DNA of 40,117 nt from an uncultured Clostridia bacterium (GTDB lineage: Bacteria; Bacillota; Clostridia; Christensenellales; UBA1242): positions 1 through 40,117 of the forward strand of contig CALWOU010000011.1 in assembly GCA_944383245.1 (NCBI GenBank), written 5' to 3'. The first letter of the stretch is position 1, and each line of letters opens with the position of its first letter. Shown here piece by piece: positions 1 to 40,117 of this stretch. The notes below the pieces were generated by a model. That model ran no database searches and was not told where the DNA came from. It was given only the letters and a program-made list of their open reading frames with translations. The position numbers were made by a program, and so were the translations under genes.

Positions 1-2
1 AT

Positions 3-77
3 AGGGGAGTGGCTCAACGGTAGAGTAGCGGTCTCCAAAACCGTAGGTTGCGTGTTCGAATCGCGTCTCCCCTGCCA
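3..77 (+). tRNA. trnW: tRNA-Trp (CCA anticodon), CCA end encoded
   Basis: A complete cloverleaf can be drawn. The acceptor stem is AGGGGAG (3-9) with CTCCCCT (67-73), discriminator G74, and an encoded CCA at 75-77. The anticodon stem GCGGT/ACCGT closes the seven-base loop CTCCAAA, which places CCA at the anticodon, so it reads UGG as tryptophan. The T arm contains GTTCGAATC. A CCA anticodon rather than TCA agrees with TGA being a stop here. Confidence 0.97.
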
Positions 78-95
78 TTAATTTTAAATTGAATT

Positions 96-117
96 GACCA
101 TTTAAAGGTCTTTTTTT
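96..117 (+). terminator. Terminator after tRNA-Trp
   Basis: The stem GACC/GGTC (96-99 with 107-110) encloses an AT-only loop and is followed by seven T residues (111-117). The stem is short, but its position 19 nt after the tRNA end fits an intrinsic terminator. Confidence 0.6.
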
Positions 118-315
118 ATTGAAATTAATAAATTGTTTATTTTTTAACAAATAATAAAGTTATTAAACAATCAAGAATTAGTATTTAACTTATTTATTCA
201 ATAGATAGAAATTAAGTAATTTTATAAATAGTAATTTAAGAATTAAACAAATAATAGTTAAAATTTAAATAAATTATAATTAAAGTTATAATAAGCAAGA
301 ATTGAACTTATTTAT

Positions 316-344
316 TTGACAAATAGAGATTATTTTTTTATAAT
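316..344 (+). promoter_or_regulatory. Consensus sigma-A promoter of rnhA
   Basis: A perfect TTGACA (316-321), a 17-bp spacer and a perfect TATAAT (339-344). The -10 box ends seven bases before the ATG at 352, so transcription would start at or next to the start codon. The TTG that opens the longest reading frame at 316 is therefore the -35 box and not a start codon. Confidence 0.88.
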
Positions 345-351
345 GAAAAAT

Positions 352-789
352 ATGAAAAAAGTAAAGATTTACACTGACGGTGCGTGCAGTGGCAACCCGG
401 GTAAAGGTGGCTGGGGTGCTGTTCTTTTTTATAGAGATGAAAAACGTGAGATTAGCGGATATGAGGAAAACACTACTAATAACAAAATGGAATTAACCGC
501 TGCGATTAAAGCGTTAGAAAGACTAAAAGAACCTTGCGAGGTTGAATTGTATAGCGATAGTGCATATTTAGTAAACGCATTTTTAGAAGGTTGGCTAACC
601 AAGTGGCAGATGAACGGCTTTAAGTCATCTAACAAAAAACCCGTTCAAAACGTTGATTTATGGCAAAAACTAATTGATTTAAATAACATTCACAAAATAA
701 CTTGGATAAAAGTTAAAGGTCACGCAGATAACGTCTATAACAATAGGTGCGACGCACTTGCAACAGGCGAAATTGCAAAACATAAATAA
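352..789 (+). CDS. rnhA: Ribonuclease HI
   Basis: RNase HI cleaves the RNA strand of RNA-DNA hybrids (R-loops, primers) in the cytoplasm using two metal ions. All expected catalytic residues are visible from the ATG at 352: D9 in YTDGACSGNPG, E47 in KMELTAA, D69 in SDSAY, H124 in KGHADN and D134 in RCDALA. The length of 145 aa is close to the 155 aa of the E. coli enzyme, and spacing of the catalytic residues is nearly identical. Earlier in-frame starts are TTG at 316 and ATG at 343, but these lie in the -35 and -10 region of a consensus promoter, so 352 is preferred. No Shine-Dalgarno precedes it and a leaderless mRNA is inferred. The gene stands alone and converges on the ABC permease gene. 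Confidence 0.95.
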   Translation: MKKVKIYTDGACSGNPGKGGWGAVLFYRDEKREISGYEENTTNNKMELTAAIKALERLKEPCEVELYSDSAYLVNAFLEGWLTKWQMNGFKSSNKKPVQNVDLWQKLIDLNNIHKITWIKVKGHADNVYNNRCDALATGEIAKHK

Positions 790-875
790 ATATCATTTTT
801 AATAAACAAGTCAATTTATAAATTTAATTAAATACAATGTAGGTCATAATCAAATTTTTATCTAACTTTAATCCT

Positions 876-911
876 AAAAAACAACCTAATATACAGGTTG
901 CTTTTTGTTTT
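876..911. terminator. Bidirectional terminator between rnhA and the ABC operon
   Basis: The perfect 6-bp stem CAACCT/AGGTTG (882-887 with 895-900) is flanked by AAAAAA on the left (876-881) and CTTTTTGTTTT on the right. It can terminate both rnhA on the plus strand and the ABC transporter operon on the minus strand, which converge here. Confidence 0.75.
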
Positions 912-924
912 ATTTACTTTTTGT

Positions 925-2667
925 TTATAATTCTTTTTTCTTAAATAATCTAGCACTAATAAAGTTGCAAATGACAACAATTAGTAGTATCACAGCAATG
1001 GTTAAAATGATATTTGAACCCGCATAAATCTTTTCGCCTAGCATATTATTTAGTAGGTTATCTTGAACTGCATAGATTGAACTACCAAATAGGGCATATA
1101 ATGAAATGTGTGAGAAAGGATAGAATGCAAGTCCGCTATTAATTCCGCCAAACACAATTGGCAAGATAACGTTGATAATATAGAACACAAGCATAATTGT
1201 AACAGCAAATAGGTCAGATTTTAATAATGTTGCGAGTAGAGCAGAGATTGCCATATAAACCAAAACTTCAAGCAATAAACTAACAAGGAACACAACAATC
1301 ATAACAAGCGGGTGCATAGTTATTGCAACACTGCTATTAAATATTGTTAAAATTTCCAAACTATAAAATCCGTACACTGCGCCACCAACAAGTAAGGCAA
1401 TGATAGCGCTAAATATTGTCATAATAACAGTCATTATAAACACGGCTAGTAGTTTTCCGAATAAAATATTGTATCTGCTAACAGGTCTAATTGCAAGATA
1501 ACGCATAGAACCGTCTTTAATCTCACCACTTATTGCGTGAATAGTTGACATTATAGCATAAACAATCAAAATAAATGAGAATAATTTTAAAATGAAATAC
1601 ACATAATCATAGGCATTAATTTGATTATTAGATGTAATACCTATTGTAAGAGGGTTTGCAAATTCATCCTCTGTTTTGTTGTTTTCAAACAAATAATCAT
1701 ATTTAATCAGTAGAGAGTTTGCGTTATATTCGCTCTCAGTGTCTAAAAACAATAAGTTTAATTGCTCATTTGTTGAAGTGAATGAAAATGCGTTTGATAA
1801 AAGTTCATTTCTTACTAAATTTGAATATGTTCTAGCAGTTGAAGCATATAAGTTTACAAGTCTACCAAGTTCATTTCTTGCGCTTCCGTCACTATCAATT
1901 GTAGTGTCCGCCTGGAACTCTTGATTTAACTCAACTATTTGTGAATGTATCTCTTCTAGGCGATTTGTAATAATGGTGAGTCTTGAATTTTTATCTGTTG
2001 AAGTGTATTTATTTATTGTTTCTTCACTTAAATTAGGGTAGATGAATGATTCAAACACACTATTAAATTGAGGTCTTAAATTTTGCTCATAATCGTGGCA
2101 AATTTCAGAAATTTGCTCTTTTGTGGCAGTAACATCGAAAATTTTTAGCATTTCGTCATACAAACTATTATATTCTCTATAATTTTCTGTTGTTGTAACA
2201 ATTAAATACGAGCCTTGACTTGTTGCATTGATTGCATTTGAAACTATTGTGTTTAAATTTCTAAGTGCAGAAAGAAGATTATTTTTTATAGTCGCGATAT
2301 ACTCACTGCTTGAATCATTCACGCTTGATTCTTTATACGCGTTGTAATACGTTTCAAAATTTTGTTTTGCATTGTCGATTTTCTCTTTGGTTGTGCTACC
2401 GCCTTCGTTGTACCGCGCAACACTTTCAGTTGCGTCCGAAATCAAATCGTCATATTCTACTTTAATGCCAGAATTAACACCATTGCCAACATAGTCCGAA
2501 TATTGCATATCAAACGAACCGCTTAAATTTATAGTGTTATCTTGATAAAGCGATGGTTCGTATATAAAAACACCTAAAACTAAAATAACAGCAAGCAAAA
2601 TAGCCAAGACATAAATTCCCGGCTTAGACACAATTTTCTTTAATTCTGCGTTTATTATTTTAAACAT
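925..2667 (-). CDS. ABC-2 type transporter permease with large extracytoplasmic domain
   Basis: 580 aa membrane subunit of an ABC exporter. One hydrophobic helix lies at about residues 16-36, followed by about 310 polar residues predicted to sit outside the membrane (helical, rich in E, N and S). Five or six further transmembrane helices fill about 350-575. This 1 + large loop + 5 layout matches ABC-2 permeases of the bacitracin/multidrug export class. It is the last gene of a padR-ATPase-permease operon, 45 nt after the ATPase gene, with an AGGAGA ribosome-binding site in front of the ATG. The exported substrate cannot be told from sequence; peptide or antibiotic export, or envelope stress relief, is an inference from the family. 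Confidence 0.85.
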   Translation of the reverse strand: MFKIINAELKKIVSKPGIYVLAILLAVILVLGVFIYEPSLYQDNTINLSGSFDMQYSDYVGNGVNSGIKVEYDDLISDATESVARYNEGGSTTKEKIDNAKQNFETYYNAYKESSVNDSSSEYIATIKNNLLSALRNLNTIVSNAINATSQGSYLIVTTTENYREYNSLYDEMLKIFDVTATKEQISEICHDYEQNLRPQFNSVFESFIYPNLSEETINKYTSTDKNSRLTIITNRLEEIHSQIVELNQEFQADTTIDSDGSARNELGRLVNLYASTARTYSNLVRNELLSNAFSFTSTNEQLNLLFLDTESEYNANSLLIKYDYLFENNKTEDEFANPLTIGITSNNQINAYDYVYFILKLFSFILIVYAIMSTIHAISGEIKDGSMRYLAIRPVSRYNILFGKLLAVFIMTVIMTIFSAIIALLVGGAVYGFYSLEILTIFNSSVAITMHPLVMIVVFLVSLLLEVLVYMAISALLATLLKSDLFAVTIMLVFYIINVILPIVFGGINSGLAFYPFSHISLYALFGSSIYAVQDNLLNNMLGEKIYAGSNIILTIAVILLIVVICNFISARLFKKKEL

Positions 2668-2712
2668 ATTTCTCCTATTTCAAAAACAAATTGCTTATCT
2701 TTTTACTTAAAT

Positions 2713-3645
2713 TTATATAATACTAGTTGACGACCTTCTGCTATTTAAAATCTCAAAGTATAACTCTTCAAGTGATTTTTGAATTTTCTTAATTCCGTAA
2801 ATCTTAATTTTCTTATGTGTAAGATATGATATAATTGTTGCTATGCTTTGCTCTTTAATTGGCGCAATAACTGAATTTCCAACAACTTTTGTTTTTAAAT
2901 TAAACTTTTGTTTAATTAATAGGGCAGCATAGTTAGGATAATTGCACATTAATTGAATTCTTTGCTTATCTTCCACCATTTGATTTATTTCTTGCATTGT
3001 TTTGTATTCTATAATTTTTCCATCATTAATAACACCGATAACATCGCAAATTTGCTCAAGTTCTGCTAGGTTGTGACTTGAAATGATGATTGCCATTTTT
3101 TCGTTATCAGCAAGCACGCGCAAAACGTTACGCATTTCAACAATGCCATTAGGGTCAAGCCCGTTTGTAGGTTCATCTAAGATTAAAAGTTGAGGTTTAT
3201 TTAAAAGCGCTTGAGCAATTCCAAGACGTTGCTTCATACCAAGAGAGTAGGTAGAAACTTTATCCTTAATTCTATTTTCAAGACCAACAAGTTTAACAAT
3301 ATTTGAAATTCTCGCTTGTGCTTTTTTACCATAGAAACTTGCAAAAAGTTTTAGGTTTTTAAGCCCGGACATATACGAATATAGTTGAGGAATTTCAACC
3401 ACTGCGCCAACACTTGAAATTGCTTTTTTGAATGCGTGTTGCACACTATAACCTGAGATTCTAACACTTCCACGTGTTATAGGAGTGAGCCCGGTTATCA
3501 TTCTTATTGTGGTTGACTTTCCTGCGCCATTAGGTCCTACAAAACCAAAAATTTGACCTGGAAAAACAGAAAAGTTAACGTCTTGAACAACGTTTTTCTT
3601 TCCATAAGTTTTAGTTAAGCCTTCAACTTTTAAAACAGGCAACAT
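2713..3645 (-). CDS. ABC transporter ATP-binding protein
   Basis: 310 aa nucleotide-binding subunit. Walker A GPNGAGKST is at residues 37-45, the signature YSLGMKQR at 133-140, Walker B LLILDEP at 153-159, and the switch histidine in SSHNL at 191. The last 90 or so residues form the C-terminal extension usual in BcrA/YxlF-type exporters. A strong GGAGGG ribosome-binding site precedes the ATG. It sits 11 nt after the padR stop and just ahead of the permease it presumably energises. The domain assignment is secure; the substrate is unknown. Confidence 0.93.
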   Translation of the reverse strand: MLPVLKVEGLTKTYGKKNVVQDVNFSVFPGQIFGFVGPNGAGKSTTIRMITGLTPITRGSVRISGYSVQHAFKKAISSVGAVVEIPQLYSYMSGLKNLKLFASFYGKKAQARISNIVKLVGLENRIKDKVSTYSLGMKQRLGIAQALLNKPQLLILDEPTNGLDPNGIVEMRNVLRVLADNEKMAIIISSHNLAELEQICDVIGVINDGKIIEYKTMQEINQMVEDKQRIQLMCNYPNYAALLIKQKFNLKTKVVGNSVIAPIKEQSIATIISYLTHKKIKIYGIKKIQKSLEELYFEILNSRRSSTSII

Positions 3646-3656
3646 TTTCCCTCCAT

Positions 3657-5075
3657 TTATATTCGTTTAACAAGAAATATGTAAGAAAATAAAATATCAA
3701 TATACAGTGTTGTGCCAATTATAAGTGGGGCATATAGATTTGCAAAATTTGATAAGTCAAATATATTTTCAACACCACTATTCACACTCACAATCACACA
3801 TATAATGAAAATCGCAATAAACACTGCAGTTGCAATAATAATATGTTTTTTAATATCAATTTTTAATGGTTTTTCTTTATGTTTTAGCCTAAAATTTTCT
3901 GCGTTTGATAAAAATAGAGTGATTGAAAACATTATAAATCCAATGCTCGCGATTAAGAATATGTAATAAAGTGGGCTAGCGGAAAGGTAGTTTACACTGA
4001 TTGCACACACAATCAGCATTGCAATCAAATATGCGCAAGTTGATAGCAATCTATATAGCATATTTTTGGTTAACTTTTTGCTGTAAACGTAACTTTTGTC
4101 TGATTTTAAATTGACATAATCAACATATTTAATTTCGTCGCTGACGTCTGCTTTGTATTCAACGTTATCTGTTAGGAAATTTTCAACCGAATTATCTTTT
4201 TTAACATCTCTTAATTTTGATTTGTATTCATCAGAGAGCATAGTAAAATTAGTTTGCGTAAATTTAGAAACATTATCGTTAGTTGCAAAATTTTCTTCTT
4301 TGTTTTGACTATTATCTTTCAAAACAGTTGTATTTTGCTGATTTATTTCAACTTCGGTTGCTGTGTCAATACTATTATTCGAAAAAACTTCGCTACTAGG
4401 CAACACACTTTCTTTTATCTCAACTGTGTCTTGGTTTGATTTTATTTGATTGGTGTTTTCGTCATCAACTAGCAAATCCATAATAGACACGTATTTTGTT
4501 TCACTAGATTCGATTTTACTTTGTTTAATCCTTTCTTGACGCAATGCCTCTAAATCATCATCATTTTCATCCTCTTGTTTTTCATACAAATTTGCACTGT
4601 TGGATAGGCTAGAATAGACGTCATCAGACGAATTTGAGGTAGAAAGATTATCAAATTCTATTTTTTGAGGCTGAATGCTTTCGCTATATGAATTTGATAG
4701 TGTTTCATTTTGTTCAAATTGAATGTCTAATTCATTTTTTGATTCACTAATTGAATTTTGGTTTTCAATATCTGAATCTTCATCTTTTAATGCGTTTTCA
4801 AGTAGCACTGAAAAACTAGGAAGGGTAGACACTTGATTGTTTCCATATTGTGTTAATTTATAATAGTGGCGCTTGCCTCCAATTTCGCTATCTTCCCAAT
4901 AGGATGAAATAAATTTTGATTTTTCCAATTTTTTTAATATTGTGTAAAGTGTAGGTTGTTTTATCACAACCTTTCCATTAGATTTAGTTTCGATTGACTT
5001 TGTTAGTTCAATTCCATATTTTGCACCGTCTGATAACTCTAACAAAATCATTGGAATTAATTCAGCAGTTTTCAT
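3657..5075 (-). CDS. PadR-family regulator fused to an acidic linker and a four-helix membrane tail
   Basis: 472 aa, far longer than ordinary PadR repressors (about 110-180 aa). Residues 1-85 are a PadR winged helix-turn-helix, recognised by the YGIELTKSIE and QPTLYTILKKLE segments and the GGKRHYYKLT wing. Residues about 86-334 form a low-complexity linker rich in S, N, D, E and Q. Four hydrophobic segments follow at about 345-363, 368-390, 411-430 and 446-468. The protein would thus be a DNA-binding domain on a cytoplasmic tether anchored in the membrane. It has an AGGGG ribosome-binding site and a strong promoter and heads the operon with the ABC transporter, so it probably controls that operon. 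Membrane sensing of a signal is inference. Clean domain boundaries and an unbroken frame argue against an accidental fusion. Confidence 0.85.
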   Translation of the reverse strand: MKTAELIPMILLELSDGAKYGIELTKSIETKSNGKVVIKQPTLYTILKKLEKSKFISSYWEDSEIGGKRHYYKLTQYGNNQVSTLPSFSVLLENALKDEDSDIENQNSISESKNELDIQFEQNETLSNSYSESIQPQKIEFDNLSTSNSSDDVYSSLSNSANLYEKQEDENDDDLEALRQERIKQSKIESSETKYVSIMDLLVDDENTNQIKSNQDTVEIKESVLPSSEVFSNNSIDTATEVEINQQNTTVLKDNSQNKEENFATNDNVSKFTQTNFTMLSDEYKSKLRDVKKDNSVENFLTDNVEYKADVSDEIKYVDYVNLKSDKSYVYSKKLTKNMLYRLLSTCAYLIAMLIVCAISVNYLSASPLYYIFLIASIGFIMFSITLFLSNAENFRLKHKEKPLKIDIKKHIIIATAVFIAIFIICVIVSVNSGVENIFDLSNFANLYAPLIIGTTLYIDILFSYIFLVKRI

Positions 5076-5119
5076 TTTACCCCTTTTAATAAATTAAAGT
5101 ACACGTTATATTTGTTTTC

Positions 5120-5131
5120 TACTAGTTTACA
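5120..5131 (-). repeat. 12-bp repeat TGTAAACTAGTA in the padR leader (copy 1)
   Basis: An exact copy of this 12-mer lies at 7216-7227 on the opposite strand, inside the promoter region of the recombinase gene. Here it falls about 10-20 bases after the predicted transcription start of the padR operon, where a repressor operator would be expected. The core ACTAGT is palindromic. The function is unknown. Confidence 0.5.
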
Positions 5132-5146
5132 CTTACGATTGATAAT

Positions 5147-5176
5147 ATTATAAAATATTTTATCAAATAAAGTCAA
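5147..5176 (-). promoter_or_regulatory. sigma-A promoter of the padR-ABC operon
   Basis: On the minus strand, TTGACT (5171-5176), an 18-bp spacer and a perfect TATAAT (5147-5152). It lies 71 nt upstream of the padR ATG and just downstream of the lexA terminator. Confidence 0.8.
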
Positions 5177-5183
5177 TAAAAAC

Positions 5184-5247
5184 AATAAAAAAAGGACAAT
5201 TTGTAATTATAAAGTGACCCTAGTGCGTGTCAGTTCAATTATCCTTT
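5184..5247 (-). terminator. Long structured terminator after lexA
   Basis: On the minus strand an 11-bp stem with one G-U pair forms between 5236-5247 and 5191-5203. It encloses a smaller TGAC/GTCA hairpin and is followed by TTTTTTTATTGTTTTT. It lies about 90 nt after the lexA stop and separates lexA from the padR promoter. Confidence 0.6.
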
Positions 5248-5339
5248 GATATTTATTGATTTTAAAACAATTAAATTATTAATTTTTTAAAAATTTGATA
5301 ATATAATTCTAATTTTATGCCTAAAACGTAGATTTACAA

Positions 5340-5924
5340 TTAAAATTTGTTTCGAATTAGACCAACTACTTTTCCTAAAATATTAACTTGGCTTGTAATG
5401 ATAGGGCGCATATAAGGATTTTCTGGTTGCAATCTGAAATAGCCATTTTCTTTGTAAAAACGCTTAACAGTAGCTTCATTTTCAATTAAACACGCCACAA
5501 TTTCGCCATTATTTGCCACATCTTGCTTTGAAATAACAACATAATCTCCAGATAAAATGCCCGCATTTATCATACTATCGCCTTTAACTTTAAGAATGAA
5601 TAAATTACTCCCTTTAAATAAATTTTCATTAAATAAAAACTTATCAATAAGATTTTCTTCTGCGAGAATAGGGGCGCCCGCTGCAATTTCGCCTATAACA
5701 GGTATCGAAACACTATTAACCGATTTATCAGTTAACTCTATAGCACGATTTTTATTTCCATCTCTAACAATTTTTCCTGCATCTTCCAACTTTTTTAGAT
5801 GGTAAACAACGCTAGACGTTGAATCTAGTTTAACATAATTACAAATCTCTCTAATAGAAGGAGGGTAACCATTAGAACTAATAAATTTAACTATAAAATC
5901 ATACACAATTTCTGTTTTATCCAT
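5340..5924 (-). CDS. lexA: LexA, SOS-response repressor
   Basis: LexA represses the SOS regulon and cleaves itself when RecA filaments form on damaged DNA. The 194 aa sequence has an N-terminal winged helix (about 1-65, with PPSIREICNYV as the start of the DNA-reading part), the Ala82-Gly83 cleavage bond in EIAAGAP, and the catalytic dyad Ser117 (KGDSM) and Lys154 (ATVKRF). The gene has an AGGAG ribosome-binding site and its own promoter overlapped by a near-consensus SOS box at 5967-5980, so it is autoregulated. It follows a tyrosine recombinase gene on the same strand with a 198-nt gap. Confidence 0.97.
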   Translation of the reverse strand: MDKTEIVYDFIVKFISSNGYPPSIREICNYVKLDSTSSVVYHLKKLEDAGKIVRDGNKNRAIELTDKSVNSVSIPVIGEIAAGAPILAEENLIDKFLFNENLFKGSNLFILKVKGDSMINAGILSGDYVVISKQDVANNGEIVACLIENEATVKRFYKENGYFRLQPENPYMRPIITSQVNILGKVVGLIRNKF

Positions 5925-5939
5925 AAAAACTCCTAGAAA

Positions 5940-5969
5940 AGTGTAACATATTCATAAATTTATTGTCAA
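5940..5969 (-). promoter_or_regulatory. lexA promoter
   Basis: On the minus strand a perfect TTGACA -35 box (5964-5969), an 18-bp spacer and TACACT as -10 (5940-5945) preceded by TG. The weak -10 and good -35 fit a promoter meant to be repressed. Confidence 0.65.
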
Positions 5970-5980
5970 ACATTTGTTCG
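5967..5980 (-). promoter_or_regulatory. SOS box (LexA operator) of lexA
   Basis: On the minus strand the sequence is CGAACAAATGTTTG, which fits the Gram-positive SOS operator CGAAC-RNRY-GTTYG in all positions. It overlaps the -35 box of lexA, giving classical autoregulation. Confidence 0.85.
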
Positions 5981-6122
5981 ATAATTTTTGTAAATAAATG
6001 CTTTTTATATATAAATTATTGCTAAACCATCGCATTACATTTGTAAATTCCAAGTTATTTAGATTTTGAAAAGTGCACAAAACAATGTGTACTTAATAAA
6101 GATAACACATAATATCTTGTGG

Positions 6123-7169
6123 TTAGTCTTGTTTTAATTTAACTTTTCCAGCTACTGAACGTCTAACATCATCATCAATTGCTGCGTAGTGTTTTTTAGT
6201 TGTGTTAACGTCTTTATGACCTAAAACTTCGGCAACTATATAAATATCATTTGTTTCGTGATAAAGATTTGTGCCATAGGTGGAGCGGAGTTTGTGTGGG
6301 GTAATATGTTTAAGTGGAGTTGCCACTAACGCATATTTTTTTACTAAATACTCCATACTGCGCACCATCATACGTTTGTTTTGAGATGATAAAAACAATG
6401 CGCGTTCTTCTTTTGGAACGTTTAATGTGTCGCGCCAAGCGAGATATTGTTTTAAAACATTGGCTGTATCTTCACCAAAATATAAAATAACTTGATTGCC
6501 ACCTTTTCGTGTAACTCTAAACGAATTTAAGCTGAAATTTATATCATCAACGTTGAGTCCAACGCATTCGCTTACACGTATTCCTGTGGTTAAAAATAGT
6601 GAAATTATTGCATTGTCACGCACTTTGAATTTTTCGTTATATTTCTTTTGGTGTTCGCTAAATCCATTTAAGGTTTCGCACGAGTAGAGTAGTTCGGCAG
6701 TTTCTTGAGGTTCAAGTCGAATGATTGGTTTTTCGTGAAGTTTTGGCGATTTAACCTTACTTGCCACGTTTGCTTTTATCATATCTTTATTGAAAAAATA
6801 CTTGAAAAATGCGCGCAAAGTGGATAGTTTTCTTAGTTTTCCGCGCTCGCTATTAGTGAAAACTTCGCCATTGTCTTTGTCGTAATACGATAAATATGCC
6901 AAAAATCTCTCGATTGTTTGTGCGTCAATCCCGTCGATATCAGACATTGTGATAGACTTAATTTCTTTACCATAAAACGCGGTTTCATATGTAACCAAAT
7001 AATTGAAAAACAATTTTAAATCAACCGCATAATTTAGGCGAGTGAGTGGGGTGGTGGTATCTTGAATGCCTATGAAAAACACACTGCAAAATGCTGGCAA
7101 ATCGGCTAGCATTTCGTTTAATTTACGCATATTGTTGCGATTTCTATCTAAATAATAGTTGTTTGACAT
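6123..7169 (-). CDS. XerS-sized tyrosine recombinase
   Basis: 348 aa site-specific tyrosine recombinase. The catalytic set is complete: R198 (TGIRVSE), K222 (TRKGG), H292 and R295 (PHKLRSTYG), H318 (LGHKD) and nucleophile Y328 (KKHYAAI). The N-terminal core-binding SAM-like domain spans about 35-135. The length and the extra segment before the catalytic domain (about 160-183) are closer to the single-protein chromosome-dimer resolvase XerS (about 356 aa) than to XerC/XerD (about 295-305 aa). It has an AAGGAT ribosome-binding site and its own promoter. Repeat motifs shared with the intergenic region at 8.8-9.9 kb lie in that promoter. No phage genes are near, so a housekeeping resolvase is favoured over a prophage integrase, but the exact role is inference. 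Confidence 0.85.
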   Translation of the reverse strand: MSNNYYLDRNRNNMRKLNEMLADLPAFCSVFFIGIQDTTTPLTRLNYAVDLKLFFNYLVTYETAFYGKEIKSITMSDIDGIDAQTIERFLAYLSYYDKDNGEVFTNSERGKLRKLSTLRAFFKYFFNKDMIKANVASKVKSPKLHEKPIIRLEPQETAELLYSCETLNGFSEHQKKYNEKFKVRDNAIISLFLTTGIRVSECVGLNVDDINFSLNSFRVTRKGGNQVILYFGEDTANVLKQYLAWRDTLNVPKEERALFLSSQNKRMMVRSMEYLVKKYALVATPLKHITPHKLRSTYGTNLYHETNDIYIVAEVLGHKDVNTTKKHYAAIDDDVRRSVAGKVKLKQD

Positions 7170-7215
7170 AATTTCATCCTTTTATTTTACTAATAAATTG
7201 GTTTTAAGATAAAAC

Positions 7216-7227
7216 TGTAAACTAGTA
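7216..7227 (+). repeat. 12-bp repeat TGTAAACTAGTA (copy 2)
   Basis: Exact inverted partner of the element at 5120-5131. The two copies flank lexA and the recombinase gene in opposite orientation. Here it starts two bases after the -10 box of the recombinase promoter, over the predicted transcription start. Confidence 0.5.
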
Positions 7228-7229
7228 CT

Positions 7230-7258
7230 ATTATATCATATCTTTGCGTAAAAAACAA
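7230..7258 (-). promoter_or_regulatory. Promoter of the tyrosine recombinase gene
   Basis: On the minus strand TTGTTT (7253-7258), a 17-bp spacer and a perfect TATAAT (7230-7235). The spacer is made of the 17-bp motif that recurs at 8856-8872 and, in variant form, at 9882-9915. Binding of a protein to that motif would block this promoter. Confidence 0.7.
7238..7254 (-). repeat. 17-bp repeat TTTTTACGCAAAGATAT (copy A)
   Basis: On the minus strand this 17-mer is identical to 8856-8872 (plus strand). It also resembles both arms of the hairpin at 9882-9915 (TTTTGCGCAAAGAT). The similarity to the right hairpin arm extends a further ten bases (GATATAATAG here, GATATATAAG there). Confidence 0.75.
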
Positions 7259-7288
7259 ATGATTTTACACTATATTAATATATTTTAT

Positions 7289-7318
7289 TTGACATATGTG
7301 GTTAATATTTGTTAGAAT
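7289..7318 (+). promoter_or_regulatory. serS promoter
   Basis: A perfect TTGACA (7289-7294), an 18-bp spacer and TAGAAT (7313-7318). It overlaps the longer TTG-initiated reading frame that starts at 7309, which supports the downstream ATG at 7342 as the true start. Confidence 0.78.
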
Positions 7319-7341
7319 ATTGCGTATATAAAGAGGTAGGT

Positions 7342-8631
7342 ATGATTGATATAAATTTAATAAGAACTAATCCAGATAAAGTGAGAAAGAACATAAAAAA
7401 GAAATTTCAAGATAGTAAACTTCATTTAGTGGACGATGTGCTTGAAATGGATTCACAAATTCGCGCTCTAAAACAAGAGGGTGATAGTTTGCGTGCAGAA
7501 AGAAACACAATGTCTAGCAAAATTGGTGCATTGATGAAAGAAAAACGAATTGATGAGGCAAATGAAATTAAAGCGCAAGTTGTGAAAAATAATGAGAGAA
7601 TTAGTGTCATTGAAAAGGATGTTAGCGAACTTGAAAGCAAAATAAATAAAGCGATGATGACAATTCCAAACATCATTGCGGACGACGTTCCAATCGGCGA
7701 AGATGATAGCAAAAACGTGCAAGATAGGGTTTATGGCGAACCTATCGTTCCAGATTTTGAAATTCCTTATCACGCAGATATTATTGAAAAGTTGGACGGG
7801 GCAGACTTTGCAGCGGCACGTAGAACTTCAGGTCAAGGATTTTATTACCTAACGGGTGATGTTGCGCGTTTGCATTCTGCAATTCTTGCCTATGCACGCG
7901 ATTTTATGATAAACAAAGGATTTACTTATTGTATTCCGCCATTTATGATTCATAGCAGTGTTGTGAATGGTGTTATGAGTTTTGAAGAAATGGAAAATAT
8001 GATGTACAAAATCGAGGGCGAGGACTTATATCTTATAGGAACTAGTGAACATAGTATGATAGGTAGGTTTATGAACACAATCATACCAGAGGAAAAACTG
8101 CCACTATGTTTGACCTCGTATAGTCCTTGTTTTAGAAAAGAAATAGGCGCGCACGGTATTGAAGAAAGGGGAATTTATCGCGTACATCAATTTGAAAAGC
8201 AAGAGATGATTGTTATTTGCAAACCAGAGGAAAGCGAGGCTTGGTATAACAAAATGTGGAACTATTCGGTTGAACTTTTTAGGGCAATGAATATTCCTGT
8301 GAGAACCCTTGTTTGTTGCTCTGGAGATTTGGCAGATTTGAAATATAGGAGTTTGGATGTTGAGGCGTGGAGTCCAAGGCAGAAAAAGTATTTTGAAGTT
8401 TGTTCGTGCAGTAATTTAACCGACGCGCAAGCAAGAAGATTAAAGATTAGATACAAGAAATCAGACGGCACAAATGAACTTGCACACACTTTAAATAACA
8501 CAGTTGTTGCACCTCCAAGAATGTTAATCGCATTCCTTGAAAATAATCTTAACCGTGATGGAAGTGTGAATATTCCAGAAGTTTTGCAACCATATATGGG
8601 CGGAATGAAGGTCATCACACCTAAAAAATAG
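7342..8631 (+). CDS. serS: Seryl-tRNA synthetase
   Basis: Class II synthetase charging tRNA-Ser with serine. The 429 aa protein has the N-terminal coiled-coil arm that grips the long variable arm of tRNA-Ser (about residues 30-105). The class II core follows, with motif 2 beginning at FRKE and ending HQFEKQE, and motif 3 at PPRMLIAFLE. The GTSEHSM segment is the serine pocket. The FRKEIGAHGIEERG form of motif 2 differs from the usual FRSEAG and is of the kind seen in a subset of clostridial SerRS. The ATG at 7342 follows AGAGGTAGG and lies 24 nt after the -10 box. It is the only plus-strand gene between rnhA and the PBP gene. Confidence 0.96.
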   Translation: MIDINLIRTNPDKVRKNIKKKFQDSKLHLVDDVLEMDSQIRALKQEGDSLRAERNTMSSKIGALMKEKRIDEANEIKAQVVKNNERISVIEKDVSELESKINKAMMTIPNIIADDVPIGEDDSKNVQDRVYGEPIVPDFEIPYHADIIEKLDGADFAAARRTSGQGFYYLTGDVARLHSAILAYARDFMINKGFTYCIPPFMIHSSVVNGVMSFEEMENMMYKIEGEDLYLIGTSEHSMIGRFMNTIIPEEKLPLCLTSYSPCFRKEIGAHGIEERGIYRVHQFEKQEMIVICKPEESEAWYNKMWNYSVELFRAMNIPVRTLVCCSGDLADLKYRSLDVEAWSPRQKKYFEVCSCSNLTDAQARRLKIRYKKSDGTNELAHTLNNTVVAPPRMLIAFLENNLNRDGSVNIPEVLQPYMGGMKVITPKK

Positions 8632-8673
8632 GGTAGAACATAAGATTAGTAACTAATCAATTTATATGAACAT

Positions 8674-8724
8674 AAACTAACCGATTTTTAAACATAATTG
8701 TTTTTAATTGGTTAGTTTTTTCTT
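8674..8724 (+). terminator. serS terminator
   Basis: A 13-bp stem with one G-U pair forms between 8674-8686 and 8706-8718, with a long AT loop, and runs into TTTTTTCTTTT. It lies 42 nt after the serS stop. Confidence 0.75.
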
Positions 8725-8855
8725 TTAACCGCAAATTAAGAATGTTTTTTATATCTATATTATAATAGAATTTAGAATTTAATAATTTCAACATTTTATT
8801 TAATAAATTGTTTCAAGATTATTCAATAAATTATGTTAATTTTAAAATCTATAGG

Positions 8856-8872
8856 TTTTTACGCAAAGATAT
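8856..8872 (+). repeat. 17-bp repeat TTTTTACGCAAAGATAT (copy B)
   Basis: Identical to the minus-strand sequence at 7238-7254, so copies A and B are inverted repeats that flank serS. Its last bases start an inverted repeat ATATCACT/AGTGATAT reaching to about 8927. Confidence 0.75.
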
Positions 8873-9403
8873 CACTATTTTTGATAAACAACATTTTTCG
8901 TGCAATAACAAGAATAAGTGATATATTTGTTTATAATATTTGCCCGGTTTAGGCATATTTTAGATAATGTAAAACTAACTTAATGATATATTACATATAG
9001 AGTAAACGAATAAATTAAAGTGAAAATTTTTATTAAAAAAAGTAGTAAGAAAATACTAACTGCTAAAATGCTCTCAGACGAAATGGATTAAAAAAGATAG
9101 GGAAATTGGTCAACTAATTTTTAAAATTATTACATTGAATTTTAAAAAATGTAATTTAAACAATCATAATTGAAATATGATGTGTGATAATTCGTAAAGA
9201 CAAAAACTAAATTCAAAATTTTAAAAATTAAGATAAGGAAACTATTAGCCAAATTTTTTAAAATCGCTCTGAGAGCAGATTTCAGAATTGTTTTTAAGTT
9301 CGTTAAGATATAAATAATATATATAAAATTTAAAATAATATGTTAGTTAACAAAAAGTAACAAATTAGTCAGAATATGAAATATAAGTTATAGGTTATTA
9401 ATA

Positions 9404-9720
9404 AAATATTGATACAATAAATGACACACATATCTAAAGTTATCACAAAATTTCAATGAACAAACTATCAAGCAAAATTTTCAGAATGCGTCTAGTGACA
9501 GAATATCATATCAGATAAATAAAGTATTTAGTAAATTATTTTGAATGCGTCAAGTGGCAAAATTTTATGCTAATAAAATATTTAAAAAATTAAATGAATA
9601 AAATATCAACCAAAGCAAAACAAATTTGTCTGGTAACAGAATTTTAAAACAAATTGTAATTTGCAAATTGGATGAATAAACTATTAACTAAAGTTAGACG
9701 AATGCGCGTGATAGCAAAAT
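9404..9720 (+). repeat. Degenerate long direct repeats (four clear copies, a fifth weaker)
   Basis: The composite unit is TGAATAAACTATYAAC, about ten bases, then GAATGCGTCTAGTGGCAAAAT. Second halves start at 9484, 9543, 9622 and 9700. First halves start at 9457, 9516, 9595 and 9673, in every case exactly 27 bases earlier. The period is therefore 59, 79 and 78 bp. A more decayed copy precedes them at about 9404-9451. The units agree at roughly 60-85% of positions, so they are old or under loose constraint. They are too degenerate and too widely spaced for a CRISPR array. Confidence 0.65.
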
Positions 9721-9770
9721 TTCGTGTATTTTATAAGCAAAATTATAACAAAAAGATAAATAATACTATA

Positions 9771-9954
9771 TGTGGACAAATTTGCATATATAACACAATA
9801 TAAAGTAAAATTTAACGATTTAATGACGAATTTGTGGAAAACTAAGGCGATATCCACAAGATTTTAACCCAATTCTGCCTCATCTTTGCGCAAAAGAAGG
9901 CTTTTGCGCAAAGATAGATATATAAGTTTTCCACTCTGCCCTTATCTATCCACA
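9771..9954. other. Cluster of DnaA-box-like nonamers
   Basis: Five sites lie in 184 bp, compared with TTATCCACA: TTGTCCACA (9771-9779, minus), TTTTCCACA (9833-9841, minus), ATATCCACA (9850-9858, plus), TTTTCCACT (9927-9935, plus) and CTATCCACA (9946-9954, plus). Four differ at one base and one at two. They surround the hairpin at 9882-9915 and precede an AT-rich stretch. DnaA binding is plausible from sequence but unproven. Confidence 0.45.
9882..9915. repeat. Perfect 15-bp inverted repeat with TTTGCGCAAA in each arm
   Basis: ATCTTTGCGCAAAAG (9882-9896), loop AAGG, then its exact complement CTTTTGCGCAAAGAT (9901-9915). Each arm itself holds the palindrome TTTGCGCAAA. No T tract follows, so it is not an ordinary terminator. 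The arms match the 17-bp motif at 7238 and 8856 with A replaced by G. Confidence 0.85.
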
Positions 9955-10202
9955 CACGTTGAGTTTGGTTTTTTTACTCCATACATTAGTTTTATTTTAA
10001 TTATTTTAATGTTTTAATTTTGGTTTATTATATTGATTAAAAAACTATCCAGCAATCAAAAAATAAATTAAATTAATTTATAACAATTTAACTATATTCA
10101 TATTATTATAGGTTTAACCCTGCTCTAGTTATTAATTGGCTCTATTTTATTAAATAAACATTTTATTTACTTTTTAATTAATAATGATACTATAATTATA
10201 TT

Positions 10203-10229
10203 AAAAATGAGAGCCTTTAAAACTCTCAT
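10203..10229 (-). terminator. Terminator of the miaB-mutS-mutL-miaA-mgl operon
   Basis: On the minus strand ATGAGAG/CTCTCAT (7 bp, 9-nt loop) is followed by TTTTTAATAT. It lies 130 nt after the stop of the last gene of the operon. Confidence 0.7.
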
Positions 10230-10241
10230 ATTTTGTAAATC

Positions 10242-10334
10242 TTAATCTAACCTACCCTTAACATATTTTATTAAATCGTCATTAAGGAAATATTTTCTAT
10301 ATAAGAATTTTTACATTTCATTATAAAAATTCAT
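10242..10334 (-). pseudogene. Possible remnant of a small gene after the mgl-like gene
   Basis: An AGGAG ribosome-binding site (about 10353-10358) lies directly after the stop of the upstream gene but serves no lasting reading frame. Further on, one frame reads MNFYNEM, a stop, then a 22-residue protein-like run containing NDDLIKYVKGRLD. The layout suggests a short gene broken by a stop codon and an indel. The tail loosely recalls short XkdX-type phage peptides, but the match is too short to name. It may be chance. Confidence 0.22.
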
Positions 10335-10360
10335 TATCAGTGCAACGTTTGTTTCTCCTA

Positions 10361-11611
10361 TTAATCGTATTGGTCTATAATCGCGCTGATTGCATTCATT
10401 AGCCCAATTTTTCCGTGTGCATAACTAAGTGAACCTTGCAAAAACCCTGCATAAGGTTCTCTCATTGGACCATCGCAACTAAGTTCAATACTGCTACCCT
10501 GATTAAAACTTCCGCTTGCCATAATGATTTTATCCTCATATCCGTCCATATCGCTTGCTTCTAAAACTGAATCGCTATCAATGGCGCTTGCAAATTGAAT
10601 TGCACGAGTGAAATTTATAAGTTTATTTTTATCATTAAATTTAATGCAACAAACAATGTCGCTTAACTTGTCCCCTAGTTTTGGAATCGTAATATAACCT
10701 AATTTGTTTAAGCAAGCGCTGGCAAGCACAACCACCTTTTTTGCCTGTGCCACAACGTGAGGAGCAACAAACACTCCCTCAAAAAATGCCTTATATCCTG
10801 GTTCGTACGAACCATTATCTACCCCAAGCGCAGGGCTCATCATTTTATATGAAATAAGTTCAATCAATTCAGATTTTCCAGCGATGTAGCCTCCCGTTGG
10901 CGCAATACCGCCTCCCATATTTTTAAGAAGTGAACCAACAACAAGGTCTGCTCCAACATCGGTCGGCTCCAATTCTTCCGTAAACTCGCCGTAGCAATTA
11001 TCTACCACGATATATGCTTTAGTGAATTTTCTAACCTCTTTTATTACCCTTTCAATCTGTGAGATATTTAAAGCATTCCTAAGAGAATACCCGCGCGAAC
11101 GTTGAATATAAATCATTTTTGGTGAGTATTTTTTTATTGCCTTTTGTATCTTTTTAATATCAAAATCGTTGTCCACTAAATCAACTTCTTCATATCTAAT
11201 ATTGTAATCTTTAAGCGAACCTACATCTCGCCCTTTTATTCCAAATAGGATGTTTTTAAGGGTGTCGTACGGTGTACCTGAAATACAAAGCATAGTGTCC
11301 CTAGGTCGTAGAATACCCAACAGAGTGTGGCTAATTGCTTCCGTTCCGCAACTAATAAGCGGAGAAACAAAAGCGGATTCAGTGTGAAAAATGTCTTTGA
11401 AAACGTCAGATATTTTCTCTTTGCCTATATCGTTATGCCCATAACCTGTGCTACCTATAAAATGAAATGCTTGCACCCTATTGCTATTAAACGCATTTAA
11501 TACCTTTAATTGATTTTCAAACTCTATGCGTTCAATCTCTTTGAACTGCTCTTCACACTCTTTTTCGCAAGAATTAATTAAATCTAAAACTTTATTATTT
11601 ATCTCTATCAT
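10361..11611 (-). CDS. Methionine gamma-lyase-like PLP enzyme (YnbB/aluminum-resistance family)
   Basis: 416 aa fold-type I pyridoxal-phosphate enzyme of the family often labelled aluminum resistance or methionine gamma-lyase family. The Schiff-base lysine is K230 in SLLKNMGGGIAPTGGY and the PLP-binding aspartate is D204 in VVDNCYGEF. The actual reaction is not established by sequence; cleavage of sulfur amino acids is the family guess. It overlaps the end of miaA by 17 nt and has an AAGGGAG ribosome-binding site inside the miaA tail, so it is the last gene of the mut/mia operon. In many clostridia hfq sits between miaA and this gene; here it is absent. Confidence 0.88.
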   Translation of the reverse strand: MIEINNKVLDLINSCEKECEEQFKEIERIEFENQLKVLNAFNSNRVQAFHFIGSTGYGHNDIGKEKISDVFKDIFHTESAFVSPLISCGTEAISHTLLGILRPRDTMLCISGTPYDTLKNILFGIKGRDVGSLKDYNIRYEEVDLVDNDFDIKKIQKAIKKYSPKMIYIQRSRGYSLRNALNISQIERVIKEVRKFTKAYIVVDNCYGEFTEELEPTDVGADLVVGSLLKNMGGGIAPTGGYIAGKSELIELISYKMMSPALGVDNGSYEPGYKAFFEGVFVAPHVVAQAKKVVVLASACLNKLGYITIPKLGDKLSDIVCCIKFNDKNKLINFTRAIQFASAIDSDSVLEASDMDGYEDKIIMASGSFNQGSSIELSCDGPMREPYAGFLQGSLSYAHGKIGLMNAISAIIDQYD

Positions 11612-12497
11612 CTAAAAACTCCCTTATTTTTTCTTCTGCCTTGCCTAATGTTAAAAGTTTTATGTTTGGAATCGTCTTTAAAAAAGTAAGTTGCCTTTTG
11701 CAATAATTTCTTGAGTGTTGCTTGATTAGTTCAACTGTCTTTTCCCTGCTAACCCTACCTTCAAAATAATCGAACCACTCCTTATACCCAATTGTGTTCA
11801 TTGATTGCATATCGCGCGTTGCTCCAGCGCTAATCAATTTTTTAACTTCAGTTTCCAAACCACGATTGACCATATCATCAACGCGCTTATCAATTTTCTT
11901 ATAAATTTTATCTCTATCTTCTATAATTCCAACGCATAAAACATCAAAATCTTTTAAAATTGACTCTCGTTTTTCCTCTTTTGTGCCAAATTTTTCAATT
12001 TCTAAATAACGAATTACTCGTTTTAAATTGTTTGGATGAACTGTGTTCGCTTTCTCTGCGTTAATCTCTTTTAGTATATTCCATACTTTAATATTACCCT
12101 TCTCTTTTGCTAATTTTTCACATTCTTTTCTAAAATCTTCGTGACCTACCGCGTTTGAAAAGTTGTAACCTTCAATTAGCGCTTTGATATATAACCCTGT
12201 TCCCCCAACAATAAAAGGAATATGACCCCTATTAATGATTTCTTTTAAAGCATCGTCACATTTTGATACAAACTCGCTAACATTGAAAGTTTGATTAAAA
12301 TCTAAAATATCAATTAAATGGTGCGAAACATTAGACATTTCTTCGCGTGTTGCTTTTGCACTGCCAATGTCTAACCCCTTATATATTTGCACACTATCAG
12401 CAGAAATAATCTCGCCTGAATAATCCTTACATAATTTAAGTGCAAGTGCGCTCTTTCCACTGCCCGTTAGCCCGGTTATAATTACAATTTTTTTCAT
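11595..12497 (-). CDS. miaA: tRNA dimethylallyltransferase
   Basis: MiaA adds a dimethylallyl group to N6 of adenosine 37 in tRNAs that read UNN codons, giving i6A, the substrate of MiaB in the same operon. From the ATG at 12497 (300 aa) the P-loop GLTGSGKS is at residues 9-16, followed by the substrate segment SADSVQIYKGLDIGSAK, HHLIDI and GGTGLYIKAL. The frame could open at 12527, inside mutL, but the ATG at 12497 gives the canonical KKIVIITGLTGSGK start and lies one base after the mutL stop region. No good ribosome-binding site is visible, so translation is probably coupled to mutL. Confidence 0.95.
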   Translation of the reverse strand: MKKIVIITGLTGSGKSALALKLCKDYSGEIISADSVQIYKGLDIGSAKATREEMSNVSHHLIDILDFNQTFNVSEFVSKCDDALKEIINRGHIPFIVGGTGLYIKALIEGYNFSNAVGHEDFRKECEKLAKEKGNIKVWNILKEINAEKANTVHPNNLKRVIRYLEIEKFGTKEEKRESILKDFDVLCVGIIEDRDKIYKKIDKRVDDMVNRGLETEVKKLISAGATRDMQSMNTIGYKEWFDYFEGRVSREKTVELIKQHSRNYCKRQLTFLKTIPNIKLLTLGKAEEKIREFLDDRDK

Positions 12498-12498
12498 A

Positions 12499-14409
12499 TT
12501 AAACAATTCGCTTAAACCACTTTTCAATTTGTACGCGTGATATGACAGTTACAACCGGTCTACCGTGCGGACAAAGCAAAACAGGATGATTTATATCTAA
12601 ATTTTTAAGTAATTCTTTAATTTCCATTTCTGTTAATTTCATACCCGATTTTACACTCGCCTTGCACGCTTTTTGCATTAAATAATGTTTAATTTCATTA
12701 TTCATACTTGGTCGCAAATTTTTCATATCGTGAATTAAATCGTCAACAAAATTTTTTAAATTGATGTCCTTTAACTGCATAGGAATTGAATTTATAACTA
12801 TTTTAGTGTCTGAAAATCTCTCAATATCAAAACCTAGATTATATAAATCATCCTTTAGTTCCATAATGAAATCAACTTCAATTGAGGACATACTTTGGAC
12901 ATATGGCACAAGTAAATCTTGCACAATCAATTCTCTATTTTCAATCATACGCGTTAGTTTATCATAGTTTAAGCGCTCGTGACCTGCGTGAAAGTCAACA
13001 AGCAACATTTTATCGTTTTTTTCAAGCACTAAAAATTCATTAAACAATTCTCCCACAATTTTATAATCTAAGAAATCTTCAACGTTGGTGTACCCGGCAC
13101 TATTACTAATATTTTTCTTTTCTTCGCTTTCTTTCAAAATAAACTGATTAGAATTTGAATTTTCATCAAATTTAGGTACTTCAATATTTTGCTTTAGCGA
13201 TAAAATTTGAGGCTCGCTAACAGGTGTTGAATAAATTTCGCTACCCTCATCTAAGTGAGTTTTCAGGTCAAAAATTGTTATAGGAGTGTACTCCTCTGGC
13301 TTCAAATTTACATCGCCATTTATTGAACTTATTGTGTTAGGTTCAATTGTTACTTCGCCTATACTATCTTCATTTGCATTAATCAACGGATTTGAAGATA
13401 ATGGTTTTTCACTGCTCATAGGATTAAGCGAGCGATACACTGTACTTCTAACCGCAGAATAAACTAAATCGTAAATTTTGCTAGGAGATGAAAATTTGAC
13501 GTTTAGTTTGCTTGGATGAACGTTTACATCAACCTCAACGTTTGGAATGGTTAGATTGAGAACGTAGAACGGAAATTGACGCGTCATCAAATAATCGGCT
13601 TGCGCCATATAAACCGCTTTTGACACAATTTCATCAATAACATAACGTGAATTAATCATTAATGTTTGGTAAGTTGTGTTAGGGCGCGAAAAACCGATTT
13701 TTGAAACATAACCACTCACTGTTATATTGCCGTCTGTTTTTTCTATATATATTATATTTTGTGTTATTTCATCGCCATATACACAATTTATTGCGTCAAG
13801 AAGTGTTTTGCCTTTTGTTGAATAAATTGTTTTATCGTCGGCAATATACCTAAATTCAATTGTTGGATTTGCTAGAATATATCGTGCTACAATGTTCGTA
13901 ATTTGACTTTCTTCTAATTTTGGCTTTCTTAAAAATTTGCGCCTTGCTGGAGTGTTATAAAACAAATTTAACACGGTTATTTTTGTTCCATTTCCTGCCA
14001 CACTCGGCTCAATTTCACCAAATTTACCGCCGTTTACTTCTAAAGTGTAGGCACAATCGTTATTCTCTGTTTTTGTTATAATGCTAGTTTGGCTCACGTT
14101 CGAAATGCTAGCAAGTGCCTCTCCTCTAAAGCCTAAAGTTGAAATACTATCTAAATCTTCAAGAGAACTAATTTTGCTAGTTGCGTGTGGCAAAAATGCC
14201 TTTTTTATATCGTCAAAATCAATACCCTTTCCGTTATCTTTGACTATTATTTGGTCAATTCCACCATTTTTTATTTCAATAGTGATTTTATTGGCCCCTG
14301 CGTCAAGCGAATTATCTATAAGTTCTTTTACGATTGAAAAAGGACTTTCGACTACCTCTCCCGCCGAAATTCGATTGATTATCATACTATCTAAAATATT
14401 AATTGCCAT
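12499..14409 (-). CDS. mutL: DNA mismatch repair protein MutL
   Basis: 636 aa partner of MutS. The N-terminal GHKL ATPase shows NSLDAGA (33-39), DNGKGI (58-63), TLGFRGEAL (91-99) and the 150-165 region YNTPARRKF. A low-complexity linker at about 330-440 leads to the C-terminal dimerisation and nicking domain. The metal motif, usually DQHAAxERxxYE, reads DFHAGHERLNYD at 472-483, so Q became F and the last E became D. ACKASVKSG (581-589) and CPHGRP (613-618) are also present. A nicking endonuclease is expected because no MutH is used in this group; the altered motif deserves notice. An AAAGGGTG ribosome-binding site precedes the ATG. It follows mutS after a 194-nt gap. Confidence 0.96.
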   Translation of the reverse strand: MAINILDSMIINRISAGEVVESPFSIVKELIDNSLDAGANKITIEIKNGGIDQIIVKDNGKGIDFDDIKKAFLPHATSKISSLEDLDSISTLGFRGEALASISNVSQTSIITKTENNDCAYTLEVNGGKFGEIEPSVAGNGTKITVLNLFYNTPARRKFLRKPKLEESQITNIVARYILANPTIEFRYIADDKTIYSTKGKTLLDAINCVYGDEITQNIIYIEKTDGNITVSGYVSKIGFSRPNTTYQTLMINSRYVIDEIVSKAVYMAQADYLMTRQFPFYVLNLTIPNVEVDVNVHPSKLNVKFSSPSKIYDLVYSAVRSTVYRSLNPMSSEKPLSSNPLINANEDSIGEVTIEPNTISSINGDVNLKPEEYTPITIFDLKTHLDEGSEIYSTPVSEPQILSLKQNIEVPKFDENSNSNQFILKESEEKKNISNSAGYTNVEDFLDYKIVGELFNEFLVLEKNDKMLLVDFHAGHERLNYDKLTRMIENRELIVQDLLVPYVQSMSSIEVDFIMELKDDLYNLGFDIERFSDTKIVINSIPMQLKDINLKNFVDDLIHDMKNLRPSMNNEIKHYLMQKACKASVKSGMKLTEMEIKELLKNLDINHPVLLCPHGRPVVTVISRVQIEKWFKRIV

Positions 14410-14603
14410 AGCACCCTTTTAAAAGACTTTATTTTTTTATAAATTTGTTAAAAATTTTAAATTTTAATTTTTTGTTGATACTATTCTCTAAGATTTAGTT
14501 TTTGTTAACTTTATTACCGCTTATATCTGTTAATTTTTCATATTTAATTAATTTTTAAATACTATTTTTTATAAACCTATTAATACTAAGTATAAAACAA
14601 ATT

Positions 14604-17168
14604 TTACTTAACTAATTCAATTAAATGAGATAAAGTTTCAAACGCGCTTATAGGTGACATTTTATTTATATCTATTTCTTTTAAAATGTTTACAATTTCA
14701 GAATTAGAGTTGCTAGATTCAAGGTTTTTGTCTTTATTCTCAGTAAGTTCAGATAACAACTCTTTTGCTCTATCGATAACGGACTTTGGAAGCCCTGCAA
14801 GCCCTGCCACTTCAATACCATAACTTTTTGTTGCACTGCCTCGCATAATACGGCGTAAGAACACCAATCTTCCTCCAACCTCTTTAATTGAAATGCAATA
14901 GTTTTTAACACCATCCAATTTGCCCTCTAATTGCATCAATTCGTGATAGTGAGTGGCAAATAAGGTTTTTGCCTTCAAGTGTTTTGATAAATACTCAATA
15001 ACCGACCAAGCAATTGAAAGCCCGTCATACGTGCTTGTTCCTCTTCCAACTTCGTCTAAAATAATTAAACTATTGTTAGTGGCGTAGTTTAAAATATTGG
15101 ATACTTCAATCATTTCAACCATAAAAGTTGACTGACCAACTGCCAAATCGTCGCTAGCACCAATACGTGTGAAAATTCTATCAACAATTCCAATTTTTGC
15201 CGACCTTGCTGGCACAAAACTTCCAATATGCGCCATATATGTTATAAGCGCAACTTGGCGCATATATGTTGATTTTCCTGCCATATTAGGTCCGGTTAAA
15301 ATCATAGTGCGGTCGTCTGAATCATTTAGAGTGCAATCATTTGGAATAAAGTCGGCATTTTTTAATAATTTTTCAACCACAGGATGCCTTCCAGCAACAA
15401 TTTGAATGTCGCGCGTGTTTAACATATTTGGACGAACATAATCATTAGTTACAGCCACACTAGAAAGCGAATAAATGCAATCAGCAGTTGAAATTGCGCT
15501 TGCGATACGTTGCAAAACAAGAGTGTTTTGTTTTAATTGCTCTTTTATTCCATTATAAATTTGTTCTTCCAATTTTAATGCGTTTTCGTGACTATTCAAT
15601 ATTTTTTCTTCATAATTTTTTAGTTGTTCGGTTATATATCTCTCATTATTTGAAACGGTCTGCTTTCTAATGTAATTAAATGGAACATACTCAGTCATAG
15701 ACTTATTGACTTCGATATAATAGCCATAAACTTTGTTGTAACCAATTTTTAAGTTTTTAATGCCTGTTGTTTGGCGCTCACTTTCTTGCATATTAATAAT
15801 GTCGCGCTCAACTGTATCTTTCATATGACGCTGTTCGTCAAGGTCTGAATTGAACCCGTCTTTAATGTAATCTCCGTCCTTTAATATGGCAGGAGGATTT
15901 TCTTTAATTGCGCTTAAAATCAGGTTTGATAGTGCAGTTGTGTCCACTAATGCGTCCGCTAAATTTATCAAATCTTTTTGATTAGAATTTATTAGTGCTG
16001 TTTTAACCTTTGGTGCATTTTCTAATGAATATGCAAGCGCTAAGCAGTCTTTTGGCATAACATTGCCATAAGAAATTTTTCCAACAATACGCTCGATATC
16101 TTGGATTTGGTCTAGCGCTAATTTTAATTCGGTCATAATAGCAGGATTTTTAACAAGAGATTCAATCATATCTTGACGTTTTTCAATTTCAGACTTATTT
16201 TGAAGAGGTAGCCTTATCCAAGATCGAAGAAGGCGCGCTCCACCTGCTGTGCAAGTGTTATCTAGCACCCAAAGAAGTGTTGCATATTTGCTACCATCAC
16301 GCATAGACGCTTCAATCTCTAAGTTTCGCCTTGTGTTAGTGTCCAGATACATAAATTGGTCATCTTTTATAAGCCTTGGCATACGCATATGCATTAAATC
16401 ACGCATTTGCGTTTCTTTAAAATATTCTAAAAGCGCACCAAGCGCAATCACACAATTTGTGCTGTCAAAATCATATCCGTGCAAAGAATTTAACGAATAT
16501 TGTTTTAATAAAATTCGCTCTGCGTTAGAATAAGAAAAAGCCCAATCGTAATACAAATTCAATTTAAAATTGTTGCGTTCAATGCAAGGAATGTCTCTTT
16601 CAATGTCTATAACTTCATTATTGCATATAATCTCGCTTGGCATTATTCTAACAATTTGGTCGTTTATGTAACTAGCAACGTTTTTTCCGTTATACTCGCC
16701 CACTGCTATCTCGCCCGTAGATAAATCGGCATAGGCATAAGAAACTTCATTTCTTGTTTTATATACGCACATCATATATGAATTGGCGCGTTCAGTTAGC
16801 ATTGAAGAATCAATAAGTGTTCCAGGAGTTATAACGCGCACAACTTCACGTTGCACTATTTTATCAACAATGTTAGGAGTTTGCTCACAAATTGCAACCT
16901 TATAACCCTTTTTAACCAATTTTTCTGCGTAACTTTCATAACTATGATATGGAACTCCGCACATAGGTGCGCGCTCTTCTAGTCCGCAACTTTTTCCGGT
17001 TAAAGTTAAATCTAACTCCTTACTTCCAACAATTGCGTCCTCACAAAACATCTCATAAAAGTCGCCTAATCTAAAAAAGATTATGCAATCGCGATACTGC
17101 TCTTTAATTGCATAATATTGCCTTAATACGGCGGATTCAGTTTTGTCTTTTTTTGTGTTTTTTATCAT
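14604..17168 (-). CDS. mutS: DNA mismatch recognition protein MutS
   Basis: 854 aa MutS1 that binds base mismatches and small loops and recruits MutL. The mismatch-reading F-Y-E triad is at residues 37-39 (GDFYEMF). The core, clamp and lever helices follow, and the C-terminal ATPase carries the Walker A GPNMAGKST, Walker B LIILDEVGRGT and the ATHYHEL loop. Length is standard. The start codon overlaps the miaB stop (ATGA), with GGAG upstream, so the two are co-translated. The 194-nt gap to mutL contains only AT-rich DNA and possibly a weak promoter. Confidence 0.97.
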   Translation of the reverse strand: MIKNTKKDKTESAVLRQYYAIKEQYRDCIIFFRLGDFYEMFCEDAIVGSKELDLTLTGKSCGLEERAPMCGVPYHSYESYAEKLVKKGYKVAICEQTPNIVDKIVQREVVRVITPGTLIDSSMLTERANSYMMCVYKTRNEVSYAYADLSTGEIAVGEYNGKNVASYINDQIVRIMPSEIICNNEVIDIERDIPCIERNNFKLNLYYDWAFSYSNAERILLKQYSLNSLHGYDFDSTNCVIALGALLEYFKETQMRDLMHMRMPRLIKDDQFMYLDTNTRRNLEIEASMRDGSKYATLLWVLDNTCTAGGARLLRSWIRLPLQNKSEIEKRQDMIESLVKNPAIMTELKLALDQIQDIERIVGKISYGNVMPKDCLALAYSLENAPKVKTALINSNQKDLINLADALVDTTALSNLILSAIKENPPAILKDGDYIKDGFNSDLDEQRHMKDTVERDIINMQESERQTTGIKNLKIGYNKVYGYYIEVNKSMTEYVPFNYIRKQTVSNNERYITEQLKNYEEKILNSHENALKLEEQIYNGIKEQLKQNTLVLQRIASAISTADCIYSLSSVAVTNDYVRPNMLNTRDIQIVAGRHPVVEKLLKNADFIPNDCTLNDSDDRTMILTGPNMAGKSTYMRQVALITYMAHIGSFVPARSAKIGIVDRIFTRIGASDDLAVGQSTFMVEMIEVSNILNYATNNSLIILDEVGRGTSTYDGLSIAWSVIEYLSKHLKAKTLFATHYHELMQLEGKLDGVKNYCISIKEVGGRLVFLRRIMRGSATKSYGIEVAGLAGLPKSVIDRAKELLSELTENKDKNLESSNSNSEIVNILKEIDINKMSPISAFETLSHLIELVK

Positions 17169-18490
17169 TTGATTACTCCAGAAAGTTTGTGATTTCTAAT
17201 ATCTTCCACTCTAACGCGCGCAAAATAATTTTGATTGGTGTACTTATAATTTGGAATGTAAATTTCTTTTCCTCCGTCAGTTATTCCAACTGCAACACCG
17301 TGCTCTAATCTTATCAAACAATCATAAGTCTTTTTAAAATACTTCTTTGTTTGGTCCTTTTGAATGAGTTTTTGAAGGCGTAAAAGTTTATTAATGCGCT
17401 TATTTTTAATATCATCCGGCACTTGGTCTAAGAAAGTTGACGCAGGAGTTCCACTTCTTGGCGAATACATAAACGCAAAAACTTGGTCATACTTAACCTT
17501 TTTTAAGAGTTTTAAAGTTAGATTAAAATCTTTTTCGGTTTCGCCTGGAAATCCTACAATAATATCTGTTGAAAGCGCGATATTCGGAATCGCGCGTTTT
17601 AACTTTTTGATTATATTTTTATAATGCTTAATATCATAATGCCTATTCATTTTGGCAAGTATTGCACTGCTACCCGATTGCACAGGAAGATGCAATGCTT
17701 TTGCAATTTTAGTTTCAGTTTTCATTACTTGAATTACATCGTCATTAAAATCCATAGGATGAGAAGTCATAAATTTAATTTTAAAGTCGCCTTCAATTTG
17801 GCAAAGAGATTTTAGTAGTTTTGCAAAACTTGTTTTTTCTTTTAAATCTTTTCCATATGAATTTACGTTTTGACCAAGCAATGTAATATATTTATACCCT
17901 TCATTTTGCACAAGGTTGCGCACTTCTTCATATATTTCGCGCTGAGGTCTACTCATCTCGCGACCTCTAACATATGGCACAATGCAATACGTGCAAAATT
18001 TATCGCAACCATAGATTATGTTTACGTACGCGTTCACTTTATCATCACGAATGCAACGACCGCCGTCCATATCTCCTGTTGGCTTGTCCACAATATCATA
18101 AATTCGCTTGCCGGTTTCTGCAAACTTTTTTAAGTACTCACCAAGCATATTAATGTTATGCGTTCCAATAACAATATCAACAAAAGGTAGACGAGTTTTT
18201 AAATTGTATTTTCCATTTTTTTGCTGAGGCATACAACCGCATACTACAATAACCTTGCTTGGATCTTTTTGCTTTGACTTTTTAAGCGCTGCGATATTAT
18301 TATATGCTCTATCTTCTGCTCCCTCGCGAATGCAACAAGTGTTAAACACAATAATGTTTGCTTTATCTATATCGTCCGTTTCAAGCATTCCTAAGCAAGA
18401 TAAAATACCACGAATTTTTTCAGATTCGTGCACATTCATTTGGCATCCATACGTTACAACGTGATACAACTTATTCTCAAAATTACTCAT
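17165..18490 (-). CDS. miaB: tRNA-2-methylthio-N6-dimethylallyladenosine synthase
   Basis: Radical-SAM methylthiotransferase that adds a methylthio group to i6A37 made by MiaA. The radical SAM cluster cysteines are C162, C166 and C169 in CDKFCTYC. The second Fe-S cluster uses C16 (YGCQMN), C52 (NTC) and C86 (CGCMPQ). A TRAM domain occupies roughly the last 65 residues. It is the first gene of the mia-mut operon. No ribosome-binding site lies before the ATG; instead a TATAAT ends six bases upstream, which points to a leaderless mRNA. The stop overlaps the mutS start. Confidence 0.97.
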   Translation of the reverse strand: MSNFENKLYHVVTYGCQMNVHESEKIRGILSCLGMLETDDIDKANIIVFNTCCIREGAEDRAYNNIAALKKSKQKDPSKVIVVCGCMPQQKNGKYNLKTRLPFVDIVIGTHNINMLGEYLKKFAETGKRIYDIVDKPTGDMDGGRCIRDDKVNAYVNIIYGCDKFCTYCIVPYVRGREMSRPQREIYEEVRNLVQNEGYKYITLLGQNVNSYGKDLKEKTSFAKLLKSLCQIEGDFKIKFMTSHPMDFNDDVIQVMKTETKIAKALHLPVQSGSSAILAKMNRHYDIKHYKNIIKKLKRAIPNIALSTDIIVGFPGETEKDFNLTLKLLKKVKYDQVFAFMYSPRSGTPASTFLDQVPDDIKNKRINKLLRLQKLIQKDQTKKYFKKTYDCLIRLEHGVAVGITDGGKEIYIPNYKYTNQNYFARVRVEDIRNHKLSGVIK

Positions 18491-18496
18491 TTTTAT

Positions 18497-18525
18497 ATTA
18501 TAATATAAAATAGGACATTTTTCAA
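18497..18525 (-). promoter_or_regulatory. Promoter of the miaB-mutS operon, probably giving a leaderless mRNA
   Basis: On the minus strand TTGAAA (18520-18525), a 17-bp spacer and a perfect TATAAT (18497-18502). Only six bases separate it from the miaB ATG, so the A of the start codon is about +1. A TATAAT also reads on the plus strand at 18499-18504, overlapping this one, but without a good -35 for the divergent PBP gene. Confidence 0.75.
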
Positions 18526-18561
18526 CTAAATTTTGCGGATTTTCCCATAAAATATGCGTTT

Positions 18562-20838
18562 TTGCAAATAATAAAAAAGGTGAAAGAGAAAAAAACGACG
18601 AAAAAACATATATTAAAGAAAGTGATACTTGTAATTTGCTTATTTATAAGTGTGTTTTTTGTGAGTGCGGGAATTGTTGTTGGAGTTGTTTATAATAAAT
18701 ACAAATTGGATGTTGACGCACTAACAACTTTAAACAATGGTGTGAAAGTTTACTCGTTAAATGGCGAGCAAACTTCTCTTTGCAACACAAATCGCTCTAT
18801 TGTTGAGATTGAGTCGCTTCCAGAATATGTTTTAAACGCGTTTATAGACACGGAAGATAAGCGCTTCTACTCTCACTCTGGTTTTGATATTCTGCGCATA
18901 GTAAAAGCGAGTTTTGTAAACATAAAAAACGGGTCCAAATCGCAAGGTGCGTCCACAATAAGCCAGCAACTTATTAAAAATGCACTTTTAACCAATGAAA
19001 AAACGTATTCGCGAAAAATAAAAGAATTAGTTCTAGCGCATAAAATGGAAAAAATGTTTAATAAAGACGAAATTTTAGAAATGTATTTAAACACAATCTA
19101 TTTTGGTTCGAATGCCTACGGAATTGAAAACGCTAGCCAAATTTATTTTAATAAATCAGCAAAGGACTTAACGTTAAACGAAACTTGTGCCTTAGCCGGT
19201 ATAATTAAGTCCCCTGCCAAATACTCTCCTAGAACGAACATTGAAAACTGCATTGAAAGGAAAAATTTGGTGGCAAAATTTATGCTTGACGCGGGCGACA
19301 TAACCGAAAATGAGTATAATGAAGTGATTAATTCTGATATAGTTGTGGTAGATAACAGTGAATTTGATTTTAGTTATGAAGAAGAGGCAATTATTGAGGC
19401 TTGCAGACTTCTAAATTTAACCGAACGCGAACTTATCAATAAAGAATATGAGATTATAACGTTTAAAGATAATGAATTGCAAAAACAAGTTATTGAGGCA
19501 AATAATTCGGTTATTAGTGATAGCAAGAGTGCCACAAATTCAAATCTTGATAGCGTTACAATTCTAACTAATTTGGATGGTCATATTCAAGCATATTATG
19601 TTAATAGCCCATATAATTTACACAATATGAAACGTCAACCTGCGTCCACACTTAAACCACTTGCTGTGTATTTACCTTGTATAATACACAATATATTGGC
19701 ACCTGCAACTCAAATTCTAGATGATCCAATCGATTATAATGGTTATTCTCCAAATAATGCTGACAACAAATTTAGAGGTTATATTTCAACTCGTGAGGCG
19801 GTAAGTACGTCATTAAATATTCCAGCCGTGAAAGCGCTAGACTATGTTGGCACGTTGAAAGCAAAAGAAACTTTATCTAACTTAGGAATTAATATCGATG
19901 ATTCAGACCTAAATTTAAGCCTTGCCCTTGGAAGCACAAAAAATGGAGTTAGTTTGATTGATTTGCTCACTGCTTATGTAACTATTGCAAACTATGGAAC
20001 TTACCGCCCTCTCTCATTTGTTAGTAAAATTTTAGATAAAGATAAAAACGTGATATATTCGCACGAAGACTACTCAAACAAGGTTTTTTCAGATGAGGAT
20101 TGTTTTTTACTAACAGATATGTTAAAAGACACGGCAAAAACAGGCAGTGCAAAGCGGTTAAATTCATTAAATATGCCTATTGCTAGCAAAACGGGAACTG
20201 CATCAAACGGCGAAAAAAACACTGATTTATATAATGTTTCCTACACCACTGAGCACGCGTTAATAAGTTGGATTTCGAATATTAAAGATAATAGTCTACC
20301 AAAAAACTTGAGAAGTTCGGTTGAGGCAACTGAGATTAATAAGCAAATTCTCTCTTCAATATATGAGTTAAATAAACCAAAAGATTTTGTTATCCCTGAA
20401 AATGTAAAATTAATGCCGTATGATAGAGTTGAAGCGGAAAATAATCATAGAATTGTTTCTCCTAGTTCGAATTTGGAAAGATACATTACGTACGACTTTT
20501 TTAAGTTAGCGAATCCACCTAAAGAAAACAATATTAATAACAATATTGGTCTAACTTCAGAACTTAGTAAATCAGGCGCGAAAATTAGTTTTACAGCACT
20601 AAAAACAAAAGAATATACTGTTATAAAACGAACAGATAAAGATGAAATATTATCTCAAATTAAAGATGTTTCAAAAGTTATAGAACTAACAGATAAAGAC
20701 GTGTTTAACTTTGAAGAAATTACATATATTGTGAAATCTGATGATTTATGCGAGGAAATAACAATTCGCCCTAAAGATTATCTAATAAATTTATTAAATA
20801 ATGAAATACTTAATGGAAAAAGAAAATGGTATGTTTAA
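18562..20838 (+). CDS. Class A penicillin-binding protein (PBP1A-like)
   Basis: Bifunctional peptidoglycan synthase anchored by one N-terminal helix (about 20-43). The GT51 glycosyltransferase has its catalytic glutamate at E98 in EDKRFYSHSGFD. The transpeptidase has S362-x-x-K365 (ASTLK), the S417-L-N motif and K543-T-G. The transpeptidase is followed by about 150 residues without recognised domain, perhaps an extracellular beta-rich module. The start is uncertain: TTG at 18562 or GTG at 18580, neither with a clear ribosome-binding site. It is transcribed alone, away from miaB. The paralogue (1A, 1B or 4) cannot be told. Confidence 0.93.
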   Translation: MQIIKKVKEKKTTKKHILKKVILVICLFISVFFVSAGIVVGVVYNKYKLDVDALTTLNNGVKVYSLNGEQTSLCNTNRSIVEIESLPEYVLNAFIDTEDKRFYSHSGFDILRIVKASFVNIKNGSKSQGASTISQQLIKNALLTNEKTYSRKIKELVLAHKMEKMFNKDEILEMYLNTIYFGSNAYGIENASQIYFNKSAKDLTLNETCALAGIIKSPAKYSPRTNIENCIERKNLVAKFMLDAGDITENEYNEVINSDIVVVDNSEFDFSYEEEAIIEACRLLNLTERELINKEYEIITFKDNELQKQVIEANNSVISDSKSATNSNLDSVTILTNLDGHIQAYYVNSPYNLHNMKRQPASTLKPLAVYLPCIIHNILAPATQILDDPIDYNGYSPNNADNKFRGYISTREAVSTSLNIPAVKALDYVGTLKAKETLSNLGINIDDSDLNLSLALGSTKNGVSLIDLLTAYVTIANYGTYRPLSFVSKILDKDKNVIYSHEDYSNKVFSDEDCFLLTDMLKDTAKTGSAKRLNSLNMPIASKTGTASNGEKNTDLYNVSYTTEHALISWISNIKDNSLPKNLRSSVEATEINKQILSSIYELNKPKDFVIPENVKLMPYDRVEAENNHRIVSPSSNLERYITYDFFKLANPPKENNINNNIGLTSELSKSGAKISFTALKTKEYTVIKRTDKDEILSQIKDVSKVIELTDKDVFNFEEITYIVKSDDLCEEITIRPKDYLINLLNNEILNGKRKWYV

Positions 20839-20874
20839 CTTTTAGTGTAACTATAATTTAACCATTTTCTTTTT
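20817..20874. terminator. Terminator after the PBP gene
   Basis: A perfect 14-bp stem forms between 20817-20830 and 20861-20874 around a 30-nt loop. The left arm covers the last codons of the PBP gene and the right arm ends in TTTTT. It could also stop minus-strand transcripts from glmS. Confidence 0.65.
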
Positions 20875-21030
20875 ACATATTTAAATTTTTAATTTATAAT
20901 TAAATTTTCTTTATTTGAATATTTATAATTAAATTTTTATAGTTTATTATATTTGCATTTTCTTATTTTGTATTTTTATAATAGTTTTTTACGATTTATC
21001 TTAAATAGAAAAACAAAATAATTAATATAT

Positions 21031-22713
21031 TTATTCAACTGTAACACTTTTGGCGAGATTTCTAGGCATATCTGGATTTCTGTTGTTTAAAAGAGCAATG
21101 TCGTAGCACAAAAGTTGGAAAGGAATTATCGCAAAAATTGGTGTGTAACAATCGTTTTGTCTATTAATGTAATCTTCCATTTGAATAACCTCTCCCCCAC
21201 GCGAAGATATTTCATTAATAGCGTTTTTTAGTTTATCTTTATCTTCACTTGTGTTCAAAGATAGCACAATCGTGCCTTTATCTATAAGTGACAATGTTCC
21301 GTGCTTTAACTCGCCTGAATACATTGGAATTGTGTAAACATAGTCAATCTCTCTAATTTTTAAACTTGCCTCTAATATTGTTAAAAAGTCAACATCTTTT
21401 GCAATTATAATCAATTTGTCAATATCTTTTAGTTTTGTTGCAAGTTTTCCTAAATTTAGGTTATTTATATATTTTTTTAGCGAATTTGTGAAGTTTTCAA
21501 TATCAAGTGAATAATTGCTGTTTTTAAGTTTGTTAAAAATATATGCAAACGTAAAAACTTGCGTGCAATATGTTTTAGTGCTGGCAACAGCCAATTCTTT
21601 ACCTGCCTCGGTTACTATTAAGAAACTAGCAAAACGCGTTATACTACTTTTCACTTCATTTGTTATAATTAAAATTTTACCTTTAAATTTACTAATCTCA
21701 TCCGCCACCTTAATGCAGTCTGCTGTTTCCCCACTTTGACTAACTATTATATGCAAATGATTTTTCTTTATTTTTTTATTTACTTTATAGTTTGAGGCTA
21801 AAACGCTATTTGTTTCAAATCCTATGCTATGCAGTAACTGTTCGCCAATTAAACACGAATGATATGCCGTTCCGCAACCTAAAAACGTAATTTTCTTAAC
21901 GTGCCTAAATGGTTTTAATACATCTATTGACTTTAAATAGTTGTACGTATTTAATATCGCATTAGGCGTTTCTAAAATCTCCTTTTGCATATAGTGGCTG
22001 TATTCCCCAAGATTAAGTGTCTTTATACAATTTACGTGCTCGCCATACTCAATTGTTGTGTTGTAGCAAGGAATTATTTTACTATTGCTTATCTTTATAA
22101 TGTCGCCGTCGCGCAACGTGTAATAGTCACCCGTATTTAGGCTTGATAGGTCACTTGAAATATATATTCCCTCATCGCTTACCACAAGATTTAGCGGATT
22201 AAATCTTTTTGTTAAAAATATGTCGCCATTTTTATAGCCGATGATAAGAGCAAAACTTCCTTCTAAAATATCATACATCTCTTTTATTCGTGATTCTATC
22301 TCTCCGTCTAAACTATCTAATAAGTTTGCAATCACTTCGCTATCAGTATCCGAATAAAACTTATATCCTTTATTTATGAGGTCTTTTTTTATCTCATCCG
22401 AATTTGTTATGATTCCGTTATGTACTAGGCTTATATCTTTGCTACTAGATATGTGCGGGTGCGTGTTAGATAAATTTACTTCGCCATTTGTTGCCCACCT
22501 GGTGTGAGCGAAAGCAATATGCGGTGCCTTTTTTATTTTTTCAATGCTAGGTGTTAGATTTTCAAGTGTTCCAACCGCTTTTATAATATTGAATTTATTT
22601 GTGTAGTACGCAATTCCACACGAATCATACCCTCTATATTGCAACAACTTTAATCCTAAAAAAACTTCATTTAAAGCATTTTTATTTCCAATATAACCAT
22701 ATATTCCGCACAT
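21031..22713 (-). CDS. glmS: Glutamine-fructose-6-phosphate aminotransferase (isomerizing)
   Basis: GlmS makes glucosamine-6-phosphate from fructose-6-phosphate and glutamine, the entry step to peptidoglycan precursors. The N-terminal glutaminase starts MCGIYGYIG, with C2 as nucleophile, and shows FAHTRWATNG and HNGII. Two SIS domains follow, with GCGTAYHS and SQSGET in the first and IPMYSGELKHG in the second. The C-terminus PRNLAKSVTVE is the conserved active-site tail. At 560 aa it is about 40 shorter than usual. An AAGGAG ribosome-binding site lies inside the end of murI, giving a murI-glmS cell-wall operon. No glmS ribozyme is visible upstream, as murI directly precedes it. Confidence 0.96.
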   Translation of the reverse strand: MCGIYGYIGNKNALNEVFLGLKLLQYRGYDSCGIAYYTNKFNIIKAVGTLENLTPSIEKIKKAPHIAFAHTRWATNGEVNLSNTHPHISSSKDISLVHNGIITNSDEIKKDLINKGYKFYSDTDSEVIANLLDSLDGEIESRIKEMYDILEGSFALIIGYKNGDIFLTKRFNPLNLVVSDEGIYISSDLSSLNTGDYYTLRDGDIIKISNSKIIPCYNTTIEYGEHVNCIKTLNLGEYSHYMQKEILETPNAILNTYNYLKSIDVLKPFRHVKKITFLGCGTAYHSCLIGEQLLHSIGFETNSVLASNYKVNKKIKKNHLHIIVSQSGETADCIKVADEISKFKGKILIITNEVKSSITRFASFLIVTEAGKELAVASTKTYCTQVFTFAYIFNKLKNSNYSLDIENFTNSLKKYINNLNLGKLATKLKDIDKLIIIAKDVDFLTILEASLKIREIDYVYTIPMYSGELKHGTLSLIDKGTIVLSLNTSEDKDKLKNAINEISSRGGEVIQMEDYINRQNDCYTPIFAIIPFQLLCYDIALLNNRNPDMPRNLAKSVTVE

Positions 22714-22715
22714 AC

Positions 22716-23393
22716 TTATCTCCTTATTAATCTGCGAATTTTTTCGCTGTAACTTTTGCTAGGCTTTGAAAGAATAATTTCGACACTCGGCTTTTCTTCC
22801 AAGAGATTAAAGTCTAGTTTTAAATTATTAATTAGAAAATCACTATTTTTGTTTATTTTAGTGTTAGGGCAATTCTTTTCAAATATCTCGTAGCACAATT
22901 CGTAATGAGTGCACCCAAGCACTAATTCATTCAAATTATCTAACTTGAATCTTTTAATATGTGATTTTATTATTCTATTTAATGCCGGTTTATTAAAAAT
23001 ATGCTGTTCAATTTTCGTTGCAAGGTTTACATCGGGGATGATTTTATGATTTGTTAGCACAGACTTTGTTAAAGGCGTTGCTAAATACGTTTTGTCTAAA
23101 CTAAATGGCATAACATACACATTTTCGCCCCTACATTCGCAAATTACGCTTGAAAGTGTGTTGCAAGCGATGATTATTGCATCCACCTTATATGAATTTT
23201 TTAAAACGTCTATAATTTCTTTCGCCCTTTTTAATAAAAAACGTTTACTCTTTTTCCCGTATGGCATATTCAAATTGTCAGCAAAATATATGTAATTATA
23301 ATAAGGATATTTTTCAATAAGTTCAGATAAAACACTAGTTCCGCCTATTCCACTATCCACAACTGCTATAGTTGTCTTTAATTTATTTAACAT
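22716..23393 (-). CDS. murI: Glutamate racemase
   Basis: MurI supplies D-glutamate for peptidoglycan. From the ATG at 23393 (225 aa) the motifs are VVDSGIGGTSVL (D13, S14), the first catalytic cysteine C77 in ACNTLS and the second C161 in LGCTHY. The frame could open at 23489, but that would run into the divergent rpsT gene, and the extra residues have no family counterpart. It is shorter than typical MurI (about 265 aa), with a compact C-terminal lobe. No ribosome-binding site is seen. A possible TTCACA-17-TACATT promoter ends five bases from the ATG. Confidence 0.92.
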   Translation of the reverse strand: MLNKLKTTIAVVDSGIGGTSVLSELIEKYPYYNYIYFADNLNMPYGKKSKRFLLKRAKEIIDVLKNSYKVDAIIIACNTLSSVICECRGENVYVMPFSLDKTYLATPLTKSVLTNHKIIPDVNLATKIEQHIFNKPALNRIIKSHIKRFKLDNLNELVLGCTHYELCYEIFEKNCPNTKINKNSDFLINNLKLDFNLLEEKPSVEIILSKPSKSYSEKIRRLIRR

Positions 23394-23432
23394 ATAATAA
23401 TGTATGATTTTATAAAAATATTGTGAAAGCAC

Positions 23433-23461
23433 TTGCATTTTTTGTTTATATTTGTTATAAT
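23433..23461 (+). promoter_or_regulatory. rpsT promoter
   Basis: TTGCAT (23433-23438), a 17-bp spacer and a perfect TATAAT (23456-23461), 21 nt before the start codon. It lies back to back with the murI upstream region. Confidence 0.82.
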
Positions 23462-23482
23462 CACACACATATGGAGGTTTAA

Positions 23483-23740
23483 ATGGCAAATATTAAGTCA
23501 GCAAAAAAGCGCATAGAAGTCATTGAAAGGCAAACCTTAGAAAATAAAGCATATAAATCTAAAATAGCAACATATGTTAAAAAATATAAATCTGCGGTTG
23601 ACAATGGCGAAAAAAATGCAAGCGAACTTCTTAGCGAAACTTTTTCATTAATTGATTCAGCAGTTTCAAAGGGAATTTTGCAAAAAGCAACAGCAAATAG
23701 AAAGAAATCAAGATTAAGCGCTTATAAATCTAGTAAATAA
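23483..23740 (+). CDS. rpsT: 30S ribosomal protein bS20
   Basis: 85 aa, rich in lysine, with the family start MANIKSAKKRI and the terminal KATANRKKSRL segment. It binds 16S rRNA early in 30S assembly. A GGAGG ribosome-binding site and its own strong promoter precede it and a strong terminator follows. In many Firmicutes rpsT lies next to holA and comEC; the same neighbourhood is kept here, but rpsT faces them from the opposite strand. Confidence 0.97.
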   Translation: MANIKSAKKRIEVIERQTLENKAYKSKIATYVKKYKSAVDNGEKNASELLSETFSLIDSAVSKGILQKATANRKKSRLSAYKSSK

Positions 23741-23751
23741 TTAAAAAATTG

Positions 23752-23781
23752 AAAAAACGCATATTTACTTATGCGTTTTTT
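23752..23781 (+). terminator. rpsT terminator
   Basis: A 12-bp perfect stem (AAAAAACGCATA with TATGCGTTTTTT) around a short loop, starting 12 nt after the rpsT stop and ending in a run of T. Confidence 0.92.
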
Positions 23782-23907
23782 GTTTATATTATTAATTTTG
23801 TTTATATGTTATTTCTAGCCTATTAGTTTTTGTTTGTGTGTTATTTATACCTTATTTGTTTTTATTTAAACATTATTTTTATTTTATTTGTTTTTTCTTA
23901 TGTGATA

Positions 23908-24050
23908 TTATCGGAAGGATTTGTCTGGAAGCGCTCAAGCAAAGCGCGAGTGGTTACAAGCAAATCCGATGTTAATTCAAACGTAATGCCACAATTTATT
24001 GTGGTGTTTATGAAATAAACATAAAATTTTGCGTTAGTAAAATTTTAACA
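23908..24050. ncRNA. Possible structured RNA element
   Basis: Within 400 bp of T-rich DNA lies a GC-richer island that folds. GGATTTG (about 23917) pairs with CAAATCC, and the outer ATCGGA/TCCGAT can extend or replace this. Inside, AAGCGCTC pairs with GAGTGGTT with one mismatch, or GCGC with GCGC. Directly after come two perfect small hairpins: CCACAA-TTTA-TTGTGG (about 23990-24005) and TGTTTAT-GAA-ATAAACA (about 24007-24023). I recognise no known riboswitch, SRP RNA, 6S RNA or tmRNA signature. The strand is undecided. A 62-codon frame through it on the plus strand looks spurious. Confidence 0.35.
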
Positions 24051-24144
24051 TTACATAGTTTATATTTCTATCGTATTTTGGTTATTTATTTTTGACTATT
24101 CATTATTTTCTATTTTATTTAATTTAAACTAACTAATGACTAAG

Positions 24145-24864
24145 TTAAATGACGTGGATTATACTTTTATTAGTTTTAAGCCATTTTTCTGCCACTTTAT
24201 AGTCTGGCATCATAGAGGAAACGCGCGCATAAAACTTTGCGCTGTGATTTTTTTCAATAGTGTGAGATAGTTCGTGAATTATGATGTAGTCTATCACTTT
24301 TATTGGGCACATTATGAGTTTATATGTGAAGTTGATTGTGTTTTTATACCCGCACGAACCCCACCTGGTTGTTGACGAGCGAATGCTAACACTTTTATAT
24401 TTTAAATTGAAATAGTCCGCAATTTCTTTTGTGCGATCTGATAAATATTTTTTAGCAAATTTCATTAAATATGCTTTTAATTTTGCGTGTGCATTATCTT
24501 TTGGAATATAAATGCAATTGTCTACCTTTTTCACTCTTCCACTTTCTATTAATATAATTTTAAACTCGTCGCCCAACAAAGAAATATGTTCGTTTGAGCC
24601 GTCTAATTTTAGTGACGGCCGGTTGTTTTTAATTAGTTCAGTGCGCTTTTTTATAATCCAATTTGCTTTTTGGTTGATAAAATTACATATGCTTTTTTCT
24701 GAAACATTTTTAGGAGCGCGAACTATCAACTCTCCCGCATCGTTTATAATTATTGCGATTGTTTTTCTTGCGCACAATACAATTCTAGTTGGCATAAGAA
24801 GTGCATTGAGAACGTGCGATTTAATTAAATTTAAGTCTAATTTATTTGTTTTTGTGGTGTTCAT
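24145..24864 (-). CDS. YgjP/DUF45-type metal-dependent hydrolase
   Basis: 239 aa with the zinc motif HELSH (H197, E198, H201) and a further histidine at 207 in EKNHSAKFY, typical of the YgjP (M48-like, WLM-related) family. The preceding SSTTRWGSCG (163-172) is also a family hallmark. The biochemical role is not settled; nucleotide phosphohydrolase and peptidase activities have both been proposed. The ATG lies seven bases after a TATAAT and has no Shine-Dalgarno, so it may be leaderless. It follows holA on the same strand by 40 nt but has its own promoter. Confidence 0.85.
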   Translation of the reverse strand: MNTTKTNKLDLNLIKSHVLNALLMPTRIVLCARKTIAIIINDAGELIVRAPKNVSEKSICNFINQKANWIIKKRTELIKNNRPSLKLDGSNEHISLLGDEFKIILIESGRVKKVDNCIYIPKDNAHAKLKAYLMKFAKKYLSDRTKEIADYFNLKYKSVSIRSSTTRWGSCGYKNTINFTYKLIMCPIKVIDYIIIHELSHTIEKNHSAKFYARVSSMMPDYKVAEKWLKTNKSIIHVI

Positions 24865-24871
24865 AAGGTCT

Positions 24872-24900
24872 ATTATAAACGTTTATAAAAATAATTGCAA
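24872..24900 (-). promoter_or_regulatory. Promoter of the YgjP-like gene, probably leaderless
   Basis: On the minus strand TTGCAA (24895-24900), a 17-bp spacer and a perfect TATAAT (24872-24877), seven bases from the ATG. It lies just after the holA stop. Confidence 0.68.
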
Positions 24901-24904
24901 CCAT

Positions 24905-25819
24905 TTAAAACACCAATTCAAAAAGCGCATTTTTTGGACTAATTTCGCCTGACTTTATCTTATAGTCTAAATCGACGTATTTTCTATACAAATTGATATA
25001 AAATTTAATACCATTTTTCTTAACATTTTGCCTTGCCACTTTTATTGCATAAGGTTTTATATTTAAAATTTTAGATAGTTCCTCATCATTTTTAGATATA
25101 GAAATATAAAACATTCGCCTAAAATATCTGCCCATATACGAATAAATTTCCTGCACAGATTGCGATTTTAACATATTAGTGACCATTTTTTGATATGATG
25201 ATAAGTCCTTGTTGTCTATGGCATTGGTGAGCATATAAATAACATATTCTTGCGACTCACTAACAAGGTTTGTTACAATATCTAGTGTAATCACCTCATT
25301 ATCTACTGCATATGTTGATAATTTTCCCAATTCGTTGACAATCTTTTGCATATCTGAATTAGTTGCATCAATCAAAAAATCTAACGCGCGATTTTCTATT
25401 GATAGATTGTATTTGTATAGATAATTCATCACATACTTTTGAATGTCCGCCCTATCTAATTTTCCGCAGTCAATAGTTTCAGCGGACTTTAAATTGTTTG
25501 CATTTACGCAAGCAACAATCGTGCTTATTTCATCAAAATTATATGAATTAAGAAATTTAACAACCTCACTGCTAGGATTTACTAACACAACCAATCTATA
25601 ATCACTGCCAATTGGAAGAGTTGAAATCATAGCATCTATTTCATTTGGCTTTAATTTTTCCGCGTCAAGTTTAACAAAATTAAACTCATCAAAGTCTTTA
25701 ACCAAATAGTTTTTTAATGTAATGATAGATTGACGGATTAAAAAAACATCTTCCCCTACAATGTTATATAGTGGCAATACGTTTTCTTTAAGTTTTTTAT
25801 TCAATTCAATAAATTTCAT
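24905..25819 (-). CDS. holA: DNA polymerase III subunit delta
   Basis: 304 aa clamp-loader subunit that opens the sliding clamp. The sequence is divergent, as is usual for HolA. It has an N-terminal opening YNIVGEDVFLIRQSI and the family's middle segment DIQKYVMNYLYKYNLSIENRALDFLIDATNSDMQKIVNELGKL, shown here only as its start and end residues about 127-170. Position next to comEC and near rpsT supports the call. No ribosome-binding site is obvious before the ATG, and the gap to comEC is 126 nt. Confidence 0.9.
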   Translation of the reverse strand: MKFIELNKKLKENVLPLYNIVGEDVFLIRQSIITLKNYLVKDFDEFNFVKLDAEKLKPNEIDAMISTLPIGSDYRLVVLVNPSSEVVKFLNSYNFDEISTIVACVNANNLKSAETIDCGKLDRADIQKYVMNYLYKYNLSIENRALDFLIDATNSDMQKIVNELGKLSTYAVDNEVITLDIVTNLVSESQEYVIYMLTNAIDNKDLSSYQKMVTNMLKSQSVQEIYSYMGRYFRRMFYISISKNDEELSKILNIKPYAIKVARQNVKKNGIKFYINLYRKYVDLDYKIKSGEISPKNALFELVF

Positions 25820-25945
25820 ATGCTAATTAACTTTTTGAATTTTTAAAAATATTTACAAATCTCAATTATATAAAAATGTTTTAAAATTTTAATTGCTTTT
25901 CAATGTTTTTATATGTGTTATGATTAATAAATACCCTCGTTTTTA

Positions 25946-27460
25946 TTATATCATAAGTGCAACTAAAATTGCAAGTATTGGAAGAGTTATTATAACGCGG
26001 TATTCTCTCTTTGCCGTGCAAATTCTGCTTAAAATTAGAATTAAGAAGAAATAAACAAATAGTGCGAAGTATTGAATATCCACTGTTTCAAAGTTTGAAA
26101 TTGGAAGTCCGCCTAAAACTGCGGTAGTCAAATTAATAAAATCAAATATTGGATTAACTACAATCATAAGATATTTTAAAAATGGAAAGACAAGCGATAT
26201 GATTGACACAACAAATAAAATCGTAAAACCAAACGTAAATATAGGAATAAGTATAATATTTGCAAAAAGCGAGATAACGTTTAAAGTTCTAAAAAAGTAT
26301 GCCATTATAAATATTAGTGATATCGAAGTTGCCAAACTCATCGCCAGCCCATTTGCAAGCCAATTTGGCATTTTTGCTTTGATGAGTGCTAATTTAATAG
26401 GTTTAAATAGCAAAGTTATTCCTAAAACGCACGAAAAACTCATAAGAAAACTTACATCAAACATAACAAGCGGATTAACTAAAAATAGAATGCATCCAGC
26501 AAGAGATATTGACGAAAGTGCGTCATATTCACGTGAAACGCGCTTTGAAAATAGTAAACACACAGCCATAATGCACGCGCGCAGTACTGAAACAGAAAAA
26601 TCACAAATGTACGCATAGAAAAATGCTAGAATTGCAACAACTATCAGTTCAATCCACCCTTCTTTTTTAAAAAATTTAAAAATTGCGCAGATTATACTTA
26701 CAATTATTCCAACGTGCAAACCTGAAACTGCCAACAAATGCGCCACACCCGACAATCTAAATGAGGCATATTGGTCGTTAAACAATTGTGCTTTATCTCC
26801 AAATAGCGAAGAATATGCAATTTCAATATTTTCGTTAGACAGCACTCCGTCAAAATTGTCCTTTATTTTTTCTTTTATTAATTCACTTAGAGTGTTGTCA
26901 ACTTCTCCAAAAGTTATGTTTTGATAACTCACTGTTGCTGAATATTTTAAGTTTTTGTAATACATATTTGCGTTAGGTGTAGCATAGAAAAATAGGTCAG
27001 ATTTGTATGTATTAATTGGTGCAAACGTTATTTCCCGCCCTATTTCAACTTGTTCGAATAGTCCGCTGTTATCGTAAATATAGATAATCATATTTGAATC
27101 AATGCTTTCGTCATCGAACTCAACGCTATCAACGTGAGCGGTTATTCTTCCATCTATCGGTTTTGAAACGTTGTAAATCCTAGCTGTAATTTCGGTTGGA
27201 GACATTTCTGGCGCGCTGTTAAAGTTATTGATACTTACATAATAAGCGGACAAGCCCACCACAAAGGAAACAAACGGAACAAAGAAATATTTTGCCTTTT
27301 TCTTTAATATTGACAAAACAATCAAAAACGATGAAACAAATATAACTAAAAGACAGCAAGTTAAAGTGTTACGCGTTATAAAAAATGCAAACAAACTTCC
27401 TAAAGATAGGAATGAAAAAATCAAAAATAATGGTCTATAATTGAACCAACGCGACTTCAT
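25946..27460 (-). CDS. comEC: ComEC/Rec2-type DNA uptake channel, without the C-terminal hydrolase domain
   Basis: 504 aa polytopic membrane protein. An N-terminal pair of helices and an OB-like extracellular region (about 50-215) are followed by the competence domain, recognised by SGVAHLLAVSGLHVGI and many helices to the end. B. subtilis ComEC is about 780 aa and carries a metallo-beta-lactamase-like domain; that part is absent here, and the frame ends in a hydrophobic helix. It may transport single-stranded DNA or have lost full function. It lies directly upstream of holA on the same strand. The ATG is seven bases after TGTTATAAT and lacks a Shine-Dalgarno. Confidence 0.92.
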   Translation of the reverse strand: MKSRWFNYRPLFLIFSFLSLGSLFAFFITRNTLTCCLLVIFVSSFLIVLSILKKKAKYFFVPFVSFVVGLSAYYVSINNFNSAPEMSPTEITARIYNVSKPIDGRITAHVDSVEFDDESIDSNMIIYIYDNSGLFEQVEIGREITFAPINTYKSDLFFYATPNANMYYKNLKYSATVSYQNITFGEVDNTLSELIKEKIKDNFDGVLSNENIEIAYSSLFGDKAQLFNDQYASFRLSGVAHLLAVSGLHVGIIVSIICAIFKFFKKEGWIELIVVAILAFFYAYICDFSVSVLRACIMAVCLLFSKRVSREYDALSSISLAGCILFLVNPLVMFDVSFLMSFSCVLGITLLFKPIKLALIKAKMPNWLANGLAMSLATSISLIFIMAYFFRTLNVISLFANIILIPIFTFGFTILFVVSIISLVFPFLKYLMIVVNPIFDFINLTTAVLGGLPISNFETVDIQYFALFVYFFLILILSRICTAKREYRVIITLPILAILVALMI

Positions 27461-27467
27461 TTTTTCA

Positions 27468-27476
27468 ATTATAACA
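27468..27476 (-). promoter_or_regulatory. Extended -10 promoter of comEC, probably leaderless
   Basis: On the minus strand TGTTATAAT, an extended -10 element (hexamer at 27468-27473), seven bases from the comEC ATG. The -35 region (27491-27496, TTAAAA) is weak, which is tolerated with an extended -10. Confidence 0.6.
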
Positions 27477-27838
27477 CAAAATTTTTAAAATTTTAACAAA
27501 ATACACTTGAAAATTCTAAAAAAATGTGATATAAATATATAGTTATATTTGAATTTAATCAATTTTAACTTTAAAAGAAAATAATTGTTTAATAAATTTA
27601 TCTAATTGTTTGGATTTTGAAACTAAATGATTAATTAACAAAAAAAGATAAAGATATTAACAAGAAGAAAATAAAAGAAGTTCCTCTTGAGATTAATTTC
27701 TAATTTAAATTGTTACTAAAATATGAAGTTTAACTTTTAATTTGTGTTTATTATAAATTAGGTCATAACTTTACATAAATTTCTCAAATATAATTTTAAT
27801 TTATTACTATAAAACAAAGTTACGTATTAAATTAATAT
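27477..27838. other. AT-rich spacer between comEC and tRNA-Glu, nothing recognised
   Basis: About 360 bp, very AT-rich, with no reading frame, no strong hairpin and no clear -35/-10 pair for the tRNA. Presumably it holds the tRNA-Glu promoter. Confidence 0.5.
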
Positions 27839-27913
27839 GCCCTTATAGTCTAGCGGTTAGGACGCGACCCTCTCACGGTTGAGACTGGGGTTCGATTCCC
27901 CATAAGGGTACCA
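27839..27913 (+). tRNA. trnE: tRNA-Glu (CTC anticodon), CCA end encoded
   Basis: Acceptor stem GCCCTTA (27839-27845) with TAAGGGT (27903-27909), discriminator A and encoded CCA (27911-27913). The anticodon stem CGACC/GGTTG closes the loop CTCTCAC, which places CTC at the anticodon, so it reads GAG. The T arm has GGTTCGATTCC. A CTC tRNA is normally a second glutamate tRNA beside one with a TTC anticodon, which must lie elsewhere. Confidence 0.95.
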
Positions 27914-27916
27914 AAT

Positions 27917-27949
27917 AAAAATCCGAACAGAGTAAGTTCGGATTTTTTT
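27917..27949 (+). terminator. tRNA-Glu terminator
   Basis: A strong stem AAATCCGAAC/GTTCGGATTT with a 7-nt loop and a T tract, directly after the tRNA. Confidence 0.92.
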
Positions 27950-28193
27950 ATTTTTAACTTTTAGTTTTGTTTTTCTGTTTTTTATAGATATCTTTATAAA
28001 ATATTTTAATCTCCATAAATATATTGTAATTATTATAAAATGTTGGAAATTTTTTTTATTTTTGATTTTGTTTTTCTCTTTTGTACTGCAATCATTATAA
28101 AACTTCGCTTTTTTTAGGTATTATTTAAATTTTATTAAACAAATATTAAATAAATAATGAGTATAAAGATTTTAGTGCAATTTTTTAGTTTAA

Positions 28194-28868
28194 TTAATCG
28201 TCGATGTATTTTTTAATTGCTGGATAGTCTTTTATAATTTTATAATATCTATGCTTTTTAACAAGCCCGTCAATCATAAGATATAAACCTATTCCTAAGA
28301 TTATGACTCCTACGCAAATGCCAATTAGTCCATTATAAAACGCAGAATTCTCGACATTTGAAAATGATAAAAGCGCGATTTGTGTTAAAACTAAGTTGTT
28401 AAAAGCAGTGGCAAAGTTTGTTAATTTATACTCTTTAATAAGCATTGTTTTACCCTTAGTTTTGCAAACACCTACTATTGAAATTGCTATACTGTACGTT
28501 GCAAACGTGGCGATTGCTATTGCGATAATCATATTGTATTCAAAATTTGACGGGTAGTAAATTGAAAATACTGAGTAAACTATATAAAACACACTTGAGA
28601 TTGCGAGCACCACTCCACCGCGAATGTATGCGTGAATATCTTTAATATTTTCCTTATTTTTTCTAAGCCCACTACTGCAATTATTTTTAACGTAGCCTAT
28701 AAATAAACTGTAAATTGCGATAGCAATAAGGAACCACGAGTTAAAATAAACACCAACTAAAATTTTGAATAGAAAATAGAACAAGTTTTTAAAAAATGCC
28801 AACTTGCCATACACAATTATTTTCTTCTCTTCTGGAATACTTTTAAATTTTTTAATTAAGTTCCTCAT
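28194..28868 (-). CDS. Hypothetical polytopic membrane protein
   Basis: 224 aa with a basic N-terminus (MRNLIKKFKS) and five or six hydrophobic segments at about 24-60 (two helices), 83-103, 112-134, 153-170 and 178-200, and a short charged tail. I recognise no family. Short loops and no conserved acidic or histidine residues in the membrane parts give no hint of transport. It stands alone between tRNA-Glu and proS on the minus strand. A TATAAT lies at 28891-28896 (read on minus), 22 nt before the ATG, and no Shine-Dalgarno is visible. The continuous frame and hydrophobic pattern make a real gene likely. Confidence 0.75.
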   Translation of the reverse strand: MRNLIKKFKSIPEEKKIIVYGKLAFFKNLFYFLFKILVGVYFNSWFLIAIAIYSLFIGYVKNNCSSGLRKNKENIKDIHAYIRGGVVLAISSVFYIVYSVFSIYYPSNFEYNMIIAIAIATFATYSIAISIVGVCKTKGKTMLIKEYKLTNFATAFNNLVLTQIALLSFSNVENSAFYNGLIGICVGVIILGIGLYLMIDGLVKKHRYYKIIKDYPAIKKYIDD

Positions 28869-29078
28869 ATTTACGTTTTTAGTTTATTAAATTATAAAAA
28901 ATCCTAAAATAAGCATTTTAATTATAACATAAAAAATAAAATTATCAAGAGAAAACGATAAAAAATGCTAAAAAATCAAAAAATTTTGTTTATTTTTAAT
29001 ATTTTTATGATTTAACTCTAATTGTATTTTTTCTATTTCACATTAAAAATTTATGAATTAGATATATATTATTATATT

Positions 29079-29109
29079 AAAAAGACGCGCAGAATACAAT
29101 CTGCTCGTC
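29079..29109 (-). terminator. Terminator after proS
   Basis: On the minus strand GACGAGCAGA and TCTGCGCGTC pair with one mismatch around a 6-nt loop and run into TTTTTAATATAAT, 11 nt after the proS stop. Confidence 0.8.
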
Positions 29110-29120
29110 AAAATTAGACA

Positions 29121-30551
29121 TTAATATTGTTTTCCAAAATACACTCTATATTTGCTAGGTTTATTGCAATATACACAACATTTCGTGCTGTCATATGAGT
29201 GAATAACGCGTGTTTTAATAGTTGTTTTTTGCTTGATTTCAGTTTCGCACGCACTATTACCACAATGGTATGCAAGCACAACTTTTCCGTTGTTCACTTC
29301 ATCTACAAGTGTGTTGAAATCATTAGTTTCAACTATCGCATTGTTTAAATTGTCTTGCGCTTGTTTTAGCATATTAGATTGAATGTCTTTTAAAAGCGCT
29401 TTAACTTCTTTTTGAATATTAGATAGATTTAATTGCACTTTTTCGTGAGTGTCGCGCCTAACAGCGGTCGCAACACCCGCTTCAATATCTCGTGGACCAA
29501 TCTCGAGGCGCAAAGGAACACCCTTCATTTCATACTCATTGAATTTCCAACCTGGAGTGTTATCTGAATTATCAATTTTAACACGGATTTTGCTTGAATT
29601 TAATTTTTTACAAACCTCATTGCACTTTTCAACTACACCTTCGACCTTGCTTGCAACAGGAATGATAACAACTTGAATAGGCGCTATATTTGGTGGAAGC
29701 CTCAAGCCTCTTTCATCACCGTGAACCATAACAAGCGCACCAATTAACCTTGTGCTTACACCCCAACTTGTTGAATATCCGTATTCTAGTTCTCCGTTTT
29801 TATTTAGGAATCGAATGTTGCTAGCTTTGGCAAAATTTTGACCAAGGTTGTGAGAAGTGCCCGCTTGCAAGCATTTTCCGTCTTTCATAATTGCTTCCAT
29901 ACCATAGGTTGCAACAGCACCTGCAAACTTTTCGTTTTCAGTTTTTCTTCCTTGAAGTGTGGGAATTGCCATAAGGTTTTTAAGGCAATCAACGTAAACT
30001 TTTAGCATTTCTTTAACATCTTTTTCAGCGTCTACCATACTTGCTTGCACAGTGTGACCCTCTTGCCATAAAAATTCACTAGTGCGAAGGAAAGGACGAG
30101 TGGTTTTTTCCCACCTCATAACATTGCACCATTGATTCATTTTTACAGGCAAATCGCGGTAAGATTTAATCCATTTGGCATACATTTCACATATAATTGT
30201 TTCACTTGTTGGACGAATTATGAGTTTTTCATTCAATTCTTCCCCGCCAGCATATGTTACAACTGCCACTTCTGGCGCAAAACCTTCCACGTGTTCTGCT
30301 TCTCTTTTTAAATAACTTTCAGGGATTAGCATAGGAAAATATGCATTTTGAACACCACGTTTTTTAAATTCTTTATCTAAATAACTTTTAATTCCTTCCC
30401 AAATAGCATAACCATAAGGCTTTATGACCATTGTGCCTTTCACAGGACCATAATCCACCATATCCGTTTTTAAAATGACGTCAGTATACCACTGCGCAAA
30501 ATCTGTGACAATATCTGCCAATTCGTTTACAAATTGCTTATTCTTGCTCAT
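29121..30551 (-). CDS. proS: Prolyl-tRNA synthetase, archaeal/eukaryotic-like type
   Basis: Class II synthetase charging tRNA-Pro. It is of the type without the large inserted editing domain: IRPTSETIICEMYAKWI and the RWEKTTRPFLRTSEFLWQEGHT region (motif 2; about 135-160) are diagnostic. GTSHNLGQNFAKA and the terminal CNKPSKYRVYFGKQY, ending in tyrosine, fit the C-terminal zinc-binding-like domain. The longest frame opens at 30560 with ATG ATG AAA ATG. The third ATG (30551) is best placed, nine bases after AGGAG, and gives 476 aa. It overlaps the end of xseB and is the last gene of the nusB-xseA-xseB-proS run. Confidence 0.95.
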   Translation of the reverse strand: MSKNKQFVNELADIVTDFAQWYTDVILKTDMVDYGPVKGTMVIKPYGYAIWEGIKSYLDKEFKKRGVQNAYFPMLIPESYLKREAEHVEGFAPEVAVVTYAGGEELNEKLIIRPTSETIICEMYAKWIKSYRDLPVKMNQWCNVMRWEKTTRPFLRTSEFLWQEGHTVQASMVDAEKDVKEMLKVYVDCLKNLMAIPTLQGRKTENEKFAGAVATYGMEAIMKDGKCLQAGTSHNLGQNFAKASNIRFLNKNGELEYGYSTSWGVSTRLIGALVMVHGDERGLRLPPNIAPIQVVIIPVASKVEGVVEKCNEVCKKLNSSKIRVKIDNSDNTPGWKFNEYEMKGVPLRLEIGPRDIEAGVATAVRRDTHEKVQLNLSNIQKEVKALLKDIQSNMLKQAQDNLNNAIVETNDFNTLVDEVNNGKVVLAYHCGNSACETEIKQKTTIKTRVIHSYDSTKCCVYCNKPSKYRVYFGKQY

Positions 30552-30750
30552 TTTCATCATCTCCTGTGTTTGATTTTTCCATTTTTTCTTTAATCATTAC
30601 AATTTTGCCCTTTGCCTTTTCTAATTCTTTTATGCAATTTTTGGCTAACTTGCAACCCTCTTCGTATAGTTTCAAACTTTCGTCCAAACTAACACCTTTA
30701 TCTAAAAGTGCGCTAATTTCTTCCAATCTTTTTAAGTCCTTTTCAATCAT
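30538..30750 (-). CDS. xseB: Exodeoxyribonuclease VII small subunit
   Basis: 70 aa, acidic and helical, with the family pattern LKRLEEISALLDKG...LDESLKLYEEG. It assembles with XseA into exonuclease VII, which degrades single-stranded DNA from both ends. The ATG overlaps the xseA stop (ATGA), follows an AAGGAG site, and its 3' end overlaps the proS start. Confidence 0.95.
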   Translation of the reverse strand: MIEKDLKRLEEISALLDKGVSLDESLKLYEEGCKLAKNCIKELEKAKGKIVMIKEKMEKSNTGDDENEQE

Positions 30751-31922
30751 CTATTCTCCTTATTCGTTACAACTGCTTTTAATTTTACGTCTGATAACGT
30801 AATGTTTAGTTTATCATTGATTTTAACATTATTATACGTTACAATTTCGTTGTTTTCATTGACAACATATGAATAGCCGGATTTTAATAATCTTGCAGGA
30901 TTTAGTTTATCTAGTGTATTTAACAATATATCTACCCTATATCTAGTTTTATCAATATTATTTGAAACACATACATCCATATGATTTAAAATATCGTTGA
31001 CGTGTAACAATTCATCGTTTACCATTGAATTTATATTTCTATCTATGTTATTAATGTAATAATTTACGTCTGTTTGAAGATTGCTTAGTTTTTGAACAAA
31101 CTTATTTTCAATGTTAATTTTCATATTTTCAACAAGACGTTTTAATTCCACACAATCATATGTCACAAGTTCTGCTGCGGCGCTTGGTGTTGGTGCACGT
31201 AAGTCTGCCACAAAATCTAAAATTGAATAGTCGGTTTCGTGCCCTACTGCGCTGATAATCGGTTTGTTACAAATATAAGCCACTCGCGCTAATTCTTCGT
31301 CATTAAATGGCATTAAATCTTCAATACTTCCGCCACCTCGCGCAACAATAATAACATCCACGTCGGACAAATTATCAAAATATGTTATTCCCGCTATAAC
31401 GTCAGACACTGCAAATTTTCCCTGCACACTTGCGTCATACACATAGATATCAAGATTAGGATTTCGCCTTCTCGTTACATTTTTTATATCTTGCAACACC
31501 GCTCCCGTGGCGCTAGTAACCACTCCAATTGATGAAACAAATCTAGGAATTGGAATTTTATTGCTTTCATTAAACAAACCCTCTTTTTGAAGTTTCTCCT
31601 TTAGTTCAACAAATCGCTTATATAGTTCGCCCTGACCTGACAATTCAATTTTATAAGCATTAAATGAAAGTTTTCCGCCTTTTGGATAATATTTGACATT
31701 CCCACGAATTTGCACCATATCTCCAACTGAAAACTCTTGTTTTGCCCCAAACATAACGCAGTTTAGCAAACTTTCGTTATCTTTAAGTGTGAAGTATGCA
31801 ATATTTCGAGAAATTGAAAAACTAGACAATTCGCCAGAAACAGTTATATCTTCCAGCACAATTTCATTGTCAATTAAATCTTTAATAATTTTATTAATTT
31901 GTGTAACTGTAAAGATTTTCAA
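30747..31922 (-). CDS. xseA: Exodeoxyribonuclease VII large subunit
   Basis: 391 aa catalytic subunit. The N-terminal OB-fold (about 1-100) contains VSGELSSFSISRNIAYFTLKD, cited here as residues about 24-44. The catalytic domain has VARGGGSIEDLMPFNDE and SAVGHETDYSILDFVADLRAPTPSAAAE (about 215-260). A coiled-coil region follows and the C-terminus binds XseB. The start is TTG at 31922, directly after the nusB stop, so translation is probably coupled to nusB. It is shorter than E. coli XseA (456 aa) mainly in the helical part. Confidence 0.95.
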   Translation of the reverse strand: MKIFTVTQINKIIKDLIDNEIVLEDITVSGELSSFSISRNIAYFTLKDNESLLNCVMFGAKQEFSVGDMVQIRGNVKYYPKGGKLSFNAYKIELSGQGELYKRFVELKEKLQKEGLFNESNKIPIPRFVSSIGVVTSATGAVLQDIKNVTRRRNPNLDIYVYDASVQGKFAVSDVIAGITYFDNLSDVDVIIVARGGGSIEDLMPFNDEELARVAYICNKPIISAVGHETDYSILDFVADLRAPTPSAAAELVTYDCVELKRLVENMKINIENKFVQKLSNLQTDVNYYINNIDRNINSMVNDELLHVNDILNHMDVCVSNNIDKTRYRVDILLNTLDKLNPARLLKSGYSYVVNENNEIVTYNNVKINDKLNITLSDVKLKAVVTNKENR

Positions 31923-32306
31923 TTATTTTTCGCCTTTAATAATGTCCGCTAGCACTCCGTTAATAAATTTAGGACTTTTATCTGTTGAATATTTTTTTGC
32001 TAGGTTTACTGCCTCATTAACTATCACTTCTTTTGGATTTTCTTTAATGTATTTTAACTCAATTATTGCCACAACTAAAATTGCTAAGTCAACTTTAAAT
32101 ATTCTATCAATCGTGTACCCTTTTAATATTGAATTGATAGTTTCGCTAATTTCTGAATAGTGTTTGGCAAAATTATCTAGGATTTTTTTTGTAAACTCCA
32201 AACCCTTTTGATCAGAAACATTTAAAATTTCATCATCCTCATCATTGTTGAAAAACTTTGAATATATAGTTTTAAAAGCAAGTTCTCTTGCGTCCGTTCT
32301 CTTCAT
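31923..32306 (-). CDS. nusB: Transcription antitermination factor NusB
   Basis: 127 aa all-helical protein that binds boxA RNA with S10 (NusE) in rRNA antitermination. It opens RTDARELAFKTIYSKFF and ends with the family motifs VDLAILVVAIIELKY, NEAVNLAKKYSTDKSPKFINGVL (about 94-116). An AAGGAG ribosome-binding site precedes the ATG. It has its own promoter and is separated from asp23 by a terminator hairpin. Confidence 0.96.
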   Translation of the reverse strand: MKRTDARELAFKTIYSKFFNNDEDDEILNVSDQKGLEFTKKILDNFAKHYSEISETINSILKGYTIDRIFKVDLAILVVAIIELKYIKENPKEVIVNEAVNLAKKYSTDKSPKFINGVLADIIKGEK

Positions 32307-32323
32307 ACGTTCTCCTTAAAAGA

Positions 32324-32332
32324 ATTATATCA
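32324..32332 (-). promoter_or_regulatory. Extended -10 promoter of nusB-xseA-xseB-proS
   Basis: On the minus strand TGATATAAT (hexamer at 32324-32329), about 17 nt before the nusB ATG. The -35 region is weak. It sits downstream of the terminator after asp23, so it would start the operon anew. Confidence 0.55.
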
Positions 32333-32362
32333 CTAAATTTTAATTTTTTCATATTCTAAAAC

Positions 32363-32386
32363 AAAAACTCTCTCGCTAAAGAGAGA
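32363..32386 (-). terminator. Terminator between asp23 and nusB
   Basis: On the minus strand a perfect 6-bp stem CTCTCT/AGAGAG with a 6-nt loop is followed by TTTTTGTTTT. It starts five bases after the asp23 stop. Confidence 0.78.
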
Positions 32387-32391
32387 AGTTT

Positions 32392-32748
32392 TTACGAAGG
32401 TTTCTTTACTGCATCCATAATGTGTACGTTGATTGCTTTTATTTTAATTGGTAGCAATGTGGTTAAACTATTTTTAATGTTTTGCTGAATTCTATAAACA
32501 ACATCGTTAACTTCGCAGTCCGTTTCCACAACAACGTAGATATCAATTAAAACGCCAAGGTTTGTGTACTTTATCTTAACTCCCTTACCTATATTTCTAT
32601 TAAATATTCGTTTAATTGATAAACGCGTGGGCTGATAAACATCAACAACACCTTGAATTTCCTTTGTGGCTAGGCTAACGATAGAAACCACCATATTTTT
32701 ATTAATATATGTTTCATTTGAACCATTAATCTTTTTAATTTGTGCCAT
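32392..32748 (-). CDS. Asp23/Gls24 family envelope stress protein (YqhY-like)
   Basis: 118 aa member of the Asp23 family. The order before nusB matches B. subtilis yqhY, thought to be linked to acetyl-CoA carboxylase and lipid balance. Recognisable parts are NKNMVVSIVSLATKEIQGVVDV near the start (about 17-38) and the VVVETDCEVNDVVYRIQQNIKNSL segment (about 72-95). It has an AAGGAT ribosome-binding site, its own promoter and its own terminator, so it is probably monocistronic. Confidence 0.9.
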   Translation of the reverse strand: MAQIKKINGSNETYINKNMVVSIVSLATKEIQGVVDVYQPTRLSIKRIFNRNIGKGVKIKYTNLGVLIDIYVVVETDCEVNDVVYRIQQNIKNSLTTLLPIKIKAINVHIMDAVKKPS

Positions 32749-32788
32749 AATAATCCTTTTAAATAGATTTTACTCATTCGACAGTGAT

Positions 32789-32817
32789 ATTATAACACAA
32801 AATTTAATAATAATCAA
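32789..32817 (-). promoter_or_regulatory. asp23 promoter
   Basis: On the minus strand TTGATT (32812-32817), a 17-bp spacer and TATAAT (32789-32794) with an extended TG. It gives a leader of about 34 nt with a normal ribosome-binding site. Confidence 0.8.
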
Positions 32818-32977
32818 TTAAAATATTAGATATTATCTAAAGATTTTGCACTGACAAAGTATTTTCAGTTTACTATAATCATTTTTTATATAAGTAACTA
32901 TATAGTTTGCTAGTTTTTTAGTCAGTTGTAACAATAATTAAAGAGATTAATCAAATACATTAATTATTTTAAACACT

Positions 32978-33463
32978 TTATTCAGACGGAATAATGATAA
33001 TTTTATCTATTTCAACATTCATTTGAGTTGTTACAACTGAAGTTATTTGTGCCACTTCTGATTCGGTTAATTCTGATGCCTTGATGAAAACGTTGATGTT
33101 TGAATTAGAAGTTGTTATAACCACATCTTCAAAGCCCTTGCCACGAATAATTCCCTCTGTAACTAGTTCTTTTTCCATTTGTGTGATGAGTGCTAGTTTC
33201 TTCTCTTCTGCGTCTGCTTTTGATTCTTCACTTGCTGTTGCGCTTGCAATTATTTCATCGTAGTGTTGAATTTCTTGCAAACGTGTGTTTTCGCGGTCGG
33301 TTCTATAAGTACTATAAAAATTCGCGTTAGTTGTGCTAGTTGTGGTTGATAAATCGCTTGAAAGAGTGCTATTTAATGCAACGTTTACAAATCCTGTGAC
33401 CAACAACAATGCTATCATAACTGATAAAATGACGATTTTTTTCTTTTTTGTTAATGTTTTCAT
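32978..33463 (-). CDS. spoIIIAH: Stage III sporulation protein AH
   Basis: 161 aa. One N-terminal membrane helix (about 9-30) is followed by a helical stalk rich in E, A and K and the YscJ/FliF-like ring-building motif domain (about 95-161, with EDVVITTSNSNINVFI). In sporulation it sits in the mother-cell membrane and binds forespore SpoIIQ to form the feeding-tube channel. It is the last gene of the spoIIIA operon with an AGGAGG ribosome-binding site. It is shorter than the B. subtilis protein (218 aa), mainly in the stalk. Confidence 0.92.
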   Translation of the reverse strand: MKTLTKKKKIVILSVMIALLLVTGFVNVALNSTLSSDLSTTTSTTNANFYSTYRTDRENTRLQEIQHYDEIIASATASEESKADAEEKKLALITQMEKELVTEGIIRGKGFEDVVITTSNSNINVFIKASELTESEVAQITSVVTTQMNVEIDKIIIIPSE

Positions 33464-33471
33464 ATATCCTC

Positions 33472-33918
33472 CTATTCACTTGATAAAATTTCAATGTTAC
33501 CATTGGTTATATCTATCACTGCTTCAACTGCCTCTAAAACTTTTAATTTTATTGCTGTGTTTTCAACTCCCTTAGCCGTGATTAAAACGCCTTTTATTTC
33601 TGGGAATTTGTCCAAAATAATGTTTGAATTGTCTACCGAAGCGGTATTCATATCGAGTGTGATTAAAACTTTCACATCGCTTACACCTCCAATATTTGAT
33701 AAAATCTCTTGCAGTCGGGTTTCTAAGTTTTCTATATATGCGGTGACTGTCATTTCGGTTGAACTGCTTGAACTTGTCCCGCTTGAATTGTTGAAGTTTG
33801 ACATATATATTAGCAACAACACTACAATAAATATTATGGCGATGTAGACTTCAATATGCTTAATTTTTTTAAGTTTTTCTAAAAATTTGAAGCCTGATTT
33901 TTTTTCGTTATCACTCAT
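33472..33918 (-). CDS. spoIIIAG: Stage III sporulation protein AG
   Basis: 148 aa with a membrane helix at about 23-43, then a serine-rich spacer (SSGTSSSSSTE) and the ring-forming domain with LETRLQEILSNIGGVSDVKVLITLD (about 69-93). It builds a large ring in the SpoIIIA-SpoIIQ complex. It overlaps spoIIIAF by 8 nt and has a GAGGTGA ribosome-binding site. It is shorter than in B. subtilis (229 aa). Confidence 0.92.
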   Translation of the reverse strand: MSDNEKKSGFKFLEKLKKIKHIEVYIAIIFIVVLLLIYMSNFNNSSGTSSSSSTEMTVTAYIENLETRLQEILSNIGGVSDVKVLITLDMNTASVDNSNIILDKFPEIKGVLITAKGVENTAIKLKVLEAVEAVIDITNGNIEILSSE

Positions 33919-34384
33919 AGAATATTATCACCTCGTCTGTTAGATTAGTAATCTCTTTAATAGTTTCAGCAATGAATTCATACCTATTATTATGCATTTC
34001 AATATTTGAACTTGTCATATTTTTTAAATTTACTTCGCAAGAATTTAAAGACAATTCATTAGAATTTATCGAATAGTTTATTTTAATGTCGATATTGCTT
34101 AAACCGTTATTTTCTAGCACTTCAATTATCTCATTTTCATATGCATTAACGCGGGAAGAAAAAATATAATCCATTAAATTTTGCTCAATCTCATAGTCGG
34201 TGTAATTAATTGTTATTTCATCTGACTTTGCTATAAATTTCACAACAGGCATTAGTATCACCGCCACCACAAAGATAGCAAATATACTTTTTATATATTT
34301 ATTTATTTTCCCTGTTGGCACGATTATATCAATCAATATTCCAGCAAGCACAATTCCAAGTATTGTTAAAATATAACCTGACAT
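33911..34384 (-). CDS. spoIIIAF: Stage III sporulation protein AF
   Basis: 157 aa with two N-terminal helices (about 4-22 and 33-50), the family signature LIDIIVPTGKINKYIKSIFAIFVV (residues about 17-40) and a C-terminal soluble ring-building motif domain. It is a membrane component of the SpoIIIA channel. It starts one base after the spoIIIAE stop with a GGTGATG site. Confidence 0.9.
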   Translation of the reverse strand: MSGYILTILGIVLAGILIDIIVPTGKINKYIKSIFAIFVVAVILMPVVKFIAKSDEITINYTDYEIEQNLMDYIFSSRVNAYENEIIEVLENNGLSNIDIKINYSINSNELSLNSCEVNLKNMTSSNIEMHNNRYEFIAETIKEITNLTDEVIIFYE

Positions 34385-34385
34385 A

Positions 34386-35660
34386 TCACATCACCACATT
34401 TGAGGTCGTCATAATAAGACCAACCGAAATTAAAAACATAAATCCTATCGCAATAACGCAAGTTGAAAGCATTGTAATTGACTTTGAAGTGTCGTTTAAA
34501 AAGTTAGACATTTTACTATTCCCCATAGGTTGTAAAACTGCGGACAATAATTTAAGTAGCAAACTAAACACAACAATTTCAAGAATTGGAGAGAGTATCG
34601 CGCCAATAATTAGCAATGCGCCAACAAGTCCAACCGAATTTTTGATTAGGATTGTGCTAGACATTATCAAATCCATTCCGTCGGACAAATACCCACCCAT
34701 AACAGGTACGTAACTTCGGATTGTGTATTTTGTTGTGCGTATGCTTAAACTATCAAAAGAACCCGCTGAAATTCCTTGAATTGTGAATATTGCAAAGAAA
34801 ATTGTGAAAACTAGACCCACACTCCATTTGAACATACTGCTAATAAATGAATTAAAGCGATCGAGTTTTACATTATCAGACAAATTGCTAATAATTCCAA
34901 ACACAAAACTAACTAAGAAAAGTGGAAGTATAAAAAATTTGAAAAAGTCGGCGACATATGTAGAGATAATTGCAACAATTGGCTGAAAAGCACCCGCACT
35001 TGCATTTGCACCTATTCCTATCATCAAAGTTATTAATATTGGAAAAATGGCATTCATCAGATTTACCATACTATTAATTGCGCTTTCTGTTTTATTAGAT
35101 AGATTGCTTATCATAGAAATCATAAGTATCACAACCGCCATAAAGCAAACTAGATGAATGAGGTTTGCGGTTGATTTTTCGTTGAATTTACTTTTCATTC
35201 CATTTAATAAGTTTCCAATCACACCAATTGCAATTATCACTGATAGTAATGGCAAGTATTTTAGCACTAAGTCAATTATTGAAGAAAATAAACTTGCTAA
35301 AAACGTCGAATAATTTATTGCGTCCTCTCCGCTTATGATTGAATAAACTTTTGCTTTAAAGTTTTCGATTGAAAATATATTTGAATCGTTATTTTCAAAT
35401 TCTTCGATTAATGCGCTAAAGCCAGAAAAATCAATTTCATTTAGTTCTTCTATAATTGATGCATTAAGGTCCTCACTAATTTCAACCACATTTGTGTTTG
35501 CGCAAAATGTTTGCATTGGTGACAATATTGAAATAAGCGAAATAAATACAACCATTAATATTGTTAGCGCTTTGTTGTTTGTTTTTATTTTGCGATTTAT
35601 TCGCGCACTTTTTTTATATAGGCGCGGAAGAAATAAAAAGAATTTTTTAACTTTTGTCAT
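34386..35660 (-). CDS. spoIIIAE: Stage III sporulation protein AE
   Basis: 424 aa. A basic N-terminus and hydrophobic signal segment (about 28-52, ending SPMQTFCA) are followed by an acidic region and eight or so membrane helices. VCFMAVVILMISMI and PVMGGYLSDGMDLIMSS match the family. It is the large polytopic channel part of the SpoIIIA system. It overlaps spoIIIAD by four bases (ATGA). Confidence 0.94.
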   Translation of the reverse strand: MTKVKKFFLFLPRLYKKSARINRKIKTNNKALTILMVVFISLISILSPMQTFCANTNVVEISEDLNASIIEELNEIDFSGFSALIEEFENNDSNIFSIENFKAKVYSIISGEDAINYSTFLASLFSSIIDLVLKYLPLLSVIIAIGVIGNLLNGMKSKFNEKSTANLIHLVCFMAVVILMISMISNLSNKTESAINSMVNLMNAIFPILITLMIGIGANASAGAFQPIVAIISTYVADFFKFFILPLFLVSFVFGIISNLSDNVKLDRFNSFISSMFKWSVGLVFTIFFAIFTIQGISAGSFDSLSIRTTKYTIRSYVPVMGGYLSDGMDLIMSSTILIKNSVGLVGALLIIGAILSPILEIVVFSLLLKLLSAVLQPMGNSKMSNFLNDTSKSITMLSTCVIAIGFMFLISVGLIMTTSNVVM

Positions 35661-36043
35661 AATAGCGCCACCACCATATCAACAACTGTTGTAATTATTG
35701 GAAGTGATATTAATAGTATTATAAGTTTTGCTACAAATAAAATTTTATCTGCAATGCTACTCGCTCCCGCATCCGCGCATATGTTTGCGCCAAATTCTGC
35801 AATATAACCAATCGCGATTATTTTTAATAGTGGGGTTAAAAGTGTTGTGTCTACCCCCGTTTTTTCAAAAATTGAATAAAATGACGAGATAACCGAATTA
35901 AGTGTGTCTACCGCCATAACAATAATTAAAACACTACCTGCAATTGAAATCAAAATGGCAATTTCAGGTTTCGTTTGTTTAATTATCATATTGGCAAAAA
36001 CTGTTATTAGTGCCACCGTTAGAATTTTTAATAATTCGCTCAT
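35657..36043 (-). CDS. spoIIIAD: Stage III sporulation protein AD
   Basis: 128 aa with four helices. PLLKIIAIGYIAEFGANICADAGASSIADK (about 71-100) is the family core. It has a GGAGATAA ribosome-binding site. A 162-nt gap separates it from spoIIIAC, unlike the tight packing elsewhere in the operon. Confidence 0.94.
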   Translation of the reverse strand: MSELLKILTVALITVFANMIIKQTKPEIAILISIAGSVLIIVMAVDTLNSVISSFYSIFEKTGVDTTLLTPLLKIIAIGYIAEFGANICADAGASSIADKILFVAKLIILLISLPIITTVVDMVVALL

Positions 36044-36205
36044 TTATCTCCAAATTTACTAAATTTTTTTTAAAAACTTAAAAATTTACACATTTTTTTG
36101 CATTCTTTCTTAAATTTTTTGCAATTTTTCAATATTTTTTAAATTTTTCTTATAAGTAAAAAATTTTTAAATGTTATTATAAAACTCAATTTTTTAATTA
36201 AATTT
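36044..36205 (-). other. AT-rich gap inside the spoIIIA operon
   Basis: 162 nt with almost no GC, between spoIIIAC and spoIIIAD. On the minus strand it has tracts such as TTGCAAAAAATTTAAG and ATGCAAAAAAATGTG, similar in style to the AT region before spoIIIAA. No reading frame is seen. It may hold an internal promoter or an mRNA processing site. Confidence 0.4.
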
Positions 36206-36394
36206 TCAAAAAATAAAGAGTGATTGAACGGTTGAAAATAAGTCACGCACCAGGTCAACCACCATAAGCAAACTTATTATAAGTCCAGCTAAAGTTGTGA
36301 TTGATGCAATCTCTTCTTTTCCGCAGTATTTTAAAATTTGATTTACAATTGAGGTTATTAAACCAATGCCTGCGAGTTTAAAAATAATCTCCAT
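36206..36394 (-). CDS. spoIIIAC: Stage III sporulation protein AC
   Basis: 62 aa with two helices and the family features GIGLITSIVNQILKYCGKEE and ITTLAGLIISLLMVVDLV. It is a small membrane part of the SpoIIIA channel. AAGGAG precedes the ATG, 11 nt after spoIIIAB. Confidence 0.94.
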   Translation of the reverse strand: MEIIFKLAGIGLITSIVNQILKYCGKEEIASITTLAGLIISLLMVVDLVRDLFSTVQSLFIF

Positions 36395-36404
36395 ATTCTC
36401 TCCT

Positions 36405-36878
36405 TTAAATCAATAAAATTGCAATGCCAACAGCAAATAGAAGTGACAATTTAATTATCATAGGGCAAAGTTTGTTTTTATCTGCTTCGGCCTTATTAAG
36501 CCTATCAGTCACTGTTACTAAAAATGTGTCAAGTTGTGTAATTTCGTTTTTACTATCTAACTTTCCTATGCTTTTTACTATTTCTTCAAGTACGGGCAAA
36601 TCCTCACTATCAAGCGCTTTAATTCTGGTTAAATTCAACTCGCCCTTGCTAAGATAATTTTGATATTCTTCTATAAATATTTTAAATTGTTTTTTTGAAT
36701 TGACTTGCTTTAAAAATTCACTTACTTTTTCTCGTTTGAACGAAACATTTAGTTTGAATTGATTTAAAAAATTTTTTAGGTTTGAATAAAAATTACATTT
36801 TTCCTTGTATTGCTCACTTAAACTATATGCAATTATCATAATTACACCAATTAGCAAAATGATTAATATCCATTTCAT
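36405..36878 (-). CDS. spoIIIAB: Stage III sporulation protein AB
   Basis: 157 aa with an N-terminal helix (about 2-19), a long helical cytoplasmic-type domain and a C-terminal helix (about 141-157). The general layout and position fit SpoIIIAB, a GspF-like small protein of the SpoIIIA export system. The sequence is more divergent than its neighbours. An AGGAGAG site lies inside the end of spoIIIAA. Confidence 0.88.
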   Translation of the reverse strand: MKWILIILLIGVIMIIAYSLSEQYKEKCNFYSNLKNFLNQFKLNVSFKREKVSEFLKQVNSKKQFKIFIEEYQNYLSKGELNLTRIKALDSEDLPVLEEIVKSIGKLDSKNEITQLDTFLVTVTDRLNKAEADKNKLCPMIIKLSLLFAVGIAILLI

Positions 36879-36879
36879 A

Positions 36880-37785
36880 TCACTCTCCTAACATTAGGCA
36901 ATTGAAATTTTCATCGTACACTCCAACCAACGTTCCTGGTCCAAATTCGTTTGAAAGCAAAACAAAACGTGTAAATATCTTTTCATCAATCACTTTATCA
37001 AAGCCCTTTTTTCGTTTTAAGTCTTTAAGGTCGCGCGCGTGAATTGTTGCAATAATACTAACTCCACAATTTGTTGCTTCAATCAGGTCGGATAAATCTC
37101 TATCTAGGTCAATTTCATCCGTAACAATAACGTCTGGGCACATACTCCTAATTCCGTTTTTAAATGCAAAACTTTTACTACAATTTGTGTATATATCGCA
37201 AAAACCACCCAATATAACGGTAGGTTCTCCGTTAACAGAATTAGCAATTTCATTTCTTTCATCTGCAATCAAAACATTTTTTGTGCAGTTATGTTCACTC
37301 ATTTGGAAAACCAAATCACGCAAAAACGTGGTCTTTCCCGCTCCAGGTGGCGAGATGATAAGTGTGTTTTTTATTTGCTCGCCAACAATATAGTCATAAA
37401 CTTTTAAACTGCAATTTCTAACGATATGCGGTATTCGAATGTTTGCTGACTGAAAATCTTTTATTGTTACAACTTTTCCATTTTCAACCACAACTGTTCC
37501 TGTTAACCCCACCCTAATGCCTTTTGGCAAAGTTATGTAACCATTAATAATGTTATCATTATAAGCATATATTGAATTTTCGCTTGCTCGAGTTATAAAA
37601 TTGTTAAGCATATTCTTATTGACAATAACAAACTCCCCGTCATCATTTTTTAAATAATACTTTTTATTTTTCACGCAAACAATAAGTCGCTCACCAACAC
37701 GCAAGCGAATTTCTGTAATATCATTGAAACTAAATGTTTTTACGATTAAGTTGTAAACATCTCGCGATAAATATTCTTTTAACAT
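36880..37785 (-). CDS. spoIIIAA: Stage III sporulation protein AA, ATPase
   Basis: From the ATG at 37785 it is 301 aa, close to the B. subtilis length (307). It is a secretion-type AAA/RecA-like ATPase that drives the SpoIIIA channel in the mother cell. The P-loop is PPGAGKTT (146-153), followed by DERNEIA and VIVTDEID as Walker B. The longer frame to 37899 would need a TTG start and adds 38 residues with no family counterpart, so it is rejected. No Shine-Dalgarno is visible. In B. subtilis the operon is made by sigma-E; I cannot see a convincing sigma-E promoter by eye. Confidence 0.93.
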   Translation of the reverse strand: MLKEYLSRDVYNLIVKTFSFNDITEIRLRVGERLIVCVKNKKYYLKNDDGEFVIVNKNMLNNFITRASENSIYAYNDNIINGYITLPKGIRVGLTGTVVVENGKVVTIKDFQSANIRIPHIVRNCSLKVYDYIVGEQIKNTLIISPPGAGKTTFLRDLVFQMSEHNCTKNVLIADERNEIANSVNGEPTVILGGFCDIYTNCSKSFAFKNGIRSMCPDVIVTDEIDLDRDLSDLIEATNCGVSIIATIHARDLKDLKRKKGFDKVIDEKIFTRFVLLSNEFGPGTLVGVYDENFNCLMLGE

Positions 37786-38270
37786 ACAAAAAAATATTAA
37801 AAAAATGTTTGCAAAATTCACTAAATTTACATTTACGTCAACACTAGTAATATTTCGACCAATTTTGCAATATTTCAAAAATTTATTTATCTTTGCCAAT
37901 TGTCTATTTTACTCTATTTATAATTTTTTTGTTGTTTAATCATTATTTTGTTCGCGATAATTACTAATCCTATAATGTAAAATACAAATATTTTTATAAA
38001 TTCACTGCTTTATAAATTGCAAGAAAAAGTGGATTTTTTGTTAAAATTTTATAAAAAATGCGAGAAAATACGCAAAAAAGTGTAAAAAACTTGCATTTTT
38101 TGTTATATTTTATAAAATTTTTATTATTTTTGCTAAAAAATACACTTTTCTTGCTTAAATTTTACTAAAAAGATATAAATCTATATAAAAAATATGCTAA
38201 AAGTTGCAAAAATTAATGTAATTTTATAAAAAATATTATTTTTTTGCAAAAAAAAACACAAAAAATAAAG
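37786..38270. other. Extreme AT-rich region between sigF and spoIIIAA, with an imperfect inverted repeat
   Basis: About 480 bp of nearly pure A and T with scattered GCAAGAAAA-GTG motifs. The main pair is 38019-38039 and 38135-38154, complementary over 20 bases with one mismatch and one extra base. A third partial copy lies at about 38074. No reading frame is present. It must contain the spoIIIAA promoter. Confidence 0.5.
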
Positions 38271-38296
38271 AAAAAATGGAAAATTTTCCATTTTTT
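38271..38296. terminator. spoIIA operon terminator
   Basis: A perfect 26-bp palindrome centred on TGGAAAATTTTCCA with A6 and T6 ends, starting three bases after the sigF stop on the minus strand. The stem is AT-rich and can work in both directions. Confidence 0.75.
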
Positions 38297-38299
38297 TAG

Positions 38300-39019
38300 T
38301 TAGATATTAATATTTTCTTTCATTTCTTTTAAAACTTTGTTTTCAATTCTACTCACCTGAACTTGACTAACTCCAAGCGCTTTCGCAATCTCACTTTGTG
38401 TTTTATCCATATAATAACGCATAATTATAACCTGTTTTTCACGCGCGCTTAAATTTTCTATGAGTTCGCGTATTGTAAGTTTGTCGATATACTTTTCAAC
38501 AGTAAAGCCATCGCTAATTTTATCCATAAGTGTGCAAGACTCGTCGTCTTCAAACTTATCATTTAAAGAAAGCGGTGTTGTGTTTGCCTCCATTGCAAAA
38601 ACAATGTCAGTTTTATCCATATTAAATTTTTGAGATATTTCATCAAGTGTTGGATTTTTGTTGTGCTCTTGATTGTATTCAACAATAAAATTTTTTATTT
38701 GAATAGACAAATGTTTGATGCTTCTTGAAACTTTAACCGTTCCGTCGTCACGCAAAAATCGCTTTATCTCTCCTGCAATCATTGGCACTGCATAAGTTGT
38801 GAATTTAACGTTATATGTGCTATCGTAATTTTTTATGGCTTTAACAAATCCTAGCGCACCAAGTTGATAAAGGTCGTCATACTCTATGCCCTTATTAAGA
38901 TATCTTTTTATAACACTTTTTATTAGTGGTGAGTTAACCGTTATTAATTTTTCTTTTGCTAACTCGTCGCCATTTTTGGCAAGCGACACCAATTCGTTGG
39001 TTTCTTCGTTTGATAGCAT
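38300..39019 (-). CDS. sigF: Forespore RNA polymerase sigma-F factor
   Basis: 239 aa sigma-70 family factor. Region 2 shows DLYQLGALGFVKAIKNYD and FTTYAVPMIAGEIKRFLRDDG (about 48-90), region 3 TLDEISQKFNM and region 4 LSAREKQVIIMRYY with the helix-turn-helix SEIAKALGVSQVQVSRIE. SigF and SigG are close relatives; the operon position directly after spoIIAB identifies it as SigF, the first forespore-specific factor. A GGTGGGAT site precedes the ATG, which abuts the spoIIAB stop. Confidence 0.96.
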   Translation of the reverse strand: MLSNEETNELVSLAKNGDELAKEKLITVNSPLIKSVIKRYLNKGIEYDDLYQLGALGFVKAIKNYDSTYNVKFTTYAVPMIAGEIKRFLRDDGTVKVSRSIKHLSIQIKNFIVEYNQEHNKNPTLDEISQKFNMDKTDIVFAMEANTTPLSLNDKFEDDESCTLMDKISDGFTVEKYIDKLTIRELIENLSAREKQVIIMRYYMDKTQSEIAKALGVSQVQVSRIENKVLKEMKENINI

Positions 39020-39451
39020 CTATCCCACCGACAAATTGTTATCTATACTCTTCTCCATTGTAACGGTTACTCCAAGTTTTTCGCTTTTAACATCTAACTT
39101 ATCCATAAAACTTTCCATCACAGTAAATCCCATACCGCTTCGCTCATCATCTGGCTTTGTGGTGTAAAAAGGCGTAAGCGCGCGTGGTAAATCTTTTATG
39201 CCAATTCCGTCATCACTGATTGTTATTTTTATATTGCTATTGTCCGTTGTTATTTTCATATGCACGTAACCGGTTTTTTCTGGATATGCGTGCACCACAA
39301 CATTCGTGACAGCCTCATTTACAGCGGTTTTTATATCACTCAATTGGTCCAAACTTGGATTTAATGGCAAAATAAAACTTGCCACCACATTTCTTGCAAA
39401 CGCAACATTTTCTGGTATTGCTTTAAATTTGATTTCCATACTATTTTTCAT
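39020..39451 (-). CDS. spoIIAB: Anti-sigma-F factor and SpoIIAA kinase
   Basis: 143 aa GHKL protein kinase that holds SigF inactive and phosphorylates SpoIIAA. The N box NEAVTNVVVHAYP (about 44-56), G1 box DDGIGIKD and G2 box RSGMGFTVMESFMD are all present. A GAGGGG ribosome-binding site precedes the ATG, 11 nt after spoIIAA. Confidence 0.97.
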   Translation of the reverse strand: MKNSMEIKFKAIPENVAFARNVVASFILPLNPSLDQLSDIKTAVNEAVTNVVVHAYPEKTGYVHMKITTDNSNIKITISDDGIGIKDLPRALTPFYTTKPDDERSGMGFTVMESFMDKLDVKSEKLGVTVTMEKSIDNNLSVG

Positions 39452-39462
39452 AATTTACCCCT

Positions 39463-39774
39463 CTACACAATTTTAGGCATAATATCATATAGCCCACTCA
39501 TCTTAAATATTCGCTCTGCATTTCTGCTCGGATTTGTTATAAAAATTGGTTTGTTTTTTTCTCGCATCTTTTTGTATCTACCTATCAGCACTCCAACTCC
39601 CGTGCTATCCATAAATGTAAGTTCGGATAAATCCATAACAATTTGAACGTAACCCTTTTGAGTGTCTAGGATGCTATCTAGGTTTTTTCTTGTTGCCTGT
39701 GCGGTGTACTCATCAAGTTCGCCAGACAACAAAATGTACAAAGTTTTGTTAACAATTCTTGATTTAACTTGCAT
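39463..39774 (-). CDS. spoIIAA: Anti-sigma-F factor antagonist
   Basis: 103 aa STAS-domain protein that frees SigF from SpoIIAB. The phosphorylated serine is S57 in LTFMDSTGVGVLIGRY, at almost the same position as in B. subtilis (S58). GAGGGG precedes the ATG. A possible promoter -10 (TAGAAT on the minus strand, just upstream of the ribosome-binding site) lacks a good -35, and I could not confirm a sigma-H promoter. Confidence 0.97.
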   Translation of the reverse strand: MQVKSRIVNKTLYILLSGELDEYTAQATRKNLDSILDTQKGYVQIVMDLSELTFMDSTGVGVLIGRYKKMREKNKPIFITNPSRNAERIFKMSGLYDIMPKIV

Positions 39775-39810
39775 ATTTCACCCCTCGAAAACATTCTAAC
39801 AAATCAAAAT

Positions 39811-39849
39811 TTAAAAAAAATAATAAGAATTGTTAAATAAATTCTTATT
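39811..39849 (-). terminator. Terminator of the gene entering from the right edge
   Basis: On the minus strand AATAAGAATT/AATTCTTATT (10 bp, 8-nt loop) is followed by ATTTTTTTT. It separates the right-edge gene from the spoIIA operon. Confidence 0.78.
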
Positions 39850-39908
39850 TTGCCGAACATTGTTGAATATGCAACTTTATTTAAGCAAATCCACAAATTA
39901 AAGTTATA

Positions 39909-39965
39909 TTAATTTATTTTAATTTGTTTGAACGCACCAAAAGCCTTTTCAGTTTCAATTTTCAT
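39909..39965 (-). CDS. Possible 18-residue peptide gene overlapping the right-edge gene
   Basis: The frame reads MKIETEKAFGAFKQIKIN. Its ATG overlaps the stop of the upstream gene (ATGA) and is preceded by GGAG at good spacing, so translation is plausible. The peptide is very short and could be a remnant of a truncated gene. No family is recognised. Confidence 0.3.
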   Translation of the reverse strand: MKIETEKAFGAFKQIKIN

Positions 39966-40117
39966 AAATTTCTCCAAATTTCACCGAAAAGAACTTGCAT
40001 TATGTTTTCATATTTATCTTTAAAAGTTTCTTTTGTTTTGTCACTTAAATCGTCATAATCTTTTTGAAAGCCCTGAATAAATATATGAATATCGTTTAAG
40101 GTCATTTTGCCCATAGT
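39962..40117 (-). CDS. C-terminal part of an unknown small protein, cut by the window edge
   Basis: The frame is open to the window end. From an internal ATG (40114) it encodes 50 aa, MGKMTLNDIHIFIQGF then a highly charged helix-like stretch, ending GEIWRNL. I recognise no family. The ATG may be the true start or the gene may continue to the right. It is followed by an overlapping tiny frame and a terminator. Confidence 0.45.
   Translation of the reverse strand, partial: TMGKMTLNDIHIFIQGFQKDYDDLSDKTKETFKDKYENIMQVLFGEIWRNL

Follow-up and report, generated by a model that had tools for sequence, protein, structure and literature searches.

Within the window, i.e. the whole 40,117-nucleotide stretch of DNA analysed here, a minus-strand gene (6123-7169) encodes a single Xer-type tyrosine recombinase of 348 amino acids. 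It is neighboured by a LexA gene (5340-5924) and followed, on its promoter side, by serS (7342-8631, plus strand; TIGR00414, 408.9 bits), a bystander between the recombinase gene and a perfect inverted repeat at 9882-9915. The recombinase was recognized by Pfam (PF00589, 107.4 bits), and its catalytic residues R198, K222, H292, R295, H318 and Y328 were assigned by motif. Its best NCBIfam model was XerS (NF003462; 177.9 bits, below the cut-off of 267), ahead of XerA at 152.2 bits, and its relatives in the PDB by sequence include XerA and XerH. In a phylogenetic tree, the recombinase and XerS grouped together to the exclusion of the phylum's other Xer-like rows (99/97), with the recombinase forming a clade of its own (100/99) and three rows that scored over the XerS cut-off making up a separate one. 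XerS of streptococci and lactococci acts alone at a dif site adjoining its own gene, and the preliminary description of this DNA had called the present protein XerS-sized. Best model and tree bear out a relationship to XerS, yet the protein stays below the cut-off of that family and its putative site lacks the 11-bp centre of difSL. Matches to the recombinase were found in 73 of 79 genomes (its own included), one each except in G025, G064 and G075.

A pattern search for TTTTRCGCAAAGAT returned four exact copies in the window, spanning less than 2.7 kb, and no others in the rest of the 1,166,297-bp assembly, compared with 0.047 copies expected genome-wide from base composition and 0 matches to the reversed pattern in the same assembly. 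When up to three mismatches were allowed, the window held 17 matches as against 25.7 expected, i.e. degenerate matches are not enriched, and we therefore gave weight to near-exact copies only. The four comprise a copy A and a copy B as well as both arms of the inverted repeat, in line with the preliminary description, which had seen no further copies in the window. Its longer motif, TTTTTACGCAAAGATAT, indeed occurs exactly at 7238-7254 (minus strand) and 8856-8872 (plus strand), and the hairpin it reported is a perfect 15-4-15 inverted repeat, ATCTTTGCGCAAAAG-AAGG-CTTTTGCGCAAAGAT. Ten additional bases had been said to be common to copy A and the right arm; as the flank listing showed, this likeness is lost in relatives. 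Position at the skew maximum, related sites throughout the order and provirus insertions at orthologous sites (see below) lead us to describe the stretch at 9882-9915 (unstranded) as a predicted dif site, namely a 14-6-14 palindrome (ATCTTTGCGCAAAA - GAAGGC - TTTTGCGCAAAGAT) whose two arms are identical in the window. In the flank listing of Onthoplasma-type loci, the flanks of dif (9832-9955, unstranded) are conserved as well, with TGTGGA/TCCACA-type elements on both sides.

The motif proved to be genus-wide, its exact form being present in 29 of 33 other genomes of the same genus versus 4 of 45 from other genera, while a related palindrome accompanies the recombinase across the order, which answers to the co-occurrence that the preliminary description had proposed to look for. 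Of 24 orthologue loci sampled, other families included, 21 yielded a palindrome upstream of the recombinase in an order-level search that permitted centres of 4-12 bp, and in all 21 the centre measured 6 bp; in the remaining three, this search did not find the site. Thirteen of the 21 sites outscored every shuffle, and the other eight, with 7-8 mismatches to the Onthoplasma arms, were level with the best shuffles (7-9). These eight weaker sites rest on the 6-bp spacing and on their own symmetry. Consensus-free counts of inverted repeats were noisy both upstream and downstream of the recombinase.

The palindrome also marks a particular place on the chromosome. In the window, the maximum of the cumulative GC skew lies 35 bp from it, and on four long contigs of relatives (276, 196, 199 and 149 kb), the site and the maximum are 13, 429, 33 and 15 bp apart, respectively, so that the proximity to the skew maximum anticipated in the preliminary description holds, with exceptions among short loci. 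The longer contigs were sampled after short loci of 11-20 kb, mostly from other genera, of which only 6 of 21 had their maximum within 1 kb of the site; among 19 loci of 12-15 kb, 14 had it near the site, one had it 523 bp off and four 7-10 kb off. In five genomes from other genera, namely the single-contig genomes G078 and G076 plus G043, G047 and G077, the skew flips its sign where the orthologous site lies. The reverse flip, of origin type, was found ∼1.2-1.4 Mb from that site in G078 and G076, although one G076 value, taken at 100 kb, was weakly positive where minus was expected.

The preliminary description had further considered an invertible or integrative element. None was seen in the window itself; instead, microvirus proviruses (small phages; the label was tested by Pfam) occupy the orthologous dif site in five genomes of the same genus. 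Both junctions were present in four of these genomes and only the left one in the fifth, and the repeat flanking the proviruses consists of the left arm plus the centre, ending 0-3 bases past the latter. In G022, one arm, the centre and a left flank are all of the site that the proviruses contain, with no additional exact copy. In a viral collection, the left arm followed by NNCTTC found no exact match. Related microvirus contigs numbered at least 599; among the best 80 of these, there were five arm matches (four in L195, one in L236) versus one in shuffled sequence. Only one of the 80 carries the site, and this contig consists of host chromosome plus provirus, a point against the dif reading. 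L195 and locus L063 of G029 have 8047 identical bases in common.

As for partner proteins, a model scan of the 79 genomes found no XerD above the cut-off, with XerD-like proteins reaching 207-280 bits in four relatives. The four other integrases of the host genome score at most 89.1 bits against the XerC cut-off of 335; hence, the separate canonical XerC/XerD pair that would have spoken against a one-enzyme system was not found here. An FtsK gamma domain is encoded in the genome (PF09397, 88.3 bits, in an open frame of 1028 amino acids). Strand-biased words directed towards dif are G-rich (AGGAGAG, 75:1; GGGTAG, 129:18), and none among them could be singled out as a KOPS motif.

The two lone copies of the arm are likely half-sites of the recombinase, with predicted roles in self-repression and in assembly around dif. 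Half-site A (7240-7253, minus strand), a predicted autoregulatory operator that is kept in relatives, lies in the recombinase promoter-like sequence (7230-7258, minus strand), where it lies, as previously described, in the 17-bp spacer between a -35 element (TTGTTT, 7253-7258) and a -10 element (TATAAT, 7230-7235). Among 27 loci of relatives, 24 have a promoter half-site on the strand of the gene, no more than 300 bp upstream of the recombinase, and three have it on the opposite strand; in 21 of the 24, a hexamer resembling a -10 element begins 18 nt past the start of the motif. Half-site B (8857-8870, plus strand), a predicted accessory site, is located on the serS side at a distance of ∼1 kb from dif, towards which it points; in 22 loci of relatives, this orientation is shared by every copy on that side that is no more than 1.1 kb from dif (30/30). 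We also considered whether, with the palindrome as dif, the lone copies might be no working half-sites but relics left behind by lost sites. The partial sites of the G022 proviruses would fit such a history, as would the variable number of half-sites near dif, one to four per locus. However, relics would not be expected to keep an invariant orientation, and all 38 half-sites counted within 1.1 kb of dif are directed inward; nor would they be expected to keep a fixed offset from the -10 element. Besides, the promoter half-site tracks the distance of dif in other genera and deep lines of the same genus, being present in 7 of 13 loci in which dif is more than 380 bp from the gene and in none of eight in which it is 175 bp away or less. 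We thus regard relics as unlikely. In G018 and G033, single copies of the motif lie a long way from dif, which counts against the dif reading.

Other readings of the motif do without a dif site altogether. It could be the operator of another regulator such as the neighbouring LexA, with the hairpin as a high-affinity palindromic operator: the two genes adjoin each other, the arm holds the palindrome TTTGCGCAAA, and the overlap of copy A with the promoter resembles an operator. An SOS operator would be expected at other genes too, though, whereas all four exact copies of this genome are confined to the locus; moreover, an operator leaves the skew-maximum position, the provirus junctions and the related sites beside the recombinase in other families unexplained, so that we rejected this very improbable explanation. 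Even less credit is due to a replication origin, suggested by the intergenic DNA, AT-rich over ∼1.7 kb, and by the conserved, DnaA-box-like TGTGGA and TTATCCAC-like elements on both sides of the hairpin; it was rejected since the skew maximum marks the terminus and the origin-type change of the two single-contig genomes lies far from the site. We likewise give next to no weight to a transcription terminator or RNA structure, for which the location of a perfect inverted repeat between the convergent serS and methionine gamma-lyase genes would be suitable, and have discarded it: neither arm is followed by a T run, Rfam returned no match at the gathering score, and arms also occur alone, in the promoter and elsewhere; the provirus junctions likewise speak against it.

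The skew flips at a palindrome near a single recombinase gene, and phages have inserted there in five genomes; therefore, this is likely a one-enzyme chromosome-separation site. With high confidence, we propose that the palindrome serves as dif of the XerS-related recombinase and is predicted to function in chromosome dimer resolution. The preliminary notion of a dif-like site for a single recombinase in Clostridia is hence supported by skew, co-occurrence and the lack of XerD above its cut-off, except that the hairpin, then taken for a pair of sites, would by itself be the full crossover site and the other copies half-sites. In this model, two recombinase monomers would occupy the two 14-bp arms, FtsK would carry the terminus to the septum such that two palindromes pair, and strands would be exchanged inside the 6-bp centre; the same enzyme may have integrated the phages. 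A bolder proposal, which we put forward tentatively and hold to be somewhat doubtful, is that an order-wide Xer clade acts on a near-perfect palindromic dif and that, within the genus, a polarised half-site array lets the enzyme sense its own dose via the promoter half-site and loads or aligns it on dif, a recombinase-built accessory system in place of separate helper proteins. The main reading would provide Christensenellales with a predicted system for chromosome dimer resolution, complete with gene, site and a precise predicted place of strand crossing; among the literature matches listed, none described a Xer/dif system in this order in its title or the beginning of its abstract. The near-symmetric site could make a clean model of the choice of strand order and orientation by a single recombinase, the proviruses in dif provide natural att sites, and the half-sites should make autoregulation and accessory control approachable with one protein.

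In kind, this would be a known single-recombinase Xer/dif system, given one conserved Xer recombinase with the R-K-HxxR-H-Y set and without a XerC/XerD pair, a palindromic site of the 6-11-bp-centre class at the skew maximum (exceptions among short loci aside), and an FtsK gamma domain; the clade, the site design and the half-site array appear to be new. XerCD/dif differs by its two recombinases and different arms. XerS/difSL shares the single recombinase of ∼350 amino acids, the gene near its site, the best model and the tree grouping, but the present enzyme scores under the XerS cut-off in a clade of its own, and its predicted site, 34 bp long with a 6-bp centre between arms that are identical in the window, contrasts with the 31 bp, 11-bp centre and unequal arms of difSL (PMC5357621). 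Single Xer recombinases likewise serve XerH/difH and archaeal XerA/dif, and both XerA and XerH are PDB relatives of ours by sequence. The centre of archaeal dif is also 6 bp long, and XerA is presented as FtsK-independent (PMC5357621), while XerA is the lower-scoring model here and the present genome has FtsK-gamma. Microvirus proviruses with dif-type flanking repeats, as in our relatives, have been reported for Bacteroidetes BMVs and Escherichia gokushoviruses, where they are attributed to the two-recombinase XerC/XerD dif (PMC3091885, PMC7062461) and not to a single-recombinase site such as that predicted for Christensenellales. By description, XerL/dif of Legionellales is similar, combining a single recombinase, long uninterrupted inverted-repeat arms and a near-terminus site used by an integrating element (PMC9765430); yet the xerL gene and dif of L. 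pneumophila are more than 400 kb apart (PMC9765430), whereas here gene and site are neighbours, with half-sites.

An order-wide Xer/dif system that belongs to a new clade and relies on a single recombinase is predicted from comparison with related genomes; its site is a near-perfect palindrome and is accompanied by half-sites. Re-reading of the window sequence bore out every motif coordinate of the preliminary description. The motif TTTTRCGCAAAGAT occurs there in four exact copies and has no further copy in the whole assembly (1,166,297 bp, 43 contigs), where base composition predicts 0.047 copies per genome and a reversed-pattern control returned no match. The hairpin pair at 9882-9915, ATCTTTGCGCAAAA-GAAGGC-TTTTGCGCAAAGAT, is composed of inverted 14-bp arms with 6 bp between them and represents the predicted dif site. 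A 15-4-15 reading is equally possible since the outermost bases of the centre pair, but we adopted the 6-bp centre because relatives conserve the arms and differ in precisely those six bases. Next to dif, the AT-rich DNA at 9456-9725 contains four direct repeats of ∼54 bp that are degenerate and have a spacing of 59-79 bp. Besides, dif is flanked, both in the window (9832-9955) and at the equivalent positions in relatives, by a G-rich stretch and by conserved elements of the TGTGGA/TCCACA type.

The recombinase, a 348-aa protein encoded at 6123..7169 (-), had a match in 73 of 79 genomes (including its own), and the exact motif was present, mostly clustered, in 29 of the 33 other same-genus genomes as compared with 4 of the 45 from other genera. 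In two genomes (G018, G033), additional single motif copies lie 17-40 kb from dif. The exact motif was missing from four same-genus genomes: in G003, G023 and G027 the recombinase is just 60-61% identical, with a diverged site present in the first two, and in G017 neither exact motif nor recombinase was found. Conversely, G008 and G024, both fragmented assemblies, contain the motif without a recombinase match. The 14-6-14 palindrome was detected at 22 Onthoplasma-type and two more distant loci (L066, L067) of the 32 named loci examined, and was absent from the other eight (L042, L048, L054, L057, L064, L068, L069, L070); most Onthoplasma-type loci lacking it have short upstream sequence. As the 6-bp spacing was preset in this search, the independent test is a search with a free centre of 4 to 12 bp at 24 orthologue loci (22 from other genera, two distant same-genus ones). 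There, the 6-bp-centred site ranked first or joint first in 20 loci and third in L127; L117 (for which 713 bp of upstream sequence was available), L121 and L124 yielded none. Thirteen of the 21 sites had 0-6 mismatches over both arms, with all shuffles (three per locus) being worse at 7 or more, and the remaining eight, with 7-8 mismatches, owe their assignment to spacing and symmetry. At the order level, the common form is AACTATTCGCAAAA-nACAAn-TTTTRCGAATAGTT, and arm changes between species are mostly symmetrical. The predicted site thus travels with the recombinase.

The predicted site is also located at the chromosome terminus, as judged from nucleotide skew. In the window, the cumulative GC-skew maximum falls at 9847. 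Four long contigs from relatives had their maxima at 139445 (site start 139458), 96097 (96526), 69416 (site 69449-69482) and 116753 (116768), and coding-strand bias flipped around the site region. Of 19 Onthoplasma-type loci of 12-15 kb, 14 had the maximum no more than 500 bp from the site, one had it at a distance of 523 bp and four at 7-10 kb; the median distance over all 19 was 35 bp. Among 21 loci 11-20 kb long, most of which come from other genera, it was less than 1 kb away in just 6; stretches of this length are too short for a judgement. Where longer stretches were sampled (G047, G077, G043), the sign of the skew switched at the site from positive to negative. The same holds for the single 2.42-Mb contig of G078 (local maximum 25634, site 25322-25355), with the opposite change between samples at 1.2 and 1.35 Mb. 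On the single 2.56-Mb contig of G076, the plus-to-minus change occurs between 2.262 and 2.290 Mb (site at 2,270,626) and the opposite one falls between 0.85 and 0.95 Mb; a sample at 0.1 Mb, which is weakly positive, does not match this pattern.

Microvirus insertions indicate that the predicted site is used. At least five genomes carry a provirus there; sequence beyond the far side of the site was not available for every locus. G022 harbors two in tandem (5171 and 5173 bp; L155, G022:C10:24383-34726), with a Phage_F capsid protein (565.5 bits) and a REP_ORF2-G2P replication protein (69.1 bits). G029 (Phage_F capsid, 571.4 bits), G006 and G023 have one each, and in G014 the left junction is seen before the contig terminates within the capsid gene. 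Besides L155, the loci with a microvirus provirus at the dif-like site are L274 (7467-13296), L281 and L282 (reverse strand) and L157 (from 1274). In all five genomes, the left arm and centre at the left junction are followed by sequence that does not resemble the right arm; where both junctions are available (four genomes), the left arm and centre at the right junction lead into the true right arm. The shared segment ends on the right with the centre (1 base beyond in G029, 3 in G023) and begins before the arm by 2 bases in G029, 3 in G006, 16 in G023 and 39 in G022. Crossover therefore took place in the left arm plus centre, with the shared flank as a possible alternative for G022 and G023; its placement within the centre would follow from the mechanism of tyrosine recombinases. 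Both junctions have the same centre, which varies among hosts (GCCTTC, CAATAC, CACTTC, TACAGA). A separate G014 contig (L275) bears an intact site whose left flank is that of the host, and the coexistence of intact and occupied sites would be consistent with a population in which only some members carry the provirus. None of the frames listed for the G022 provirus units is integrase-like, and we infer that the recombinase itself integrated these phages. Comparable microvirus insertions at XerC/XerD dif have been published (PMC3091885, PMC7062461). The proviruses of G022, G029 and G006 supply the left dif flank in a version of their own, with TGTGGA or CGTGGA, and that of G023 has just a G-rich stretch.

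Lone arm copies, the predicted half-sites, lie in the window at 7240..7253 (-), within the spacer of the recombinase promoter, and at 8857..8870 (+). A same-strand copy with at most one mismatch occurs less than 300 bp upstream of the recombinase gene in 24 of 27 loci of relatives; 21 of these 24 have a -10-like hexamer whose first base is exactly 18 nt from the start of the motif. In the remaining three of the 27 loci, an exact copy lies on the opposite strand. Copies less than 1.1 kb from dif are oriented towards it without exception, both on the serS side (30/30, 22 loci) and on the far side (8/8, in 5 of the 22 loci), and the window copy at 8857..8870 agrees. Loci from other genera and from deep same-genus lines were screened for a promoter copy of the local arm, whatever its orientation. 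Such a copy was present in 7 of 13 loci whose dif is over 380 bp away from the gene and in none of eight with dif itself within 175 bp. Since extra arm copies totaled 17 there versus 8 in shuffles, only their promoter positions are telling. This pattern fits a recombinase that would repress its own gene, via dif where it overlaps the promoter region and otherwise via a half-site. In L047, L049 and L065, half-sites form direct pairs ∼40 bp (∼four helical turns) apart on both sides of dif.

As for partner proteins, the genome encodes an FtsK with gamma domain, and its four other integrases score far under the XerC/XerD cut-offs. The XerD model exceeded its cut-off in none of the 79 genomes, yet it is strict (4 of 14 control genomes above). 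XerD-like proteins of 207-280 bits were found in G050, G054, G065 and G075; G065, with no recombinase match at E 1e-20, may rely on another system.

The recombinase itself matches the tyrosine recombinase profile, with XerS as its top NCBIfam model (177.9 bits, cut-off 267). It is 97% identical to that of Candidatus Onthoplasma faecipullorum (L039), a close relative placed in Christensenellales, and the genus label derives from this similarity. In a 56-row tree, its clade comprises 27 rows (support 100/99), including one genome from another order of the class (L168). Adjacent to it are two rows that represent a different family of the phylum and then the three XerS rows, the ones that exceeded that model's cut-off when 199 genomes were scanned; these 32 rows split from the remaining, untyped Xer-like rows with support 99/97. 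A sister clade of ∼340-aa recombinases from another family of the phylum (L179, L190) belongs neither to XerS nor to the 27-row clade. While the system described here falls outside XerS/difSL on both features tested, its predicted way of working is similar.
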